Assembly: GCA_016787445.1 (NCBI GenBank) | Contig: JAEUTQ010000016.1 | Coordinates: 1 to 64,000 of the forward strand | DNA: 64,000 nucleotides | Direction of reading: 5' to 3' | Origin: Bacteroidia bacterium | GTDB lineage: Bacteria > Bacteroidota > Bacteroidia > B-17B0 > Aurantibacillaceae | In this document: positions 1-64,000 of the stretch, piece by piece | Layout: every line of letters starts with the position of its first letter | How positions within the stretch are numbered: the first letter of the stretch is position 1 | Made by a program: the position numbers and the translations under genes | The notes under the pieces: model-generated | Told to the model about the DNA's origin: nothing | What the model saw: only the letters and a program-made list of their open reading frames with translations | Database searches by the model: none

Positions 1-245
1 ATAAAAGCGCAATCGCTACCGGGTGCTTTTATATCTTCCGATATAACAAAACATCTGACACCCTTTTTGTATAATTCCTCAATGAATCGGTGTCCGTTAT
101 TGCGCTCACTCACTAAAGCAAAAAAAACACTTTCCGAAAACGGAACGACACTTCTGCTATCGGTGAGTAAATTTTTTATCACTACATGCGCATTCCCTAA
201 AAGTTGTCCGCTGCAAATGTTTGAGATATGATGAGGAGTTATCAC
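1..245 (-). CDS. murF: MurF N-terminus, probably the bifunctional MurF/alanine racemase (partial)
   Basis: Only the first 81 codons lie in the window; the gene runs off the left edge. The peptide carries the MurF Mur-ligase N-terminal signature: an ISNICSG opening, [22 protein letters not shown] and [13 protein letters not shown], the usual N-terminal substrate-binding part. MurF adds D-Ala-D-Ala to the UDP-MurNAc-tripeptide in the cytoplasm. In Bacteroidota it is usually fused to alanine racemase, but the fusion cannot be seen here. The chosen start is a GTG that overlaps the TGA of the upstream thymidine kinase gene (GTGA), which suggests translational coupling. No other start fits the N-terminal homology better. 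Confidence 0.82.
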
Positions 246-820
246 TTGTTTTCGTTGGCTTTATTGTAACATACTCTGCAAAGCGGCTCGTAGCTGTCGG
301 TTTCGCCTAATACAACCAATTTATCATTGATGATGGTGCGATGAGACACGTAAGCTAAATCTCCGCAATGCATGCAAATGGCATGTACTTTGGTCACGTA
401 TTCTGCAGTGGCAAGCAAGTTTGGTATGGGACCAAAAGGTTTGCCTAAGTAATCTAAATCCAATCCTGCAACAATCACACGAATGCCCATGTCGGCTAAT
501 TGTTTACATACATTCGGTAATTCTTCATCAAAAAATTGTGCTTCGTCAATGCCAACAACATCCACATCATTCACCATGAGTAAAATATTAGAACTTGCAG
601 GAACCGGCGTACTATGAATTTCAGTGCCGGTGTGCGAAACAACTTTCACATCATCGTATCGCGTATCAATGTTGGGTTTGAAAATTTCTACTTTCTGTTT
701 CGCGAATTGTGCGCGTTTCAGTCGTCGTATTAATTCTTCCGTCTTTCCTGAAAACATACTCCCACAAATAACTTCAATCCAGCCGCGGCGTTTTTGGGAG
801 ATGGTGTTTTCTAAAAACAT
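242..820 (-). CDS. tdk: Thymidine kinase (type II)
   Basis: Phosphorylates thymidine to dTMP with ATP, for nucleoside salvage in the cytoplasm. The 192-residue protein has the type II layout: P-loop GSMFSGKT at residues 20-27, the DEAQFF catalytic segment at 92-97 with Glu93 as the likely general base, the conserved [13 protein letters not shown] segment, and a zinc lasso made by Cys149, Cys152, Cys181 and Cys184. Length and motifs are all normal for the family. It is the first gene of a minus-strand unit with murF, which overlaps its stop codon. The divergent gene at 906 shares the intergenic region. Confidence 0.96.
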
Positions 821-905
821 TGTTTAAAAGGAGTTAATAATAAACTTTAAATGTAAAGGTAAATGACTTACTTTTAGTTCTAAAATTATTCACAAATAAT
901 AACAA

Positions 906-1442
906 ATGACAACTGAAAAAGCATTTGAGCAATTAAAACTGGCGGCACTGGAAGTAAAAGCTGCCTTAATTGATATCGACGAGAACATTCAACCTTCTGT
1001 TACCGAAGTTGAAAGTCTTTCAGAAAAAGTGAATGTTTTAACCGAACAACTTGTTATCTATAAATTTCTAAAAACGCAGAAGGAGCTTTCACCTAATTTT
1101 AATATTCACCTCAAAGTCATGGAGCAAGCTGAGCAAAAAGTGCCGGTTCAGAACGATGAAGTGAAAATGCATGAAACTATTTCGAGTGTTGTTAGCGCAA
1201 CAGAGGCCGTTACGTCTGCCCGCAGAGTAGAAATCGGACTTAACGATAAATTCAGAATGATCAGTGAATTATTTAATAATAATTCAACCGAGTTCAATCT
1301 GGCCATGGAGCAATTAAATCACATCGATAACCTGAATGAGAGTGAAACGTATTTACGCGAGCTCATGAATTTATATAATTGGAAGGCAAATCACGAGTTA
1401 ACTGTTCGGATTTTCCAGTTAAATCAAAAGCGATTTATTTAA
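906..1442 (+). CDS. Conserved hypothetical, predicted coiled-coil protein
   Basis: A 178-residue soluble acidic protein with no signal peptide or membrane segment. The N-terminal 60 residues look helical with heptad-like Leu/Val spacing. The C-terminal half has a motif I recall from uncharacterised Bacteroidota proteins: IGLNDKFRMISELFNNN, followed by FNLAMEQLN and a LYNWKANHE ending. Function is unknown. It lies 8 bp upstream of the M28 peptidase gene and is probably cotranscribed with it. It is divergent from tdk. Confidence 0.7.
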   Translation: MTTEKAFEQLKLAALEVKAALIDIDENIQPSVTEVESLSEKVNVLTEQLVIYKFLKTQKELSPNFNIHLKVMEQAEQKVPVQNDEVKMHETISSVVSATEAVTSARRVEIGLNDKFRMISELFNNNSTEFNLAMEQLNHIDNLNESETYLRELMNLYNWKANHELTVRIFQLNQKRFI

Positions 1443-1450
1443 CCGAACCC

Positions 1451-2602
1451 ATGTTTCGCAAATTATTTGCAGTCGTTTTTTTTCTATCCGTTACTTTTTT
1501 TACCAAGTCGCAAGATTCACTCTACGCTCGTTTAATCATTAAAAAATTAACGTCTAAAGAATGTTATGGAAGAGGTTATCTCAATAACGGTTTGGATGTA
1601 GCGGCAAAGTATATTACCGATCAGTTGAAAAGTGTTAAGGCAAAACCACTCTTTAGCACCGGCTATTATCAGGAATTTGATTTCAATGTGAACACTTTTC
1701 CAAATAATGTTAGCGTAAAACTCAACGGCAAAGCCATTAAACCCGGCAATGATTTTATTTTAAATCCTCAAAGCGGAAGCATTAAGGGTAAGTTTAATCT
1801 AAAGCAAGTAGATAGCGTTACCTATAAAGCCATTGATTCTCCCATTCCTGTTATTTTAAGTCTGAAAAGGAAATTAACCTTTAGTGTGGCAACTAATTCC
1901 TTAGCAGGATGTGAAGTGAAATTACTGAACAAAAATCAATACAAGGATTTTAAGACGCTTGATGTGAACATCGAAAGTAAAGTATTAACTAAATTCATCA
2001 ATAAGAACATTTGTGCCTATATCGATGGAACAAAAAATAACGACACTTGTATTTATTTCACTGCGCACTATGATCATTTGGGCGGATTAGGAAAGAAAAC
2101 GTTTTTTCCGGGAGCGAACGACAATGCTAGCGGTGTTAGCGTGCTCCTTAATTTTATAAAATATTACAGCGAACATCCTCCAAAATATAAAACAGTTTTT
2201 GTTTTTTTCGCCGGCGAGGAAGCGGGTTTACTGGGCTCTAAACATTTTGTGGAGAAGGGGGGAATTGATTTAAAATCCATTAAATTTTTGATTAATCTGG
2301 ATTTATTGGGAACCGGCGATGATGGCATCATGGTTACCAATGGCGCGGTGCTAACCTCTCAATTTGAGATGCTGACAAAAATCAACGCTCAAAAGAATTA
2401 TGTGAAGGAAATCAAGAAAAGAGGAAAGGCTCAAAACAGCGACCATTATTGGTTTACCGAGAAAGGCGTACCCGCATTTTTCATATATACATTAGGCGGA
2501 ATAAAGGCTTATCACGACGTGGATGATGTCGAAAAAACCTTGCCCTTAACCGATTACGGCGATGTTTTCCGTCTTTTACGCGATTTTGTTAATGAGCTTT
2601 AA
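1451..2602 (+). CDS. Secreted M28-family metallopeptidase
   Basis: Zinc aminopeptidase of the M28 family, probably exported. The ATG at 1451 is chosen because it starts a typical signal peptide (MFRKLFAVVFFLSVTFFTKSQ); an upstream in-frame extension would overlap the preceding gene and is not signal-like. The catalytic half shows YFTAHYDHLGG (first zinc His), PGANDNASG (bridging Asp), FVFFAGEEAGLLGS (catalytic Glu and Glu ligand), INLDLLG (Asp ligand) and KAYHDVDD (last His). All ligands appear intact. At 383 residues it is a single-domain enzyme with an N-terminal extension. The substrate cannot be inferred. Confidence 0.88.
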   Translation: MFRKLFAVVFFLSVTFFTKSQDSLYARLIIKKLTSKECYGRGYLNNGLDVAAKYITDQLKSVKAKPLFSTGYYQEFDFNVNTFPNNVSVKLNGKAIKPGNDFILNPQSGSIKGKFNLKQVDSVTYKAIDSPIPVILSLKRKLTFSVATNSLAGCEVKLLNKNQYKDFKTLDVNIESKVLTKFINKNICAYIDGTKNNDTCIYFTAHYDHLGGLGKKTFFPGANDNASGVSVLLNFIKYYSEHPPKYKTVFVFFAGEEAGLLGSKHFVEKGGIDLKSIKFLINLDLLGTGDDGIMVTNGAVLTSQFEMLTKINAQKNYVKEIKKRGKAQNSDHYWFTEKGVPAFFIYTLGGIKAYHDVDDVEKTLPLTDYGDVFRLLRDFVNEL

Positions 2603-2659
2603 AAGCCCTAAAAAACTCCCTTTTTTTTGTAAAAATCCGTACCTTTAAAGCTTAGCGCT

Positions 2660-5600
2660 ATGAGTTTTAAACGGTTTTTGAGCGTATTGTGTTTTGCGCT
2701 CCTTTTCTTACAAAAATCTTTCGCCCAGTATTACTACGGGATGCAAATGGATTTTGGAAAAAACCGTATTCAATATCAAGATTTTAATTGGACCTACTTT
2801 GATTACGACCGCTACAAGGTTTATCTCTATCAGGGCGGAAAGGAAATTGCGCAGTATGTTTCAGTATCTGTAGATAAGCAGCTTCCAATTCTCGAAAAGC
2901 GCCTCGACTTTCAAATGAATGATAAGGTGCAGATTTTGGTCTACAATAATCAAAATGATTTTAAGCAAAGTAATTTAGGACTATCTGCCGAGGAAGAAAC
3001 CAATGTGGGTGGCGTTACGCATATTGTTGGCGATAAAATCAACGTTTACTTCAACGGCAGTCATGCCGATTTAGATCGTCAAATCCGGGCCGGACTCGCT
3101 GATTTAATGATTAGCAAGCGCATGTACGGCGGTAGTGCCCGCGAAATGGTGCGTAATTCTACTTTACTGGTATTGCCGGATTGGTTCAAGCAAGGGCTTA
3201 TTCGTTACTTGTCGGAGGGCTGGCATACGTTATCCGATAATCAACTAATGGATGCTATCAAAAACGATCGCTTCTATAAATTTAACCATCTCACAGGTAA
3301 AGATGCCTATATGGCCGGTCATGCTCTTTGGTATTATATCGCGGAAACTTATGGCGAAGCTGTTATTCCGAATATTTTATACATGACTAAAATGAGCCGT
3401 AGTCCGGATAACGCATTATTGTTTGTTGTTGGTACTTCACTCAACAATTTGATTTTTGAGATGCAGGAAGTTTTTAATAAGAGATATTATAATTACAACG
3501 ACTCTCTTCGTACGTTTCCTGCCACACCAAATGTGTTAACTAAGCAGAAGAAAACGCGCCATTATTATAGTTTTAAAGTGAGTCCCGACGGACAAAAAGT
3601 AATTTACTCTACCAACGAAATGGGACAGTTTAAAGTATGGTTGCATACTCTGGGTGAAGAAGAACACAAACGCATTTTAAAGTTTAATCCGAAAGTGGAG
3701 CGGATGGATGATTTTAATTATCCGCTGTTAGCTTTTCATCCGAATAATGAGATTGTCGCCATGTTGTATGAAAGAAAAAATCAATTGATTTTACATACCT
3801 ACAACATCACCACAAAGGAAAGCTTTAAACGTAACATCACCGGATTTGAAAAAGTAAACAGTTTTTGTTTTAGCCATGATGGCAAGAAATTAGCTATGAG
3901 CGCCGTGAAAAAAGGAAAAGGCCAGTCAGACATTTTCGTTTTCATATTAAACAGCGGAGGCATTGAACAATTAACGAATGATATCTGGGACGATAACAAC
4001 CCTGTATTTGTAAAAGGCAGCAAGGGTGTTGTTTTTGAAAGTAACCGTGTGTCGGATACCATCAAATGGAGTGATGACGCGAAAGTGTTTAATAAAATTA
4101 CCAAGAACAATGATTTATTTTATTTGAGTTACAGTCCGCGTTCGCAAATCGCAATTCGCGTTACGAATACGCCGAATGTAAATGAAATATTACCTCAGGA
4201 ATATTCTAAAGATTTAGTGGCGTATGTGAGCGATAAAAACGGAATTTACAACCGCTATGTGGCGCAATTCGACAGTACCATTGCTTTTGTGGATACAGTG
4301 GAACATTATCGATATTATTTTAATTCAAAGCCTATTTCTAACTATAACCGAAATGTCATTGAACAGCACATTAATTCGCGCTATACCAAGAAGGCTGAGA
4401 TATTTTACAATGAAGGGAAATACGTTTTAACCGTTTCCGATTTGGAGAAACCATCCGGATTAAAAACTGCAGAGCTGAAAGACACTTGGTTAAAAGCAAC
4501 GGAGCGCCCGTTTATATTTGATCCTGAACGAATCAGTTTACCGGAACCAAAAAAGCAAGTGGAACAGAAAACAAAAACTGTGAAGGATACAGCAAGAAAA
4601 TCAGGCGGAATTGATTTCGACAATTATACTTTAGCCGGAGAAAAACCTAAAAAGCAAGTAGAAAATAAAGAGACTGACGCAGCGCCTCAAGACACGTCCT
4701 CCTCAAAAAGTGAAATAGCGCAAAATCAATTCAGATTTCCGATTCAACAAAATTACTTCACCACCTTCTATACAGATTACGTAGTAACACAATTGGATAA
4801 TTCGTATTTAAGCACCAATTATCAGCGCTACACGGGAGGTTCTTATCCGATATATTTAAATCCGGGATTAAATGCATTGTTTAAAATCGGACTGAGTGAT
4901 TTGATGGAAGACCGTCGTATCGTTGCAGGTTTTCGTATTGCGGGCTCACTGGATAATGAATTTATGTTGAGCTTTGAGAACCGCCGTAAATTATTAGACC
5001 ATCAGTTAGTATTGCACCGTCAGTCATTCTTAAAAGTAGCCGGTTTTTATGGCGAGTTGGCGAAAATAAACACGAATGATGCACGTTATTCCGTTAAGTA
5101 TCCGTTTAGTGAAGTGAGCGCAACACGTTTATCGGTATTGTATCGTAACGACCGAACTGTATTTGCTTCAGTAGGCGATATGTCTTTACCGAGAAGAAAC
5201 ACCTACGATAATTATGCCGGTGTGCGTTGGGAGTATATTTTTGATAATACCAGAAAGCGTGGTTTAAATTTATATAACGGTGTGCGCGCCAAGGTTTGGG
5301 CAGAGTATTGGCGATTAATTAAAACGGAACAACATGATTTAATTACATACGGTTTTGACATTCGTGGCTATAAGAAAGTACACCGTGATTTAATTTGGTG
5401 TAACCGTTTAGCTTATGGCGGCTCCTTAGGTTCCGATCGTTTAATTTATTATTTGGGTGGTGTTGATTCCTGGTTCAATCCTTCTTTCGATCAAACGATA
5501 AATGTGGTGAAGCCGGAACAATACCAATTCCAAACTTTAGCAACCAACATGCGCGGTTTCCGTCAGAACATCCGTAACGGAAATAATTTTGTGGTTTATA

Positions 5601-5941
5601 ATACTGAATTACGCTGGCCAATGTTCCGTTATTTATTAAATCGTCCGATTAAATCCGATTTTGTAAATAACTTCCAGGTAGTTGTATTCGCTGATTTGGG
5701 AATGGCCTGGTATGGCGCTAATCCTTTAAGTGAAGATAACACGCTCAATAAAAATAGTTATTACAGTAATCCGATTACACTGACTGTGTATAAACAAAAA
5801 AATCCATTGGTTGGAGGTTACGGATTAGGATTACGCTCGCGTTTATTAGGATATTTTGTTCGTTTGGATTTCGGATGGGGCGTTGATGATATGCAAGTTC
5901 AAAAACCGATTACGTATTTATCATTTACAACAGATTTTTAA
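2660..5941 (+). CDS. Large envelope protein: inactive-peptidase-like domain, PD40 repeats and C-terminal beta-barrel
   Basis: A 1093-residue exported protein (signal peptide ending near KSFAQ). Residues about 25-290 resemble a gluzincin-type (peptidase MA-like) domain, but where HExxH is expected the segment reads DRQIRAGLADL, so catalysis is unlikely. Residues about 300-620 hold TolB-like PD40 blades (SPDGQKVIYSTN, SHDGKKLAMSA, DDNNPVFVKGSKGVVFESN). A low-complexity linker rich in Lys/Pro/Thr (about 630-690) precedes a C-terminal region full of alternating aromatic beta strands ending in SFTTDF, typical of an outer-membrane barrel. Such proteins are often annotated TolB in Bacteroidota. The role is unknown; surface assembly or a receptor is possible. 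Its stop overlaps the next ATG. Confidence 0.75.
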   Translation: MSFKRFLSVLCFALLFLQKSFAQYYYGMQMDFGKNRIQYQDFNWTYFDYDRYKVYLYQGGKEIAQYVSVSVDKQLPILEKRLDFQMNDKVQILVYNNQNDFKQSNLGLSAEEETNVGGVTHIVGDKINVYFNGSHADLDRQIRAGLADLMISKRMYGGSAREMVRNSTLLVLPDWFKQGLIRYLSEGWHTLSDNQLMDAIKNDRFYKFNHLTGKDAYMAGHALWYYIAETYGEAVIPNILYMTKMSRSPDNALLFVVGTSLNNLIFEMQEVFNKRYYNYNDSLRTFPATPNVLTKQKKTRHYYSFKVSPDGQKVIYSTNEMGQFKVWLHTLGEEEHKRILKFNPKVERMDDFNYPLLAFHPNNEIVAMLYERKNQLILHTYNITTKESFKRNITGFEKVNSFCFSHDGKKLAMSAVKKGKGQSDIFVFILNSGGIEQLTNDIWDDNNPVFVKGSKGVVFESNRVSDTIKWSDDAKVFNKITKNNDLFYLSYSPRSQIAIRVTNTPNVNEILPQEYSKDLVAYVSDKNGIYNRYVAQFDSTIAFVDTVEHYRYYFNSKPISNYNRNVIEQHINSRYTKKAEIFYNEGKYVLTVSDLEKPSGLKTAELKDTWLKATERPFIFDPERISLPEPKKQVEQKTKTVKDTARKSGGIDFDNYTLAGEKPKKQVENKETDAAPQDTSSSKSEIAQNQFRFPIQQNYFTTFYTDYVVTQLDNSYLSTNYQRYTGGSYPIYLNPGLNALFKIGLSDLMEDRRIVAGFRIAGSLDNEFMLSFENRRKLLDHQLVLHRQSFLKVAGFYGELAKINTNDARYSVKYPFSEVSATRLSVLYRNDRTVFASVGDMSLPRRNTYDNYAGVRWEYIFDNTRKRGLNLYNGVRAKVWAEYWRLIKTEQHDLITYGFDIRGYKKVHRDLIWCNRLAYGGSLGSDRLIYYLGGVDSWFNPSFDQTINVVKPEQYQFQTLATNMRGFRQNIRNGNNFVVYNTELRWPMFRYLLNRPIKSDFVNNFQVVVFADLGMAWYGANPLSEDNTLNKNSYYSNPITLTVYKQKNPLVGGYGLGLRSRLLGYFVRLDFGWGVDDMQVQKPITYLSFTTDF

Positions 5942-6300
5942 TGGATATTTTAATTTTATTACTCGTTGGTTTATTAGCCGGAATTTTGAGCGGTATGGTT
6001 GGGATTGGCGGTGGAATCATTATTGTTCCCGTGTTGGTTTATTTCTTACAATTCTCGCAGCACAAGGCGCAGGGCACTACACTCTTTATGTTTTTATTGC
6101 CAATCGGAATTTTAGGCGTGATGAATTATTATAAAGCCGGCTATGTTGATTTTAAAACGGCTATTATCATTGGTTCTACCTTTGTAATCGGAAGTTATTT
6201 CGGCAGTAAATGGTCTATTTCTTTAGATCAAAAAACCGTGAAGCAAATCTTTGGTGTTATTATAGTTTTACTCGGACTCAAAATGATTTTTTGGAAGTAA
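5941..6300 (+). CDS. Half-size TauE/SafE-family membrane transporter
   Basis: A 119-residue integral membrane protein with about four hydrophobic helices. The N-terminal repeat is the TauE/SafE signature: GLLAGILSGMVGIGGG, then PVLVYFL, HKAQGTTLFMFLP-like residues and a GSYFGSK turn. Full-length members have two such repeats and about 250 residues, so this is one repeat and may work as a dimer. The start ATG overlaps the stop of the upstream gene (TAATG), and its own stop overlaps the next ATG, so three genes are coupled. The substrate is unknown; family members move sulfite, sulfonates or other organic anions. Confidence 0.82.
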   Translation: MDILILLLVGLLAGILSGMVGIGGGIIIVPVLVYFLQFSQHKAQGTTLFMFLLPIGILGVMNYYKAGYVDFKTAIIIGSTFVIGSYFGSKWSISLDQKTVKQIFGVIIVLLGLKMIFWK

Positions 6301-7493
6301 TGGTAAATGCAGAGCATATAAAATCATTAGCGGAAAAGAACTTTCAAAAGGTTCTTGAGATCCGTAAGCATATTCATGCTAATCCTGAATTATCGTTCGA
6401 AGAATATAAGACGAGCGAATACATTGCAAAAATATTAGATTCATTAGGGATTGAGTATTCAAAAGGAATAGTGAAGACAGGAATTGTGGCCTTGATAAAA
6501 GGGAAGAATCCCGGAAAAAGAACTTTGTTATTACGTGCCGATATGGATGCCTTGCCTATTGTTGAGACAAATAATGTAGAATATGTTTCAAAAAATCACG
6601 GTGTCATGCATGCCTGCGGTCACGATGTGCATAGCGCCAGTTTATTGGGAGCCGCTGCCATTTTAAACGAATGTAAAGATAGTTTCGAAGGCACCATCAA
6701 ATTAATTTTTCAACCCGGAGAAGAAGTGTTACCGGGTGGCGCGTCACTCATGATTCAGGAAGGTGTTTTAAAAAATCCCGAAGTAAATATTGCCATCGCT
6801 CAGCATGTGCATCCAAGTATGGAGACAGGAAAAGTTGGATTCAGGAGTGGAATGTATATGGCGAGCACGGATGAGATTTATTTAACTGTTACCGGAAAGG
6901 GCGGACATGCTGCGATGCCTGCCGAGTATAATAATCCGCTATTAATTGCTTCTGAAATTCTTCTGGAGTTAAAGAAAAAATTTCCTAATGACGGCAAGTC
7001 AGAAATTCCAACTGTGTTGGCTTTTGGAAAAATTGAAGGTAAGGGTGCTACAAATGTGATTCCTGAAAAAGTGGAATTAGCCGGAACCTTCCGCACCATG
7101 AATGAAAAGTGGAGAAAAGAGGCGCACGCTGAAATCACACGCATCGTAAATGAAGTGGCGAATAAAAATAAAGGGACGGCAGATTTGCGCATTGAAATTG
7201 GCTATCCTTTTTTAGTTAATGATGAAAAAGTAACCGAATTATGTCGCTCTGCAGCCATTCAATATTTAGGAAAGGAAAATGTGGAGGAATTGCCCTTACG
7301 AATGACTGCCGAGGACTTTGCGTTTTTCTCGCAGCAATTGCCTTGCTGCTTTTATCGTTTGGGTACCGGTAACAAATCAAAGGGAATTACCTCCGGTGTT
7401 CATACTTCTACATTCGACATCGACGAGAATGCCTTGCGCATTGGTTCGGGCTTAATGGCCTGGCTTACTATACAGCAGCTTAATGCCCAGTAA
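6300..7493 (+). CDS. M20 family amidohydrolase (IAA-amino-acid/hippurate hydrolase-like)
   Basis: A 397-residue cytoplasmic metalloamidase that removes acyl or aminoacyl groups from N-substituted amino acids. The ATG at 6300 overlaps the TAA of the TauE gene and gives the correct N-terminus (MVNAEHIKSLAEKNF). Motifs in order: RKHIHANPELSFEE, LLRADMDALP, MHACGHDVHSASLLGAA (metal Cys and His), FQPGEEVLPGG (Glu pair), AQHVHP (His), a dimerisation-domain GKGGHAAMP segment and MTAEDFAFF near the end. All metal ligands of the M20D type are present. The substrate cannot be named. Confidence 0.9.
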   Translation: MVNAEHIKSLAEKNFQKVLEIRKHIHANPELSFEEYKTSEYIAKILDSLGIEYSKGIVKTGIVALIKGKNPGKRTLLLRADMDALPIVETNNVEYVSKNHGVMHACGHDVHSASLLGAAAILNECKDSFEGTIKLIFQPGEEVLPGGASLMIQEGVLKNPEVNIAIAQHVHPSMETGKVGFRSGMYMASTDEIYLTVTGKGGHAAMPAEYNNPLLIASEILLELKKKFPNDGKSEIPTVLAFGKIEGKGATNVIPEKVELAGTFRTMNEKWRKEAHAEITRIVNEVANKNKGTADLRIEIGYPFLVNDEKVTELCRSAAIQYLGKENVEELPLRMTAEDFAFFSQQLPCCFYRLGTGNKSKGITSGVHTSTFDIDENALRIGSGLMAWLTIQQLNAQ

Positions 7494-7577
7494 TTTAGCA
7501 ATGGTACTTAATTCCTTTTTATGCTTTATTATAGCAAAAAATATACTATTTTTACTGGCTTTACGTTATAGCTCAAC

Positions 7578-10268
7578 TTGAGGGTTTTTTCCGCCATATT
7601 TATCATTTGTGCAGTGCTTTTTTTTGGCGCTTGTACGACTAAAAAAAACACGGCTGTTCACAGGGGTTATCATAACCTTACAGCTCGATTCAACGGCTAT
7701 TATTGGAGTTCGGAAGCGATAAAAGAGGGCGTTTACAAAATCGAATCCAACAACAAAGAGAATTACGATAAAATATTGCCGGTATATATCATTCCTTCCA
7801 ACGAAAACGCTAAAGCTACTTTCCCGGATTTTGATATGGCGATCAAAAAATCTTCACTCGTTATTCAACGCCATACTATCAAGGATAAAAAGGATAACGA
7901 AATTCCGACTGCAGGAAAATGGATTGACAACAATTGGATTAACATTGGAATTTCCCGTTATTACAAACGTGAATTTTTCTCAGGCATCGAATCGTTTGAT
8001 TATGTAGCACGCACTTACAAATCAAAAGATAAATTTGAAGCGATGTTGTGGTCGGCAAAATGTTATAATGAGGTGGGAGCTGTTTCGCAGTCCGATCCTA
8101 TTCTGAGTGTTTTACAAAGCGAGAAAAAATTACCTTCAAAAATTAAGAGTGAACTGTATGCCGTGCGCGGGGATTATTATTTACGTCGCGGATTAAATAC
8201 AGAAGCCATTACCGCTTTAACGAACGCATCCAATCAACCCGGAATATTACGTAAAGGCATTAAGAAAAAACAAAGAGCTCGTTATGCGTTTATTGTAGCG
8301 CAACTTTACGAAGAAAAAAAGGATAACAAAAAAGCCCGCCAATTTTATCAAAAGGCCATCTCTTTAAAACCAAATTACGACATGGTTTTTTATGCTAACA
8401 TTAAACTGGCGCGATTAACCGATGTTAAAAACGGAAATAGCATAAAGACAAAGGCAAAGCTTTTGAAAATGACAAAGGATGTGAAGAATTCAGAGTATCT
8501 CGATGTTATTTATTTCACCTTGGGTGAGATTGAGGAAAAGGAAAGGAAAACGGATGATGCGATTGCGTATTACAAAAAATCAGCGCAAACCAGTGTAAGT
8601 AATAACAATCAAAAGTCGCAGGCTTATTTAAAGTTAGGTGAAATTTATTTCGACAAGAGTAGTTTTCCTTTATCGGAAGCTTATTACGATAGTACTGTGG
8701 CAGTTCTTCCTAAAGATCATCCAAATTACAACAACATTGTTAGTCGAAAAGCTACACTTTCTACCTTGGTAGGATATATCAAAACAATCCAACGTGAAGA
8801 CAGTTTGCAGAAATTAGCAAAGATGTCGGAGACCCAGCGAAACAAATTGATTGATGATTACATTGCTAAGTTGATTGAAAATGAAGAGCGCCAGCGCGAA
8901 GAACTTGAGATGCTGAAATCGCAAAACCAAAATCCAATCAATAACAACAACAATAATAATAATCTAACAGGTGGAGGTATGTCGGAAACCGCAGGAAGCG
9001 GCGGCGGCGGTTGGTATTTCTATAATCAAACCACACTTAGTTTTGGTGTTTCCGATTTCGCAAAAAAATGGGGCAATCGAAAATTAGAAGATGATTGGAG
9101 AAGAAGTCAGAAGGGTGTTACCATAGAAAACATTGAAAATAATCCGGATGTTGTAGTGGATAATAACGACGGAAAAGGTGGAGGAAAAAAACCGAAAACG
9201 AGCGATCCGCGTAAAACCCGCGAGTATTATATCCGACAATTGCCGTTAACGGATAGTTTAATGACTGTATCGCATAATAAAATCATTGAAGCGGATTATT
9301 TGTTAGGCGCAACGTATAAAGAAGAATTAAATCATAACCGTCGCGCCATTGCGGCATTTGAAGATTTAAATAATCGTTACACAAATCACAAGTATCGTTT
9401 ATCGTGTTACTATCAACTCTACCGCATTTATTTATTGGAAAAGAACCAAAGTCAGAGTGATTTTTACAAGCAAAAGTTATTGAGTGAATATCCGAACAGC
9501 GAATACGCTAAACTCATCAATAATCCTAAGTATGCCGAAGAAAGAAACGCGCAGCGAAGTGAAGTAGAAAAGTTTTATGAAAGCACTTACGAAGTGTATT
9601 CGTCGGGCGATTATAACAAAGCGTATGCGCAGTGTAATGAAGCCTTCACTAAATACGGAAAAACAGATTTCACTCCTAAGTTTGAATTCATCCGCTCTTT
9701 AAGCGTTGGAAAAATTAAGGGAATTGATTCGCTAGAATCGGCTTTAAATCAATTAGTGATATTATATCCTAAATCAGAAGTAACACCGAAAGCCAATGAA
9801 ATTTTATTGGCAATTAAAAAACAAAAGAATCCTTCCATGTTTTCAGGTAGCGGATCAACCACTGCGGCAAAGGATACCTTCTTAATTAATCTGGATATCG
9901 AACATTTTGTTTTAATAATAGCCCCCGACGATCCGAAAATTGCAAATCCGTATAAATTATCCATTGATGAGTTTAATACCACGTATTACTCCAACAAGAC
10001 ATTTTCAATTTCCAGTAATTTGTTTGCAACAGCCCAGCAAATGATTTTAGTAAAATCGTTTCCAAACGCGGCCGATGCTTCCGCCTACCTCTTTAACCTG
10101 CAAACCGATAAAAACTTGTACAAAGGAGCCATCAAAAAGGAAGCTTTTACGTTTTTCATAATTTCAGCCGAAAACCTACCTGTTTTCTATAAAAAAGCCA
10201 GGGTTAACTCCTATCAGGCTTTTTATGAGGCTGCTTATAAGACAGTTATAAATCAACCCAACAAATAA
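7578..10268 (+). CDS. SprE/PorW-like TPR lipoprotein of the type IX secretion system
   Basis: An 896-residue predicted lipoprotein. The signal peptide MRVFSAIFIICAVLFFGAC puts the acylated Cys at residue 19. What follows (TKKNTAVHRGYHNLTARFNGYYW, then a KENYDKILPVY segment) matches the N-terminal pattern of SprE/PorW, which T9SS and gliding need. Several TPR-like helical repeats lie at about 120-400 and 560-720. An Asn-rich linker (residues about 451-462, DNA about 8930-8965) and a Gly-rich stretch separate the two parts. The only in-frame start is TTG at 7578: TAG lies at 7569 and no ATG precedes the signal peptide. Assignment rests on remembered family features, so the exact subfamily is less sure than the TPR lipoprotein call. 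Confidence 0.78.
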   Translation: MRVFSAIFIICAVLFFGACTTKKNTAVHRGYHNLTARFNGYYWSSEAIKEGVYKIESNNKENYDKILPVYIIPSNENAKATFPDFDMAIKKSSLVIQRHTIKDKKDNEIPTAGKWIDNNWINIGISRYYKREFFSGIESFDYVARTYKSKDKFEAMLWSAKCYNEVGAVSQSDPILSVLQSEKKLPSKIKSELYAVRGDYYLRRGLNTEAITALTNASNQPGILRKGIKKKQRARYAFIVAQLYEEKKDNKKARQFYQKAISLKPNYDMVFYANIKLARLTDVKNGNSIKTKAKLLKMTKDVKNSEYLDVIYFTLGEIEEKERKTDDAIAYYKKSAQTSVSNNNQKSQAYLKLGEIYFDKSSFPLSEAYYDSTVAVLPKDHPNYNNIVSRKATLSTLVGYIKTIQREDSLQKLAKMSETQRNKLIDDYIAKLIENEERQREELEMLKSQNQNPINNNNNNNNLTGGGMSETAGSGGGGWYFYNQTTLSFGVSDFAKKWGNRKLEDDWRRSQKGVTIENIENNPDVVVDNNDGKGGGKKPKTSDPRKTREYYIRQLPLTDSLMTVSHNKIIEADYLLGATYKEELNHNRRAIAAFEDLNNRYTNHKYRLSCYYQLYRIYLLEKNQSQSDFYKQKLLSEYPNSEYAKLINNPKYAEERNAQRSEVEKFYESTYEVYSSGDYNKAYAQCNEAFTKYGKTDFTPKFEFIRSLSVGKIKGIDSLESALNQLVILYPKSEVTPKANEILLAIKKQKNPSMFSGSGSTTAAKDTFLINLDIEHFVLIIAPDDPKIANPYKLSIDEFNTTYYSNKTFSISSNLFATAQQMILVKSFPNAADASAYLFNLQTDKNLYKGAIKKEAFTFFIISAENLPVFYKKARVNSYQAFYEAAYKTVINQPNK

Positions 10269-10320
10269 CTTCCTTTTTCGGGATTATTTAAGTAACTTGC
10301 ACTAAATTAACTAATTAGCT

Positions 10321-10728
10321 ATGTTAGGAATTGGAAACAAACATTCAGGCAGCGAAAGCGGTGCCATCAACCTGATTGGAAGTGGAACTACCATAAACGG
10401 GGATATTCAATCAAGCGGCGATGTTCGTATTGATGGTACTTTAACCGGCAATATAACTTTAAGCGGAAGATTAGTAATTGGTCCGAACGGAAAAATTGAA
10501 GGCAATGTGATTTGCCAGAATGCAGATATCTCCGGAGAAATAAAAGGTAAAGTTCAGATTGCTGAGATGTTGTCATTAAAAGCAACAGCTAAAATATTAG
10601 GCGATATCGCCACCGGAAAAATTTCCATTGAACCGGGTGCCGTATTTACAGGAACCTGTAACATGGGCGCTATCGTGAAAAACATTAACGCAACAGGTGA
10701 AAAATCAATCGCCACAAAAACAGCCTAA
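10321..10728 (+). CDS. Bactofilin (polymer-forming cytoskeletal protein)
   Basis: A 135-residue protein dominated by a right-handed beta-helix repeat: IGSGTTINGDIQSSGDVRIDG, GNITLSGRLVIGPNGKIEGNV, ADISGEIKGKVQI and so on, with short disordered ends, as in bactofilins. These polymerise without nucleotides and act as scaffolds at the inner membrane, often in cell-shape or envelope work. It is followed by an overlapping small gene (about 32 bp overlap) for an AtpZ-type protein. Next to ATP-synthase genes in other Bacteroidota a bactofilin is common, so the link here looks like conserved neighbourhood rather than shared function. Confidence 0.93.
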   Translation: MLGIGNKHSGSESGAINLIGSGTTINGDIQSSGDVRIDGTLTGNITLSGRLVIGPNGKIEGNVICQNADISGEIKGKVQIAEMLSLKATAKILGDIATGKISIEPGAVFTGTCNMGAIVKNINATGEKSIATKTA

Positions 10729-10918
10729 CGCTTATATAAAGTATACGAATATGGCCATACAAATGGCCGCTATTATTGGTATAGGAAGTTGGGGAGGTTA
10801 TAAACTCGACGAGTATTATAAAAACGAAACTCCTGTATTTACCATTGTGTTGAGTTTAGTTTCCATTTTCGCGGCCATGTACGTTTCGTTAAAGGATTTA
10901 ATTTTCCCAAAAAAATAA
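10697..10918 (+). CDS. AtpZ/AtpI-family ATP synthase accessory protein
   Basis: A 73-residue protein with two membrane helices: AIQMAAIIGIGSWGGYKLDEYY, then FTIVLSLVSIFAAMYVSLKDLI. The Gly-rich first helix followed by a charged KLDEY turn is typical of AtpZ/AtpI proteins, which assist assembly of the F0 rotor or magnesium uptake. The start is a GTG inside the 3' end of the bactofilin gene; the later ATG at 10751 would remove a conserved N-terminal segment (AYIKYTNM). In most relatives atpB follows shortly, but not here. Confidence 0.8.
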   Translation: MKNQSPQKQPNAYIKYTNMAIQMAAIIGIGSWGGYKLDEYYKNETPVFTIVLSLVSIFAAMYVSLKDLIFPKK

Positions 10919-10919
10919 T

Positions 10920-11303
10920 ATGTCTCTTAAACCTTATAGTGCTATATTAATCGCAAGCGGCGTTTCCATTCTTTTGTCGGCAGCAATTAATATGTTGCCT
11001 TTTTCGGCTATTGTTTCTACAACATGGTGGATTAGTATCCTGTTTCATGTCGCAATTTCTCTTTTGCTTAATTTAATTATGCTGAAGAAAACCGAAGAGG
11101 CACGTGATATGATTAATAAAATCATGTTTACATCAATGGGACGATTATTGGTGTGTATGGTTGGTGTTTTTATTTACAGTCTCGTTGATAAACCACATTT
11201 CTTTGCTTTCGCTATTCACTTTATGTTGCACTATATGGTGTATACCGTTTTCGAAATCACTTTCATTGTTAAGTTTATTCGTTCACAGCAAACTAAACCT
11301 TAA
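10920..11303 (+). CDS. Four-helix membrane protein of the ATP synthase neighbourhood (unknown function)
   Basis: A 127-residue integral membrane protein with four hydrophobic segments (about residues 7-27, 34-55, 66-87 and 93-118) and a charged KKTEEARD loop. I recognise it as the small uncharacterised membrane gene commonly found between atpZ and atpB in Bacteroidota, which suggests a role related to F0, though this is inferred from context. It starts one base after the atpZ stop, so the two are cotranscribed. It is followed by DUF2452 instead of atpB. Confidence 0.65.
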   Translation: MSLKPYSAILIASGVSILLSAAINMLPFSAIVSTTWWISILFHVAISLLLNLIMLKKTEEARDMINKIMFTSMGRLLVCMVGVFIYSLVDKPHFFAFAIHFMLHYMVYTVFEITFIVKFIRSQQTKP

Positions 11304-11322
11304 TTCATTTGTTTAATCAATA

Positions 11323-11742
11323 ATGGAAAATCCAATTGATAAAGATAAGGTGGCAGAACAGCCGGGATTAATCGCATATCCGCATAATGTGGGAAGCTTG
11401 ATGATTAAACCGGAAGATGAAGGAAAATTAAAATCGCGTGCGATGTCGGCCATGCGCGAACAAACCAATATGCAATTGAAACAAATTCAAAAGCAGGTGC
11501 AATTACTCATGGAACAGGCCGGCCAAATTCAACGCAGGGTTGAGATTTCAGAAAAAATTTACCAGGCCGATATGTCTTTCGAGCCTTTTGTAGGGCATAC
11601 CTATTATTTATATAAAAAGGAAGATCATTACCGTTTAATGATGATCGGACCTGACGAATGGGGTAAATCTAAACCGGTTGACTTAGAATACGTTAGCTCC
11701 GCAAGGTTGCTCGCAGACCACACCTGGGATATATTTGACTAA
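11323..11742 (+). CDS. DUF2452 protein
   Basis: A 139-residue cytoplasmic protein of unknown function. It shows the DUF2452 pattern from end to end: NPIDKDKVAEQPGLIAYPH at the N-terminus, IKPEDEGKLKSRAMSAMREQT, a helical Gln-rich central part (QIQKQVQLLMEQAGQIQRRVEI), then FVGHTYYLY and a C-terminal PDEWGKSKP with LLADHTWDIFD. Length is normal. It follows the ATP-synthase accessory genes by 19 bp and precedes the LON-domain gene by 49 bp, so the three may form one transcript. Confidence 0.85.
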   Translation: MENPIDKDKVAEQPGLIAYPHNVGSLMIKPEDEGKLKSRAMSAMREQTNMQLKQIQKQVQLLMEQAGQIQRRVEISEKIYQADMSFEPFVGHTYYLYKKEDHYRLMMIGPDEWGKSKPVDLEYVSSARLLADHTWDIFD

Positions 11743-11791
11743 ACCTTTTGCACGGTTTTTGCGTCTTAGTATAGAAAGAAGGGAGGTTCAC

Positions 11792-12394
11792 ATGGCTATT
11801 AAACAATTAACCATACCAATGTTTCCACTTAATATGGTGGTGTTACCGGGCGAAACGGTAAAGCTGCATATTTATGAGGAACGCTACAAACAACTCATTA
11901 ATGATTGTTTGGAAAACGAAGCACATTTCGGCATACCGTTTTCGGTTAACGGAAAAATTAAAACGCATGGAGTGGAAGTAAAGATTAAAAAAGTGTTGAA
12001 GGTGGAAGAAAACGGTGAGATGGATATTTTGGTGGAAGGCGTGAATGTATTTAGCATTATGGATTATTCATCGCAACTAAAACCAAAATTATACGGTGCC
12101 GCTATTATTCAGTATAACGAAGAAGAGAAACTAACGGTGAGCACCTACCTGCAAGAACTCGCCATGGAGTACTTATCTTTAACGCAAAACAAAATTCTGG
12201 ACTACGACTCATTTAAAACAGCGAGCATATTTGATATTGCTAATTTGTTGCAATTATCAGCTAAAGAAAAGTATCAACTGATTTCACAAGATGATGTTAA
12301 CGAGAAGGAGAAATATCTCATCAATACTTTCCGTCAAACCATCTGCATTTTTGAGAAAGAAACTGAATTAAAAGACCGTTTCATTTTCAATTAA
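11792..12394 (+). CDS. LON N-terminal (substrate-binding) domain protein
   Basis: A 200-residue protein made only of the Lon N-terminal domain: QLTIPMFPLNMVVLPGETVKLHIYEERY, HFGIPF, VKIKKVLKVEENGEMDILVEG and then a helical part. It has no AAA ATPase or protease domain. Such stand-alone LON proteins are common in Bacteroidota; function is unknown, perhaps substrate recognition. I place the start at ATG 11792 because GGGAGG lies six bases upstream (11781-11786). That is a real Shine-Dalgarno sequence, unusual in this window. An in-frame start at 11735 would add 19 non-conserved residues and overlap DUF2452. A terminator follows at 12421. Confidence 0.87.
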   Translation: MAIKQLTIPMFPLNMVVLPGETVKLHIYEERYKQLINDCLENEAHFGIPFSVNGKIKTHGVEVKIKKVLKVEENGEMDILVEGVNVFSIMDYSSQLKPKLYGAAIIQYNEEEKLTVSTYLQELAMEYLSLTQNKILDYDSFKTASIFDIANLLQLSAKEKYQLISQDDVNEKEKYLINTFRQTICIFEKETELKDRFIFN

Positions 12395-12416
12395 TCACAC
12401 ACACACAAACACACAG
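12395..12416. repeat. Short CA-rich simple sequence
   Basis: A run of CA dinucleotides with one interruption directly after the stop of the LON-domain gene and before its terminator. It is not in a coding region. No function can be assigned. Confidence 0.6.
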
Positions 12417-12420
12417 AAAG

Positions 12421-12446
12421 TCCTGCCCCGGCAGGATTTTTTGTTT
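12421..12446 (+). terminator. Rho-independent terminator after the LON-domain gene
   Basis: TCCTGCC at 12421-12427 pairs with GGCAGGA at 12430-12436, followed by TTTTTTGTTTT. The strong 6-7 bp GC-rich stem and T tract end the transcript that begins near the bactofilin or earlier. Confidence 0.85.
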
Positions 12447-12610
12447 TACACCTATGCATCAAAAACGCCCAGTTAAAAAACAAGCCGTACCACTTGTTTA
12501 AACCTGCTTTAGTGTTTGCAGATGATCATCTAATTTTACATTAAAGAAAAAGCGAATGAAATTAATTTACATGGCCCTTATCAAATTGTTTAACTCTAAA
12601 ACCAAAGGTT

Positions 12611-13414
12611 ATGAAAATTACATTCAACAATGCGCAAAAAATGAACGATATCATTTTTGCCAATCGCAACAAAGAATACGGCGCATACGCACTCCGTTCG
12701 GCATATAATGCCACTTTAATTAAAGTACTTTCTTACGTTGTATCTACTGTTTTTTTATTGTCAGCCGGAATTTATATTGCCAATCGCAACGTAAAAGAAA
12801 AAATTTCGGTATACGTTGGCACCAACGATACTACATTTACCATTCCATACGATGGTACTCCGCCGGAGCCGGAAAAAAAGCAACCGGAACCACCAACCAA
12901 AAAAGCACCGGCAGCCATTTTATCTACGGAGCTTTCAACTAATATTTCTGATACTGTTAAGCACGAGCAAAATGGTGTAACTAACAACAATATTAATCCT
13001 ATTGGTGATCCAAAAGGCGACCCAAATGCCAATAATCTTACCGGCACAGGTACTGAAACAGCTGTAACTAATGTTGTACCGGATGTGATTGAACAACCCA
13101 CCGCCTTTCCGGTTCAAGAACCTGAATTTGAGGGAGGCTTTAATGCTCTACGCGCTTTTTTAGCCAGTAACATTGTTTATCCTGAGTTAGCTAAAGATGC
13201 CGGTGTTGGCGGAACCGTACATGTAACTTTCATTATTAATGAAAAAGGAGAAATAGAAAGTTCTAAACTTTTAAAGGGAATTGGTTATGGCTGCGATGAA
13301 GAAGCAGTACGGGTAGTCAATAAAATTCCCAAATTCAAAAAACCCGGCAAAAACGCAGCCGGTAAACCTGTAAAGGTGATCTATAATATTCCTATTGCGT
13401 TTAAATTAAAATAG
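12611..13414 (+). CDS. Energy transducer TonB
   Basis: A 267-residue TonB-type protein that couples the inner-membrane proton motive force to outer-membrane receptors. The N-terminal part carries the Bacteroidota pattern MNDIIFANRNKEYGAYALR before a single membrane helix (about 35-58, VLSYVVSTVFLLSAGIYIA). A Pro/Lys-rich linker (PPEPEKKQPEPPTKK) spans the periplasm. The C-terminal TonB domain runs from about 185: YPELAKDAGVGGTVHVTFIIN, GYGCDEEAVRVV, NIPIAFKL. It stands alone between two terminators, without exbB or exbD. It may share the ExbBD pair encoded at 16895. Confidence 0.93.
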   Translation: MKITFNNAQKMNDIIFANRNKEYGAYALRSAYNATLIKVLSYVVSTVFLLSAGIYIANRNVKEKISVYVGTNDTTFTIPYDGTPPEPEKKQPEPPTKKAPAAILSTELSTNISDTVKHEQNGVTNNNINPIGDPKGDPNANNLTGTGTETAVTNVVPDVIEQPTAFPVQEPEFEGGFNALRAFLASNIVYPELAKDAGVGGTVHVTFIINEKGEIESSKLLKGIGYGCDEEAVRVVNKIPKFKKPGKNAAGKPVKVIYNIPIAFKLK

Positions 13415-13438
13415 GAATAGGGTGTTTGTTTGTGTGAA

Positions 13439-13470
13439 AGGCTGTCTCAATTCAGGCAGCCTTTTTTATT
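13439..13470 (+). terminator. Terminator after tonB
   Basis: AGGCTG (13439-13444) pairs with CAGCCT (13457-13462), extended inside by a G-U and a G-C pair, and is followed by a T-rich tail. Position directly downstream of the TonB stop supports a terminator. Confidence 0.8.
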
Positions 13471-13515
13471 TTGTGTATTTGAAATGGAATGACAATTCAT
13501 TAACTTTAATACCCA

Positions 13516-14268
13516 ATGTTTTCTAAGTTATTCCGAATATTAAATTTCTTTTCTTTTTTCGTTTTGATACAATCGTGTACTAAAGACAATGCCTTTGATT
13601 GTTTTAAAACTACAGGTCCGGATAAAACAGAGGAAAGGGCACTGAACGAATTCGAGAATGTTATTATTTACGATAACATGGAATTAAACTTGGTTCAAGG
13701 AAGCACTTACAAAATAACGATTACGGCCGGAAAGAATCTTATTGAATCCATTTCTACAAATGTTGAGAACAGTACTTTAGTCATTGAAAATAACAACATG
13801 TGTAATTTTGTAAGAGGGTATAAACGCAAAATAATACTTACTCTGGAAGTGCCTAAAATAAAAAAGATCACAAACGCAGGAGTGGCACCGGTTATTTTCC
13901 ATGAATCGTTTGCCCTCGATACAATCATAGCTACAATTCAAAATTCAGGGGACGTTTATCTCAAAGGGAATTATTATGAAATAAGAACCAGTACACACGG
14001 CAATGGCGACATGAACCTTTCAGGGAAGTGCAATCGATTGTTTGTTTACACAAATGGAACTAATTATGTGCGTGCTGAAAACCTGGAAGTAAGTGAGTAT
14101 GCTTTTATTGAAACGTATAGCATAGGGCATTGCTACTTAAACACAACTCAACTAACACAATTCGATTATAATATTCACCTCTCAGGCAATATTTATTATA
14201 AGGGCATGCCTGCTCTTATAAATAATTTCAGTAAGAGTAATGTTAAAGGTAAGGCAATACCATATTAA
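13516..14268 (+). CDS. GIN-domain (DUF2807) lipoprotein, putative surface adhesin
   Basis: A 250-residue predicted lipoprotein: the signal sequence ends in FFVLIQSC with Cys21 as the acylation site. The rest is a repetitive beta-strand domain of the head-GIN type: FENVIIYDNMELNLVQGSTYKITITAGKN at the start, then IKKITNAGVAPVIF, IATIQNSGDVYLKG and NGDMNLSGKC. These DUF2807 proteins form a beta-helix and are thought to be surface or auto-transporter-like adhesins. It is the first gene after a terminator. The glycosyltransferase at 14297 follows by 28 bp. Confidence 0.85.
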   Translation: MFSKLFRILNFFSFFVLIQSCTKDNAFDCFKTTGPDKTEERALNEFENVIIYDNMELNLVQGSTYKITITAGKNLIESISTNVENSTLVIENNNMCNFVRGYKRKIILTLEVPKIKKITNAGVAPVIFHESFALDTIIATIQNSGDVYLKGNYYEIRTSTHGNGDMNLSGKCNRLFVYTNGTNYVRAENLEVSEYAFIETYSIGHCYLNTTQLTQFDYNIHLSGNIYYKGMPALINNFSKSNVKGKAIPY

Positions 14269-14296
14269 ATAATTTCCGAAAGATTATTACTTCAAT

Positions 14297-15727
14297 ATGG
14301 CTTTATTTTTTCGCCCTTTTGTTATTGCAATTTTATTATTACTGCTGAATATTATCACCAAAATAATTTTCATTACGGATATCCCAATTTCACTCGACGA
14401 ACCATTTACAATTTATCACGCGCAATTTGGCATAAAGGATTTAGTAGATAGCTTAAACGGATATAATAATCCTCCTTTATATGAAATGATTTTGCATTAT
14501 TGGATTAAGCTGTTTGGTATTTCACCTTTGAGCGTTCGTTTTTTACCAATGTTATTCGCTTCTTTTTCGGCAATTGCGCTTTATTTTTTCTGTTTAAAGT
14601 ATTTTTCGAAACGAACGGCACTTATTTCTTCTCTGCTTTTAACTTTTTCCTCTTTATTAATTCAGTATTCGCACACTACACGCGTATATTCGCTGTTTCT
14701 TTTGCTTACTGTTTTATCTATGCATTATTATCTCGAGGTAATCAACGCCACGACTAAAAGAAAATTTAAAATAGTAATTTTTATAGCTGTATCTACTTTA
14801 CTGATATATGCTCATTACTTTGGCGTAATTGTTTTGTTCATTCAGTTTGTTCATTGTTTGGTTTTTTTCAGAAGGGGATTAAAGCCATTTCTTTTAACGG
14901 GAATAATTATCACAGCACTATATATTCCACAAATCCTTACGGTTTATTCAAGAATGATGGTCTCCGTTTCGGAAGGAACATGGGTTTTACCTCCTTCCGG
15001 TATAGAGAGTTTGTATAATATGTTATGGGCTTTTTGCAATATGCCTATTGTAGTGGTGCTGAGTTTAATTTTATTGTTGACCGGAATAATTGTATCATTT
15101 ATAAATAAAAACATCAAGCAAATCAGCCCACAATTTGGATTAATTTTATTATGGTTTGTCATCCCTTTCTTTGGCATGTTCGCGATTTCCTATAAAGTAC
15201 CCATGTATCTAACTCGTTACTTGATTTTTGCAATCCCATCATTTTATATTTTAGTCACTTTGTCAGTTGAAGTAGTTTTTAAGCGGGAAATGTTCCGCAC
15301 ATCTACTTACGGAATAATAATTTTAGCATTCGCATCCACGGTTGATTTAAATAAGGGAAATAAGTTTCCAATCGATAAAGTAGTAAATGAGATTATTCAA
15401 CTCAAAGGCACTAATACGGCAGTAATCGTCAAACCGTATGATGAGTTAATTACCTCCTTTGCGTATCATTATAACATCAATCACTTTAAATACATTATTC
15501 CTGGTAATGAATATGGTGGATTGGAAGAGAAGATGCGATCGGAAAACATTTTTTTCACGATGAATGATAAGCTTGGAATCAACTTACCGACCTATCAAAA
15601 GGTATTAATATTTTGGACTGGGGATAAACTCAACCCTTTGGAGCACTTATTGCAGTCCGACTTTCAGCTCATACAAAGCAAGGAATGGCAGTTTAACCAC
15701 TTTATTTCTCTATACCAACGAAAATGA
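14297..15727 (+). CDS. GT39/GT83-type membrane glycosyltransferase
   Basis: A 476-residue integral membrane protein of the ArnT/PMT type, which transfers sugars from a lipid carrier on the outer face of the inner membrane. It has about 10-12 hydrophobic segments. The first periplasmic loop carries the catalytic acidic pattern SLDEPFTIYHAQ, followed by NNPPLYEMILHYWIKLFG and SVRFLPMLF, which match the family (DE, then PPLY and S.R..). The C-terminal 130 residues are a soluble domain. The acceptor is unknown; lipid A, a surface glycan or proteins are possible. It converges with the T9SS cargo gene at 15755. Confidence 0.85.
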   Translation: MALFFRPFVIAILLLLLNIITKIIFITDIPISLDEPFTIYHAQFGIKDLVDSLNGYNNPPLYEMILHYWIKLFGISPLSVRFLPMLFASFSAIALYFFCLKYFSKRTALISSLLLTFSSLLIQYSHTTRVYSLFLLLTVLSMHYYLEVINATTKRKFKIVIFIAVSTLLIYAHYFGVIVLFIQFVHCLVFFRRGLKPFLLTGIIITALYIPQILTVYSRMMVSVSEGTWVLPPSGIESLYNMLWAFCNMPIVVVLSLILLLTGIIVSFINKNIKQISPQFGLILLWFVIPFFGMFAISYKVPMYLTRYLIFAIPSFYILVTLSVEVVFKREMFRTSTYGIIILAFASTVDLNKGNKFPIDKVVNEIIQLKGTNTAVIVKPYDELITSFAYHYNINHFKYIIPGNEYGGLEEKMRSENIFFTMNDKLGINLPTYQKVLIFWTGDKLNPLEHLLQSDFQLIQSKEWQFNHFISLYQRK

Positions 15728-15754
15728 GTGGATAACAAATTCATTCAACGGCTT

Positions 15755-16702
15755 TTATTCTTTAACGAGCTTAACTGATTTTGTTTCGCCGTTGGAAATA
15801 TATTTTAATAGATAGATTCCGTCTTTTTCTTTTTGAATATCTAATTCCAGACTTTCACTGATTGGACTATACGAACGAATTAATTGCCCTTTTAAATCAT
15901 ATATTTCAATTTTTGAGTTTGTAGAAAAATCAGGAATCCATATGAAATATTTACCTTCAGATGGATTCGGGTAAATTATGGGATTATAAGAATTTGGAAT
16001 TTCTTTTATTCCTGTAGGTAATAAACACGATGGTCCGCTTGCCGGATAATAAGAAGTGTTGTTTTGGCTGTAACAATCTAGTCTAGACGCGCAATTGCAT
16101 AACATAATCGGCATAGGTTCAATTAATCCAGCACTATAACCCATCCCTTCAATAAAATTATAGTTTGGGTTACCGTTTAATTTGAATGCTTTCATCCATC
16201 CATTGGAAGTAAGAATGCTGTCTGCCACAGTTACGATAAAGGGGCTAAATGAAGGATTATTCATGGTTTTCGGCAAAGTATCACCCACTTTCAAATTAAA
16301 ATCATACAAAAGAGTGTCTCCGGAACAACTTGTACAAATCATGTTTGTCGCGTTACGTACGTATACTTTTTTGCCGACAGATCTTATAAAAAAAGATAAT
16401 CCAGCCCCATAAATAGTTGGGGGCGGCGGAGCAAAACATGGATTAATTGTAGGAGGGGGCACGGGACAGTAACATTGTAAATAATGTGTTCCCTTCTTGT
16501 ATACTTTCTTATATTGGTAAGACCCAATAACAGTATCACCATTTATAAAATAATTATAGAGGTCGGTTTTATAACAATTTGAAGCAATTTCGTTTTTATA
16601 TTGTATCTGCCAACAAGGATTGTTATTGAAATAACTATTTATCTGTGATTGACCGATACCTGATAGACAAATTAATACAATAAGAGTGTAAAAGTACTTC
16701 AT
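15755..16702 (-). CDS. Secreted protein with T9SS type A sorting tail
   Basis: A 315-residue exported protein with signal peptide (MKYFYTLIVLICLSGIGQS). The middle is Cys- and Pro-rich (QCYCPVPPPT, PCFAPPPPT, CTSCSGDTLLYDF) and I do not recognise a family. Residues about 240-315 are a T9SS type A sorting domain: IIYPNPSEGKYFIWIP, KIEIYDLKGQLIRSY, KDGIYLLKYISNG and a Lys-rich KLVKE end. It is therefore likely secreted across the outer membrane and anchored or released by the T9SS. It is monocistronic; ligand or activity is unknown. Confidence 0.85.
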   Translation of the reverse strand: MKYFYTLIVLICLSGIGQSQINSYFNNNPCWQIQYKNEIASNCYKTDLYNYFINGDTVIGSYQYKKVYKKGTHYLQCYCPVPPPTINPCFAPPPPTIYGAGLSFFIRSVGKKVYVRNATNMICTSCSGDTLLYDFNLKVGDTLPKTMNNPSFSPFIVTVADSILTSNGWMKAFKLNGNPNYNFIEGMGYSAGLIEPMPIMLCNCASRLDCYSQNNTSYYPASGPSCLLPTGIKEIPNSYNPIIYPNPSEGKYFIWIPDFSTNSKIEIYDLKGQLIRSYSPISESLELDIQKEKDGIYLLKYISNGETKSVKLVKE

Positions 16703-16894
16703 GCTATAGATAGTGGTTGATTAAACCAAAAATAGTTAAAAAAACATGAAACTGCAATTTTCTTCAACGTTTAACCTAGAAAGGTGTAACCAAGGCTTGA
16801 TTCGCCGTTATATAAACATACCTCTGTTTAAAACACCTTATGGCATAAATTTTACCTGCCTCTTTAAAATTTAATTTCGTAAAAAACTATTCTG

Positions 16895-17638
16895 ATGCTA
16901 AACTTTATTTTACAGGCAGGTATAAATGCTGTTAACACCGTAGCCGCAAGCGATTCATTAGCCGCTGCTAATACCGGAATTCAAACCGTTGAAAATGCAG
17001 CTCCTGAAATTACCGAGACTAAAATTTCATTAATAGAAATGGTAATGAAGGGCGGACCGGTAATGATAATCTTGGGAGTACTGTTCGCAGTTTCCATTTA
17101 TGTTTTGGTAGAGCGTTTAATGATTATCTCCAAAGCGTCTAAGAAAAATCCGACTTTAATCTCAGGAATTAAAGAATTTATAAATACAGGTAATCTTGCC
17201 AATGCGCGCAGCATGTGCAAAACCATTAATACACCGGAGGCACTAATGCTCGAGCAAGGCATCTCTCGTATCGGTCAGCCTGTGCAAGAAATCCGTGAGG
17301 CAATGAATCAAAGCGGTTCTAACGAATTAAGTAAACTCGAAAAAAACCTAAGCATTCTGAATATTACAGGCCGCATCGCGCCAATGTTCGGATTTATCGG
17401 TACCATCTTTGGTGTAATTAAAATTTTCTACGATATCGCTTTGGCAAAAACAGTAGAGATTGAAGTTATCTCAACCGGTTTATACCAAAAAATGATTACA
17501 TCTGCAGGTGGATTAGTGGTAGGTGTGTTGGCTTTCGTAGCTTACCAATGGTTAAATGCCCGCATCGATAAAATATCTGTGCGCATGGAAGAAGCACAAA
17601 TTCAGTTTTTAGATATGCTGAACGAACCAACAAAATAG
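16895..17638 (+). CDS. exbB: MotA/TolQ/ExbB proton channel protein
   Basis: A 247-residue inner-membrane proton channel subunit that, with ExbD, energises TonB. Three helices are seen: VMIILGVLFAVSIYVLVERLM, GRIAPMFGFIGTIFGVIKIFY (the conserved channel helix with the GxIGTxxG pattern) and SAGGLVVGVLAFVAYQWL. A stretch of about 35 residues precedes the first helix. It opens the exbB-exbD-tonB-folC run. A TAATTTCG box at 16872-16879 could be a -7 element, but no clear -33 is visible. Confidence 0.93.
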   Translation: MLNFILQAGINAVNTVAASDSLAAANTGIQTVENAAPEITETKISLIEMVMKGGPVMIILGVLFAVSIYVLVERLMIISKASKKNPTLISGIKEFINTGNLANARSMCKTINTPEALMLEQGISRIGQPVQEIREAMNQSGSNELSKLEKNLSILNITGRIAPMFGFIGTIFGVIKIFYDIALAKTVEIEVISTGLYQKMITSAGGLVVGVLAFVAYQWLNARIDKISVRMEEAQIQFLDMLNEPTK

Positions 17639-17647
17639 TTTTAACCT

Positions 17648-17676
17648 ATCTGCGATGATTCGCGAAATCTGCGGGA
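17648..17676. repeat. Dispersed intergenic repeat, copy 1 (TCTGCG type)
   Basis: A 29-bp sequence in the exbB-exbD gap: ATCTGCGATGATTCGCGAA, then ATCTGCGGGA. A copy with two differences lies at 27744-27772. It contains two direct ATCTGCG units. Function is unknown; an intergenic repeat family is inferred from two copies only. Confidence 0.7.
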
Positions 17677-17690
17677 AATATTAAATTAAA

Positions 17691-18104
17691 ATGGGATTAC
17701 GTAAAAAAATGCATAGAGAAGCTGAGGTGAGCACCGATTCGTTAAACGATATCATGTTCTTCCTCCTTCTGTTTTTCTTGATTTTATCTACCATGGTTAG
17801 TCCGAATGCCATGAAGGTAAATCTGCCAAGTTCGAAAGCAAACAAACCCATCGATAACAATAAAAAGCCAATTCACTTAGCTGTTACTAAAGAGCGCAAG
17901 TATTTTGTAAATAGTAAGGAAGTTGATTTCGGAAATTTGGAAACGCTTTTATTAGAAAACATTGCAGGAAAAACGGAACCGGTTATCGTATTACATATTG
18001 ATAAGGATTTAGTGTATCAGGATTTTATCGATGTGATGCAAATTGGCGATCGTTTAAAATGTAAAATGGTTTGTGCTACTGCACCTTCTAACTCTCAACA
18101 ATAA
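17691..18104 (+). CDS. exbD: Biopolymer transport protein ExbD
   Basis: A 137-residue single-pass protein, the partner of ExbB. The N-terminus is followed by the membrane helix DIMFFLLLFFLILSTMVSP; the Asp at its start (in SLNDIMFF) is the conserved protonatable residue. The periplasmic domain carries the VNLPSSKANKP signature and an ExbD beta fold (VIVLHIDKDLVYQDFIDVM). The gene lies 52 bp after exbB and 2 bp before the TonB gene. Confidence 0.93.
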   Translation: MGLRKKMHREAEVSTDSLNDIMFFLLLFFLILSTMVSPNAMKVNLPSSKANKPIDNNKKPIHLAVTKERKYFVNSKEVDFGNLETLLLENIAGKTEPVIVLHIDKDLVYQDFIDVMQIGDRLKCKMVCATAPSNSQQ

Positions 18105-18106
18105 TC

Positions 18107-18973
18107 ATGTACTTAAGCGCCGCCGAAGAAAATAAAAATCGTACCATCTCTGCACTCATCTCTGCAGCGATTATGGCTTTGGTATTGCTCTTCCTCATTT
18201 GGTTTACCATTATCACCCCTAATCCTCCTTTCCCTGAAGTTGTAGGCGGCGGCGGCGGAATGGAAATTAATTTTGGAACTTATAACGAAGGAACCGGAAA
18301 TGTTGAATCCAACGGAATTGGAGATGCGACGAGTGTGGTTGAACAAACGGAGACTACCCCTCCGCCAACAAACAGCAATAACGAAACAGTTTATACAAGT
18401 GAAGACGGCGAAGATGTGAAGGTGGAGGACAATAAACCGAAAACACAGAATAACGTAACAGTAATTAAACCGGTAGTAGAAAAGCCTCGCGAGAAAACCG
18501 CAGCTGAATTGCTCGCCGAAAAGTTTAATAAGAATAAAGGAAAGAACGGAGGCGGTGATGGCAATAGCGGACAAGCCGGAAACGAAGGAAGTCCGGATGG
18601 AAACCCTAACACGAATGGCACCGGTGGAACAGGTGGCGGTGACGGTGGTGGCGATGGACCAGGTCACGGTCCGGGCAGCGGTCCGGGTTCCGGTCCCGGT
18701 AAAAAGTTTGGATTTGATTTAAAAGGAAGAGCGATTGTAAATCCTCCTAACTTACCTAAAGATACTAAGGAAGAAGGAAAAGTAGTGGTAGAGATTACTG
18801 TAGATAAAGAAGGAAATGTTACGGAAGCCAATCCTAACGGTCGTGGTACTACTACTTCCAGCGCGGTATTAAAAGCCAAAGCGCGTCAGGCTGCATTGGC
18901 AACAAAGTTTAATGTGAGCGGACAATTTGAAGAACAAAAAGGAACAATCACCATCGTATTTGCATTTAATTAA
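18107..18973 (+). CDS. TonB-like energy transducer with Gly-rich linker
   Basis: A 288-residue protein with one N-terminal helix (ISALISAAIMALVLLFLIWFTII) and a long, mainly disordered periplasmic linker. The linker is Thr/Asn/Lys-rich at first and strongly Gly-rich at about 150-200, including GPGHGPGSGPGSGPG. The C-terminal domain (KVVVEITVDKEGNVTEANPN, then ALATKFNV and ITIVFAFN) is a compact TonB-like fold. Position after exbBD supports the role. It lacks the Lys/Pro-rich linker of the TonB at 12611, so the two may serve different receptors. Its stop is next to the folC ATG. Confidence 0.88.
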   Translation: MYLSAAEENKNRTISALISAAIMALVLLFLIWFTIITPNPPFPEVVGGGGGMEINFGTYNEGTGNVESNGIGDATSVVEQTETTPPPTNSNNETVYTSEDGEDVKVEDNKPKTQNNVTVIKPVVEKPREKTAAELLAEKFNKNKGKNGGGDGNSGQAGNEGSPDGNPNTNGTGGTGGGDGGGDGPGHGPGSGPGSGPGKKFGFDLKGRAIVNPPNLPKDTKEEGKVVVEITVDKEGNVTEANPNGRGTTTSSAVLKAKARQAALATKFNVSGQFEEQKGTITIVFAFN

Positions 18974-20263
18974 ATGAATTATTCTCAAACGCTGGAATAT
19001 CTCTTTTCGCGTTTACCCATGTTTCAGCGCGTTGGCGCTGCCGCGTATAAAGCCGATTTAAATAATACCATTGCTATTTGCAAGGAGCTCGGTAACCCGC
19101 AAAACAAATTACAGTGCATTCATGTGGCAGGCACGAACGGCAAAGGTTCTTCCTCTCACATGCTGGCGGCGGTTTTGCAAAAGGCAGGTTACAAAGTGGG
19201 ATTGTACACCTCGCCACACATGGTGGATTTCAGAGAGCGAATTAAAATCAACGGAAAGCTTATTCCTAAAGATTATGTCATTGAGTTTGTAGAAAAACAT
19301 AAAGAGGCTTTCGAAAAAATTGAACCTTCTTTTTTTGAATGGACAGTTGGTTTAGCCTTTGATTATTTCGCAACTCAGGAAGTAGATGTGGCGGTGATAG
19401 AAGTAGGCTTGGGTGGAAGATTGGATTCTACCAATGTTATTAAACCTATAGTGAGTTTGATTACCAATATTGGTTTTGATCACATGAATTTGTTAGGTGA
19501 TACGCTGGTAAAAATTGCGGGAGAAAAAGCCGGCATCATTAAAGAAAGAATTCCCGTTGTGATTTCGCAATATCAACCGGAGGTGGCGCCTGTATTTAAT
19601 GAAAAGGCTAAGCAATTGAAATCTCCTATTGTGTTTGCAGATAAACGTTACAAATTGGGCAGCTGGGAAAAAAATTTAGACGGACTCAAAGTTACATTAG
19701 TGAATAGAAACGACAATCATTCGGTAACGTATCAATTGGATTTAAGCGGAACGTATCAATTGAAGAATATATTAGGTGTCATCACTGCTTTGGATTTTGT
19801 AAAAGAAAGTGGTTTTATTATCAGTGAAGAAAATATTTCGGAAGGATTAAAGCAAGTTGTAAAGTTGACAGGTTTAAGCGGAAGATGGCAAACCATCAAT
19901 GAAAAGCCGCTCATTATTTGTGACACCGGACATAATGAAGATGGCATCAATGAAGTACTAAAAAACATTGAAACGATAAAGTATAAACAATTGCACATGG
20001 TGATTGGTATGGTGAATGATAAAGATGTTTCGAAAGTTTTATCCATGTTGCCGAAAAAGGCGGAGTATTACTTTACCAAAGCGAATATTCCACGTGCGCT
20101 CAACGAAAACGAATTAGCTTCTCAGGCCACCCAAGCAGGATTAAAAGGAACTACTTACGAAAACGTAAAATCAGCGATTGAAGCCGCGAAGAAAAAAGCA
20201 AAAGCAGGCGATTTAATTTTTGTAGGCGGAAGTACTTTTGTGGTGGCGGATGCTCTTACTTAA
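18974..20263 (+). CDS. folC: Folylpolyglutamate synthase/dihydrofolate synthase
   Basis: A 429-residue Mur-ligase-type enzyme that adds glutamate to dihydropteroate or tetrahydrofolate. Motifs: IHVAGTNGKGSSSHMLAAVLQ (P-loop), VGLYTSPHMVDFRERIKING (omega loop), EVGLGGRLDSTNVI (metal and substrate residues), TNIGFDHMNLLGDT, and the C-terminal domain CDTGHNEDG with VIGMVNDKDV. Length is normal. It is the last gene of the exbB-exbD-tonB run, with ATG directly after the tonB stop. It ends at an inverted repeat facing the gene at 20344. Confidence 0.95.
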   Translation: MNYSQTLEYLFSRLPMFQRVGAAAYKADLNNTIAICKELGNPQNKLQCIHVAGTNGKGSSSHMLAAVLQKAGYKVGLYTSPHMVDFRERIKINGKLIPKDYVIEFVEKHKEAFEKIEPSFFEWTVGLAFDYFATQEVDVAVIEVGLGGRLDSTNVIKPIVSLITNIGFDHMNLLGDTLVKIAGEKAGIIKERIPVVISQYQPEVAPVFNEKAKQLKSPIVFADKRYKLGSWEKNLDGLKVTLVNRNDNHSVTYQLDLSGTYQLKNILGVITALDFVKESGFIISEENISEGLKQVVKLTGLSGRWQTINEKPLIICDTGHNEDGINEVLKNIETIKYKQLHMVIGMVNDKDVSKVLSMLPKKAEYYFTKANIPRALNENELASQATQAGLKGTTYENVKSAIEAAKKKAKAGDLIFVGGSTFVVADALT

Positions 20264-20274
20264 TGAATGTCAGG

Positions 20275-20321
20275 TCGAGCGGAGTCGAGACCTCTTAGCA
20301 TCACTTCTCGACTCCGCTCGA
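20275..20321. repeat. Inverted repeat at a convergent junction, copy 1
   Basis: TCGAGCGGAGTCGAGA at 20275-20290 and its exact reverse complement TCTCGACTCCGCTCGA at 20306-20321 flank a 15-base spacer. It lies between the 3' ends of folC and the gene at 20344, so both transcripts would enter it. A near-identical element sits at 27644-27703. It could act as a bidirectional terminator or be a mobile REP-like repeat. Confidence 0.85.
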
Positions 20322-20343
20322 AGTGACAATAATGGAACATTCA

Positions 20344-21141
20344 TCACTTTACTTTCGGTGCCAAAGCCAAATTCACGCGTTGCGCAACGGTTTGCGCGAT
20401 TTTCGATAAGTAGGTATTAATAATTTTTGTCGGGTTATTGATGTTAGCAGGAAATTCAATTTCAGCTACGCCTGAATTAATTTCTTTCGCATCATAAGTG
20501 TATACAGTATAATGTAAAATTATTTTTCTGAATCCTGATGCGGCAGCAACATCTGCGGGCCCACCACTATTCGATGCTTTAATGTCGAGTTGATTAACGA
20601 AAACAAAAATATCACTCTTGTATTTGCCATATAAATACGGAACAAGTGTAGCGTTGGTAATCTTCGCGTTCATAAAACGTTTTTCGTTATCGGTGCCAAC
20701 CACGATTTGTCCTTTATCAATTTTCTTTTCCTCTTTTTCTTTTTTTGGTGGAGTGTAATTGCTTTGATCAGGCACTTTCATGTAAGCATAATTGAGGTAC
20801 TGATAAATGTTTTCTAAATCTTTCTTCGTCTTAACCGTATCATCAATCATGTCCACCACCATGTGCTGCGATTTGAAAGCCTTATACAATTGCTCATTCA
20901 TCCCATCACGAAACGCATTTTTAATCTGCTTGCCGCTCATTTTCGTTTCCATGTTGATGGCATAATCTACCTCACTCATATACATGCGCGGTTCAAACGG
21001 AATGATCATTACTTTATGTTTACCCGGAGCAGGCGCTTTCTCTTCGCCTTTTTTGCTGATGGTAGTGTGTTGCGCAAAGGATAGCGCGTAGGTCAATAAA
21101 AAAATTACAGATGCAATTAACCTATAATTCTTTTTATTCAT
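20344..21141 (-). CDS. Conserved hypothetical secreted protein
   Basis: A 265-residue exported protein with signal peptide (MNKKNYRLIASVIFLLTYALSFAQ). After a Lys-rich linker the domain starts with KVMIIPFEPRMYMSEVDYAINMETKMSGKQIKNAFRDGMNEQL, resembling uncharacterised Bacteroidota proteins. A Lys/Glu-rich insert lies in the middle (PPKKEKEEKK). The C-terminal part (about 170-265) is beta-rich and ends in helical NTYLSKIAQTVAQRVNLAL. No catalytic motif is seen. It is 35 bp downstream of rseP on the same strand and could be part of a dxr-rseP transcript. Confidence 0.7.
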   Translation of the reverse strand: MNKKNYRLIASVIFLLTYALSFAQHTTISKKGEEKAPAPGKHKVMIIPFEPRMYMSEVDYAINMETKMSGKQIKNAFRDGMNEQLYKAFKSQHMVVDMIDDTVKTKKDLENIYQYLNYAYMKVPDQSNYTPPKKEKEEKKIDKGQIVVGTDNEKRFMNAKITNATLVPYLYGKYKSDIFVFVNQLDIKASNSGGPADVAAASGFRKIILHYTVYTYDAKEINSGVAEIEFPANINNPTKIINTYLSKIAQTVAQRVNLALAPKVK

Positions 21142-21176
21142 GGCTAGTATAACGTTTAAAATACGATTTGGTTACA

Positions 21177-22502
21177 TTAATCCCTTAACCAATCGGTGTT
21201 GGCGTAAATCATCAGGCTTAAGATAAGTACAAGTCCCACATAATTCGCGTAATAAATAACTTTCTCCGGAATTTTGCGGCGACTAATCATCTCAATCAAT
21301 AAAAATAAAATATACCCGCCATCCAACATTGGAATTGGTAAGAAGTTCATGAACGCTAATACTAAAGAGAGGAATCCGGTAAATAACCAGAAAGCATGCC
21401 AGTCCCAAACTTCATTCATGTTTTTATACATGCTGTAAAATCCACCAACTTGTTTGTGCGCGTCCTTTACGGTAAACAACACAACAAATTGCTTCGCCTG
21501 CATAATTAAATTTTCAATACCGTAATGTAAGCCTGCACCCAAAGATTCGAAGAAGCCGAATTTCTGATCGTAAACAGGAATGTATTTTTCGGTATTGTTG
21601 TAAAAACCAATACTGCCTTCTAAACTGATTTTTGATTTTAATCTTACGGTGTCCACACCGCGGATAACAACCAATTCAGCTTCTTTGCCTTTGTAATAAG
21701 CTTTCTCGCGACTGAAATCACTATAGAAGGGTGTTAACTTATCGTTGATGCCAATAATCAAATCGCCCTTTTTCAAACCTGCAGATTCTGCATACGACGC
21801 CGGTGTAACTTCGTAAACTTCTGTTGGCATGCGCACAGTGATAAAATCTTTTTTCTTTAATCCGCTTAATATTTTGCTGATGTTATCTTCTGAAATCGGG
21901 ATAGTTACTTTTTGTCCGTCGCGCAACACTTCCATGCTGGTAGCTTTGTTCATGATGATTTCAATTGGCACCTGACGTAAATTAGTAATTGGTTTTCCGT
22001 CTACAGATGTAACAAAATCACCATCTCTTAATCCCATGTTTAATGCCGTAGAATCACAAGCTATACCGTATTTTAATTGATCGGCAGGAATAGTTTGGCG
22101 TCCCCAGAAATAAAACACCATCCAGTAAATCAAGAAACCTAAAATCAGATTCACCAGAATTCCTCCCATCATAATCAGTAAACGCTGGTAAGCAGGCTTC
22201 GCACGAAATTCCCAAGGCTCCGGTTCTTTCTCCAACATGGTTTTATCCATTTGTTCGTCTACCATTCCCGCGATTTGTACATAGCCGCCGAATGGAAACC
22301 ATCCTAAACCGTAAAGCGTATCGCCGATTTTCTTTTTGAAAAGCGAAAAATTAAGCAATCCCGCAAAGGGGAATAAGAAATCGAAGAACAAATAAAATTT
22401 TTCTACACGGCATTTGAAACGCTTGGCAAAAAAGAAATGCCCGAATTCGTGAAGCGTAATTAAAATAGTTAAGCTTAAAAAAAGTTGTCCGAATTTTACC
22501 AT
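21177..22502 (-). CDS. rseP: Site-2 metalloprotease RseP
   Basis: A 441-residue intramembrane zinc protease that cuts anti-sigma factors or cleared signal peptides within the inner membrane. The zinc motif HEFGH is at residues 18-22 (His18, Glu19, His22) in the first helix. The third ligand is in NFLPIPMLDGGYI near residue 395. Two PDZ-like segments lie between (GLRDGDFVTSVDGKPI and SAGLKKGDLIIGINDK). The protein also has an extended cytoplasmic/periplasmic loop typical of the Bacteroidota enzymes. It lies 11 bp after dxr, a common pairing. Confidence 0.94.
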   Translation of the reverse strand: MVKFGQLFLSLTILITLHEFGHFFFAKRFKCRVEKFYLFFDFLFPFAGLLNFSLFKKKIGDTLYGLGWFPFGGYVQIAGMVDEQMDKTMLEKEPEPWEFRAKPAYQRLLIMMGGILVNLILGFLIYWMVFYFWGRQTIPADQLKYGIACDSTALNMGLRDGDFVTSVDGKPITNLRQVPIEIIMNKATSMEVLRDGQKVTIPISEDNISKILSGLKKKDFITVRMPTEVYEVTPASYAESAGLKKGDLIIGINDKLTPFYSDFSREKAYYKGKEAELVVIRGVDTVRLKSKISLEGSIGFYNNTEKYIPVYDQKFGFFESLGAGLHYGIENLIMQAKQFVVLFTVKDAHKQVGGFYSMYKNMNEVWDWHAFWLFTGFLSLVLAFMNFLPIPMLDGGYILFLLIEMISRRKIPEKVIYYANYVGLVLILSLMIYANTDWLRD

Positions 22503-22513
22503 AATGTTTTTTC

Positions 22514-23668
22514 TTATAACAATGATGCCGCCAGTTTTCTGGTTTCGGCATCACATTCTATGTATTGATTGTAATCTGGTTGTTGTATGAATTCAATTTT
22601 GTGAAGGCATTTTTCAATGAGTTCACTCATCTGTAAAAATTTTATTTTGTCTTTCAAAAACGCGTCAACCGCTACTTCGTTAGCAGCGTTTAATACGCAT
22701 GGCATATTTCCGCCTTTTTTAAGGGCTTCGTAGGCTAAGGCTAAGTTAGTGAAAGTTTGGGTGTCGGGCTTCTCGAAAGTAAGCTGCGGATAGTTAAAAA
22801 AATCAAAACGTTTAAATGCATTTTGTACTCGCGCCGGATAGGAAAATGCATATTGTATCGGCAATTTCATATCGGGAAGACCCAATTGCGCTTTCATGCT
22901 GCCATCTTCAAACTGCACAATACTGTGCACGATGCTTTGCGGATGCACGATCACATCAATCTGCTCGGGCTTTAAATTAAAGAGCCATTTAGCTTCAATA
23001 ACTTCTAAACCTTTATTCATTAAGCTCGCCGAATCAATCGTGATTTTTGCGCCCATGCTCCAGTTCGGATGCTTAAGGGCTTGTTCGCGCGTTACGTTTT
23101 CTAAATCTTTTCTCGTTTTTCCTCTGAAGGGTCCGCCCGAAGCAGTTAAATAAATTTTTTCAATTTTATTATCCCACTCTCCGGCCAGGCATTGAAAAAT
23201 AGCTGAGTGTTCCGAATCAACCGGATAAATATTTACAGCATTTTCCCTTGCTAACTTCGTAACTAAATCGCCCGCCACCACTAAAGTTTCTTTATTGGCT
23301 AAGGCAATTGTTTTTTTATGTTTAATGGCATTGATGGTAGAGGCGAGTCCGGCGTAACCAACAATGCTGGCTAACACCACATCAATGTTTTCTGATTCTA
23401 CAATTTGTTCAACCGCTTTGTTGCCGGCAAAAACTTTTATGTCTTTGTCAAATAAAACATCTTTTACTTGTTTGTATTTGCTTTCATCGGCAATGACTAC
23501 AGAATTCGGATTAAACTCTAAAGCTTGTTGAATTAAAAGATCAGCATTGGAATTACCCACCAAAACCTCTACCGCAAAATGTTTAGGGTTCTCGCGAATC
23601 ACTTCTAGAGCTTGTGTGCCTATGCTTCCGGTACTGCCAACAATGGCTATTTTTTTTGCTTCCTGCAT
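22514..23668 (-). CDS. dxr: 1-deoxy-D-xylulose-5-phosphate reductoisomerase
   Basis: A 384-residue NADPH enzyme that converts DXP to MEP, the committed step of the non-mevalonate isoprenoid pathway. Motifs: IAIVGSTGSIGTQAL (nucleotide binding), LANKETLVVAGDLV, PVDSEHSAIFQCL (metal-binding Asp/Glu), TASGGPFRG (flexible loop), HPNWSMGAKITIDSASLMNKGLEVIEA and HPQSIVHSIVQFEDGS. All catalytic segments are intact. It precedes rseP by 11 bp on the same strand. A terminator for the converging region lies just upstream at 23781. Confidence 0.96.
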   Translation of the reverse strand: MQEAKKIAIVGSTGSIGTQALEVIRENPKHFAVEVLVGNSNADLLIQQALEFNPNSVVIADESKYKQVKDVLFDKDIKVFAGNKAVEQIVESENIDVVLASIVGYAGLASTINAIKHKKTIALANKETLVVAGDLVTKLARENAVNIYPVDSEHSAIFQCLAGEWDNKIEKIYLTASGGPFRGKTRKDLENVTREQALKHPNWSMGAKITIDSASLMNKGLEVIEAKWLFNLKPEQIDVIVHPQSIVHSIVQFEDGSMKAQLGLPDMKLPIQYAFSYPARVQNAFKRFDFFNYPQLTFEKPDTQTFTNLALAYEALKKGGNMPCVLNAANEVAVDAFLKDKIKFLQMSELIEKCLHKIEFIQQPDYNQYIECDAETRKLAASLL

Positions 23669-23780
23669 CAGGCTGCAAAACTCAGGATTTTTTATGGATT
23701 AAGGAACTTAAGAGAGGGAGAATAATGGACAAAAACCCGCTAAAAACCCTGATTTTTGATAAAAAGAGCCAAAATGCCAT

Positions 23781-23808
23781 AAAAAAACCCCGCCGAAGCA
23801 GGGTTTTT
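23781..23808 (-). terminator. Terminator after the MORN-type gene
   Basis: On the minus strand ACCCTGC and GCGGGGT bracket a TTCG tetraloop, with one A-C mismatch in the stem, followed by a run of seven T. On the plus strand it reads AAAACCCCGCCGAAGCAGGG. It lies 18 bases past the stop of the gene at 23827. Confidence 0.8.
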
Positions 23809-23826
23809 CAAAATTTTGCAGAAGAA

Positions 23827-24294
23827 TTAGTTAACCTGACCGTAATCTTTAGTGCTTACGATAGCGCCATTTTCGTCCCAGTTATTCCAAACACCGGTTT
23901 TTTCACCGTTTTTGTAATTCATTTCAAAACGTTTTTTACCGTTATCATCGTATACGATCCAGGTGCCATCTTTTTTACCGGCTGCGTATGCCGCAATACC
24001 TATCATCATGCCGCCTTCGTTGTAGCGTATCCATTTTCCTGATTTTAATCCCGTCTCATAAGTACCGGTTTCCATTAATTTTCCGGAAGCATAATAATAT
24101 TTAGCTTCACCGTTAAGTTTGCCGTCTTTTATTTCGAGAGTAGATTTTTTAATTCCGTTTTCATCTAAAGAGAGAGTGCCGCTGAATAAAGTACCGTCGG
24201 CATTGGCATATAAGCCATCGCTGTTTTGTTTTACCTGGGCGTTGGCAAAAAATGCCACCATTAAAATTCCCAGAATGAAGCTCCATTTTTTCAT
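23827..24294 (-). CDS. Secreted MORN-repeat / YwqK-like protein
   Basis: A 155-residue exported protein with signal peptide (MKKWSFILGILMVAFFANAQ). The mature part is a series of short beta-hairpin units: GEAKYYYASGKLMETGTYETGLKSGKW, IRYNEGGMMIGIAAYAAGKKDGTW, VYDDNGKKRFEMNYKNGEKTGVW, WNNWDENGAIVSTKDY. The G-K-x-G-x-W ends match the MORN/YwqK toxin-antitoxin-like repeat. Such modules in Bacteroidota are of unknown function. It is transcribed alone; upstream on the minus strand lies about 500 bp without a gene on that strand. Confidence 0.85.
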   Translation of the reverse strand: MKKWSFILGILMVAFFANAQVKQNSDGLYANADGTLFSGTLSLDENGIKKSTLEIKDGKLNGEAKYYYASGKLMETGTYETGLKSGKWIRYNEGGMMIGIAAYAAGKKDGTWIVYDDNGKKRFEMNYKNGEKTGVWNNWDENGAIVSTKDYGQVN

Positions 24295-24450
24295 GTTGTA
24301 AAAGATTAAGTGTTAAACAATCGTTTAAAACATTGGCTTCAAATTTGATCGGTTCTTGTTTAAGGAAGAGATCGCTTAATTGACCTTTTGTTTCTAATAC
24401 AAAATTACTGCAATTGCAAGACGTTACACAGATTTAAATAAAAAATAACA

Positions 24451-24470
24451 TTAAGTATCCGAATACTTAA
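24451..24470. promoter_or_regulatory. 20-bp inverted repeat in the 24.3-24.8 kb gap
   Basis: TTAAGTAT (24451-24458) and ATACTTAA (24463-24470) form a perfect 8-bp inverted repeat around CCGA, with no T tract after it. It is in the intergenic region upstream of the MORN-type gene and could be an operator. The stretch 24295-24649 otherwise holds AT-rich sequence in which I see no gene. Confidence 0.4.
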
Positions 24471-24649
24471 CATTAAGTTTACTTAAGTGGTGTTTTGTCT
24501 TGTTAACGCGGGTATTTAACTTTTTATAGGTACACAAGGGGAGATGAATTATTCATGAGCTTTAGTTCTGACAAAAATCATATTTAATCCTAACGAATCT
24601 CAACTGATTTTTTTTTTTAGATGACTGAAATTTGTAAAAAGCATTTATT

Positions 24650-24817
24650 ATGAAAAAATTTATCTTTCTTTTTTCTACATTAACTATAACGGTTAATCCG
24701 CAAATTAAAGTGTTTAGCGGTGGGAGTGTTACTATTGGTTCCACTGCCTCACCCGCTACTTATGGAGTAAGCCTTCGCTTGGTCCAGTTGCAATTAGGTT
24801 TCTTGGCAAAAAAATAA
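24650..24817 (+). pseudogene. Decayed N-terminal fragment of a secreted protein
   Basis: A 55-codon frame begins with a signal-peptide-like MKKFIFLFSTLTITVNPQIK and continues KVFSGGSVTIGSTASPATYGV. That resembles the opening of long secreted Bacteroidota proteins, but it then stops after a few unrelated residues (LQLGFLAKK). I interpret it as a truncated remnant of a larger cargo gene, although a real 55-residue peptide cannot be excluded. The intact cargo gene at 24836 follows 18 bp later. Confidence 0.45.
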
Positions 24818-24835
24818 ATTAGTATATTTATTTGT

Positions 24836-26242
24836 ATGAATAAAATCAGTAAGATCATAGCCATTTTAATATTTTGTCACCAATGTTTGTTCGCACAAGT
24901 GCCACTATTATGGGGGATGACCTCAACAGGAGGAACAAATGGTGATGGAACAATTTTCAAAATAAAGGGCGATGGTACAAATGCTGTTTCGTTATTTTCA
25001 TTTGATATATTGATTACTGGAACAACTCCATTCAGTAGCTTTCTTAATGCAAGTAACGGAAAGCTTTATTCATTGTGTGAGTGGGGCGGGCTTGTGAATA
25101 AAGGTGTATTATTTAGTTTTGATACAACAATAAACTCATATACTAATCTATTAAATTTTAGTGGGACTGCAGGTAATTATCCAACTGGTAACTTAATTCA
25201 AGCAAGTAGTGGTAAATTATACGGTACGGCTTATGATGCGGGTCCTAATTTTTTTGGAACAATTTATAGTTTTAATCCTTTCAATAATGTTTTTAATACA
25301 TTGTATGGGCCTACTGGAATTGATGGCAAGAAGCCTATGGGAACTTTGGTTCAAGTCAATAATGGTAAGTTATATGGAATTACAAACTCGGGTGGTGTAA
25401 GTAATTTCGGAACTATTTTTTCATTTGATACTCTGAGCAACCTTTATACTAAAATTTTCGATTTCTCTGGAAGTGATGGGCAAAATCCTACTAGCGGTTT
25501 AACATTAGCTAATAATGGAAAGTTGTATGGAATGACTACTCTTGGTGGAACAAGTAATGGAGGTGTAATTTATAGCTTAGATCCTGTTACGAATATGTTT
25601 GTTAAGTTATTTGATTTCACTTCCATTAATGGCAAACCAAGTCGTAATCAACTTATAAAAGTTAATAATGGAAAGTTATACGGGATGACTTCAGCGGGAG
25701 GAATAAATAACATGGGTGTTATATTTAGTTTTGACCCTCAAACAAACAGTTATATAAAATTATTTGATTTTAGTTCAGCAACCGGTCAGTCACCTTATGG
25801 CGATTTATATCAAGCAAGTGATGGAAATCTTTACGGTATGACATCAAGTGGAGGTGTGAATAATCTTGGTACAGTTTTTAAGTATGATATTCTAAATAAC
25901 TCTTATATTGATATATTTCATTTTACGTCAGTATTCGGAGGAAACCCGGGTGGAAGTTTAAGGGAAATGAAAGGTCTGGATACAGGTATTAAAGAAAACT
26001 ATTACTCTAAATTCGGGTTACTTATTTATCCCAATCCTGCAGCATTTAACTTAAGTGTTTTTATCCCAGAAGGTCAGAAAATAAAATCTATCGAATTAAT
26101 TAATATAAGTGGAATTGTTCTTGAATCTTTCTCAGAAAATACAAGACAAATTAACGTTGAAAAACTTGAGCAAGGAATGTACTTTATAAAAGTAAAGAAT
26201 GATAGCGAGACTCTCTTTTATTCTAAATTTATTAAGCAATAG
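24836..26242 (+). CDS. GloVer-repeat secreted protein with T9SS sorting tail
   Basis: A 468-residue exported protein. After a signal peptide (ends near LFAQVP) come about seven to eight tandem units of roughly 45 residues with the core GKLYGMTSSGGVNNLGTIFSFD, then a segment such as YTKLFDFSG. This is the GloVer choice-of-anchor repeat and probably forms a beta-propeller or solenoid. Residues about 395-468 are a T9SS type A sorting domain (LLIYPNPAAFNLSVFIP, KIKSIELINISG, LEQGMYFIKVKN, KFIKQ). The repeat units are similar enough to recombine. Function is unknown; surface binding is likely. Confidence 0.88.
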   Translation: MNKISKIIAILIFCHQCLFAQVPLLWGMTSTGGTNGDGTIFKIKGDGTNAVSLFSFDILITGTTPFSSFLNASNGKLYSLCEWGGLVNKGVLFSFDTTINSYTNLLNFSGTAGNYPTGNLIQASSGKLYGTAYDAGPNFFGTIYSFNPFNNVFNTLYGPTGIDGKKPMGTLVQVNNGKLYGITNSGGVSNFGTIFSFDTLSNLYTKIFDFSGSDGQNPTSGLTLANNGKLYGMTTLGGTSNGGVIYSLDPVTNMFVKLFDFTSINGKPSRNQLIKVNNGKLYGMTSAGGINNMGVIFSFDPQTNSYIKLFDFSSATGQSPYGDLYQASDGNLYGMTSSGGVNNLGTVFKYDILNNSYIDIFHFTSVFGGNPGGSLREMKGLDTGIKENYYSKFGLLIYPNPAAFNLSVFIPEGQKIKSIELINISGIVLESFSENTRQINVEKLEQGMYFIKVKNDSETLFYSKFIKQ

Positions 26243-26267
26243 GAATTAAAACTTTACCCTTATATAG

Positions 26268-26420
26268 ATTTTTTCCATTGACGATTGTCTAGGTAATACT
26301 ATGTTGTCTTGTACATATCGTAATCAAATATATGTTTCAATGCTTCCTTCAGGGGTTTATTTAGTAAGACTAAAGGATAAAAATAAATCAATTTATCATT
26401 CAAGATTTATTAAAGAGTAA
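26268..26420 (+). pseudogene. Orphan T9SS sorting-domain remnant
   Basis: An open frame after a TAG at 26265 has no good start, but it reads like the end of a T9SS type A sorting domain: IFSIDDCLGNTM, then QIYVSMLPSGVYLVRLKDKNKSIYHS and a final RFIKE. The pattern IFSxDG-LPSGxYLVRL-FIK is conserved. No cargo domain is attached. It lies 25 bp after the intact cargo gene, whose tail ends in a similar SKFIKQ. So it is probably the remainder of a deleted paralogous cargo. Confidence 0.7.
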
Positions 26421-26436
26421 ATGTTGTGCGTTGTAA

Positions 26437-26757
26437 TTATGGAAGAGGCGATAAAGAGATGTCTTTGAAATAACCCAATTCAGAACCTTCGATAGTGGTG
26501 GATTCATAACCTACCACATTGGCCTGAACTTCAGTTTTTGCATCGGCAGGAACCGATAAAATATAATTACCGTTTAAATCGGTATAACAATACGTGTTGC
26601 TGTTTTTAATTTCAACCTTTACGCCGCTCAATGCTTCGCCGGTTGTTTTGTCAATCACTTTACCACACAAGGTTTTTTTATTCTTGTCGGAGTTGTTATT
26701 GGCAATAGCCGTTACCGAGAAGAAGAACAATGTTAGTATGAGTAAAGCGTGTTTCAT
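26437..26757 (-). CDS. Small secreted carboxypeptidase-regulatory-like domain protein
   Basis: A 106-residue exported protein: signal peptide MKHALLILTLFFFSVTAIAN, then one CarboxypepD_reg-like beta-sandwich (KTLCGKVIDKTTGEALSGVKVEIKN, YTDLNGNYILSVPADAKTEVQANVVGYESTTIEG). This domain is normally the N-terminal part of SusC-like receptors or carboxypeptidases; here it stands alone at full length. The gene is monocistronic and convergent with the remnant at 26268. Its biological role is unknown. Confidence 0.85.
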   Translation of the reverse strand: MKHALLILTLFFFSVTAIANNNSDKNKKTLCGKVIDKTTGEALSGVKVEIKNSNTYCYTDLNGNYILSVPADAKTEVQANVVGYESTTIEGSELGYFKDISLSPLP

Positions 26758-26931
26758 TTTGCATTACAAAAATGCAAACTTAAGGTGTAGTGCATATTAA
26801 AGGGATATTATCAAATCGTTAATGAGAAGCTTATATGGCTTAACATTAAATTTACATTTCTTTTCCTTTACAATTTTCTATCTGGCACAAAATCAATAAA
26901 ATATCAAAATCAGGATTCGGAAAATTAGAAT

Positions 26932-26939
26932 TAAATTTG
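26932..26939 (+). promoter_or_regulatory. Possible -7 box of trmD
   Basis: TAAATTTG matches the Bacteroidota -7 consensus TAnnTTTG and ends five bases before the trmD ATG. No convincing TTTG -33 box is visible. If used, transcription would start at or within a few bases of the ATG, giving an almost leaderless mRNA. Confidence 0.35.
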
Positions 26940-26943
26940 TCCT

Positions 26944-27618
26944 ATGCGCATTGATATCATCACTGTTTTACCCGAATTGTTACGTAGCCCGTTCGAGCAT
27001 TCTATTTTGAAGCGCGCTCAAAACAAAGGACTCGTTGAAGTGAATCTGATTGATTTGCGTGATTACGGTTTAGGAAAACACAAGCAAGTGGATGATTACG
27101 CGTTTGGCGGAGGTGCCGGTATGGTAATGATGATTGAACCCATTGCGAATTGTATCAATAAATTAAAAGCCGAGCGCAGTTATGACGAAATCATTTACAT
27201 GACGCCCGATGGTGAAACATTTAATCAGCAAACCGCGAATTCATTATCACTTTTAAAACACATCATTATACTATCCGGACATTATAAGGGTGTAGACGAG
27301 CGCATTCGCGAGCATTTTATCACGAAAGAAATTTCTATTGGCGATTACGTATTATCAGGAGGCGAATTGCCGGCGGCTGTGGTGAGCGATGCCATCATCC
27401 GCTTAATTCCCGGTGTATTGAATGATGAGACTTCTGCACTTACCGATTCTTTTCAGGATAATTTATTAGCTCCTCCGGTGTATACGCGTCCTGCTGAGTA
27501 TAACGGTTGGAAGATACCCGACATTCTGTTGAGCGGTCACGAAAAAAATATTGACAAGTGGCGCCACGAGAAAGCAGTTGAGCGCACCACAAAAAGAAGA
27601 CCTGATTTACTGAAGTGA
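26944..27618 (+). CDS. trmD: tRNA (guanine-37-N1)-methyltransferase
   Basis: A 224-residue SPOUT methyltransferase that makes m1G37 in tRNAs reading CNN codons, preventing frameshifting. Motifs: [61 protein letters not shown] and the trefoil-knot segment [30 protein letters not shown]. All are intact. It is transcribed alone and ends 25 bp before the second inverted repeat. It faces the cytochrome lipoprotein gene. Confidence 0.97.
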
Positions 27619-27643
27619 TTTTAAATAGAATGATTGTGTCACG

Positions 27644-27703
27644 TCGAGCGGAGTCGAGACGTGACAATTAGTTCTAATTATACCATATCTCGACTACGCT
27701 CGA
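27644..27703. repeat. Inverted repeat at a convergent junction, copy 2
   Basis: TCGAGCGGAGTCGAGA at 27644-27659 is identical to the 20275 copy. The opposite arm TCTCGACTACGCTCGA at 27688-27703 has one mismatch to its complement. The left arm is also wrapped in GTCACG/CGTGAC, which makes an extra stem. Again it lies between two converging genes (trmD and the gene at 27774). Confidence 0.85.
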
Positions 27704-27743
27704 TATGACAGATAGATATAATTATGTCTAATTTTATAATTTT

Positions 27744-27772
27744 ATCTGCGATAATCCGCGAAATCTGCGGGA
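27744..27772. repeat. Dispersed intergenic repeat, copy 2 (TCTGCG type)
   Basis: ATCTGCGATAATCCGCGAA followed by ATCTGCGGGA differs at two positions from the copy at 17648. It ends one base before the stop codon of the minus-strand gene at 27774, so it is immediately 3' of that gene. Confidence 0.7.
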
Positions 27773-27773
27773 C

Positions 27774-29162
27774 CTAATTATTCTTCAAACTGATTTTCTC
27801 GTCACCTTGCTTGTATGGCATATATGTAAAGATGAATTGAAACATCTCTTCGGTGGTTTGCATACTTTCATTGCCTTCACCTTGTTCGATGGTACGCGGT
27901 GGATGAAATGGATTGAAAGGATTTTTATCCGTATTATCATAAGTGCCGTAAACATGAATCACCGAACCCTTCGGAATTTTTACAGGATTGTTATAGGTGT
28001 AATAATATTGCCAGCGGAAATCCCATTTGTTGATGCGCACTAAGCGGATGGTATCGCCTTGAGGAGGCAAAGCATAGGCCACAAAACTTTTTCCGATTAA
28101 GTGCATATGCGGATTCACCGACAGAATCGAAATATCATTTTGAATTTGCACTTGAGTATGAAAGTTTTTTATTTCATTAGGAGGAATAATCAATTTAGGT
28201 TCTATTTCAGAAATGCCGAATGTTCCCATTTGTGTTTCAAATACCGGTCGCTTAGGCGGAGTTTTGCGGAAGAAAATATTAATGTGACTGTTATCTTCCG
28301 TATCGATGTTAGATGGTCCGTAATGAATGTTCTTCAAAAAGAACACACCATTCTTAGGCAGACGGAATCCGCCGATGTCTTCTTTATACACGGGAGGAAT
28401 ATAACCCGGCAAATAATACACCACATTCCCGAGTAAGGCGGGCAGTGGAGGATTTTTTTTGTCGGTATACGTTAATCCCATTTTTGAATACGCATCGATG
28501 TAATTATTTAAAGCATCGGGTAAACTGTTTTCACCTTTCGTGTAATCGAATTCCCTGCTGTTATCATAACTGAGAAGGTGACCGTTGACGTGGTGCACGA
28601 GTTTTCTTTTGTCGGGCACAAATTCAACATACTGCACAAAAGTATCTTTCTCTAAGGCGAATGGATATTTCAGCATTAAAAAAGCATCAATGCCATTTCC
28701 TTTTATAGCTACAGGTTGAGGTAATTTTATAACCATATCCGGTTTTCCGAAGAAGGAACCTTCATGAAAGTTTGGTGCTTTTGGCTCTTTGAGTGAATCG
28801 CCGCACGGACAATTATCTTCCACCCAATTTTTGATTAATGCGATTTCTGTTTCGTTCAAAACGCGCTCGCCGTCGAAATGCGAATAGTTGGGATCTGCAG
28901 GCCATGGCGGCATGAATTTATTTTGTGTGGTGAATTTTATTTTGTTGGCATTGCGTTTGGCATCATCATAGTTCAATAAATCAAACATGCCTGATTCTCC
29001 GGGACGGTGACAAGGCGTGCAGTTTTTATAAATGATAGGCGCGATGTGTTCGCTCCAGGTTGGCTTATCTGTAATTTCTTCCGAAACTGTTTCAGAGGAA
29101 TTACATGAGAATAGCAGGAGCGAAGCAATAGCCGCGAATATTAGGATGGCGTAATGCTTCAT
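27774..29162 (-). CDS. Lipoprotein with heme c site and copper type II monooxygenase-like domain
   Basis: A 462-residue predicted lipoprotein (LLLFSC, Cys20). Residues about 35-115 form a cytochrome c-like domain with a CTPCH heme site at 48-52 and a downstream MPPWP that supplies a possible Met ligand. The rest, about 120-460, resembles the PHM/DBH copper type II ascorbate-dependent monooxygenase fold: KLVHHVNGHLL (two adjacent His) and NPHMHLIGKS (HxH). The reaction is not identified; a copper-bound oxidase-like role in the periplasm is inferred. Close relatives occur in many Bacteroidota and Acidobacteria, but most are uncharacterised. The gene is monocistronic and faces trmD. Confidence 0.8.
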   Translation of the reverse strand: MKHYAILIFAAIASLLLFSCNSSETVSEEITDKPTWSEHIAPIIYKNCTPCHRPGESGMFDLLNYDDAKRNANKIKFTTQNKFMPPWPADPNYSHFDGERVLNETEIALIKNWVEDNCPCGDSLKEPKAPNFHEGSFFGKPDMVIKLPQPVAIKGNGIDAFLMLKYPFALEKDTFVQYVEFVPDKRKLVHHVNGHLLSYDNSREFDYTKGENSLPDALNNYIDAYSKMGLTYTDKKNPPLPALLGNVVYYLPGYIPPVYKEDIGGFRLPKNGVFFLKNIHYGPSNIDTEDNSHINIFFRKTPPKRPVFETQMGTFGISEIEPKLIIPPNEIKNFHTQVQIQNDISILSVNPHMHLIGKSFVAYALPPQGDTIRLVRINKWDFRWQYYYTYNNPVKIPKGSVIHVYGTYDNTDKNPFNPFHPPRTIEQGEGNESMQTTEEMFQFIFTYMPYKQGDEKISLKNN

Positions 29163-29192
29163 TAAGTAATAAAGATAGTAAGAAATTGTTTG

Positions 29193-30587
29193 TTATTGTT
29201 TAATCAACTTAAAGTTGTATTGGGTATCGGCTCCTTTAAGGCATACAAAGTAAATGCCGGGATTAAGCGTGCTAATTTCGACTTTTTCCTCTCCGGCCAC
29301 AGCGCGATTCATGATTAATTTTCCGGTCACTTCGAAAATTTGCAATTCAAAAATGGATGATGCTTTTCCCTCAATCATAAAATATTCGGCGGCAGGATTA
29401 GGAAAAATTTTAAGAGAATTTATATTAATTATTTCATCTAGGTTGGTTACAAAACTACCACAAACCACATTGTTGATTTGGGCAAATGTGTAGCCCCTAT
29501 GTGTCCGAGGTGTATATAAACCCATAAATAACTCATTAAAAAAGTAGCCCACGCCTTCAACGAATCTTAACTCTGCATAATTACAAGACACAGATGCGTT
29601 ATTAAAACAGGTATCAGTTGGTGCATTTTTTATTCGTCCGCAATAATAATTAAGGTAATCAATTATTATTTTTTGACACACGCCATTTCCATTCAGCTCG
29701 TAATTAACAGGCTTAGCTTCAAAAAAGTTTGTCGTCAAACTATCTACTCGAGATTGTTCCGGCATTTGAATAACGGCGTATTTGTTTAAGCTTCCAAAAT
29801 ATTTTGTAACACCTTTCGTGTTAGTTAACGAAATGCTATCGGGCGTAATATATGTTTTCGAAACAATGGAATCGTTATAGTAAGCGGTGTTTACGAATGG
29901 AGAGCTTGGGTTGTAATTATTGGTAGTTGCATAGGATTGTACTACATCTCCAACCGCTTTATCATAAATATCCTTATTCTTTAAACGTTTACCATAGCAA
30001 CGCGTGTTATAAGTACTATCGGCGGGGAAGTTATAGAGGTTACCCCATACAAAAAGCCCAATGGTTTTGCCAAAGCGAAAAGTTTTGGAATTGTAATAAT
30101 GATAAATAGCATTGTTATTGGAGTTGAAGGCTTGGAAGATGACAGACTTTACAGTATCACTTAATCCGTTAATGGTTACGTATGAAATATTAGCTAATGT
30201 CGCTCTAATGTAATTACCATTTGAATACCGGTAATAAATCCATTGATATCCCATTGGTGCTTGAGTTTTAATGGTAAGCGTATCATTGTTTTTGGTGAAA
30301 AATAAATAATCGCCATTGGATTTACGGAGCGTTCTTTTGCCCAGCCAGGATGGGGAATTAGCATTAATACAGAATGGAGAATTTTCCATATAGTAAACCC
30401 TATAGTGATAGTATATCGAATCGCTACCCGATACTTTTACAGAGTCGGGCTTTAAGCCTTTAAGATAAAAGGAAGACGATGACGAGTTTTTATAGAAATA
30501 CTCACTTTTGCTGTTAAATAATTCGTAAGGCATTTGCGCCTTGCAAATGAATCCGGCTAATAAAAATAGGATTAAAAATGTTCTCAT
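29193..30587 (-). CDS. Secreted protein with T9SS type A sorting tail, unknown body
   Basis: A 464-residue exported protein (signal peptide MRTFLILFLLAGFICKAQ). The body is rich in Tyr, Asn and Ser with many beta-strand patches and I recognise no family. The last 80 residues are a T9SS type A sorting domain: SLKIFPNPAAEYFMIEG, ELQIFEVTGKLIMNRAV, LNPGIYFVCLKG, FKLIKQ. Thus it is likely a surface or released cargo. It sits 30 bp after the start of the cytochrome lipoprotein gene and 41 bp downstream of DUF420 on the same strand. Confidence 0.82.
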   Translation of the reverse strand: MRTFLILFLLAGFICKAQMPYELFNSKSEYFYKNSSSSSFYLKGLKPDSVKVSGSDSIYYHYRVYYMENSPFCINANSPSWLGKRTLRKSNGDYLFFTKNNDTLTIKTQAPMGYQWIYYRYSNGNYIRATLANISYVTINGLSDTVKSVIFQAFNSNNNAIYHYYNSKTFRFGKTIGLFVWGNLYNFPADSTYNTRCYGKRLKNKDIYDKAVGDVVQSYATTNNYNPSSPFVNTAYYNDSIVSKTYITPDSISLTNTKGVTKYFGSLNKYAVIQMPEQSRVDSLTTNFFEAKPVNYELNGNGVCQKIIIDYLNYYCGRIKNAPTDTCFNNASVSCNYAELRFVEGVGYFFNELFMGLYTPRTHRGYTFAQINNVVCGSFVTNLDEIININSLKIFPNPAAEYFMIEGKASSIFELQIFEVTGKLIMNRAVAGEEKVEISTLNPGIYFVCLKGADTQYNFKLIKQ

Positions 30588-30628
30588 ACCTTTAATTGTA
30601 TTTAATTAAAGATACAGATTATTTATGA

Positions 30629-31222
30629 CTAATAGTTGTAATACGGCGATATCATTAAATACACCACCACGCCTGTAATAGTTACATAAAGCCACAATGG
30701 ATAGCTGAAGCGGGTGAGTTTTTTGTGTTTTTCGCGCTGATCGGTGAGTCCGTAATAAAACGATAGCAATACCATTGGGAAAACGACAACAGCCAATAGA
30801 ATATGCGATAACAAAATAAATAAGTAAAGAGGTTTTATACCTGATACGGCGGCGGCTTCAGCAGCATCTAACATCCCGTTGTGATCTATGTCGCCGTATT
30901 TGGTATCCGGAATAAAATAGTGCGCAGTAACATAAGACACTAAAAAGAGAGAGCTCAGTACGAAAGCCGTTAAATTAATTTTGCGGTGTAAAGCAATGTT
31001 CTTTTTCTTAATGGCAATCAGTGAAAAAACCAACAATACAGAACAGGTCCCGTTAAAAATCGCGTTTAGCATTGGCAATTTGTAAATGTAAGAAGGGATT
31101 GTTTCAGGTGCAGGTAAAATTTTACGATTGAGAACAGTTACTGCTCCTAAAATTACAATGGTTGTAATCCAAACTACCACCTTAATGGTTTTATCGCTGG
31201 CGTTATTTAATGTTGTACTCAT
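30629..31222 (-). CDS. DUF420 membrane protein with EF-hand-like loop
   Basis: A 197-residue protein with five membrane segments and the DUF420 pattern: PMLNAIFNGTCSVLLVFSLIAIKKKNIALHRKINL, then YVTAHYF, LFILLSHILLAVVVFPMVLLSFYYGL and RFSYPLWLYVTITGVVVYLM. The family is near cytochrome oxidase assembly genes in other bacteria (CtaM-like). The extracellular loop holds DIDHNGMLDAAE at about residues 111-122, a 12-residue sequence that fits the EF-hand calcium loop exactly. It is placed one base after the hotdog protein, so it belongs to the same transcript. Why it follows the polyene-like genes is unclear. Confidence 0.82.
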   Translation of the reverse strand: MSTTLNNASDKTIKVVVWITTIVILGAVTVLNRKILPAPETIPSYIYKLPMLNAIFNGTCSVLLVFSLIAIKKKNIALHRKINLTAFVLSSLFLVSYVTAHYFIPDTKYGDIDHNGMLDAAEAAAVSGIKPLYLFILLSHILLAVVVFPMVLLSFYYGLTDQREKHKKLTRFSYPLWLYVTITGVVVYLMISPYYNY

Positions 31223-31223
31223 G

Positions 31224-31601
31224 TTAGTTTAATATTTTGTATTTGCCTTTGTGTTTTGTAAAAACTGTTTCTTCGAAAAATAATTTGGCATCCACTATAA
31301 AGCCCGTTTCGTTTTTAGTGTACGTCATCTCTAAATTAACATTTGGGTTTTTATCCGGTAAGATCATGCCGGTAAATTTGATGTTGTCTCCGTTGGTCAT
31401 CATCAAAGACGTTCCGCTTACTTCTTCCAATATATCTTTAATAATCTGCAACTGACAAACACCGGGCACAACAGGCATTTGCGGAAAGTGCCCTTTAAAT
31501 ACATCGTGCGCAGGATTGATAGAGATTAACGCTTTCACCGAATTGTCGGTTGAGCTTAATCCGCTAACTGTATAAAAAGTATTTTTTAATGCTGAACTCA
31601 T
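31224..31601 (-). CDS. FabZ/hotdog-fold 3-hydroxyacyl-ACP dehydratase-like protein
   Basis: A 125-residue hotdog protein. The FabZ hallmark is seen: NPAHDVFKGHFPQMPVVPGV with His38 in the catalytic position. The usual Glu of the PGVxxxE motif is Gln52 (PGVCQLQ), and I recall the same Gln in related proteins of flexirubin-type clusters, so it may be a family trait. It could still act as a dehydratase with altered chemistry or bind acyl-ACP. ATGA overlap with the upstream lipoprotein gene indicates coupling. It is the ninth gene of the polyene-like block. Confidence 0.8.
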   Translation of the reverse strand: MSSALKNTFYTVSGLSSTDNSVKALISINPAHDVFKGHFPQMPVVPGVCQLQIIKDILEEVSGTSLMMTNGDNIKFTGMILPDKNPNVNLEMTYTKNETGFIVDAKLFFEETVFTKHKGKYKILN

Positions 31602-32236
31602 TTGGTTTCTTCTATTTTAATGAGGTTAATTTTTAGTTTAACAAGGCCCTTGGTTTTGTAGTTTAAAAGGCTATAGTTCGTTTGATATTTTGTGGAAGAG
31701 TGTTTTTTATTTCCGGTAAATACTTGAGCCTTCTCTGCAAATGTAGTGGTCGGCTTTGGAATGGCAATACTACTGTTATGATCTTTTATCCAATAATAAT
31801 TTCCTTTTTTGTTTTCTTTTAATTCGCCTGTTTTTCCAATAGCGTTTATTAGTAGCATTTCGCGAAAGCTTTGTGTAAGCATGGCTACAAATTTGGGCTT
31901 ATTCAAGGCTTCAAACACAAAATCGGCTTTTACACTGTCACTCACAACAGAAAAATCAAACATACGCATGCCCAGTTCAGTTACAAAAACGATATGTGCT
32001 GTTTTTTCGTCGGTTTGTTTTAAAACAACAATGCCTGTAAAATGTTTAGTTAAAACATCAATTTCTGCCTTGTATTTTACGGATTGCTTGTTGGATGGAA
32101 TAACCGGCTGAATAACTTCGGAAGTTAATTGGATGGCTTGTAAATTTTTTCCGTTTTTTAATTTGTTGTAGGCACAAGAAGTGCTTAGCAGGATGATACT
32201 ACTTAACTGTAAAAATATTATTGGCCACCGTGCCAT
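31598..32236 (-). CDS. Lipoprotein of polyene-type cluster (LolB/DUF3261-like candidate)
   Basis: A 212-residue lipoprotein (signal MARWPIIFLQLSSIILLSTSC, Cys21). The mature part is a series of beta strands (YKAEIDVLTKHFTGIVVLKQ, AHIVFVTELGMRMFDFSV) followed by an alpha/beta C-terminus, similar in outline to the LolA/LolB fold. I suggest by position that it receives a lipid from the LolA-like protein at 32199, as DUF3261-type lipoproteins do in aryl polyene clusters. That is inference. The start lies 38 bp inside the LolA gene. A shorter start would break the signal peptide. Confidence 0.65.
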   Translation of the reverse strand: MARWPIIFLQLSSIILLSTSCAYNKLKNGKNLQAIQLTSEVIQPVIPSNKQSVKYKAEIDVLTKHFTGIVVLKQTDEKTAHIVFVTELGMRMFDFSVVSDSVKADFVFEALNKPKFVAMLTQSFREMLLINAIGKTGELKENKKGNYYWIKDHNSSIAIPKPTTTFAEKAQVFTGNKKHSSTKYQTNYSLLNYKTKGLVKLKINLIKIEETK

Positions 32237-32819
32237 TTAATTTTTTGTTGATGAATTCCAATGTGGTATAATCATCATTGGGCTCAATCATATCTAATTT
32301 AGACACCGAAGTTACGCTTTTATCAAAATACATGTTTATCTTTTTAAGGCTTTCTTTCATGTTTTTTTGAAGCGGGGTTAACTCGAGTTTGTAGTACTTT
32401 TCATTCTCAAAATAAGCCACTTTAAACTTTCCGGATTTAAAAATGTTGCCTTGTACGCAGGAAATCATAATATCATTGATTTCTTTAAATACTTTGTTGC
32501 TGTTCATGTCGTACTTAGCTGTCTTCTTCTCATCCTTTATCCATATCTTATCTTTATTAATCACAATTAAGTACTTGTAGGGTGTGCTATATTCCCAACG
32601 TAATAAATTCTCTTTTTTAAACACAAAATGACCTTTACTGAGTATTTTCTCCGACAACAAACTCAAATTCTTTTCTTGTGTAAAATCACTTTCAATGCTG
32701 TTTACCGTTTTACTCATTTGTTCCACTTTTAAACGTAAAGCAGCAGTGTCTTTAACTGTTTTAAAATTTTGAGCTAAACCAAAATGGGCAATGAATATTA
32801 AAAGAATTAATTTTTTCAT
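32199..32819 (-). CDS. LolA-like periplasmic lipid carrier
   Basis: A 206-residue periplasmic protein with signal peptide (MKKLILLIFIAHFGLAQ). It shows the LolA-like half-barrel: VNSIESDFTQEKNLSLLSEKILSKGHFVFKK, LLRWEYSTPYKYLIVINKDKIWI, then YYKLELTPLQK and DYTTLEFINKKLNG. In aryl polyene and flexirubin clusters a dedicated LolA is thought to move the product to the outer membrane. Its gene starts directly after the deacetylase stop, showing tight packing. Confidence 0.87.
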   Translation of the reverse strand: MKKLILLIFIAHFGLAQNFKTVKDTAALRLKVEQMSKTVNSIESDFTQEKNLSLLSEKILSKGHFVFKKENLLRWEYSTPYKYLIVINKDKIWIKDEKKTAKYDMNSNKVFKEINDIMISCVQGNIFKSGKFKVAYFENEKYYKLELTPLQKNMKESLKKINMYFDKSVTSVSKLDMIEPNDDYTTLEFINKKLNGTVANNIFTVK

Positions 32820-33569
32820 TTATGAAAGTGTAACAAATTCAAATTGACGTTCTTTTAAAGCAGGAATTAATTTATCTAAAAGTTCCGGCATTATGTTTAA
32901 ACGGTCGTGTAACAAAATTACTGAACCGTTTTTAGTTTGACTTAAAACTCTCTCTAAAATTTTGTTAAGGTCGGAGGTAGAAGTATCATAAGAACGTACG
33001 TTCCAGCCAATGGATGTTAAATTGAGTTTTTTTAGAACGTAGGCAAAATTAGGTGTAGTAACGCCATAGGGTGGACGAAATAATTTAGTGTCTTCACCGG
33101 TTACTTTTTTGATGCTATCAAGGCTTTGCTGAATGTCAGTTTCCAGTTTTTTAGCACTCCATAGGTCAATCCAAAAATGATGTGAGTAACTGTGAGAGCC
33201 AATAGAGTGACCTTCTTCCACTGTGCGTTTTAAGACAGATTCATTTCCTGTAATGTTTTTACCTATCACAAAAAAGGTGGCTTTTACTTGATGTTTTTTT
33301 AGTGTATCTAAAACGGCAAGTGTTTGCGGTGTACAAGGTCCGTCATCAAAGGTCAACGCAATTTGATTTTTTGTTTTATCCAGATGATTAACAGATTTCA
33401 AGTGAAAATTTAAACCAATAAAATAAGCACCTAAAAATTCTATTGTTAAATAAGCAAGGAGAAGAATGATTTGCCACAGGTAAAAGGCAGTGCTTCCAAT
33501 GGCGCACAACAAAAATACCAAGCCGATTGAAATAGCAAATAGCGCCGTTACAAACCGATGGTTTAGCAT
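32820..33569 (-). CDS. NodB-type polysaccharide deacetylase family protein
   Basis: A 249-residue protein with two N-terminal hydrophobic helices and a NodB domain. Key motifs: IALTFDDGPCTPQT (metal Asp), ATFFVIGKN, HSIGSHSYSHHFW (two metal His), LFRPPYGVTTPNF and ILLHDRLN. The active-site set is complete. Deacetylases of this kind recur in flexirubin-type clusters, where the substrate is unknown. It overlaps the upstream CLF-like gene by 7 bp. Confidence 0.88.
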   Translation of the reverse strand: MLNHRFVTALFAISIGLVFLLCAIGSTAFYLWQIILLLAYLTIEFLGAYFIGLNFHLKSVNHLDKTKNQIALTFDDGPCTPQTLAVLDTLKKHQVKATFFVIGKNITGNESVLKRTVEEGHSIGSHSYSHHFWIDLWSAKKLETDIQQSLDSIKKVTGEDTKLFRPPYGVTTPNFAYVLKKLNLTSIGWNVRSYDTSTSDLNKILERVLSQTKNGSVILLHDRLNIMPELLDKLIPALKERQFEFVTLS

Positions 33570-34621
33570 TGTCTTAATAAGGTGAAAGAATAATTAATGC
33601 CCAAATACGCATTAATAATCAAGATGCTTTTAATGCTTGTTTTGGTGTGATGATTGATACGGATAGTATGAGGAATTTCTTGCTTACGAATAATTTTATC
33701 AGCTAACCAGGTGGCAAATGCACCGGCCGTATGATAATCACCGCATAAATGTTTATAATGAGCTGTTGCGGAATGATTCGAAACTAAAGGAAGCAATTCA
33801 AGAAGATAATTATCGAAGTCGGAGTCACCTGAAAAACCAAATAAAACGAGATCTATATTATCAAGCGCCGTATTTTGTGAATCAAGAAACTGATTGATTT
33901 TATCTAAAACTTCTTTTGACGATTTTGGTTTGTATAAAAAGCTAATGCCGTCAATAGATGATTGTGCATTTTGTTTTTCGGAAGACACTACAAAGAAAGC
34001 AGAGCCTTCTCCCATTTGAATGCCGTGTGTTTTACCTTCAAATAAAGGATGCGTTGTATCCGTGTTAAATTTTTTAGCTTGGCGGTTAAGTTCAACAAAT
34101 AATGGAGTGTGTTCTTCGATACCGCCAATTAAAATATTTTTCTTGCCCTCATTTAAACTTAACAATGCATCCATCACAGAGCTTTCAAATGAAAATCCAC
34201 GATGCGTATACGTATAATTATACTCGTGACATTTCATAATCAGCGCTACTTGCGAACCAACGGTGTTGTGTGTTGATTGAATAAATGAAGTAGGGGTGAG
34301 GAACTGTTCGTCGTTATTTAAAATCGCAAGTAGAAATTTTTCACTGTCTTCAAAGCAACCTAATCCTGTACCTGACATAATCGCATCTACGTTGTCCAAC
34401 TTTGCCTCTGTCATGGCCATCCGGGCGGCAGAAGCTCCCATTTTAATGGCGCGTCCCATGCGGCGCAGCATATTCGGATTGATGTGTTCTTTATACGAAG
34501 GTTCAATAGCCGGAAAGTGATCGCCATTCGGACCAATTATGGTTTCAAAAAAGTAGTTTTCATCCGTGGTGTTTTGCGGAGAAATGCAACCTGTTCCTAT
34601 GATATAAGCTTTGGCTGCCAT
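33563..34621 (-). CDS. Ketosynthase-like protein lacking the active-site Cys (CLF-like)
   Basis: A 352-residue thiolase-fold protein. I start at the ATG at 34621, which overlaps the TAA of the ketosynthase gene; a longer in-frame start would run 30 bp into that gene. The N-terminus (AYIIGTGCISPQNT) and FIQSTHNTVGSQVALIMK are KS-like. However, the expected ACSS nucleophile segment reads THRGFSFESS, with Phe143 at the Cys position, and HGTGTP is lost, though GDYHTAGA keeps a His. It is thus probably a chain-length-factor-like partner of the ketosynthase at 34621-35814. Known aryl polyene synthases use such a KS-CLF pair. Confidence 0.8.
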   Translation of the reverse strand: MAAKAYIIGTGCISPQNTTDENYFFETIIGPNGDHFPAIEPSYKEHINPNMLRRMGRAIKMGASAARMAMTEAKLDNVDAIMSGTGLGCFEDSEKFLLAILNNDEQFLTPTSFIQSTHNTVGSQVALIMKCHEYNYTYTHRGFSFESSVMDALLSLNEGKKNILIGGIEEHTPLFVELNRQAKKFNTDTTHPLFEGKTHGIQMGEGSAFFVVSSEKQNAQSSIDGISFLYKPKSSKEVLDKINQFLDSQNTALDNIDLVLFGFSGDSDFDNYLLELLPLVSNHSATAHYKHLCGDYHTAGAFATWLADKIIRKQEIPHTIRINHHTKTSIKSILIINAYLGINYSFTLLRQC

Positions 34622-35814
34622 TATACTCTTGAAAAGATTAAAGATGAACAATTACCACCAAACCCGAATGAATTGGAAAGTACATGATTCATTCTGTGCG
34701 AAGTTACCTGTGTAACCGGACTAAGTCCGAATTCAGCAATAGGTGTGGTGAAATTAAGGTTGGGAAATATTTTATCATTCAGTATCGACAGAATAGATAT
34801 AACGGCTTCTACCCCTGCGGCAGGTGCTAAGGTATGTCCGGTATAAGCTTTTGTAGAACTGAATTTAGGAACATTGTTACCAAAAATATTAACGGTAGCT
34901 TTGCTTTCCGATTGATCATTGTTTGGCGTACCTGTACCATGCATATTGATGTAATCAATTTGCGCAGGGGATAAGCCACTCATTTTTAATGCTTGTTGTA
35001 TAGCCATGGTAGCGCCAAATCCGTCGGGAGATGAAGCTGTTTGATGATAGGCGTCATTAGCGTTAGCATAACCGGCAACAGTTGCCAGTGCTTTTCCGTT
35101 TCTCCTTTTAAGAGAAGCTTCACTTTCGATAACAATAAAGGCGCCGGCTTCACCGAGATTCAAGCCTCTGCGATTTTCATCAAAAGGCTTGCACCATTCT
35201 TTATCCAGAATCATTAAGGTGTTAAAACCGTTGAAGGTAAACTTGGATAAGGCATCTACACCTCCAACAATCACGCGGTCCAACATGCCTTGTTTTATCA
35301 TTCTGCTTCCAAGCATCACTGCATTGGCAGCTGAAGAGCAAGCTGTAGAGATCGTTGTCACAAAATCTTTTACGCCTAAATAATCGGCAATTTCTTCTGT
35401 ACTCTCACCGCAATCATGCGCGTCTAAAACTTCCAGATGCAAAGACTTATCGACCATTTCTTTGTAAAACAATTCTGTTTTACACATTCCGGCTACAGTA
35501 GTAGATGAAATTAATCCGGTACGCATACCGTCATTTAAATCAATGCCTGAATGTTTTAAAGCTTCACTTGCCGCAGCAATGCCAAGCATGGAAGTACGGT
35601 TTAATGCTGGAGATTTAAAACGGATATAATCCATTAAATCGTTATTGGAAAGTTTTATTTCACCGGCAACAAATTCGTCTTTGTAACGCGTGTTTAAATG
35701 GTGGATTTTCCCAATACCGCTTTTAGCATTAGATAAGTTTGCATAAGCTTCCTGCACATTGTTGCCAATGGCCGAAATCATGCCAAGTCCGCTTATAAAA
35801 ATGGGTGACGACAA
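34621..35814 (-). CDS. Beta-ketoacyl-ACP synthase (full catalytic triad)
   Basis: A 397-residue FabF-type condensing enzyme. The triad is intact: Cys159 in TISTACSSAAN, His292 in MHGTGTPNND and His327 in KAYTGHTLAPAAG with Lys322. The glycine-rich end NSFGFGGNCSSL is present. It would extend acyl chains on the ACP encoded just upstream at 35815-36072; its ATG is directly next to the ACP stop. Likely the elongating KS that pairs with the CLF-like protein downstream. Specificity is unknown. Confidence 0.92.
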   Translation of the reverse strand: MSSPIFISGLGMISAIGNNVQEAYANLSNAKSGIGKIHHLNTRYKDEFVAGEIKLSNNDLMDYIRFKSPALNRTSMLGIAAASEALKHSGIDLNDGMRTGLISSTTVAGMCKTELFYKEMVDKSLHLEVLDAHDCGESTEEIADYLGVKDFVTTISTACSSAANAVMLGSRMIKQGMLDRVIVGGVDALSKFTFNGFNTLMILDKEWCKPFDENRRGLNLGEAGAFIVIESEASLKRRNGKALATVAGYANANDAYHQTASSPDGFGATMAIQQALKMSGLSPAQIDYINMHGTGTPNNDQSESKATVNIFGNNVPKFSSTKAYTGHTLAPAAGVEAVISILSILNDKIFPNLNFTTPIAEFGLSPVTQVTSHRMNHVLSNSFGFGGNCSSLIFSRV

Positions 35815-36072
35815 TTAAGATTTACCTTGTGATTTAATAAATTCTGCCATTGTACGAACTGATTCGAAAATCTTTTTGCCATCGGCAGGATTTTGAATCT
35901 TAATCGCATAATGCTTTTCAAGTAATACGATTAATTCCAAGGCATCGATAGAATCCAAACCTAGTCCGTCACCAAATAATGGTGAATCAGGATTAATGTC
36001 TTCCGGTTTTACTTCAGCTAAATTTAGCTGTTCGATAATCTGCACTTTTAATTTTTCTATTAATACGTCCAT
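35815..36072 (-). CDS. Acyl carrier protein
   Basis: An 85-residue acidic ACP. The phosphopantetheine site is Ser41 in GLGLDSIDALEL; helices I-IV are of normal length (IEKLKVQIIEQLNL, SIDALELIVLLEKHY, VRTMAEFIKS). The DSI variant of the DSL motif is seen in secondary-metabolite ACPs. It lies between the half-length KS-like gene (3 bp away) and the ketosynthase (0 bp), so it is the dedicated carrier of this cluster. No phosphopantetheinyl transferase is in the window. Confidence 0.93.
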   Translation of the reverse strand: MDVLIEKLKVQIIEQLNLAEVKPEDINPDSPLFGDGLGLDSIDALELIVLLEKHYAIKIQNPADGKKIFESVRTMAEFIKSQGKS

Positions 36073-36075
36073 AAT

Positions 36076-36708
36076 TTATTGATAAAGTTGTTTAAGTAGT
36101 TCCTCGTTAAGTGGCTTAAAATTAAGTTTTTTTATTGAATCGTCAGCTATTTCGGTTAAATAAATGAGAGCGTCCATGTGACCGTTATCAAAATCAACCC
36201 ATCCCGAAATAACAGCTGAAACCTCGCTTTGTTTAAGCATGAGGTTGTTTTGTTGTAACATTAGGTTTGTATTGAATGAAGGCTCAACGAAAAAAGCATT
36301 CTCGCCGGTAATTTTGTGTTTGATGGCAATTTCACCAATCACGATATTAGGAAGCGTATATACAAAGACTGAAGGCGAAGGAAGATACTTTTCCTTATCT
36401 GATATACTTTGTTGGTGAACACGGTCGGTTTCCAGGCTGGAGGCTTTATTGGCCATCAAAATGCCGATTTTATCAAGGGTATGTCTTTCTAAAAAACCTG
36501 AGTTTTGCAGGGCAGCTTCTGTCGCTAATAAGCCTAACTTACATAGGCCGTCCATTTTGTGAAACTTAGGATAATTGAGTCCTAATATTTTATAGGTTTC
36601 TGCCAGAAAAAACGCAGCAGAGTCTTGTTTAGCTAACTGAATAGATTTTCCGTTAACGATCAAGGCGTTGTTTTTAATGCGGCAATATGAACTGATTACA
36701 ATTTCCAT
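36076..36708 (-). CDS. Half-length ketosynthase-like protein
   Basis: A 210-residue protein that looks like only the N-terminal thiolase half of a KS. It begins MEIVISSYCRIKNN and contains LLATEAALQNSGFL, DKIGILMANKASSLETD, SPSVFVYTLPNIVIGEIAIKHKITGEN and VISGWVDFDNGHMDALI. Where a catalytic Cys would lie the sequence reads FFVEPSFNT, and no HGTGTP or GH motif follows. It ends naturally with a stop. The start chosen (36708) overlaps the TAA of the upstream ketosynthase. A structural or regulatory partner is likely; truncation is probably ancient because such short KS-like genes recur in flexirubin-like clusters (recalled, not checked). Confidence 0.7.
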   Translation of the reverse strand: MEIVISSYCRIKNNALIVNGKSIQLAKQDSAAFFLAETYKILGLNYPKFHKMDGLCKLGLLATEAALQNSGFLERHTLDKIGILMANKASSLETDRVHQQSISDKEKYLPSPSVFVYTLPNIVIGEIAIKHKITGENAFFVEPSFNTNLMLQQNNLMLKQSEVSAVISGWVDFDNGHMDALIYLTEIADDSIKKLNFKPLNEELLKQLYQ

Positions 36709-37847
36709 TACAATTTGGCAAATAAGGCTGCGGCATTGCATCCTCCAAAGCCTGAAGCTGTTTTTAGTACCGTATTGATAGTTGTTTTTTTGTGTTCGTT
36801 AATGACCGAAATTTTACCGCTTACACCATGCTCAGAAAAACCGGCCGATTTGATTAATTGATTATGGTGCGCGGCCTCTAAAGCTATAACTGTTTCTAAT
36901 ACACCGGCAGCGCCAAGTGTATGTCCGTAGTAACCCTTTAAACTATTTACCGGAACACGAGTTAAGCCAGCTCTTTCAAATGCGATCGACTCCATTTCAT
37001 CATTATAAGGAGTAGCAGTGCCGTGGGCGTTAATTGTATCGGGTAAAATATGCTTGTGTTTTGAAAATGTATTTTCAATGGCTTGTAATAATCCGTCGCC
37101 GTTACGGGAAGGTCCAGAAATGTGATTCGCGTCGTTGGCTGATGCGCCATTTAAAATGTGTGTAGAGCTTTCGCTTAGTAATGATTTGTTTTTTGTAATT
37201 AAAATAGTTGATACGGCCTCCCCTAAATTAATTCCATCGCGACGGGCATCAAATGGTTTGCATAAATTAGTACTGAGGGCGTTGAATGATTTAAATCCGC
37301 TTACAGTAAATTCAGTTACTAAATCGCCGCCACATACAATGATATTTTCATAAAGTCCTTCTGCTATCATGCGCTTAGCAATAATAATAGCTAAAAGTCC
37401 GCTGATGCAAGCGTTAGAAATAACTAAAGGAATATTCGTCGCTCCAAAATAATTTCCAATCGCTTCAGTCATTTTACTCAAGTATGCACGCTCTTTGGAA
37501 ACAGGCGGTTTGTTGTATTCCAATAAATCAACATTTCCTTTAGTGGTAGAATAAATGAGTAGGGTGTTTTTTTCCTTCAGTGAAATTCCGGATTGATTTA
37601 AAACATCCTGAATAGAAAGAATACTAAGTGATTCTAATTTTGTAAATCCGGATTCAATACCGGCTTTGACTGCGTACTCTTTTATTTTTTCTTCCTGAAT
37701 AGTTGCCAAACAAAACAAGTCGTTTAGTTTTCCAAACGACTTGTTTTGAATGCCTGACTGATTATTTAATAGGGCAGAGTAATTGTCTTTAGTGGTAAAC
37801 CCTAAAGGCGAAATAATGTTATTATATGAAGTGAAAACTTCAGGCAA
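36708..37847 (-). CDS. Beta-ketoacyl-ACP synthase, first gene of the polyene-type block
   Basis: A 379-residue condensing enzyme. Cys147 in ISNACISGLLA, His275 in NAHGTATPYND, Lys304 and His309 in LKGYYGHTLGAAG make up a complete triad; the ending ASGFGGCNAA is typical. The N-terminus is atypical of FabF (MPEVFTSYNNIISPLGFT), suggesting a specialised starter or priming KS. It opens a run of ten minus-strand genes. The crotonase gene lies 13 bp upstream of it on the same strand, so transcription could begin there. Confidence 0.9.
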   Translation of the reverse strand: MPEVFTSYNNIISPLGFTTKDNYSALLNNQSGIQNKSFGKLNDLFCLATIQEEKIKEYAVKAGIESGFTKLESLSILSIQDVLNQSGISLKEKNTLLIYSTTKGNVDLLEYNKPPVSKERAYLSKMTEAIGNYFGATNIPLVISNACISGLLAIIIAKRMIAEGLYENIIVCGGDLVTEFTVSGFKSFNALSTNLCKPFDARRDGINLGEAVSTILITKNKSLLSESSTHILNGASANDANHISGPSRNGDGLLQAIENTFSKHKHILPDTINAHGTATPYNDEMESIAFERAGLTRVPVNSLKGYYGHTLGAAGVLETVIALEAAHHNQLIKSAGFSEHGVSGKISVINEHKKTTINTVLKTASGFGGCNAAALFAKL

Positions 37848-37860
37848 TTTTATTTAGCAC

Positions 37861-38649
37861 TTAGTTACCTTGAAAATTTGCCTTACGTTTATCTAAGAAT
37901 GCGGATACACCTTCTTTAAAATCGCCGGTACCGAAGCTCTTACCGAATTCTTCAATTTCAACTTCGTAACCATTTTGCTTATTGTTGTAACCTGCATTAA
38001 TAACTTTAATGGCCGTTTTAATAGCGGTTGGTGATTTAGAAGAAATTTTTGAAGTAATATCAAAACATTTGTTCAATAATTCTTCTTGTGTGGTCACATA
38101 GTTTACAAGTCCCCATTTGTAAGCGTCTTGCGCATTAATCATATCTGCGGTAACAATCATTTCGAATGCTTTTCCTTTGCCGATGATTTGAGCTAAACGT
38201 TGTGTTCCGCCGTATCCGGGAATAACACCTAAACTTACTTCCGGTAAACCCATTTTTGCGTTATCACTCGCCACACGAATGTGACAAGCTAAAGCTAATT
38301 CTAAACCTCCGCCTAATGCAAATCCGTTAACGGCTGCAATTACGGGCTTAGAATAATTTTCAATGAAATTAAATATTTTGAAATGTCCGGTAGAACTTAA
38401 TTGTTTTCCTTGTTCAATAGAATAGTTTGCAAATTCAGCAATATCCGCACCCGCAACAAATGCTTTATTACCTGAGCCGGTAATAATTACTGCGCGAATA
38501 TCTTTTTGGTTTTCTGCTTCCACCAAGGTTTCATGCAATTCTTCAATGGTGGTTTTATTTAATGCATTTAACTTATCGGGTCTGTTAATAGTAATAACCA
38601 AAACATTGTTTTTTATTTCGGTTAAAACGCTTTCTCCTGTCATAATCAT
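37861..38649 (-). CDS. Enoyl-CoA hydratase/isomerase family (crotonase)
   Basis: A 262-residue crotonase. Motifs: VLVITINRPDKLNALN, KAFVAGADIAEF (oxyanion loop), VNGFALGGGLELALACHIRVAS with the first catalytic Glu, and LPEVSLGVIPGYGGTQRLAQIIG with the second. Both Glu are retained, so it should hydrate 2-enoyl-CoA in fatty acid or amino acid breakdown. Start at the first ATG (38649) or at the third codon (38643) cannot be distinguished. It is 13 bp ahead of the polyene-type block, yet it acts on CoA esters, so a functional link is doubtful. Confidence 0.92.
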   Translation of the reverse strand: MIMTGESVLTEIKNNVLVITINRPDKLNALNKTTIEELHETLVEAENQKDIRAVIITGSGNKAFVAGADIAEFANYSIEQGKQLSSTGHFKIFNFIENYSKPVIAAVNGFALGGGLELALACHIRVASDNAKMGLPEVSLGVIPGYGGTQRLAQIIGKGKAFEMIVTADMINAQDAYKWGLVNYVTTQEELLNKCFDITSKISSKSPTAIKTAIKVINAGYNNKQNGYEVEIEEFGKSFGTGDFKEGVSAFLDKRKANFQGN

Positions 38650-38720
38650 TTTGTGTTTTTTTAGTTACAGCAAATATAAGGCTATATGCCTATTGAGATT
38701 AAAAAGTTATTAACCCCTGT

Positions 38721-41700
38721 TTATTGTAATTTCTTGAATGTTAATGTGAAGGTAGTGCCCTCATTTACTACACTTTCGAAAACTATATCGCCATTAAATG
38801 ATAGCATGATGTTTTTTACCATTGCTAAACCTAAACCGGTACCTGTTGATTTAGTTGTGAAATTAGGCGTGAAAATTTTATGTTGCAAGTCTTCCGCAAT
38901 TCCGGTTCCGTTATCTTTAATTTTTACACGCACCAAATCATTTACTTCTTCCATGGTGACTTCAATCTTTCCTTCTCTTCCGTCGGGAATAGATTGCAGC
39001 GCGTTTTTTAGTAAATTATTAAATACGCGTAAGCACTGATTCTTGTCGGCGAGTACTTTAATTGAATCGGAAGTTGTAGCGAAGTTAATTTGTGTACCAT
39101 GATTGTTTTTAAAAAGTTCTATGGTAGAACGAATGCTCTCCGCTAAATTAACTTCTTCCAGATTAGCTTTAGGTAATTTGGCAAAATTGGAAAATTCATT
39201 GGCAATATGCGCTAAGGTGTCAATTTGTTCAATGATGGAATCCGACATTTTTTTAAAACGCGCACTAAAATCAACACCACCGTCATTTACAATTTTCTGA
39301 AGGTATTGTAAATTTAATTTCATTGGGGTTAATGGATTTTTTATTTCATGGGCCACTTGCTTCGCCATTTCCTGCCATGCACCTTCACGTTCGGATTTCG
39401 CTAGCAAACTAGCGCTTCCTTCGAGCTTTAATAGCATCTTGTTGTATTCATTAACAAGTCTTCCAATCTCATCATTGGATTGCCAATTGATGGCTTCATT
39501 TTTCTTGCCAAAAGAAATTTTCGCTAATTGTTCTTGTAATATTCTTAAGGGTTTGGTAACGTACGCCGATACAATTAATCCGGCAAACAAGCTCACTAAA
39601 AACAATACAACATAGATATTTATTAAGGTAGTAATATAATCAGAAACACCTTCTTCCACGTCTTTTTGACGCGAGAAATAAGGAAGGTTCATATAGCCTG
39701 TGAGTTTTTTATTGGAATCGTAAAGAGCCGTGTAAAGTGAAAGATAATTTAAACTGCCGGTTTTGTCGCGTGTAATAAAATATTGCGATTTGTTTTCTTT
39801 AAAATGTAAAATGGCTTTCGGACTAATCAAGCCTGAGCTTAGGCCCGAATTAAATAATTGTGGACGGGAAGACGCGAACAGCAATCCGTTTTTGTTATAC
39901 AACGAAATATCCGAATTAAAGAGCGCTGCATATTTTTGTAAAACAGTTTCGGTAAATTGTTTACTGTTTACATCAATGGCTTTATTGTAAAGCAACACAC
40001 TGTTTAACTCGTTCTGTAATTGTGAAGCTTTCTCAATCAATAATCGGCTTTGCTCGTCCTCAGATTTTTTAATAACTAAGTTCACGGTAAATACCCCAAC
40101 GGCACACAATGCTAAAAATAAGAAGCCAACTACAAATAGCTGAATACGGCGGTTTAAAGTAAAAAATCCGTTTTCTTTATTGCTGAACACGTAATAAAAT
40201 GTAAATAATACAATTCCCAGCAACGAATAGAAAAGAAAATAGTAAGAATTGGCGGTGAAGTAATAATTAAAGCCTTTGTTTTTATAACTAACAACTAATT
40301 GAGTTTCTTTATCCGGTACAGTAAGCTGATGACTGTATTCATTGGTATTTTGTTCTAATACTTCTTTCCCAAAATGATGGGGATAAATATAGTTACCATA
40401 AGCAGAACTTAGAACGCCGTTTTTATAAATGGCATAGGAGAATTGTTTATAACGGCTTTGTTTTTGCTGAGGTTCATCTAATAATAATTCTGAAAAATTA
40501 CCTCCGCTTGTGAACTGTTTTGGTTCAAGTTGAACATAGAGGGAGTAGGCAGCTCTACCGCCGGTGATGTTGTTTCTTAAGTCAATTTTACCAATGTAAC
40601 GCGAATTCTTTTTATACTCGGGAATAAAATAAAGGTCTTCGCAAATCGTAGGTTCACCGGTTTTTATTTGTTCATCAAAGTAATCGTGATTGTTTAATTG
40701 GTAATCCGTATTTTTCAAATAAGGCATGCAAAGCGAATCGAACACACTAAGTTCAATATTGTATTTTTCGAAGTATTTCGTAAAGTATAGTTGTCTGAGA
40801 AGTTGCTCAGTTTCGTTGTTTTGTAAGGGTAAACGACGAATCGCTTTATGTAAGGAAGAATCTTTTTTGATTTTGGACGCTACTTTTAAAAACTCACTTT
40901 CTAAAAAGGCGTCTTGTCGGTCACTTAATTTTTCTGATAAGTGATTCAGACTTTGTTTTTCACTGATGGTATTATATTCGCCAAAAATCCATGCCGTAAT
41001 AATAGCAAAAGCTAAAACCCTGAATCCCGCACTCAAAATGCTTTCTGTGTAATTGTATTTTCTGAAAGCAATAGAAATAAAAACCAATAAGGGTAGCCAA
41101 AACCACTCTACAGCACTAAAGTTTTGCTTTGCGATAACCGCAAATGCAATACTGTATAATAACAAGGAAACGGTAAGTGCCAGTAGTCCGTCTTTTTTAT
41201 TTTCCTCAAATAATAATTTCACTAATTTCTCAATTAGCAACATGATTGTAAATCCATTTACAAAAACAATGGCGAGGCATAGGAAGCTAAGTGGAGATAA
41301 GTTAAAGATTCCCGAGAAATCGAGGGGGATTGTGGAGTTGAAAACGAGATTTTTTACGGTAGAATTTAATTGAAGCGATAAAAATATCAATACTAGCAAA
41401 TAGACACTGAGTCCGCCCCATTTAATAGCGGCGCTATCGATTTTCGGATTGAAATGCCGGAGAAAAACAACCGACCAAACAAAAAACACGATAACGTTAA
41501 TGATAATATCTCCGAGATAGCGGTTGTAAAACGAATCAGTAATACCATAAACACCTACGTCATATAAAGAAGACGTGTATAAATGAGAAGGAAATTCAAA
41601 ATAAACCATCAAACTTCTTAAAACCAGAAGTAAAAGACTACCCACTGCTAATTGTTTGATGCTTATTTTGTTTTTAAAACTATACTGAATGAGACTTAAG

Positions 41701-42359
41701 CTTAATATTAAAATTCCTGCAAAAAACAACAGGCTAGGTAATGAAGATGTGGCCGCTAAACTATTTTCACTTTTATCTATACTGAATAATGCTTTCTTGT
41801 TTGCAGTTGCGATTGTGCGCTCTGATTTTACATTTAAATTTAACTTGCAGTCCTCGCTTAAATTTAACCAGCTAACAAATCCATTTTTGAAATAACTGTT
41901 TTGAACGTCGTATTCTTTGGAAATGAAAAGTAACCCGAACAATTTAAGATTTTTGATTTGTCGCAATTGATAATAGTACCACCCGTTTCTAAGGTGCAAC
42001 ATCCCCTCTTTATCTTTTAAGTCACGCAAACTTTGGTCAACCGGTGCTAAGTTGGATGTCCATAATTTTAAAGAGTCATTACGGTAAGCCAATAAAACTA
42101 TTTCTTCTTTATCTAAATAATTGCTTTCGCCCAATAAGTTTTCGTTAAAGCCGGGATCATTATTCGCTAATTGAGTTTCCAGCCAACTCATGGATTCGGT
42201 TACGCGCTTTTCTTTTAAGCTGAAGTTTTTTTGAGCCTGGTTAACTGAATCGTTGACTGAACCGGATTGTAGATGAAAACAAACTGAAGCAGCAATCATA
42301 AGAAACAGTGCCGCAATCAAACTGAAGTTTGTATGAACTTTTCCGGTCATTTTACTCAA
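38721..42359 (-). CDS. Large NtrY-like sensor histidine kinase
   Basis: A 1212-residue membrane kinase. An N-terminal helix and a sensory region of about 150 residues are followed by some eight helices (about 200-450), a second periplasmic region, another helix pair (about 700-950), then a HAMP-type linker (VTKPLRILQEQLAKISFG). The kinase core is complete: H-box EMAKQVAHEIKNPLTPMKLN with the phosphorylated His near 1000, N-box FNNLLKNALQSIP, G1 IKDNGTGI and G2 TGTGLGLAMVKNI. NtrY-like kinases sense nitrogen or redox state in other bacteria; the ligand here is unknown. No response regulator lies next to it. Confidence 0.88.
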   Translation of the reverse strand: MSKMTGKVHTNFSLIAALFLMIAASVCFHLQSGSVNDSVNQAQKNFSLKEKRVTESMSWLETQLANNDPGFNENLLGESNYLDKEEIVLLAYRNDSLKLWTSNLAPVDQSLRDLKDKEGMLHLRNGWYYYQLRQIKNLKLFGLLFISKEYDVQNSYFKNGFVSWLNLSEDCKLNLNVKSERTIATANKKALFSIDKSENSLAATSSLPSLLFFAGILILSLSLIQYSFKNKISIKQLAVGSLLLLVLRSLMVYFEFPSHLYTSSLYDVGVYGITDSFYNRYLGDIIINVIVFFVWSVVFLRHFNPKIDSAAIKWGGLSVYLLVLIFLSLQLNSTVKNLVFNSTIPLDFSGIFNLSPLSFLCLAIVFVNGFTIMLLIEKLVKLLFEENKKDGLLALTVSLLLYSIAFAVIAKQNFSAVEWFWLPLLVFISIAFRKYNYTESILSAGFRVLAFAIITAWIFGEYNTISEKQSLNHLSEKLSDRQDAFLESEFLKVASKIKKDSSLHKAIRRLPLQNNETEQLLRQLYFTKYFEKYNIELSVFDSLCMPYLKNTDYQLNNHDYFDEQIKTGEPTICEDLYFIPEYKKNSRYIGKIDLRNNITGGRAAYSLYVQLEPKQFTSGGNFSELLLDEPQQKQSRYKQFSYAIYKNGVLSSAYGNYIYPHHFGKEVLEQNTNEYSHQLTVPDKETQLVVSYKNKGFNYYFTANSYYFLFYSLLGIVLFTFYYVFSNKENGFFTLNRRIQLFVVGFLFLALCAVGVFTVNLVIKKSEDEQSRLLIEKASQLQNELNSVLLYNKAIDVNSKQFTETVLQKYAALFNSDISLYNKNGLLFASSRPQLFNSGLSSGLISPKAILHFKENKSQYFITRDKTGSLNYLSLYTALYDSNKKLTGYMNLPYFSRQKDVEEGVSDYITTLINIYVVLFLVSLFAGLIVSAYVTKPLRILQEQLAKISFGKKNEAINWQSNDEIGRLVNEYNKMLLKLEGSASLLAKSEREGAWQEMAKQVAHEIKNPLTPMKLNLQYLQKIVNDGGVDFSARFKKMSDSIIEQIDTLAHIANEFSNFAKLPKANLEEVNLAESIRSTIELFKNNHGTQINFATTSDSIKVLADKNQCLRVFNNLLKNALQSIPDGREGKIEVTMEEVNDLVRVKIKDNGTGIAEDLQHKIFTPNFTTKSTGTGLGLAMVKNIMLSFNGDIVFESVVNEGTTFTLTFKKLQ

Positions 42360-42541
42360 AGCAATGTAGCGAATTTTATCGGATTATAAAGTGCGGTAAT
42401 TAAAATCATTAATAGCAGCGATCGACTCATTTCCGATTAGTTTCACATTTTTTAAGAATACTCAGCATAATTTTTGAACCTGAAGGCGGGTTAGGTGTAC
42501 AGGCTGTTAAATAAGCTTGCAAAATGGCCGCTTAAAATTAT

Positions 42542-43126
42542 ATGCTGTTTAAAAAGAATAAGTTTTCCGACTTAAGTGATGAAGAGCTCATGCTGCATAT
42601 ATGCCATGGAGAAACCCTTGCGTTTGACGAAATCTATAAGAGATATGGTAAACGCTTATTAAGTTATTTTATGCGAATGCTGAATTACGATAAATCAATT
42701 GCGGAGGATGCGCTTCAGGATACGTTCATGAAAATCGCGGAAAGGCCCGATAGTTTTGATGGCTCCCGTTCATTTAAAACATGGATTTTTAGTATCGCTT
42801 CTAATTATTGTAAAAACGTTTACCGTCACGAGGAAGTGGTTCGCAACAGTAAGCATGAACTGGCATATACAGCCTGTTTATCGGATGATTTTGAAACAAA
42901 ATTCGCCGCACAAAAATTGGATGGATTTACGTTCAGGCAGGCTTTGGATCAGGTGCTGGATGAATTAGCTCCCGAGCGAAAGGAGGCATTTATATTGCGG
43001 TATCAGGAAGACAGAAGTATTCAGGAAATCGCGCAAATTCAGAATTGCCCCGAAGGAAGCGTTAAATCGCGCTTGCATTACACAGTAAAAATATTGGAAG
43101 AAAAACTACAACATTTTAAACCATAA
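42542..43126 (+). CDS. ECF-type RNA polymerase sigma factor
   Basis: A 194-residue sigma-70 factor of the extracytoplasmic-function group. Region 2 is seen at about 15-85 (FDEIYKRYGKRLLSYFMRML, AEDALQDTFMKIAE, FKTWIFSIASNYCKN). Region 4 follows at about 130-190 (LAPERKEAFILRYQEDRSIQEIAQIQNCPEGSVKSRLHYTVKIL). The linker is longer than usual and rich in polar residues. It is the first gene of a three-gene unit with a membrane protein and a small lipoprotein that are likely its control partners. Its target regulon is not evident. Confidence 0.94.
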   Translation: MLFKKNKFSDLSDEELMLHICHGETLAFDEIYKRYGKRLLSYFMRMLNYDKSIAEDALQDTFMKIAERPDSFDGSRSFKTWIFSIASNYCKNVYRHEEVVRNSKHELAYTACLSDDFETKFAAQKLDGFTFRQALDQVLDELAPERKEAFILRYQEDRSIQEIAQIQNCPEGSVKSRLHYTVKILEEKLQHFKP

Positions 43127-43130
43127 ACAG

Positions 43131-43538
43131 ATGATTATGAAGGAAAATATGAATCAGTTATTTAAACATCATTTTGAAGAAGAGCTCTCGGAAATGCCTG
43201 AGCCAAATTTTGATTTGGTAAATGCTGCACGCGAAAAAATAGCTAAGAGAAAGCCTGTAGTTTCGAATAAAAATCGAATGTTTTCAGGCTTTTTCCGAAT
43301 GGAAATATCAGTTTATCAAGCTGCCTTCGCTGCTTTACTTATTACGGTAATGGTGCTTTATTATTCGCGGCAAAAGTATTCTCCTGAAAGAACATTAGGG
43401 GAGAAAACCTATCCCGCTAATTCGTCCATTAACAGTTCAACAGTTTTAGCCGGACTTACCCAGCATACCCTTAATGAGTCATCCGTAAAAAGCTCAACGG
43501 TATTAACCAGTATCATCACATTTGTAGCGAAAAATTAG
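43131..43538 (+). CDS. Single-pass membrane protein, putative anti-sigma partner
   Basis: A 135-residue protein starting 4 bp after the sigma stop. The N-terminal 60 residues are cytoplasmic and acidic (NQLFKHHFEEELSEMPEPNFDLVNAAREKI); a helix at about 62-80 (YQAAFAALLITVMVLYYS) crosses the membrane; the short C-terminus is Ser/Thr-rich and outside. This topology and adjacency suggest an anti-sigma factor, but no ZAS zinc motif (HxxxCxxC) is present, so the call is by context. The start may be the first ATG (43131) or the third codon. Confidence 0.6.
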   Translation: MIMKENMNQLFKHHFEEELSEMPEPNFDLVNAAREKIAKRKPVVSNKNRMFSGFFRMEISVYQAAFAALLITVMVLYYSRQKYSPERTLGEKTYPANSSINSSTVLAGLTQHTLNESSVKSSTVLTSIITFVAKN

Positions 43539-43539
43539 C

Positions 43540-43755
43540 ATGAAAATAAATTTGATTTCTAATGCATGTATTGTTTTAACATTTGCATTATTAGCCTGCG
43601 GAAAACCTACTGAAAGCAGATCTCACATGGATAAAATTGCCAACCGAACCTCTGATTCGCTGCAAATCCTGGTGGATAGTTTGCTAGAAGAGCCTTGGCG
43701 AGTAATGGCAACAGGTTCACAGCACACTAACACCTACATATTTGAATACAAATAA
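43540..43755 (+). CDS. Small lipoprotein of the sigma factor unit
   Basis: A 71-residue predicted lipoprotein. The lipobox LLAC gives a Cys near residue 20 in MKINLISNACIVLTFALLACGK. The mature 50 residues have no known domain and end in HTNTYIFEYK. It starts one base after the putative anti-sigma stop, so it is cotranscribed. Role unknown; perhaps an envelope sensor for the sigma system. Confidence 0.6.
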   Translation: MKINLISNACIVLTFALLACGKPTESRSHMDKIANRTSDSLQILVDSLLEEPWRVMATGSQHTNTYIFEYK

Positions 43756-43841
43756 GGTAATTGGTATTTATACCCTCATTATCAGCAAGGTAAGCAGGGG
43801 CTTAAATTACTCCCTTATTTAGGTAGTTTTCTTTAATTAAT

Positions 43842-43849
43842 TATATTTG
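43842..43849 (+). promoter_or_regulatory. Possible -7 box upstream of the TMTC-like gene
   Basis: TATATTTG fits the TAnnTTTG consensus of Bacteroidota sigma factors. It is 23 bp ahead of the ATG at 43872. A clear TTTG -33 box is missing at the expected distance, so support is limited. Confidence 0.4.
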
Positions 43850-43871
43850 TAATTCGTTTTAAAACAAGCAT

Positions 43872-46418
43872 ATGGCAAAGCAAAGTACAGCAAGTAAACA
43901 GCCTCAATTTAAAGAACTTAAAAACACATTTAAGTTTTTCCCTTTTCTTAATCAAAAGCAACCTATTATAGTTCTCGCTTTAATTGGTCTGATTTTCTAT
44001 AGCACCTCTTTGTATAATGAGTATGCGCTCGATGACGGGATTATCATCCATCAAAATGATCACGTAATCAAAGGTTTTAAGGGGATAAAAGATATTTTAA
44101 CTAAAGACGCTTACGAAAGTTTCTATCGCCGTATGAACGCTACCGATCAATTAGCCGGTGGTCGTTATCGTCCTTTATCAGTAGTGAGTTTTGCTATTGA
44201 ACAACAATTTATCGGCGCCTATCCAAAAGATGGATTGTATCCGCAGCGGTGTTGGGACTTGAATAAAAATAATGTAGATGATCCGGAAGAAGATTTAAAT
44301 GCTGATGGTGTATTTAACGAAGTAGATTGCCAGGTGAAGGGTGCCTTCATGCGCCACTTTAACAATATGTGGACCTATGTTTTAGGTTGTATATTCTTGT
44401 ATTTGGTTTTCAGAAATTACATGTTTCGTGATAATCAGGATATGGCGTTTTTATCGGCTTTAATCTTCCTGACACACCCAATGCACACAGAGGCTATTGC
44501 CAACGTAAAAAGTCGTGACGAAATTTTCTCTTTAATTTTCATCTCGCTCACATTCTTGTATTCATTCAGGTATCTCGAAGATAAAAAGCCTGTAACATTG
44601 TTCTGGGCTTGTTTCATGTTCTTGTTAGCCTTACTCTCAAAAGAGTATGCATTAGTATTACTGGGATTAATTCCAATTGCCGTTTATATTTTCACTAAGA
44701 ACGATTTCGATTTACAAAAGTTCTTAAAGCCATTAGCTGGATTTGCTGCTGTAGGTATGGGAGGTATCATTGCGATGAAAGCTTCGGGTATGAGTCCGAA
44801 TTCAGCTAACATTGCGCGTATTGTTGGTTTAGTTGTTGCAGGTGGCGGAGCTTATTTTTTCTATAAGACATACAAGGAATACAAAAATATTTTCGTTGTG
44901 TTTTTCATTTTCATGGTGTCGGCAGTGATTATGTTATACATCAAGTATAACTTCGACATTCATGCTAAACCGGGCGATAAGCCGGATAAGAGTTTCTGGT
45001 TATTCCCATTCTTATATGCAGGTGTAGGGATTTTCTTTGTCGGAAAAACAAATGGTCAGAAGAACTTCCACACGTTAATGAGCTGGTATTATTTTGTTAC
45101 CTTATTCTATTTGGCAATGCGTTTAGTGGCTGTAAAATTAAAGCCGGGCGTACCTGATACTGAAATCTTAAATAATCCATACTTATTAGCCGACGGACAA
45201 GAACGTTTTTGTACAAAGGCTTATGTGCTATTAAAGTATTTCACATTAATGTGGTTCCCACATCCATTATCTTCTGATTATTCTTATAACACGATTGCTT
45301 ACCGTCATTTTACCGACTGGGATTTTATTGTGTCAATTATTTTACATTTAGGTTTAGTGTATGCGGCTTATCGTTTAATTATTAAGAAGCATGTATTAGG
45401 TTTTGCAATTGCAGTTTACATTGCCTTCTTATTAATGATTGGTAACATTCTAATGGATATTGGTGCAACCATGGGTGAACGTTTGATGTTCCACTCGTCC
45501 ATAGGCTTCTGTATTTTCCTGGCCTGGCTCATCCTGCAAGGATTGGAAAAAGCACAAAACATCAGCATCAGTATTCGTAAAACAGCCTTGATTGGATTCC
45601 TTGCGGCTGTTGTGTTCTTGTATGGCTGCAAAGCTTGGGAGCGTAACTGGGACTGGAAGAGTGATATCACTTTATTTATCAAGGATGCTAATACAATGCC
45701 AAACTCTGTATTGGTGTTAGGTAATGCCGGTGCGCGTTGGATCGATTTAGCGGATACCAAATGGTTTAATAAAAAACCGGGCGAAGAAGCGAATCTTCCG
45801 TTTAGTACTTATAAAGATGAAATGTTGGATTTCGTTGTGAATGACAGTGAATTTGTAAGTGGAGTAAACAAAAAGAAAATTATTCTTCCTTACGAGGAGA
45901 AGAAATTTAAGGAACAAAATCTAACAATGCGTCAGCGTAGTTTGTATAAAGGGATTAGCTATTTAAAACATGCAACCAGCTTACACCCTCGTTACGTAAA
46001 CGGATATTTAAATTTAGGATTGGCGTATTATAAATTAAAACGCGATCGTGAAGCGCTTTATTTCTGGAAACATGCAGAGCGTTTGTATCCTAACAATCCT
46101 TATTTAAAGAACTACTACATTGTGTATTATAATGAGTTATTACAACGCGGTTATCAAAAAGCGCAGCGTGGACGTTCAGACAGTGCGGCTTACGAGCTAA
46201 ACAAGGCAGTGGTGCTTGACCGTTATAATCCGGAAGGATGGTATAACTTAGGTGGAGCTTATTTTAACTTAGGACAGTATCGCAAATCGAAGGAGTGTTT
46301 ACAAGAGGCGTTGAAGCTAAATCCTAATCATGCCAATTCATTGCAGTTAATGAAAAACATTACACCGCAAATGGTAGGGGAGGCTCCTGTCGCATCGGCA
46401 GTACCTGTGAAGAATTAG
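43872..46418 (+). CDS. TMTC-like multi-pass glycosyltransferase with C-terminal TPRs
   Basis: An 848-residue protein with a membrane part at about 30-610 (around 12 helices) and TPR-like repeats at about 685-835. The first outer loop has the GT39/TMTC-type pattern ALDDGIIIHQNDHVIKG, and further on GGRYRPLSVVSFAIEQQF and LIFLTHPMHTEAIANVKSRDEIFSL. These are the hallmarks of DUF1736/TMTC O-mannosyltransferase-like enzymes. The loop between helices 1 and 2 also contains two Asp/Asn-rich sequences (DLNKNNVDDPEED and DLNADGVFNEVD), the second close to an EF-hand or dockerin loop. The TPR part (YVNGYLNLGLAYYKLKRDREAL, PEGWYNLGGAYFNLGQYRKSKECLQEAL) may bind partners. Acceptor unknown. Confidence 0.83.
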   Translation: MAKQSTASKQPQFKELKNTFKFFPFLNQKQPIIVLALIGLIFYSTSLYNEYALDDGIIIHQNDHVIKGFKGIKDILTKDAYESFYRRMNATDQLAGGRYRPLSVVSFAIEQQFIGAYPKDGLYPQRCWDLNKNNVDDPEEDLNADGVFNEVDCQVKGAFMRHFNNMWTYVLGCIFLYLVFRNYMFRDNQDMAFLSALIFLTHPMHTEAIANVKSRDEIFSLIFISLTFLYSFRYLEDKKPVTLFWACFMFLLALLSKEYALVLLGLIPIAVYIFTKNDFDLQKFLKPLAGFAAVGMGGIIAMKASGMSPNSANIARIVGLVVAGGGAYFFYKTYKEYKNIFVVFFIFMVSAVIMLYIKYNFDIHAKPGDKPDKSFWLFPFLYAGVGIFFVGKTNGQKNFHTLMSWYYFVTLFYLAMRLVAVKLKPGVPDTEILNNPYLLADGQERFCTKAYVLLKYFTLMWFPHPLSSDYSYNTIAYRHFTDWDFIVSIILHLGLVYAAYRLIIKKHVLGFAIAVYIAFLLMIGNILMDIGATMGERLMFHSSIGFCIFLAWLILQGLEKAQNISISIRKTALIGFLAAVVFLYGCKAWERNWDWKSDITLFIKDANTMPNSVLVLGNAGARWIDLADTKWFNKKPGEEANLPFSTYKDEMLDFVVNDSEFVSGVNKKKIILPYEEKKFKEQNLTMRQRSLYKGISYLKHATSLHPRYVNGYLNLGLAYYKLKRDREALYFWKHAERLYPNNPYLKNYYIVYYNELLQRGYQKAQRGRSDSAAYELNKAVVLDRYNPEGWYNLGGAYFNLGQYRKSKECLQEALKLNPNHANSLQLMKNITPQMVGEAPVASAVPVKN

Positions 46419-46419
46419 G

Positions 46420-46824
46420 ATGCTGAGGTTTTTTGTAATACTTGTTTTAGTAGGATGGGCCTGCGTTAACCGTATAATGGCTCAAAACTATTTAAACACT
46501 GATACAGTAGGGCTTAAGACCGTTAGTGATAATATTTACAACACGCCTCTTTTTGGAGATAGTTTAGCTTCTTCTTTTGTGATTGTAATTAAAAAGGAAG
46601 TTAAACTTCACAAGCATCTTAACCACTCAGAACATGTGGTTGTGTTAGCCGGAAATGGAACAATGAAGTTGGGCGATAAACAAATTGAAATTAAAAAGGG
46701 TGATGTTGTTTTTATCCCCAAAAACACACCTCATTCTGTAAAAGTAAACTCAAAGGAAGCATTGAAAGTATTAAGTATTCAGGCTCCTTATTTTGACGGG
46801 AAAGACCGTGTAATGATTGAATAA
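46420..46824 (+). CDS. Exported cupin-domain protein
   Basis: A 134-residue protein with a signal peptide (MLRFFVILVLVGWACVNRIMAQ) and one cupin barrel. Motif 1 is exact: HKHLNHSEHVVVLAGNG fits HxHx4Ex6G. Motif 2 reads GDVVFIPKNTPHSVKVNS, with the metal His. A divalent metal is therefore likely bound. It starts one base after the TMTC-like gene and ends just before the T9SS cargo gene. A small periplasmic role, for example sugar binding or enzymatic, is possible. No substrate can be named. Confidence 0.85.
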   Translation: MLRFFVILVLVGWACVNRIMAQNYLNTDTVGLKTVSDNIYNTPLFGDSLASSFVIVIKKEVKLHKHLNHSEHVVVLAGNGTMKLGDKQIEIKKGDVVFIPKNTPHSVKVNSKEALKVLSIQAPYFDGKDRVMIE

Positions 46825-46825
46825 C

Positions 46826-48937
46826 ATGAAATTTAAATTTATCTATTTGCTCTTAATGATGCCTTTTGTTTTTTTAAAGGCACAAGTTTTATATTCTGAC
46901 GACTTTAGCACGTTGAGCTTGCAGAACGATGTGCAGGTAATAGGAAGCAAAACTATCTCCACTACTTATACGACTGCCTCCGCTTATACGTTAATTGAAG
47001 ATGGATACAAGAACAATATTGGAACAGCTAATAGCCCTAATCGTCCGTTCAATGTGGCTTCGCTAAAAACAACCGGTTGGGCTGTGCTTTATAACAGTAT
47101 TGAGAATGATACTTTTTTGGTAAGTACATCCTGGTTGGATACTTCAGTTGCTGTAAAAAGATTTGTTGTTAGTCCTGTTATTAATAACATCACATCCAGC
47201 TCTGTTTTATCCTGGGAAGCTATGTCGCCGGATGCAAATTTTCCTGAGGGATACGAAGTATATGTTACCACAAACACAACAGGAACTTTAAACGCAAATA
47301 GTTTCTTATTAAGCGATCGCGTGTTTTATTTGGCAGATGGTAATACTGCCGGGGCAGGAGAAAAGAATGTTTGGACCAAGCGCGGTATTTCTTTAAGTCA
47401 GTATGCCGGACAAAACATCCGTGTGGCTTTCAAAAATATTTCTCAAAACATGTATCAGTTATGGTTAGATAACATCAGAGTTGAGAACATTGCAAACGAT
47501 TATGATGCAGAAATTTCAGAGGGGCAAGGCGTGTACCGTTATAACACCACAAACACTAATGGAAATATAACGTGCACAGTCACGAATAAGGGAAAGGTAA
47601 GCATCAATTCAGTTTCATTAAATTATCAAATACAGGGATTTTCTAATTATCAGCAGGCTTTTGGTCTAGCGCAAATCATTCCTATATACGGCAGCAACGA
47701 TTTTACCTTTAATGTTCCTTACAATATTCCTAATCCCGGATATTATCCACTTAAAATATGGGTGAATTACATTAATGGCGTTAACGCTGATCAAAACAAC
47801 ATCAACGATACATTATATACATCATTAAGCATTATGACAACGGCTCCTTCTAAAAACGTATTGGCAGAGCAGTTTTTAAGCGCGTTTGATGGATATAGCC
47901 CGGATGGACAAGATAAGCTGGCGGCACTTACATCAAGCAGTGTTATTGCGGTTAATATTCATGATGGTGATTCATTAAAAAACGCATCGGCTGCAGGTGT
48001 CATTTCTGCTTACAGAAAGAAAACAACGACAGCTATAATTGATAGAAATTATTTTAAAGATATTTCTTCTGTTCCTGTTGAGAGAGCTGCTTATGCAACA
48101 AGAATTAATCAACGTAAAGCAGCTATTGTTCCTGTTTCAGTTGGAATACTTAATAAATCCTATAATTCAGGTACGCGTGAATTAACTTTTAGTGTGCAGG
48201 CTAGTTTTAATGCGGAGGTAAAGGGCGATTACAGAATCAATGCTTACATAACTGAAAACAATGTATTCGGATTAGGAAGTGATACCACCTACAATGGCTG
48301 GAATCAGTTAAGTTTTATGTTTAATGTTCCTTTCTCACCTTATTATCAAAAAGGATATTATTTAGCTTCTGCCGGCGGATATGTTCTTAAAGCTTACGAA
48401 TACAAACATCAAAATGTTTTGGATACTGCTTTAGATGGTTCATTTGGTGCAGCGGGTATTATTCCTGTAAATGGCGGTACACAAAATCAAGCGTTCGGCA
48501 AAGCCTATACGTATACAGTTCCTTTAGCGGCTGGTGGTGTATTCCGATATAATCCGGATAACATGTACATTGTTGCTTTTGTTACCGAATACGATGCTAA
48601 CAAAAATAAACGGACTGTTTTAAATTGTTTCCAGGAAAAGGTAACAAGTAATAGCGAATTGGTTGCGGTTAAAGAACTCAAATCTCAAGTTAATTTTCAA
48701 TTGTATCCAAATCCTTCTTCAGGCTTAACTCATGTTTTAATTCCTGAAGGAAGTTTTAGAAATGAGGTTAAAATTAAAATCATCGACATTACGGGTAAGG
48801 AGGTTTATACAAGTTCAACCAACATGCGATTTGGCTTACTTCAACTCAATCTTTACGGACTAGAAAACGGTTCTTATTTCATTCATTTAAGTGACGGAGA
48901 AAGTAGCCGCACTCAAAAATTAATTCTGGTAAAATAA
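46826..48937 (+). CDS. T9SS cargo with choice-of-anchor J and Omp28-like regions
   Basis: A 703-residue exported protein with start at ATG 46826 (MKFKFIYLLLMMPFVFLKAQ signal peptide); an upstream TTG would add only three residues. Residues about 20-210 resemble a choice-of-anchor J / MAM-type jelly roll (YSDDFSTLSLQNDV, KRFVVSPVINNITSSSVLSWEA, KNISQNMYQLWLDNIRV). The middle (about 340-600) resembles an Omp28-related thioredoxin-like module. The final 75 residues are a T9SS type A sorting domain (FQLYPNPSSGLTHVLIP, VKIKIIDITGKEVYT, LENGSYFIHLSDGE, KLILVK). Likely surface-exposed or secreted. Confidence 0.8.
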   Translation: MKFKFIYLLLMMPFVFLKAQVLYSDDFSTLSLQNDVQVIGSKTISTTYTTASAYTLIEDGYKNNIGTANSPNRPFNVASLKTTGWAVLYNSIENDTFLVSTSWLDTSVAVKRFVVSPVINNITSSSVLSWEAMSPDANFPEGYEVYVTTNTTGTLNANSFLLSDRVFYLADGNTAGAGEKNVWTKRGISLSQYAGQNIRVAFKNISQNMYQLWLDNIRVENIANDYDAEISEGQGVYRYNTTNTNGNITCTVTNKGKVSINSVSLNYQIQGFSNYQQAFGLAQIIPIYGSNDFTFNVPYNIPNPGYYPLKIWVNYINGVNADQNNINDTLYTSLSIMTTAPSKNVLAEQFLSAFDGYSPDGQDKLAALTSSSVIAVNIHDGDSLKNASAAGVISAYRKKTTTAIIDRNYFKDISSVPVERAAYATRINQRKAAIVPVSVGILNKSYNSGTRELTFSVQASFNAEVKGDYRINAYITENNVFGLGSDTTYNGWNQLSFMFNVPFSPYYQKGYYLASAGGYVLKAYEYKHQNVLDTALDGSFGAAGIIPVNGGTQNQAFGKAYTYTVPLAAGGVFRYNPDNMYIVAFVTEYDANKNKRTVLNCFQEKVTSNSELVAVKELKSQVNFQLYPNPSSGLTHVLIPEGSFRNEVKIKIIDITGKEVYTSSTNMRFGLLQLNLYGLENGSYFIHLSDGESSRTQKLILVK

Positions 48938-49365
48938 TGCCCGATACCATCAGCAATTATAAACTTAGTAGTTGTAGCGATGATGATTTTACGAGCGTTG
49001 TTAAGTTGATTGCGGAAATGCAATTAGACAATAATGACCTGAATGCTTCTCAATTTATTGTGGCTAAAAGTGGCAAGGAACTGATAGGTTTCGGCCGATT
49101 AAGAACCTATGATACCTGTCAGGAATTATGTTCTTTGGGGGTTGTTCAAGATTACCGTTATAAAGGCGTTGGCACTCAAATTTCACAAGCCTTGAAGGAA
49201 AAAAGTTCGAAACCGCTTTATGCTGTAACGATTATTCCGGACTATTTTAAGCGTTTGGGTTTCGAACAAGTGCGTCAATACCCGAAGGAAATTGTAGCTA
49301 AAGTGAACTACTGCACAGGGTCTTTACCGGTGCCGGAGGCCTATGTAGCCATGTGGCTCAAATAA
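48937..49365 (+). CDS. GNAT-family N-acetyltransferase
   Basis: A 142-residue protein with a GNAT core: VKLIAEMQLDNNDLN at the N-terminus, SGKELIGFGRLRTYDTCQELCSLGVVQDYRYKGVGTQISQALKEKSS carrying the acetyl-CoA loop (RYKGVG), then the end strand AVTIIPDYFKRLGFEQVRQYP. The start overlaps the stop of the upstream cargo gene (TAATG). Amine substrate unknown; the short C-terminal KVNYC segment after the GNAT core is common for NAT proteins. It precedes the tRNA-Leu gene. Confidence 0.85.
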   Translation: MPDTISNYKLSSCSDDDFTSVVKLIAEMQLDNNDLNASQFIVAKSGKELIGFGRLRTYDTCQELCSLGVVQDYRYKGVGTQISQALKEKSSKPLYAVTIIPDYFKRLGFEQVRQYPKEIVAKVNYCTGSLPVPEAYVAMWLK

Positions 49366-49371
49366 GCTTTT

Positions 49372-49404
49372 TTTGCATGCATTTTAAAAAAATTGTTACA
49401 TTTG
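49372..49404 (+). promoter_or_regulatory. Promoter of tRNA-Leu
   Basis: TTTG at 49372-49375 and TACATTTG at 49397-49404 match the Bacteroidota -33/-7 consensus (TTTG and TAnnTTTG) with a 21-base spacer. The tRNA begins 23 bases after the -7 box. This is the cleanest match in the window. Confidence 0.7.
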
Positions 49405-49427
49405 CGTCCTCCTAAGAGTACAAAGAT

Positions 49428-49509
49428 GCGGATGTGGCGTAATTGGTAGCCGCACCAGACTTAGGATCTGGCGCCGCGAGGCGTGGGGGTTCGAGTCCCT
49501 TCATCCGCA
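49428..49509 (+). tRNA. tRNA-Leu (anticodon UAG)
   Basis: An 82-base class II tRNA. Acceptor GCGGATG (49428-49434) pairs with CATCCGC (49502-49508), with discriminator A at 49509 and no encoded CCA. The anticodon arm is CCAGA-CTTAGGA-TCTGG with TAG in the centre. A long variable arm (GCGCCGCGAGGCGT) and a T arm (GGGGG-TTCGAGT-CCCTT) follow. It reads CUN leucine codons. The 3' part and the terminator are duplicated 164 bp downstream. Confidence 0.97.
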
Positions 49510-49545
49510 CAGATAAATGAAAACCCGACATTGTCGGGTTTTTTT
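49496..49545 (+). repeat. 50-bp direct repeat, copy 1 (tRNA-Leu 3' end plus terminator)
   Basis: Starts inside the T arm of tRNA-Leu, covers the acceptor end and the terminator hairpin, and ends at the last T of the terminator. It is identical over 50 bp to 49660-49709. Sequences on both sides of the copies differ. Confidence 0.93.
49521..49545 (+). terminator. Terminator of tRNA-Leu
   Basis: AAACCCGAC (49521-49529) pairs with GTCGGGTTT (49533-49541) around ATT, and the T run continues to 49545. The stem has nine pairs, so it is strong. Confidence 0.92.
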
Positions 49546-49659
49546 GTTTATGAGATGCGTGAAGTTTACTTCAAAGCGTCGAAGAAACAAAAAATCTGTT
49601 GCGTAGCAACAGGGTTTTCATTTGCAATCTTGCATGAAACAGGGACGGCCTCAAGCCAA

Positions 49660-49709
49660 TCCCTTCATCCGCACAGATAAATGAAAACCCGACATTGTCG
49701 GGTTTTTTT
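49660..49709 (+). repeat. 50-bp direct repeat, copy 2
   Basis: Perfect copy of 49496-49545 including the tRNA 3' end, without the rest of the tRNA. The 114 bp between copies contain no gene but do hold a CTGTTGC-GTA-GCAACAG hairpin. Its terminator hairpin is at 49685-49709 and is near the 3' end of the minus-strand AlgH gene, which it could also serve. Confidence 0.93.
49685..49709. terminator. Second copy of the terminator, between tRNA-Leu and algH
   Basis: AAACCCGAC (49685-49693) and GTCGGGTTT (49697-49705) with loop ATT and T run to 49709. For plus-strand transcripts it repeats the first terminator. In minus orientation it is 35 bases past the AlgH stop and could also end that transcript, although its T tract is shorter there. 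Confidence 0.8.
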
Positions 49710-49744
49710 ATTTTAAGGCACTTGAAGTTTACAGAAAAACTGAA

Positions 49745-50284
49745 TTAATTCAGATTGGGGTCAAAGGCAATGTCTGAAAATACTTTATAAGACTCTTTAA
49801 TTTTTCCTAATTCATCTCCCCATAAATTTTTAGGATTATTATTCAGAACGGTATAATTATCCGCTTCTCCAACAAACCATGCTTTTTGAATGAGCTCTTC
49901 TTTTAATTGCCCTGGAGTCCAACCTGTATAGCCTACAAAAAAACGAACATTATGGGTTTTTACCTTTCCATGATCAATCATGTGAGCTAATTCAAAAAAA
50001 TTACCGCCCCAATATAAGCCATCGTTTATTTTTATGCTTTCGCTAAGGTCGTTGCCTAAATTGTGTATGTAATACAATTGATTTTTTGAAACAGGTCCGC
50101 CTTCGTAAATAGGAAAATTGCCATTTTTAATATGAGGAAATACATCACGAAGCATCATGTCTGTTTTAAAATTTAAAACAAATCCAAGTGACCCCTCTTC
50201 ATTATCTTCAGTAAGATAAATAACGGCACGCTTAAAATAGCCGTCTTGCAACATGGGATGCGCTATTAAAAAATCACCCTGCAT
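49745..50284 (-). CDS. YqgE/AlgH family protein
   Basis: A 179-residue cytoplasmic protein of the AlgH family. Motifs: GDFLIAHPMLQDGYFKRAVIYLTEDNEEGSLGFVLN at the N-terminus, IYEGGPVSKNQLYYIHN, GLYWGGNF and VRFFVGYTGWTPGQLKEEL near the C-terminus. Complete and normal in length. The function is not settled; AlgH was linked to alginate control and possibly to a nucleotide- or redox-related enzyme. The gene is transcribed divergently from pdxH. Confidence 0.92.
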   Translation of the reverse strand: MQGDFLIAHPMLQDGYFKRAVIYLTEDNEEGSLGFVLNFKTDMMLRDVFPHIKNGNFPIYEGGPVSKNQLYYIHNLGNDLSESIKINDGLYWGGNFFELAHMIDHGKVKTHNVRFFVGYTGWTPGQLKEELIQKAWFVGEADNYTVLNNNPKNLWGDELGKIKESYKVFSDIAFDPNLN

Positions 50285-50354
50285 ACTGCTAAATTAATTA
50301 AAATAAATTCGGTTTGAAATGATATTATTCACAAAAAGATTACATCAATAAATG

Positions 50355-50362
50355 TACCTTTG
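50355..50362 (+). promoter_or_regulatory. Possible -7 box of pdxH
   Basis: TACCTTTG fits TAnnTTTG and ends 14 bases before the pdxH ATG. No -33 TTTG at the right distance is seen, so this is a partial match. Confidence 0.45.
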
Positions 50363-50376
50363 ATAAAACTATTTTT

Positions 50377-51024
50377 ATGAGTTTACGCGACGAAATAAAA
50401 AAATTGAGAGAGGACTTTGTAAAGGGTCATCTTTTGGAATCGGAGGTAAATACCGATCCCTTCAAACAATTTGAATTATGGCTCGGACAAGCTGTTGAGT
50501 CGAAAGTTTCGGAAGTACAGGCTATGACTTTGTGTACTATTTCACCGGAGAATAAACCGGCATCGCGCATTGTTTATTTGCGTGAGTTTGAGAACAATCA
50601 ATTTTGGTTTTACGGAAACTATAATTCCCGTAAGGCAAAAAATATGGAAACGAATCCAAACGTGAGTCTGAGTTTCTTTTGGCCGGATTTAGAAAGACAA
50701 ATCCGAATTGAAGGTAAGGTTGTGAAATGCGATCCTTCTTTCAGTGATAATTATTTTAATAACCGTCCGCGTGAGTCTAAAATTGGTTCATGGAGCTCTA
50801 ATCAAAGTTCAGAACTTAAATCACGCGAAGAGCTGGAGAATTTGGTAGCAGAATACACCAAAAAATTTGAAGGCAAAGAAGTTCCTCGTCCTGATTTTTG
50901 GGGCGGTTGGGTTTTGACTGCCGACTATTATGAATTCTGGCAAGGACGAAAAAGCCGTTTACACGACCGAATTATTTATTCTAAAGAAAATAGTCTCTGG
51001 AAAATCTCTAGATTAGCACCTTAA
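50377..51024 (+). CDS. pdxH: Pyridoxamine 5'-phosphate oxidase
   Basis: A 215-residue FMN enzyme that oxidises pyridoxine or pyridoxamine 5'-phosphate to PLP. Motifs: QAMTLCTISPENKPASRIVYLREF, FWFYGNYNSRKAKNMETNPNVSLSFFWPDLERQIRIEGKV (FMN and dimer residues), NRPRESKIGSWSSNQSS and the end WGGWVLTADYYEFWQGRKSRLHDRI with the PLP-binding WQGRxxRLHDR. All conserved. The gene lies 15 bp before the agmatinase-type gene. Confidence 0.96.
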   Translation: MSLRDEIKKLREDFVKGHLLESEVNTDPFKQFELWLGQAVESKVSEVQAMTLCTISPENKPASRIVYLREFENNQFWFYGNYNSRKAKNMETNPNVSLSFFWPDLERQIRIEGKVVKCDPSFSDNYFNNRPRESKIGSWSSNQSSELKSREELENLVAEYTKKFEGKEVPRPDFWGGWVLTADYYEFWQGRKSRLHDRIIYSKENSLWKISRLAP

Positions 51025-51039
51025 TTTTGAATTGAAATT

Positions 51040-52101
51040 ATGACTAAAGAACAAAAAATAAAATCATTCGATCCGAACAGTATCGGCGATACAACTGCCG
51101 GTATGTTTGGCTTACCATTTACGATAGAAGAGTGCGAAACAGTATTGATTCCTGTACCTTGGGAGGTAACCGTTAGTTACGGAGGAGGAACGGTAAACGG
51201 ACCAAAAGCTATTCACGAAGCTTCTTATCAGGTTGATTTGTATGATCCGAATTTAAAAGATGCCTGGAAGTTAGGTATAGGAATGGATAAGGAAAATAAA
51301 ACCATTCGTTCAAAAAGCACTACGCTTCGCAAAAAGGCAGAGGCTATTATTGATGCAATGGCATCCGGCAAGGATATCAGTAAGAACAAAACGCATCAGA
51401 AATCAGCCAAGGAAATTCAGGAAGGCTGTTTATGGTTGAATAAAACCGTGAAAGAACGCGTGACACATTTTCTCAATCAAAAGAAAATTGTGGGTTTAAT
51501 TGGTGGTGATCATTCAACGCCATTAGGCATGATGCAGGCTTTAGCGGATAAGTTCGGAAAATTTGGCGTATTACAATTGGACGCGCATGCTGATTTGAGA
51601 ATAGCCTATGAGGGTTTTGAATTCTCGCATGCCTCCATCATGTACAACGCATTAAAAATTAAAGAGGTTAATAAATTAATTCAAGTAGGCATTCGCGATT
51701 TTTGTCAGGAAGAATTAGATGTAATAAAGAATGAAAAAGGACGTGTGGTTACATTTTTTGATCGTGATATGAAGCACGCCATGTATCGTGGTGATTCCTG
51801 GGACAGAGTGTGTAATCGTATTGTAAAGGAATTGCCGGATAGGATTTATTTAAGTTTTGATATTGATGCTTTGGATCCGAAATTGTGTCCGAATACAGGA
51901 ACTCCGGTTGCAGGAGGAATGGAAGCAGAGCAGGTTCTGTTCTTAATTGAGAAAGTGGTTAAATCCGGAAAGCAAATCATCGCATTCGATATTAACGAAG
52001 TTGCGCCTGCACGCGGAAATGATTGGAATGAAAATGTGGCGGCGCGTTTGCTATACCGTATCGCCAATTTGGTGGCTTTAAGTAACGGAAAAAAAGCTTA
52101 A
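51040..52101 (+). CDS. Ureohydrolase (agmatinase/arginase family)
   Basis: A 353-residue manganese enzyme that cleaves urea from a guanidino substrate. Metal-binding motifs are present: GGDHSTPLGMM, LDAHADLRIAYEG, and SFDIDALDPKLCPNTGTPVAGG; the C-terminus reads IIAFDINEVAPARGNDWNENVAARLLYRI. An inserted stretch at about 90-135 is longer than in canonical agmatinases. The natural substrate (agmatine, arginine or another) cannot be told from sequence alone. It converges with and overlaps the DUF1801 gene by 4 bp. Confidence 0.9.
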   Translation: MTKEQKIKSFDPNSIGDTTAGMFGLPFTIEECETVLIPVPWEVTVSYGGGTVNGPKAIHEASYQVDLYDPNLKDAWKLGIGMDKENKTIRSKSTTLRKKAEAIIDAMASGKDISKNKTHQKSAKEIQEGCLWLNKTVKERVTHFLNQKKIVGLIGGDHSTPLGMMQALADKFGKFGVLQLDAHADLRIAYEGFEFSHASIMYNALKIKEVNKLIQVGIRDFCQEELDVIKNEKGRVVTFFDRDMKHAMYRGDSWDRVCNRIVKELPDRIYLSFDIDALDPKLCPNTGTPVAGGMEAEQVLFLIEKVVKSGKQIIAFDINEVAPARGNDWNENVAARLLYRIANLVALSNGKKA

Positions 52102-52436
52102 TATAATTTTTTCGCTTCTGAGAGTATTTGCTTTAAATCTTTTAAAGGCACATCTTCAGAAGGATTTATATAAAATACTTTAATTTGTTTACGCCCTTCT
52201 TTTTTTAAGGAAGGGTGTTTCATTTTATAACCCTTCACAAATCCCAAATAAAATTGTTTGTCTTTGGCGCGAACACACATGTAACAAAACATTTTTCCTT
52301 GGTAGAGATAGAATGCAGTGGAGAATTTATAGACTTCTTCCAGGTTTTGTTTTTTAAGCCAATCATGTAAATAGAGCATGCACCCTTGTAAGGGTTCGGG
52401 TTGCTGTAAAAAATAATTTTCGAGTGGATTAAGCAT
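52098..52436 (-). CDS. DUF1801-like small protein
   Basis: A 112-residue cytoplasmic protein. The pattern ENYFLQQPEPLQGCMLYLHDWLKK, then EEVYKFSTAFYLYQGKMFCYMCVRAKDKQFYLGFVKG and the end LKDLKQILSEAKKLY resembles the DUF1801/YdhG-like alpha-beta fold. No catalytic residues are known. It overlaps the upstream GT4 gene by 8 bp on the same strand, so it is translationally coupled. Confidence 0.72.
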   Translation of the reverse strand: MLNPLENYFLQQPEPLQGCMLYLHDWLKKQNLEEVYKFSTAFYLYQGKMFCYMCVRAKDKQFYLGFVKGYKMKHPSLKKEGRKQIKVFYINPSEDVPLKDLKQILSEAKKLY

Positions 52437-53511
52437 TTAATACCGATTGAAATGCTTTTAAATATTTTTCTTTATTTGCTTCTACGGAATATTTCTCTAA
52501 TACTGTTTTTTTACCTTCTTCACCTAGTTTATTCCTTAGAACTTTATCTTCTATTAATAAGGATAAACAGTTTAACCATTCTTCTTCCGAATCGGCAAGA
52601 AATCCGTTTTTGCCGTGCTCAATAATTTCTTTGTTCACGCCAACCGGACTCATAACGGTAGCTACACTGCAGGCCATGTAAATCAAGCCTTTTAAGCCGC
52701 ATTTTCCATTGGCCCATTTATCATCAGGTAAAGGCATTATGCCAATGTCCATGCTGTTGATTTCTGTTACTTCATTTTCCAGATTCCAATTGTCTGATTT
52801 AATTCCGAGCTCAGGATTAGAATAATTCGCGCCAAAAACTTTAAATCCGATTTTATCTCCGTATTTGTTTTTTAGTTTTTTCAAAGTTGGGATAAATGAT
52901 TCAAAATGTTTAATGGTTGTAACACTTCCGCTCCATCCGATGATCACACGTTCCGTATTGCGTAATTGCGGCATTGGCTTGAGGAAATCCGTGTCAATAG
53001 TGGTTGGTATAATGATGGTGTTTTTATTGAATTGCAGGGCGTAATTGGCGAGGTATTGATTCCCGGCAATTACTAAATGCGCATGCTTGATGTTAATTTT
53101 TGTTTTATCCGGATTTTTGAGGAACTCAAATTTTTTATTTCCCGGTGAAGTATCCATTAACCAAATACTATCATCAAAATCAAAAATTACTTTTGCTTTG
53201 GATGTAAAAGCCTTGCGCTCATAAAAAGTTGAACCAACAAATAGTGCCTGACGTTGAATAAAAATAATGTCAAAATCATTATAACGCATCAAATCCTTGA
53301 AGCGAATCCATAATGATTTAAGTGTTACGAAGGCTTTGGATAGGACTCCGCCTTTAGAGTAAAACACCTTATCGTCCCGTTCATTTATAATTGGCGAAAA
53401 CACAAAGCTATAACCTTTGTTTTCCAGATAGGAAATATATTGTTCATACCTGAATCGCTGACTCGGTGAGCGTACGCGACGATGATCGGATATTACAAGT
53501 ACTTTGGGCAC
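52429..53511 (-). CDS. GT4-family glycosyltransferase
   Basis: A 360-residue cytoplasmic GT-B enzyme. The N-terminal domain starts MPKVLVISDHRRVRSPSQRFRYEQYI and includes IIFIQRQALFVG and FDFDDSIWLMD. The C-terminal domain shows RVIIGWSGSVTTIKHFESFIPTLKKL, FKVFGANY, DIGIMPLPDDKWANGKCGLKGLIYMACSVATVMSPVGVNKEIIEHGKNGFLADSEEEW, which is the donor-binding half with the Glu-rich motif. Donor and acceptor are unknown, but surface glycan synthesis is typical. Coupled to the DUF1801 gene. Confidence 0.88.
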   Translation of the reverse strand: MPKVLVISDHRRVRSPSQRFRYEQYISYLENKGYSFVFSPIINERDDKVFYSKGGVLSKAFVTLKSLWIRFKDLMRYNDFDIIFIQRQALFVGSTFYERKAFTSKAKVIFDFDDSIWLMDTSPGNKKFEFLKNPDKTKINIKHAHLVIAGNQYLANYALQFNKNTIIIPTTIDTDFLKPMPQLRNTERVIIGWSGSVTTIKHFESFIPTLKKLKNKYGDKIGFKVFGANYSNPELGIKSDNWNLENEVTEINSMDIGIMPLPDDKWANGKCGLKGLIYMACSVATVMSPVGVNKEIIEHGKNGFLADSEEEWLNCLSLLIEDKVLRNKLGEEGKKTVLEKYSVEANKEKYLKAFQSVLNA

Positions 53512-53547
53512 TTCACAAATATAATGTTTAGCACCTTATTTTAATAA

Positions 53548-54927
53548 TTACAATTCCTGAAACTTGCAGGTGAAATGTCGCAGAAATTGTGGCTCTTCAA
53601 CAATTTTTAATCCACGGGCATTATGTTTGTTTTGCAACACTTTTTCAAACACTTCAATCACAAATTCAATATGACTTTGTGTATAAACGCGACGTGGAAT
53701 GGCTAAGCGAACCAGTTCCATTGGCGACGGAATAAGTTTTCCGCTTTCATCGTATTTACCGAACATCACAGAGCCAATTTCCACACAACGTATACCTCCT
53801 AAACGATACAATTCACAAACTAATGCCTGTCCGGGATATTGATTTACCGGAATAGTTGGATACAATGCTTTTGCATCAATATAAACAGCGTGACCTCCAA
53901 TGGGCCACATAACAGGTACGCCCATGTTTTTTAAACGTTCTCCCAAAAAGGCGGTACTTCTTATTCTGTAATGTAAATAATCCTCATCAAACACCTCTTC
54001 TAGTCCAATGGCAATCGCTTCCATGTCACGGCCGGATAATCCACCATACGTTGCAAATCCCTCTGTTATGATGAGGAGATTTTTGCATGCATTGGCTAAT
54101 TCCTTATTCTTTAAGGATAAGAATCCACCCATATTGACGAGCGCATCTTTTTTCGCACTCATTATTGCGCCATCGGTTAATGCAAACATTTCCTGTGCGA
54201 TTTGTTTGTAGGTTTTATTTTGATATCCTTCTTCACGGTGCTTGATGAAATAGGCGTTTTCGGCAACGCGGCAGCAATCGAGGAAAAAATAAACTTTATG
54301 TTTTTTGCATATTTCTGCTACCGCCTTAGCGTTAGCCATGCTCACCGGTTGTCCGCCACCGCTGTTATTGGTAACGGTGAGTATCACTCCTCCAATATTT
54401 TCAGCTCCTTTTTCCTGAATGAGTTGCTCTAGTTTTTTCACATCCATATTTCCTTTAAAAGGATGAAACACATCCGGACGTTTTCCTTCTTCAATTACAA
54501 TATCGATAGCTTCAGCTCCTGAAAACTCAATGTTTGCGCGCGTTGTATCAAAGTGAGTATTGCTGATGAATGTTTTTCCTTTTCCGCCAAGGTAGCCGTA
54601 TAAGATACGCTCTGCGGCTCTTCCCTGATGCGTAGGCAATACATGTTCATGTCCGGTTAAGTTTTTAATAGCATCACGCATTTTAATCCAGCTGCGAGCG
54701 CCGGCATAAGATTCATCGCCGTTCATCATTCCGGCCCATTGATTTGAGCTCATGGCTGACGTTCCTGAATCGGTTAAAAAATCAATCATCACTTTATCAG
54801 AGTGAAGTAAAAAAGGATTGTAATACGCTTCTTTTAAAAAATGTTCGCGTTGTTCTCTGGTAGTAACATCAATGGGTTCTACCATTTTTATTTTGAATGG
54901 TTCAAATATAGTTTTAAAGCCTTCCAT
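53548..54927 (-). CDS. tnaA: Tryptophanase
   Basis: A 459-residue PLP beta-eliminating lyase that cleaves L-tryptophan to indole, pyruvate and ammonia. N-terminus: NQWAGMMNGDESYAGARSW, then VLPTHQGRAAERIL (substrate-binding region), TNNSGGGQPVSMAN, FFLDCCRVAENAYF and the PLP-Lys segment MSAKKDALVNMGGFLSL. At the end, GGIRCVEIGSVMFG has Val where tyrosine phenol-lyase has Arg, and LRHFTCKFQEL keeps the His of TnaA rather than the Phe of TPL. These two points favour tryptophanase. No leader peptide like tnaC is seen in the 173 bp upstream, nor a permease. Confidence 0.88.
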   Translation of the reverse strand: MEGFKTIFEPFKIKMVEPIDVTTREQREHFLKEAYYNPFLLHSDKVMIDFLTDSGTSAMSSNQWAGMMNGDESYAGARSWIKMRDAIKNLTGHEHVLPTHQGRAAERILYGYLGGKGKTFISNTHFDTTRANIEFSGAEAIDIVIEEGKRPDVFHPFKGNMDVKKLEQLIQEKGAENIGGVILTVTNNSGGGQPVSMANAKAVAEICKKHKVYFFLDCCRVAENAYFIKHREEGYQNKTYKQIAQEMFALTDGAIMSAKKDALVNMGGFLSLKNKELANACKNLLIITEGFATYGGLSGRDMEAIAIGLEEVFDEDYLHYRIRSTAFLGERLKNMGVPVMWPIGGHAVYIDAKALYPTIPVNQYPGQALVCELYRLGGIRCVEIGSVMFGKYDESGKLIPSPMELVRLAIPRRVYTQSHIEFVIEVFEKVLQNKHNARGLKIVEEPQFLRHFTCKFQEL

Positions 54928-55100
54928 AGCTTATAGAATTAAGATGAGTAAAATGAAAAATTAAATGAATGATGCGATATACATCAGAAAGGCGGAATAA
55001 TGATTTTATTCCTGATTGGCATTACATATTGATGCGTGTAAATTCTCACAACGCTACAAAGTTGAGTTTTTTGAGTAACAAATAAAATGACAATGGTCAG

Positions 55101-55445
55101 TTATTCTTCAGTATCGAGGTGAAAACGATGTAAAAAGCGATGCAGAACCGGCGCAAAAATGACGGCGACACTGGTTAAAAACGCCACACCACTATAAATA
55201 GCGTAAAAAGAGGCAAAGATTTTGGCGCCATCGGTAGTTGCGGCATTAACCGGCCCCATTCCTGTTAAAATCATACTTGCATTCAATAAAGCATCAATCC
55301 AGTTGAGATCAAAATAATACATATAGCCAACTACTCCAATCAATAGAGATGCAATTAAAATTACCATGGCGGCAATAATGTTTTTAACTACTCTGTTTAA
55401 ATAATGTGAGCGGTGAGGTAGGTTTTTATATCTGCTTTTATTCAT
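55101..55445 (-). CDS. Two-helix channel-like membrane protein
   Basis: A 114-residue protein with the TM-pore-TM outline of a small ion channel. TM1 lies at about 24-46 (IIAAMVILIASLLIGVVGYMYYF), then a re-entrant region WIDALLNASMILTGMGPVN, then TM2 at about 76-100 (IFASFYAIYSGVAFLTSVAVIFAPV). The C-terminal HRFLHRFHLD tail is cytoplasmic. The filter position reads TGMGP instead of the TVGYG of potassium channels, so ion selectivity is uncertain. It follows trmB by 0-1 bp on the same strand and may be cotranscribed. Confidence 0.7.
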   Translation of the reverse strand: MNKSRYKNLPHRSHYLNRVVKNIIAAMVILIASLLIGVVGYMYYFDLNWIDALLNASMILTGMGPVNAATTDGAKIFASFYAIYSGVAFLTSVAVIFAPVLHRFLHRFHLDTEE

Positions 55446-56114
55446 TTAATTAATCTGATAGCAAATGTATTTAATATCTTCGCCTTTTGCGGTAAATAGT
55501 TTTTCGTAGTGCGTTTTGATTTCAATCAGTTCTTTTCTGTCGGGCGGACAATTTTGATACAGATCATTTGTGTGAAACAAAATCTTTAAGTTATTTTCTT
55601 TTATAACTTCCATCGTATACTCATACAAACTCGTGCTGTCGGTTTTTAAATGCACCAAACCTCCAGGTTTTAAAAATTTGCGATAACGTTCTATAAAGCG
55701 CATGTTGGTTAAGCGTTTACGTTCACGTGTTTTTTGTGGTTGAGGATCAGGAAATGTTATCCAAATCTCACTGACTTCCCCCGGCGAAAAACAATGTTCG
55801 ATAAAATCAATACGGGTTCGAACAAAGGCAACATTAGGCATGTTGTTATCTAAAGCTTCCTTAGCTCCTGTCCAGATGCGGTTCCCTTTTATGTCAACAC
55901 CAATGTAATTTTTACCCGGATTATTTTTGGCAAGACTAACTGAGTACTCACCTTTGCCACAGCCTAATTCAAGTACGATTGGGTTTTGATTTTTGAAATA
56001 GTCGGAGTGCCACTTACCTTTTAATGGCATTCCCTTTTCAATATTCTCAAAATACAGTGTAAAGCAGTTTTTAAAGCTGTTAAAATCGGCAAATTTCTCT
56101 AGTTTACCAGGCAT
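55446..56114 (-). CDS. trmB: tRNA (guanosine-46-N7)-methyltransferase
   Basis: A 222-residue SAM methyltransferase that makes m7G46 in tRNA. Start is set at ATG 56114 (MPGKLEKFADF); an in-frame TTG at 56126 adds four residues only. Motifs: NPIVLELGCGKGEYSVSLA (SAM loop), GVDIKGNRIWTGAKEA, RTRIDFIEHCF, and EIWITFPDPQPQKTRERKRLTNMRFIERY carrying the family's FPDPWPK-like motif. Intact. It is followed by the channel-like gene directly after its stop. Confidence 0.95.
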   Translation of the reverse strand: MPGKLEKFADFNSFKNCFTLYFENIEKGMPLKGKWHSDYFKNQNPIVLELGCGKGEYSVSLAKNNPGKNYIGVDIKGNRIWTGAKEALDNNMPNVAFVRTRIDFIEHCFSPGEVSEIWITFPDPQPQKTRERKRLTNMRFIERYRKFLKPGGLVHLKTDSTSLYEYTMEVIKENNLKILFHTNDLYQNCPPDRKELIEIKTHYEKLFTAKGEDIKYICYQIN

Positions 56115-56184
56115 TGGATATAGCAATTAAATAATGCAAAGTTAAATTAATGTTGCAATCTATTTAGTAAATTAGGGCTTTATT

Positions 56185-57615
56185 ATGAGCGCTTTTTTCA
56201 ATAAAACCAAAATTGTAGCAACCATGGGTCCGGCTACACAAGACATTGCTGTTTTAAAACAAATGTTTTTAGAAGGACTCGACATTTGTCGAATCAACTT
56301 TTCTCATGGCGATTATGAAGCTATTAAGAAGACGGTGCAGAATATTCGCGAGTTGAATAAGAAACTTTCCCGCCACGTGGGGATTTTGGGTGACTTGCAA
56401 GGCCCTAAGCTTCGCATTGGCGTGATGAAAGACAATAAAGCCACGCTTATTCAGGGTAAAGAAATTGTCATTACAACAAAAGAGTGTGAAGGCGATGAGC
56501 ATAAAATTTACATCACCTATCCGCAGTTTCCACAGGATGTGAAAGTGGGTGAAACCGTATTGATTGATGACGGTAAAATTCATTTAAAGGTAAACGATAC
56601 AAATGGAAAAGATGAAGTACGTTGCACGATTTTAGTGGGCGGCGACTTATCATCAAAGAAGGGAGTTAACCTACCGAATACAAAAATCTCTTTACCTTGT
56701 TTAACCATAAAGGATATTCGTGATTTAGAAGTAGCATTGGAGTTGGATTTTGATTGGATTGGTTTATCCTTCGTTCGTTCGGTTACTGACATAGTTGATT
56801 TAAAAGACATCATTCGTAATAAAGGCAAGCGTTCTCGTGTGATTGCGAAGATTGAAAAACCGGAAGCTATACGTGAAATTGATAACATCATTGATGTAAC
56901 GGATGGAATCATGGTAGCGCGTGGAGATTTAGGTGTTGAATTACCAATGGAGCAAGTGCCTCTTTTGCAAAAGATGATTGTACAGAAATGTATACAAGCG
57001 TCTAAGCCGGTAATTATTGCTACCCAAATGATGGAAAGTATGATTACCAGTTATACACCTACACGTGCAGAGGTTAACGACGTTGCTAATGCGGTAATGG
57101 ATGGAGCGGATGCTGTTATGTTGAGCGCAGAAACTTCAGTAGGAAAATATCCTGTGAAAGTGATTGAAATTATGCGCCGTGTTATAACGCAAGTTGAGGC
57201 ATTAGATAGTATTTATTATCGTGAACATGCGCCGGAAGGAAAAACAATTACTTTTATTACTGATACCATTTGTTTTAACGCTTGTTCCTTAGCGCATCAT
57301 GCGGGTGTAAAAGCTATTATTAGTATGACTAATAGTGGTTATACAGCTTTTAAATTAGCGAGTCACCGTCCTAAAGCAAACATTTTAATTTTTACAGATA
57401 ATCTTTCTTTACTTACAACCTTAAGTTTAGTGTGGGGCGTGCGCGGATATTACTATGATAAGTATGAAAGCACCGATCAAACCATTTCAGATTTGAAAGA
57501 TTATATCAAGCGTGAAGGCTTTGTTAAGAGTGATGATTTAGTAGTAAACATTGCAAGTATGCCAATGAAAGAACGTGGCCGTACAAACATGATGAAACTG
57601 AGTTATATTATTTAA
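56185..57615 (+). CDS. pyk: Pyruvate kinase
   Basis: A 476-residue glycolytic enzyme that makes pyruvate and ATP from PEP and ADP. Motifs: TKIVATMGPATQDI, FRINFSHG-like CRINFSHGDYEA, GDLQGPKLRIG, the B domain, SFVRSVTD, RVIAKIEKPEA with the catalytic Lys, ITDGIMVARGDLGVELPMEQVP, VIIATQMMESMITSYTPTRAEVNDVANAVMDGADAVMLSAE. The C-terminal allosteric domain is short and unlike that of E. coli PykF. Divergent from trmB and followed by the STAS-like gene 3 bp later. Confidence 0.97.
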   Translation: MSAFFNKTKIVATMGPATQDIAVLKQMFLEGLDICRINFSHGDYEAIKKTVQNIRELNKKLSRHVGILGDLQGPKLRIGVMKDNKATLIQGKEIVITTKECEGDEHKIYITYPQFPQDVKVGETVLIDDGKIHLKVNDTNGKDEVRCTILVGGDLSSKKGVNLPNTKISLPCLTIKDIRDLEVALELDFDWIGLSFVRSVTDIVDLKDIIRNKGKRSRVIAKIEKPEAIREIDNIIDVTDGIMVARGDLGVELPMEQVPLLQKMIVQKCIQASKPVIIATQMMESMITSYTPTRAEVNDVANAVMDGADAVMLSAETSVGKYPVKVIEIMRRVITQVEALDSIYYREHAPEGKTITFITDTICFNACSLAHHAGVKAIISMTNSGYTAFKLASHRPKANILIFTDNLSLLTTLSLVWGVRGYYYDKYESTDQTISDLKDYIKREGFVKSDDLVVNIASMPMKERGRTNMMKLSYII

Positions 57616-57618
57616 TTC

Positions 57619-58008
57619 ATGCTGAAAGAAAAAGCCATTACCAAGGAGCTTAAAACTTGCAGAGTAAGTTTGATAGAGGATGGTATTATTGAATTTGCCG
57701 TTAAGGCGGGTTGTGAGGTAGAGTTATCGGATGTAAAGGAAATGGTTTTAACAGCCGGCGAATTAGGTGGGGGAAAGATGTTCAAGAATCTTATTATTGC
57801 AGGAGAATATTCATCCATGTCTTCTGAAGCTACTCAATATATGAATTCGGATGAGGCACATCGTTATACAATTGCGGATGCTATTGTGATTGATTCCTTG
57901 GCCCAAAGAATTTTAGGTAATTTTTATTTAGGAATCGTAAATAAAAAGCGCCCGTCTAAGTTATTTAATTCAAAAGAAAAAGCCCTTCATTGGCTTAAAT
58001 CACTTTAA
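57619..58008 (+). CDS. STAS/SEC14-like hypothetical protein
   Basis: A 129-residue cytoplasmic protein. The fold pattern (CRVSLIEDGIIEFAVKAG, then VKEMVLTAGELGGGKMFKNLIIAGEYSSM and ADAIVIDSLAQRILGNFYLGIV, ending RPSKLFNSKEKALHWLKSL) resembles the STAS/SEC14-like family annotated in many Bacteroidota. No phosphorylated Ser of a real anti-sigma antagonist is evident. It starts 3 bp after the pyk stop, suggesting a shared transcript. It converges with and overlaps the next gene by 4 bp. Confidence 0.62.
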   Translation: MLKEKAITKELKTCRVSLIEDGIIEFAVKAGCEVELSDVKEMVLTAGELGGGKMFKNLIIAGEYSSMSSEATQYMNSDEAHRYTIADAIVIDSLAQRILGNFYLGIVNKKRPSKLFNSKEKALHWLKSL

Positions 58009-58454
58009 TTGATTTTAGCTTTAGGGCGAAACGCTTCAATTTTCCCGTTTTTGATTTTATCAAAATCTACAGTCAGTGTATCAACATATCTTTTATTGTT
58101 GAAGTTTTGATGAATCATCGTTACTTTGTTTTTGTTTGCAGCATAAACGATGGCGGTGTGTTTTGGAAAGGACGCAGAGCCATGCGGAAAAATGAATTTC
58201 ACATTTGTAAATTGTAAAACATCACCGGGCTTTAATCCTAGTTTTTTGTAATCTAATTTGTCGCCAAAGTTAAACGGAGATCCCCATTGGGCATTGGCAT
58301 TATTTAATGCAGCGTTGGCTAAGTCCCAGCATTCGCCCCGGTCTATTTTTTTACCCATATTCTTTTTAGCAAAATCCAGAACTTTATCGGCAGTCGTTTG
58401 ACTAATACCAACAAGGCTCATACAAAAAATAAATATGGATAAAAGTTTTCGCAT
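58005..58454 (-). CDS. Secreted papain-fold (NlpC/P60 or CHAP-like) protein
   Basis: A 149-residue exported protein with signal peptide (MRKLLSIFIFCMSLVGISQ). The mature domain has a Cys-His pair: Cys42 in DRGECWDLANAAL, after a short GKKID, and His99 in SFPKHTAIVYA, plus an HQNFN segment. GDVLQFTNV lies between them. This matches the papain-like amidase group, perhaps cell-wall cleaving, though no direct proof. The start overlaps the stop of the upstream peptidase gene (TAATG). Confidence 0.65.
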   Translation of the reverse strand: MRKLLSIFIFCMSLVGISQTTADKVLDFAKKNMGKKIDRGECWDLANAALNNANAQWGSPFNFGDKLDYKKLGLKPGDVLQFTNVKFIFPHGSASFPKHTAIVYAANKNKVTMIHQNFNNKRYVDTLTVDFDKIKNGKIEAFRPKAKIN

Positions 58455-60592
58455 TATAAATTTTCAATAAAATAATTACAGATTTTTTCCATTAAGTGTG
58501 CGCGATCTTTCCCTAACACATTATGTTCGTGTCCGGGATAAACATAATAATCCAGCTGCACACCTTTATCCACTGCTTTTTTCTGATATAAAATGCTGTG
58601 TTGCCAAACAACCACATTATCTTGAGCGCCATGTATCATTAATAATTTACCTTTCAGTTTATCAACGTAATTCAACAAATTATTTTTCTCATAACCTTCT
58701 TTATTTTCCTGTGGCGTATCCATATATCGTTCTCCATACATAATCTCATAATAACTCCAATCAATTACCGGACCACCGGCAGCGCCAACCTTAAAAATGC
58801 CGGCATTCCGTGTCATTAAACTGGTTGTCATAAATCCGCCGTAACTCCAGCCGTGTACACCTAAACGATTGACATCAACATAAGGCAGAGATTTTAAGTA
58901 ATCTACACCTTTTAATTGATCTTCCATTTCTTTGGTGCCTAGCTGACGGAAAATAGCTTGTTCAAAATCTTTTCCGCGATAAGACGTGCCTCTTCCGTCT
59001 AATGTAAATACAATAAACCCTTTTTGTGCCATGTATTGATACCATACTTCGCCTCCCGCCATCCAGGAATTAGTAACCAACTGCGAGTGCGGACCGTTAT
59101 AAAGATAAACCAGTACAGGGTATTTTTTCGTGCTGTCAAAATCAACCGGTTTAAACATTCGGCAATATAAATCTGTGCCTTCGTTGTTTTTAATTGTAAA
59201 TAAATTCCATTTACCTGTTTTGTATTCTTTCAATGGATTGTCTGCTTTGAATATGTTAACTGCTTTTTTTGATTTCGTATTTACAACATAATATTCGCGT
59301 GGTGTATAGCAGGAAGAAAAATTATCAATAATGTAATTTCCTTTTTTGTCCATTATTGCACCATGGAAACCGTCGCCGCTGGTTAATCGGTTTAATTTTC
59401 CACTGGCTATTTCTACGCTATAGAAATCCTGATTAATTGGTCCTTGTTCGTTAGCGTGGAAGAAAAAGCGTGTAAAATTTTCGTCAAATCCGGAAACATC
59501 TTTTATCTCCCATTTACCTTTTGTTAATTGTTTAATTAATTTTCCATCGATACTATAAAGATAAGCATGACGGTAACCATCCCTGCGGCTCATCCAGATG
59601 AATTGTTTGCCATCTCCAATAGAAAACATAGGGTGTAAGGGCTCCGTATATTTTTCATCCTTCTCATTAAAAAGGGATTTTACGAAATCACCACTTATAA
59701 CGTCGTATTCATTAAGCCACATGTCATTTTGTTCGCGGTTCAATAGCGCTACATAAATATTTTTTTCATTCGGACTCCATGCAATATTGGTATAATATTG
59801 ATCACGCGGACCGCCATTTTTAATGTACCATGTTTTGCCGGTAGAAATTTCATAAATACCAACCGTTACATAATGGCTTTTGTTACCCGCCATTGGGTAT
59901 TTCATGTTTTTATTTTCAGCCGGATATGTTGTCCAGTCGATGATAGGGTAATCTGTAACATCGGTTTGGTCCATTCGATAAAAGGCGAGGTAATTTCCTT
60001 TTGGACTCCAATAAGTTCCTTTATGAATTCCAAACTCATCACGGTGTACAGACTTTCCATAAACAATGTTGTAAGAGCCGTCGTTTGTTATCTGAACTTC
60101 TTTCCCATTTACATTAATAAACAGATTATTTTCTTTGGTAAAAGCAAAAGTTTCCTCATTAAATGCGTCATAGGATTCTAAACTTTTATTTTCATTTTTA
60201 CGAGTTGATTCACTGATAGATTTAGAGGAAGTGTTGTAAATAAACTCCAACTTACCGTTATTAATATAAAGTTCATTTGCGTTTTTCCATTCAATAAAGC
60301 CAAGTCCTTTTAAGGTATCTTTACCGGCCGCTTTAAAAAGTTTATTTAATTCTCCAGCACTCACTAAATCTGAAATTTTAGCAGAAGCATTATCTCCAAT
60401 TTTGATTACATTATTATCAATATAACTGAATTTATCGACACCGGTTACAAATTGTAAATTTTGTAAACGCTTAGGTGCAAGTACAGAGCGGCCTTTTAAA
60501 ACTGCGTCCTGAATGGTAAGTAACTTATTTTGCGCAAACGTAACATTGAAACTGAGGATTGCGAAAAGCAGAGTAAATGCCTTTTTTATCAT
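58454..60592 (-). CDS. Prolyl oligopeptidase-family S9 peptidase (DPP-IV type)
   Basis: A 712-residue exported serine peptidase (signal ends near TFAQ). The N-terminal part (about 40-440) is a beta-propeller (SPKGNYLAFYRMDQTDVTDYPIIDW, SPNEKNIYVALLNREQNDMWLNEYDV). The C-terminal alpha/beta-hydrolase has Ser583 in HGWSYGGFM, Asp658 in HGAQDNVV and His690 in YPGHEHNV. These are the usual nucleophile, acid and base. It probably removes dipeptides with a penultimate Pro. It is the first gene of a two-gene unit with the papain-fold protein. Confidence 0.93.
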   Translation of the reverse strand: MIKKAFTLLFAILSFNVTFAQNKLLTIQDAVLKGRSVLAPKRLQNLQFVTGVDKFSYIDNNVIKIGDNASAKISDLVSAGELNKLFKAAGKDTLKGLGFIEWKNANELYINNGKLEFIYNTSSKSISESTRKNENKSLESYDAFNEETFAFTKENNLFINVNGKEVQITNDGSYNIVYGKSVHRDEFGIHKGTYWSPKGNYLAFYRMDQTDVTDYPIIDWTTYPAENKNMKYPMAGNKSHYVTVGIYEISTGKTWYIKNGGPRDQYYTNIAWSPNEKNIYVALLNREQNDMWLNEYDVISGDFVKSLFNEKDEKYTEPLHPMFSIGDGKQFIWMSRRDGYRHAYLYSIDGKLIKQLTKGKWEIKDVSGFDENFTRFFFHANEQGPINQDFYSVEIASGKLNRLTSGDGFHGAIMDKKGNYIIDNFSSCYTPREYYVVNTKSKKAVNIFKADNPLKEYKTGKWNLFTIKNNEGTDLYCRMFKPVDFDSTKKYPVLVYLYNGPHSQLVTNSWMAGGEVWYQYMAQKGFIVFTLDGRGTSYRGKDFEQAIFRQLGTKEMEDQLKGVDYLKSLPYVDVNRLGVHGWSYGGFMTTSLMTRNAGIFKVGAAGGPVIDWSYYEIMYGERYMDTPQENKEGYEKNNLLNYVDKLKGKLLMIHGAQDNVVVWQHSILYQKKAVDKGVQLDYYVYPGHEHNVLGKDRAHLMEKICNYFIENL

Positions 60593-60648
60593 AATTTTTA
60601 AGTTTAAATTAGAGCATTAAAGGTAAGTATAAAATAGTTATCTCATCC

Positions 60649-61143
60649 TTGCTAATCGGCTATTTATTTTTGCATTTTATAGCGGTTTTAGCCTATGCAT
60701 TTCCGGGTAAGGAGGAGCATAAGTTGAAGTTCTATGTCTTCCCTTATATCTATCCCTATTTTCATCAAAACTGGAGCATGTTTGTTCCTGTTCCAACTCA
60801 AAATTTTAATGTGTATGTTAAGATTAAGGGTGAAGACTGGAAAGATATTATATACGATATAAATTCAAAACATCAGGCGAATCGATTTGGGGGAAATGAA
60901 GCCACTTTACTGGCTTTGTCTAGCGCACTACGATTTTATTCTTCAGCAATAAAGGAAGAGAAATCAGGAATAATGCCAAATGATAGATCAAATATAAATT
61001 TTGAGGTGGTAAAGAAAATTATAAATGGTTATTTAATATCACAAAATAAAAAATGGCCGGAAGGCATGGATATCATTATTCAAATTAGATATGCAAACAG
61101 CGAAGTAAATTTTGCACATTATTATAAAGGAGTAATTGAATAA
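60649..61143 (+). CDS. SdpA/DUF5819-like membrane-anchored protein
   Basis: A 164-residue protein with one N-terminal helix (about 2-18, LIGYLFLHFIAVLAYAF) and an extracytoplasmic domain containing YIYPYFHQNWSMFVPVPTQNFNVYVKI. The QNWSMF-type pattern after a helix is seen in SdpA and DUF5819 proteins, which pair with an HTTM protein exactly as here. The start is uncertain: TTG at 60649 is the best candidate; a TAG lies upstream and the only other option is an ATT. The next gene overlaps it by 8 bp. Function is not proven in this phylum; a maturation role for a secreted peptide is suggested by the Bacillus Sdp system. Confidence 0.55.
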   Translation: MLIGYLFLHFIAVLAYAFPGKEEHKLKFYVFPYIYPYFHQNWSMFVPVPTQNFNVYVKIKGEDWKDIIYDINSKHQANRFGGNEATLLALSSALRFYSSAIKEEKSGIMPNDRSNINFEVVKKIINGYLISQNKKWPEGMDIIIQIRYANSEVNFAHYYKGVIE

Positions 61144-61972
61144 AGTAATAACATATTTATTCGGGGATTACAGAGCAATCAACGAAGTTAAGTGGACGCA
61201 ACGTCTTTTAGCTCTGTATATATTATATAAATGTTGGTATTGGCTATTTAACTTCACACTTCTTTTTAGCGAAAACTCTCTGGTTTATTACCGACAAGTG
61301 GATTTGTCGCTGTGGCGCAGACCGGCTTTCTTACTCTATAATTCTTTGTCGGATAATTTGTCTCTGGCATTTATAATTATTAGTTGCGCGTGTGCGATCT
61401 TGATTTTATTCGGAAGTAAATTCAAAAGAATCTTATTTTTCATTCTATGGTTTAGTATAACTAACATCCATAATAAGGTGTTTTCCATGCTCACCGGTGG
61501 GGATATTTTGTTTCAGCATTTTTTATTTTTTGCAGCTTTCCTGAGTTCAGAACGTGTTAACTCCGATTGGGATAAAGCCTTGCATAATACCGGTGTCCTT
61601 GCATTGCGAATCCAATTATGTATTGTTTATTTTTATGCCGGCTTTGCTAAATTACTGGATGCAGATTGGATGAGTGGCGATGCAATTAACGATTCATTAA
61701 TGATTCATGATTACAGTTTGCCTATTTATTATAGTGGTTTAGGTGGTTTAGGTGTGTTTCTGAATTATACGGTTCTTGCTTATCAGCTTCTATTCTCAAT
61801 TTTGGTGTGGAATCAAAAAATCAAAAAGTGGTTTTTATTATTGGGAATTATTCAGCACGCTTTTATTGGAATAGCCATGGGTTTACCAACTTTTGGATTG
61901 GTAATGATAATTGCGTACGCGATTTTTTATGTGCCGTTTGAATCAAAAGAACAAAGAGTTTTTACATCTTGA
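61136..61972 (+). CDS. HTTM-domain membrane protein (SdpB/VKGC-like)
   Basis: A 278-residue membrane protein with six to seven helices. It has HTTM-type features: LWRRPAFLLYNSLSDN, NIHNKVFSMLTGGDILFQHFLFF and RIQLCIVYFYAGFAKLLDADWMSGDAI, the last being the characteristic K-x-x-W-x-x-G segment. HTTM is related to vitamin K-dependent gamma-carboxylase, and SdpB of Bacillus has it too. A TTG at 61136 is used since no ATG lies near. It overlaps the SdpA-like gene, so the two work together. No toxin gene is next to them. Confidence 0.75.
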   Translation: MNKVITYLFGDYRAINEVKWTQRLLALYILYKCWYWLFNFTLLFSENSLVYYRQVDLSLWRRPAFLLYNSLSDNLSLAFIIISCACAILILFGSKFKRILFFILWFSITNIHNKVFSMLTGGDILFQHFLFFAAFLSSERVNSDWDKALHNTGVLALRIQLCIVYFYAGFAKLLDADWMSGDAINDSLMIHDYSLPIYYSGLGGLGVFLNYTVLAYQLLFSILVWNQKIKKWFLLLGIIQHAFIGIAMGLPTFGLVMIIAYAIFYVPFESKEQRVFTS

Positions 61973-61993
61973 TATTATTACTATCTTCGCCTC

Positions 61994-63083
61994 ATGTTTA
62001 CATCCGACCAATTAAAAGACCTGAATGATCGCCATGGTGCCTTAAGGGGGTATCTTTGACTACGATCGTAAGTTGCGAGAAATAGAAGAACTCGAAGAAA
62101 AAGCTGCGGATCCCAATTTCTGGAATGATCCAAAGAAAGCCGAACAGATTTTAAAGGAAACAAAGCTCAAAAAGAACTGGACTAGTTCGTATGATGAATT
62201 AACGCGTGCAGTAGACGATACTAATACGCTATATGAATTCTATAAATCGGGCGATGCTACAGAAGAGGAAACTCAAGCGCAGTTTAATACGGCTTTAAAA
62301 TTATTAGAGAACATTGAATTTAAGAATATGCTGCGCGGCGAAGAAGACGCATTAAGTTGTGTGCTTCAAATTAATGCCGGTGCCGGTGGAACTGAAAGTT
62401 GTGATTGGGCTAGCATGTTGTTACGGATGTACGCAATGTGGGCTGAAAAGCACGGTTACAAAATTACACAGTTGGATTATAATGAAGGTGATGTGGCAGG
62501 GATTAAATCCGTTTCCATTCAAATAGATGGTGATTTCGCTTATGGCTATTTGAAAGGGGAGAATGGTGTTCATCGTTTGGTGCGCATCAGTCCGTTTGAT
62601 TCTAATGCAAAACGCCATACTTCATTTGCTTCCGTGTATGTTTACCCTGTAGTGGATGATAGCATCGAAATAAATATTCATCCGAATGATATTGAAATGA
62701 GCACGGCGAGAAGTGGTGGCGCGGGTGGACAAAACGTAAATAAAGTAGAGACCAAAGTTCAGATATTACATAAGCCTACAGGAATTGTTGTTGTTTGTCA
62801 GGTTGAGCGTTCTCAATTAGCAAACCGTGAACGCGCTATGCAGATGTTGAAATCACAGTTGTATGAATTGGAAATGCGTAAGCGCAATGAATCGAAAGCT
62901 GCTATTGAAGAGGGTAAAATGAAAATTGAATGGGGTTCTCAAATTCGTTCATATGTTTTACATCCTTATAAAATGGTGAATGATGTGCGAACCGAATTAA
63001 AAATTACGGATGCAGAATCAGTACTGGATGGGGAATTAGATGAGTTAATTAAAGCCTATCTGATGCAATACGGTAGTAAGTAA
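61994..63083 (+). CDS. prfB: Peptide chain release factor 2 with programmed +1 frameshift
   Basis: RF2 recognises UGA and UAA stops and releases the peptide. The zero-frame ORF is ATG at 61994 ([21 protein letters not shown]) ending at an in-frame TGA at 62057-62059. The second part continues in the +1 frame from GAC at 62058 to 63083. The full product is about 362 residues. [10 protein letters not shown] carries the SPF specificity motif and [14 protein letters not shown] the GGQ motif. Neither part is complete alone, and the slip site is the classical one, so this is one gene and not a broken one. Confidence 0.95.
62045..62060 (+). promoter_or_regulatory. RF2 recoding site
   Basis: AGGGGGTATCTTTGAC contains the internal Shine-Dalgarno-like AGGGGG, the slippery CTT, and the UGA followed by C. 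Low RF2 slows termination at UGA so the ribosome shifts +1, giving more RF2. It is nearly identical to the E. coli site. Confidence 0.95.
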
Positions 63084-63122
63084 ACGCACCATCCCTTTTT
63101 AATAACGTACCAAAAAAATATA

Positions 63123-63137
63123 GTTACAGTCTGTAAC
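63123..63137. promoter_or_regulatory. 15-bp palindrome upstream of gldM
   Basis: GTTACAG at 63123-63129 and CTGTAAC at 63131-63137 form a perfect inverted repeat around a single T, 53 bp before the gldM ATG. No T-tract follows to make it a terminator, so it may be a regulator site. A weak -7-like TATTTTGC lies just downstream. Confidence 0.45.
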
Positions 63138-63189
63138 ATTTTATTTTGCTTAGCCATTATATAGGGCATAACCCCTAAATTTTATTACC

Positions 63190-64000
63190 ATGGCCGGCGC
63201 AAAAGAATCCCCACGTCAGAAAATGATTGGCATGATGTATTTAGTGTTAACCTGTTTGTTAGCGCTAAATGTTTCCAAAGACATTTTAAAAGGTTTTGTT
63301 ACAGTAAACGAAAGTCTGGAAAAAACAAACCAATCCATGCAGCTTAGCAATGAACAAATGTTGAGTGCATTTGAAGAAGCGGCAAAACAAAATAAATCAG
63401 CAAAGGCTTATTATGAAAAAGCTATTGAAAGTCAAAAGAAAACCGCTGCAGTTATCGCTTATATCGAGCAAATGAAGAAAAAACTGATTGAAGTAACAGA
63501 AAAAGTAGATAAGAATATTGCTGATACCATGCGATTGCGCTTTGTTGAGAAAATGGATGATTACGACATTCCAACGTATCAATTGATTGGTTCGGATGAA
63601 ACAAAGCCAAGTGAGGGTGCGTTTTCCGCAAAAGAACTCAGAGGGAAACTAAGCCATTTGCATTCAGAATTATTGGCGTTAATAGAAGGAATGAATAAAA
63701 ATAAATCTACACTTCTACCAAAAAAAGATTACGAAGCGCTTAAAACAAAAATCGGAATTATTAAGCCGGTTGACACCAATGAAATGGAGGACGATATTAA
63801 AGTAACCTGGGAGATTCAAAATTTTTACCATTTGCCTTTAGCGGCGGTTGTTACAAATCTTAGTAAAATTCAATCTGATATTAAGAATGTAGAAACGGAA
63901 ATGATTAATCAACTGGCTGCGGCTTCCGGTAAACTAGTCGTGAAGTTTGATAAGTTTGCCGCTAAAGTCGTGGCACCATCGAAGTACATCAGAAGTGGTG
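63190..64000 (+). CDS. gldM: Type IX secretion motor protein GldM/PorM (partial, 3' end outside window)
   Basis: The first 270 codons of GldM. It begins MAGAKESPRQKMIGMMYLVLTCLLALNVSKDILKGF, the well-known N-terminal helix and following segment of GldM/PorM. The remaining sequence is mostly helical and periplasmic (SMQLSNEQMLSAFEEAAKQ, YYEKAIESQKKTAAVIAYI). GldM forms with GldL the proton-driven motor of T9SS and gliding. In most relatives gldK and gldL precede it. Here prfB is the neighbour, 106 bp upstream, so gldM starts its own transcript. Confidence 0.9.
   Translation, partial: MAGAKESPRQKMIGMMYLVLTCLLALNVSKDILKGFVTVNESLEKTNQSMQLSNEQMLSAFEEAAKQNKSAKAYYEKAIESQKKTAAVIAYIEQMKKKLIEVTEKVDKNIADTMRLRFVEKMDDYDIPTYQLIGSDETKPSEGAFSAKELRGKLSHLHSELLALIEGMNKNKSTLLPKKDYEALKTKIGIIKPVDTNEMEDDIKVTWEIQNFYHLPLAAVVTNLSKIQSDIKNVETEMINQLAAASGKLVVKFDKFAAKVVAPSKYIRSG

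Follow-up and report, generated by a model that had tools for sequence, protein, structure and literature searches.

A run of nine genes in the 64,000-nucleotide window analysed here, with a housekeeping-type DUF420 gene as its neighbour, very probably constitutes a flexirubin-pathway module for polyene elongation and delivery; the rest of the pathway, as judged from sequence, lies in about seven other places in the same genome. Flexirubin is an orange outer-membrane pigment of Bacteroidota. Nothing about the module's function is out of the ordinary; its one unusual feature is that a cluster which is normally single has been broken into about eight pieces. Because the scattered genes share one pattern of presence and absence across 60 genomes and are under purifying selection, we regard the pathway as one that this uncultured Bacteroidia lineage has kept while losing the clustering of its genes.

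The module in the window

All ten genes listed in an earlier sequence-only reading are present on the minus strand, as supported by ORF calls and Pfam/NCBIfam profile matches (Table 1), and they are as tightly packed as that reading described (spacings of −38 to +3 bp between called ORFs). Its aryl-polyene/flexirubin assignment also holds: LolA2 and LolB2 both exceed the cut-offs of their flexirubin-specific NCBIfam models. For half-KS and CLF the ORF calls begin at upstream starts, and alignments place the likely true starts of both at ATGs in TAATG overlaps, which were confirmed in the DNA sequence. The LolB2 ORF overlaps lolA2 by 38 bp, likewise in relatives. Promoter and terminator scans returned background levels. 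The arrangement is far beyond chance, since genomes of the same genus and loci across Bacteroidota repeat this gene order.

Table 1. Features of the module (window coordinates) and of the remaining pathway genes (contigs labelled C)
Feature	Position	Strand	Support or remark
Ten-gene run: KS, half-KS, ACP, KS, CLF, NodB deacetylase, LolA, LolB-type lipoprotein, hotdog, DUF420	30629-37847	-	
Crotonase (enoyl-CoA hydratase family by sequence reading)	37861..38649	-	13 bp upstream of first KS, co-oriented
KS2, FlxI-like ketosynthase, 379 aa	36708..37847	-	Pfam KS domains; Cys-His-Lys-His intact (aligned to E. coli FabF)
Half-KS, FlxL-like	36076..36741	-	Partial Pfam ketoacyl-synt match; likely start ATG 36708 (TAATG with KS2 stop)
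ACP1 acyl carrier protein, FlxM-like	35815..36072	-	PF00550; PRK09184 (NCBIfam) 78.4 bits, cut-off 70
KS1, FlxN/ApeO-like ketosynthase, 397 aa	34621..35814	-	Catalytic residues intact; PDB matches include 6qsp_A (ApeO)
Chain length factor (CLF), FlxO-like	33563..34651	-	Likely start ATG 34621 (TAATG with KS1 stop)
NodB-type polysaccharide deacetylase, FlxP-like	32820..33569	-	PF01522
LolA2, periplasmic carrier specific to flexirubin loci	32199..32819	-	NF053544 (LolA2_flexi) 222.9 bits, cut-off 125
LolB2, outer-membrane lipoprotein of flexirubin loci	31598..32236	-	NF053540 (LolB2_flexi) 81.3 bits, cut-off 60
Hotdog protein, FabZ/ApeI-like, FlxS-like dehydratase	31224..31601	-	PF07977; PDB matches 3esi, 6qsr
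DUF420 membrane protein	30629..31222	-	PF04238
FlxJ-A-B-C-D-E	C79:75.5-81.4 kb		Includes FlxA tyrosine ammonia-lyase (NF053541 830.8 bits, cut-off 700), FlxB reductase, KS, ACP, LpxL-like acyltransferase
DarA-DarB-FlxF-ABC	C79:50.3-54.9 kb		FlxF, hotdog dehydratase
Second DarB (DarB2)-DarG-DarH	C21		DarG and DarH above flexirubin-type NCBIfam cut-offs
FlxY ligase	C3		NF053551 721.4 bits, cut-off 520
MMPL-acyltransferase-methyltransferase fusion, 1281 aa	C6		Orthologue within the G056 and G015 clusters, 47-48% identity
FlxT-like glycosyltransferase	C19		Weaker support; 50% identity to a gene in another family's cluster
Thioesterase	C49		Weakest assignment; 51% identity to a gene in another family's cluster

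Two genes at the edges require comment. The crotonase gene, left out of the earlier reading, may be co-transcribed with the run, a possible operon membership limited to the genus of this genome. DUF420, which that reading counted within the cluster, is a co-located housekeeping-type gene not specific to the flexirubin pathway; we rejected it as a pathway member because 56 of 60 related genomes, flexirubin-negative ones among them, carry it. The NodB deacetylase is found in 61 of 65 full-length loci.

Ketosynthases and their putative partners

The earlier reading depended on the ketosynthases being distinct from housekeeping FabF, and our tree bears this out: KS1, KS2, KS3 and CLF each form their own clade apart from FabF with support of 100/99 or better (100/100 for KS2). 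CLF carries Phe in place of the active-site Cys in the alignment; it matches KS1 by hhalign (96% probability), and its best PDB match by sequence, weak at E 0.013, is 6qsp_B (ApeC).

For the half-KS, alignments show neither the conserved catalytic Cys nor the C-terminal half of the fold. A sequence search with it gave no ApeC match, and profile comparison gave nothing convincing against KS1 and just 46% probability against CLF. Its AlphaFold model (pLDDT 86) has a KS/CLF fold with matches that include 6qsp_B (TM 0.49-0.52), as well as a TM of 0.49-0.54 against 7f28_C. In fold and in the residues it has lost, it is comparable to the half-size chain length factor (ApeC type) known from aryl polyene synthases. 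We tentatively suggest, while leaning slightly against it, that flexirubin synthases might contain two KS-CLF heterodimers flanking the ACP gene, one of KS1 with the full-length CLF and the other of KS2 with the half-KS as a half-size ApeC-like CLF. Distance correlation across 53 loci did not single out KS2 as the partner (partial correlations of 0.33 with KS2, 0.44 with KS1 and 0.28 with CLF). Five ketosynthases have been proposed for the flexirubin pathway (PMC3992019); if there are two KS-CLF pairs, the half-KS would be a structural or chain-length subunit and not one of these five. A half-KS devoid of catalytic residues leaves the flexirubin scheme with a specific gap that can be tested.

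A pathway dispersed over the genome

BLAST searches of the full 122,655-bp contig with pathway proteins found no ketoreductase, ammonia-lyase, acyltransferase or MMPL partner in the rest of it. The description of the cluster as lacking its usual tailoring and export genes is therefore correct only at the level of the contig, since the genome holds these partners elsewhere. Of the two options that the sequence-only reading had put forward, a gene set split over the genome and a different product, the located partners uphold the first and speak against the second. That reading would have been refuted had the partners been missing from the whole genome, which is not the case. FlxA, FlxB, FlxY, DarG, DarH and two DarB copies (NF053539) exceed the cut-offs of flexirubin-type NCBIfam models, as LolA2 and LolB2 do, while FlxJ falls narrowly below that of its family (527 bits against 560). 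DarA is 57% identical to the copy in G056, a genome with a contiguous cluster, and the FlxF-like dehydratase was assigned at 41% identity to a gene in another family's cluster. Our weakest assignment is the thioesterase, since thioesterases of this kind are common. For the FAD-dependent oxidoreductase that ends the G056 cluster (L058:15974-17488), no match turned up in the stretches of the present genome that were compared. Open frames at C58 and C64 encode MMPL proteins of 763 and 804 aa, which we rejected as the exporter: neither lies beside flexirubin genes, and orthology to the exporter of the cluster belongs to the C6 fusion. A FadD-like ligase beside FlxJ was set aside as the coumarate ligase once FlxY had been found. 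The flexirubin genes occupy about eight separate places, not one or two clusters. Such clustering is how the genes are organised in the cases described so far; flexirubin biosynthesis does not require it functionally.

With these genes, a route can be proposed. FlxA would convert tyrosine to 4-coumarate, which FlxY would then activate; both activities have been demonstrated biochemically for Chitinophaga pinensis (PMC3992019). The KS/CLF enzymes and ACPs would elongate the activated 4-coumarate with malonyl units, FlxB would reduce and the hotdog proteins FlxF and FlxS dehydrate the chain to an aryl polyene, and FlxJ would methylate the ring. DarA and DarB would supply a dialkylresorcinol, to be joined to the polyene half by the BtrH-type acyltransferase (DarH) or another enzyme. 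Transport to the outer membrane, of the pigment itself or of a precursor, may fall to the MMPL fusion, LolA2 and LolB2; delivery by LolA/LolB is inferred here as it is in the literature (PMC11885536).

An alternative is that the pathway makes an aryl polyene lipid, as in Proteobacteria, with no dialkylresorcinol half and with the Dar genes serving another product. In its favour, the window module by itself has no resorcinol gene, and its KS1-CLF and hotdog proteins are similar to ApeO-ApeC and ApeI. We consider it improbable, given DarA, two DarB and flexirubin-type DarG and DarH in the genome; moreover, of the 19 genomes with LolA2 among the 60, 18 carry DarB alongside flx genes.

The flexirubin pathway is favoured further by comparison across the 60 related genomes (own included), in which LolA2 and FlxA co-occur in 18, with one discordant genome each way (p = 4e-13); all five tested genes are present in 16 and none in 37. 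Most relatives (Flavobacterium, Chitinophaga and others) hold much of the pathway in one stretch. The contiguous clusters in G056 and G057 carry most of the same genes together, and an MMPL homologue and a thioesterase lie within ~10 kb of the half-KS in 52 and 61, respectively, of 65 full-length named loci.

That the separation is an artefact of assembly or binning, the real chromosome having one cluster, is scarcely credible. The assembly consists of 83 draft contigs, but most pieces are interior to contigs (the module within one of 122.7 kb, the MMPL and FlxA-E pieces within others), and independent genomes, both within the genus and within the family, show this split too. In the six-contig genome G007 the pieces are just as separate: one 1.84-Mb contig carries the module at 0.18, FlxA at 0.83 and the thioesterase at 1.08 Mb, and MMPL is on another. 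Nor are the window genes at all likely to be the decayed leftover of a cluster with no working pathway, as a module cut off from the rest and two KS-like proteins without catalytic residues might suggest: all reading frames are intact, dN/dS against G007 is far below 1 for every gene tested, CLF and half-KS included (0.006-0.17), the pieces are kept together across genomes, and CLF and half-KS proteins without those residues occur in other flexirubin loci examined.

No scattered flexirubin pathway was described in the literature we searched, which does not prove that no such description exists. Genome mining that requires neighbouring genes would be expected to miss this lineage's pathway or to call it incomplete. 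The lineage serves as a natural example of a specialised-metabolite cluster that has been dismantled while its gene set stays near-complete and constrained; related genera show intermediate stages, and the lineage so bears on why such clusters stay together.

Comparison with known systems

Flavobacterium johnsoniae has one 37-kb flexirubin cluster and C. pinensis has flxA-flxY plus dar (PMC3992019), the same gene set as found here. The order KS, half-KS, ACP, KS, CLF, deacetylase, LolA, LolB, hotdog is common to our module, the F. johnsoniae locus and a locus from a MAG titled C. pinensis. In contrast to those clusters, the KS-to-hotdog run here stands alone, with FlxA-E, Dar, FlxY, MMPL, glycosyltransferase and thioesterase in the other places. 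The aryl polyene systems of Gammaproteobacteria (E. coli CFT073, Xenorhabdus doucetiae; PMC8253772, PMC8358021) share KS-CLF, ACPs, an ApeI-type hotdog protein, LolA-like and LolB-like proteins and an MMPL-type exporter, which here lies away from the module. Whereas they start from 4-hydroxybenzoate, with no ammonia-lyase or dar, this genome has FlxA, a tyrosine ammonia-lyase start, and Dar genes, and it differs further in its full-length CLF plus half-size KS-like protein and in its NodB deacetylase. LolA2 and LolB2 match those of Bacteroidota, which were reported always to lie inside the flexirubin locus (PMC11885536); in genera g6 and g7 of the family of this genome, by contrast, lolA2-lolB2-hotdog-DUF420 lies apart from the other flx genes.

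The window module and its neighbours

All ten genes that the sequence-only reading had described are present on the minus strand of the window, with intergenic distances of -38 to +3 bp and TAATG junctions at KS2/half-KS and KS1/chain length factor (CLF). The lolA2 and lolB2 frames (carrier and lipoprotein) share 38 bp, an overlap of equal length in many relatives from the family. Because DUF420 was found in 56 of 60 genomes, including ones devoid of flexirubin genes, it is a neighbour and no part of the pathway. A crotonase-like gene and, beyond it, a sensor histidine kinase-like gene lie upstream, co-oriented with the module in an order conserved across the genus. Downstream lies a gene whose putative product is lipoprotein-like, carries a cytochrome-like motif of the CxxC type and resembles a monooxygenase in its C-terminal part.

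Module and partner genes, with positions in the source genome (G000) and in its very close relative G007
Feature	Location (G000)	Strand	G007	Remark
Module, KS2 to hotdog	within window 30629-37847	-	contig 1, 0.18 Mb	
KS2	window 36708-37847	-		
Half-KS	window 36076-36741	-		
ACP	window 35815-36072	-		
KS1	window 34621-35814	-		
CLF	window 33563-34651	-		
NodB deacetylase	window 32820-33569	-		
LolA	window 32199-32819	-		above cut-off of NCBI flexirubin-specific model
LolB-like lipoprotein	window 31598-32236	-		above cut-off of NCBI flexirubin-specific model
FabZ/ApeI-like hotdog	window 31224-31601	-		
DUF420	window 30629-31222	-		
Crotonase-like	window 37861-38649	-		immediately upstream of module
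Histidine kinase-like	window 38721-42359	-		1212 aa
Lipoprotein-like	window 27774-29162			downstream of module
FlxJ methyltransferase, FlxA tyrosine ammonia-lyase, FlxB reductase, KS, ACP, LpxL-like acyltransferase	C79:75.5-81.4 kb		contig 1, 0.83 Mb (FlxA)	
FadD-like acyl ligase	C79 (L053:7061-8833)			adjoins FlxJ-FlxA
DarA-DarB-dehydratase, two ABC genes	C79:50.3-54.9 kb		contig 1, 0.855 Mb (DarA-DarB)	
MMPL-acyltransferase-methyltransferase fusion	C6		contig 5	1281 aa
FlxY	C3		contig 1, 0.03 Mb	
Glycosyltransferase	C19		contig 1, 1.55 Mb	
Thioesterase	C49		contig 1, 1.08 Mb	
Second DarB	C21:15.4-17.9 kb (L269:5400-7951)		contig 5	beside DarG, DarH and a truncated FAD-oxidoreductase-like gene

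A flexirubin pathway spread over the genome

The genome (3.77 Mb, 83 contigs, reported 100% complete) derives from an uncultured lineage of Bacteroidia. The window covers bases 1-64000 of contig C18 (122,655 bp). The earlier view that partner genes are missing holds for this contig, on the remainder of which no pathway partner gene was found, and fails for the genome, where partners lie on other contigs. A survey of the genome's KS genes led to contig C79 and an MMPL search to the fusion protein; the DarA-DarB run, FlxY, glycosyltransferase, thioesterase and second DarB locus came from searches with DarB and with a joined query (DarA, FlxY, dehydratase, thioesterase and glycosyltransferase) taken from other genomes' clusters. 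DarB (both copies), DarG, DarH and FlxY pass curated cut-offs. Therefore, the flexirubin pathway is present in this genome, spread over about eight places. DarB is duplicated here and in G007 and single in other relatives; the FadD-like ligase beside FlxJ-FlxA is kept in the genus (also G007, G006 and G002) and missing from G012.

LolA2, FlxA, KS1, MMPL and DarB occur all together in 16 of 60 genomes (our own counted) and are all absent from 37, with pairwise Fisher p values of 3e-9 to 4e-13. Shared ancestry is ignored in these p values, but many families are represented among the genomes. Every module gene, the MMPL gene and those C79 genes that were tested have a dN/dS of 0.006-0.17 between G000 and G007. 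In a maximum-likelihood tree of 65 sequences, KS1, KS2, KS3 (a further KS clade) and CLF each form one fully supported clade separate from the genome's own and E. coli FabF, so the ketosynthases do not group with FabF; such a grouping would have counted against the sequence-only reading. Vertical inheritance of KS1 and CLF fits this tree, since the source family's genes cluster together in both clades.

Flexirubin is the predicted product. FlxA formation of 4-coumarate and FlxY formation of coumaroyl-CoA were both shown in C. pinensis (PMC3992019); the later steps, including putative outer-membrane delivery by LolA2/LolB2, we infer, as does the literature (PMC11885536 for delivery).

The half-KS

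The half-KS aligns with KS proteins over roughly the first half of their fold. The window protein lacks Cys at the catalytic position, where 30 homologues (aligned lengths 176-221 aa) show no conserved Cys, and its structure model (pLDDT 86) matches KS and CLF folds, including 6qsp_B, a half-size CLF, and 7f28_C, a 198-residue chain. The CLF of aryl polyene synthases retains just one thiolase domain (PMC8358021); because the half-KS resembles it in fold and lost Cys, a second KS-CLF pair is plausible. None of the tests by sequence, profile or distance correlation pinned down the partner of the half-KS. PMC3992019 lists FlxL among putative ketosynthases, and from gene order we identify the half-KS as the probable FlxL.

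Stages of separation among relatives

The split recurs in the six-contig assembly of G007, and relatives display stages of cluster separation. A single cluster holds most pathway genes in G056 and G057, with FlxY of G056 on a different contig. G015 keeps the KS module in one stretch with the acyltransferase, dehydratase, thioesterase, glycosyltransferase and MMPL, and has FlxA on a different contig; the MMPL-fusion orthologue of G056 and G015 sits directly 3' of the operon that corresponds to the window module, one glycosyltransferase gene between. In a set of 65 named loci of full length, each centred on its half-KS, the thioesterase (61/65), an MMPL homologue (52/65) and DarB (45/65) lie within ~10 kb. 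Neither L183, a match to G002 of the source genus, nor L185 has any of these three in that range. A Bacteroidales bin (L188) carries two KS1-CLF pairs within 12 kb (1063-2213 and 10945-12155), one near a FlxY homologue, possibly a duplicated elongation unit.

In the source genus the KS-to-hotdog run stands alone. In genera g6 and g7 of the family, lolA2-lolB2-hotdog-DUF420 forms an operon separate from the KS genes (L061, L066, L067, L069; in one genome, G026, lolA2-lolB2-DUF420 with hotdog not called), whereas the published statement is that lolA2/lolB2 always lie within the flexirubin locus.
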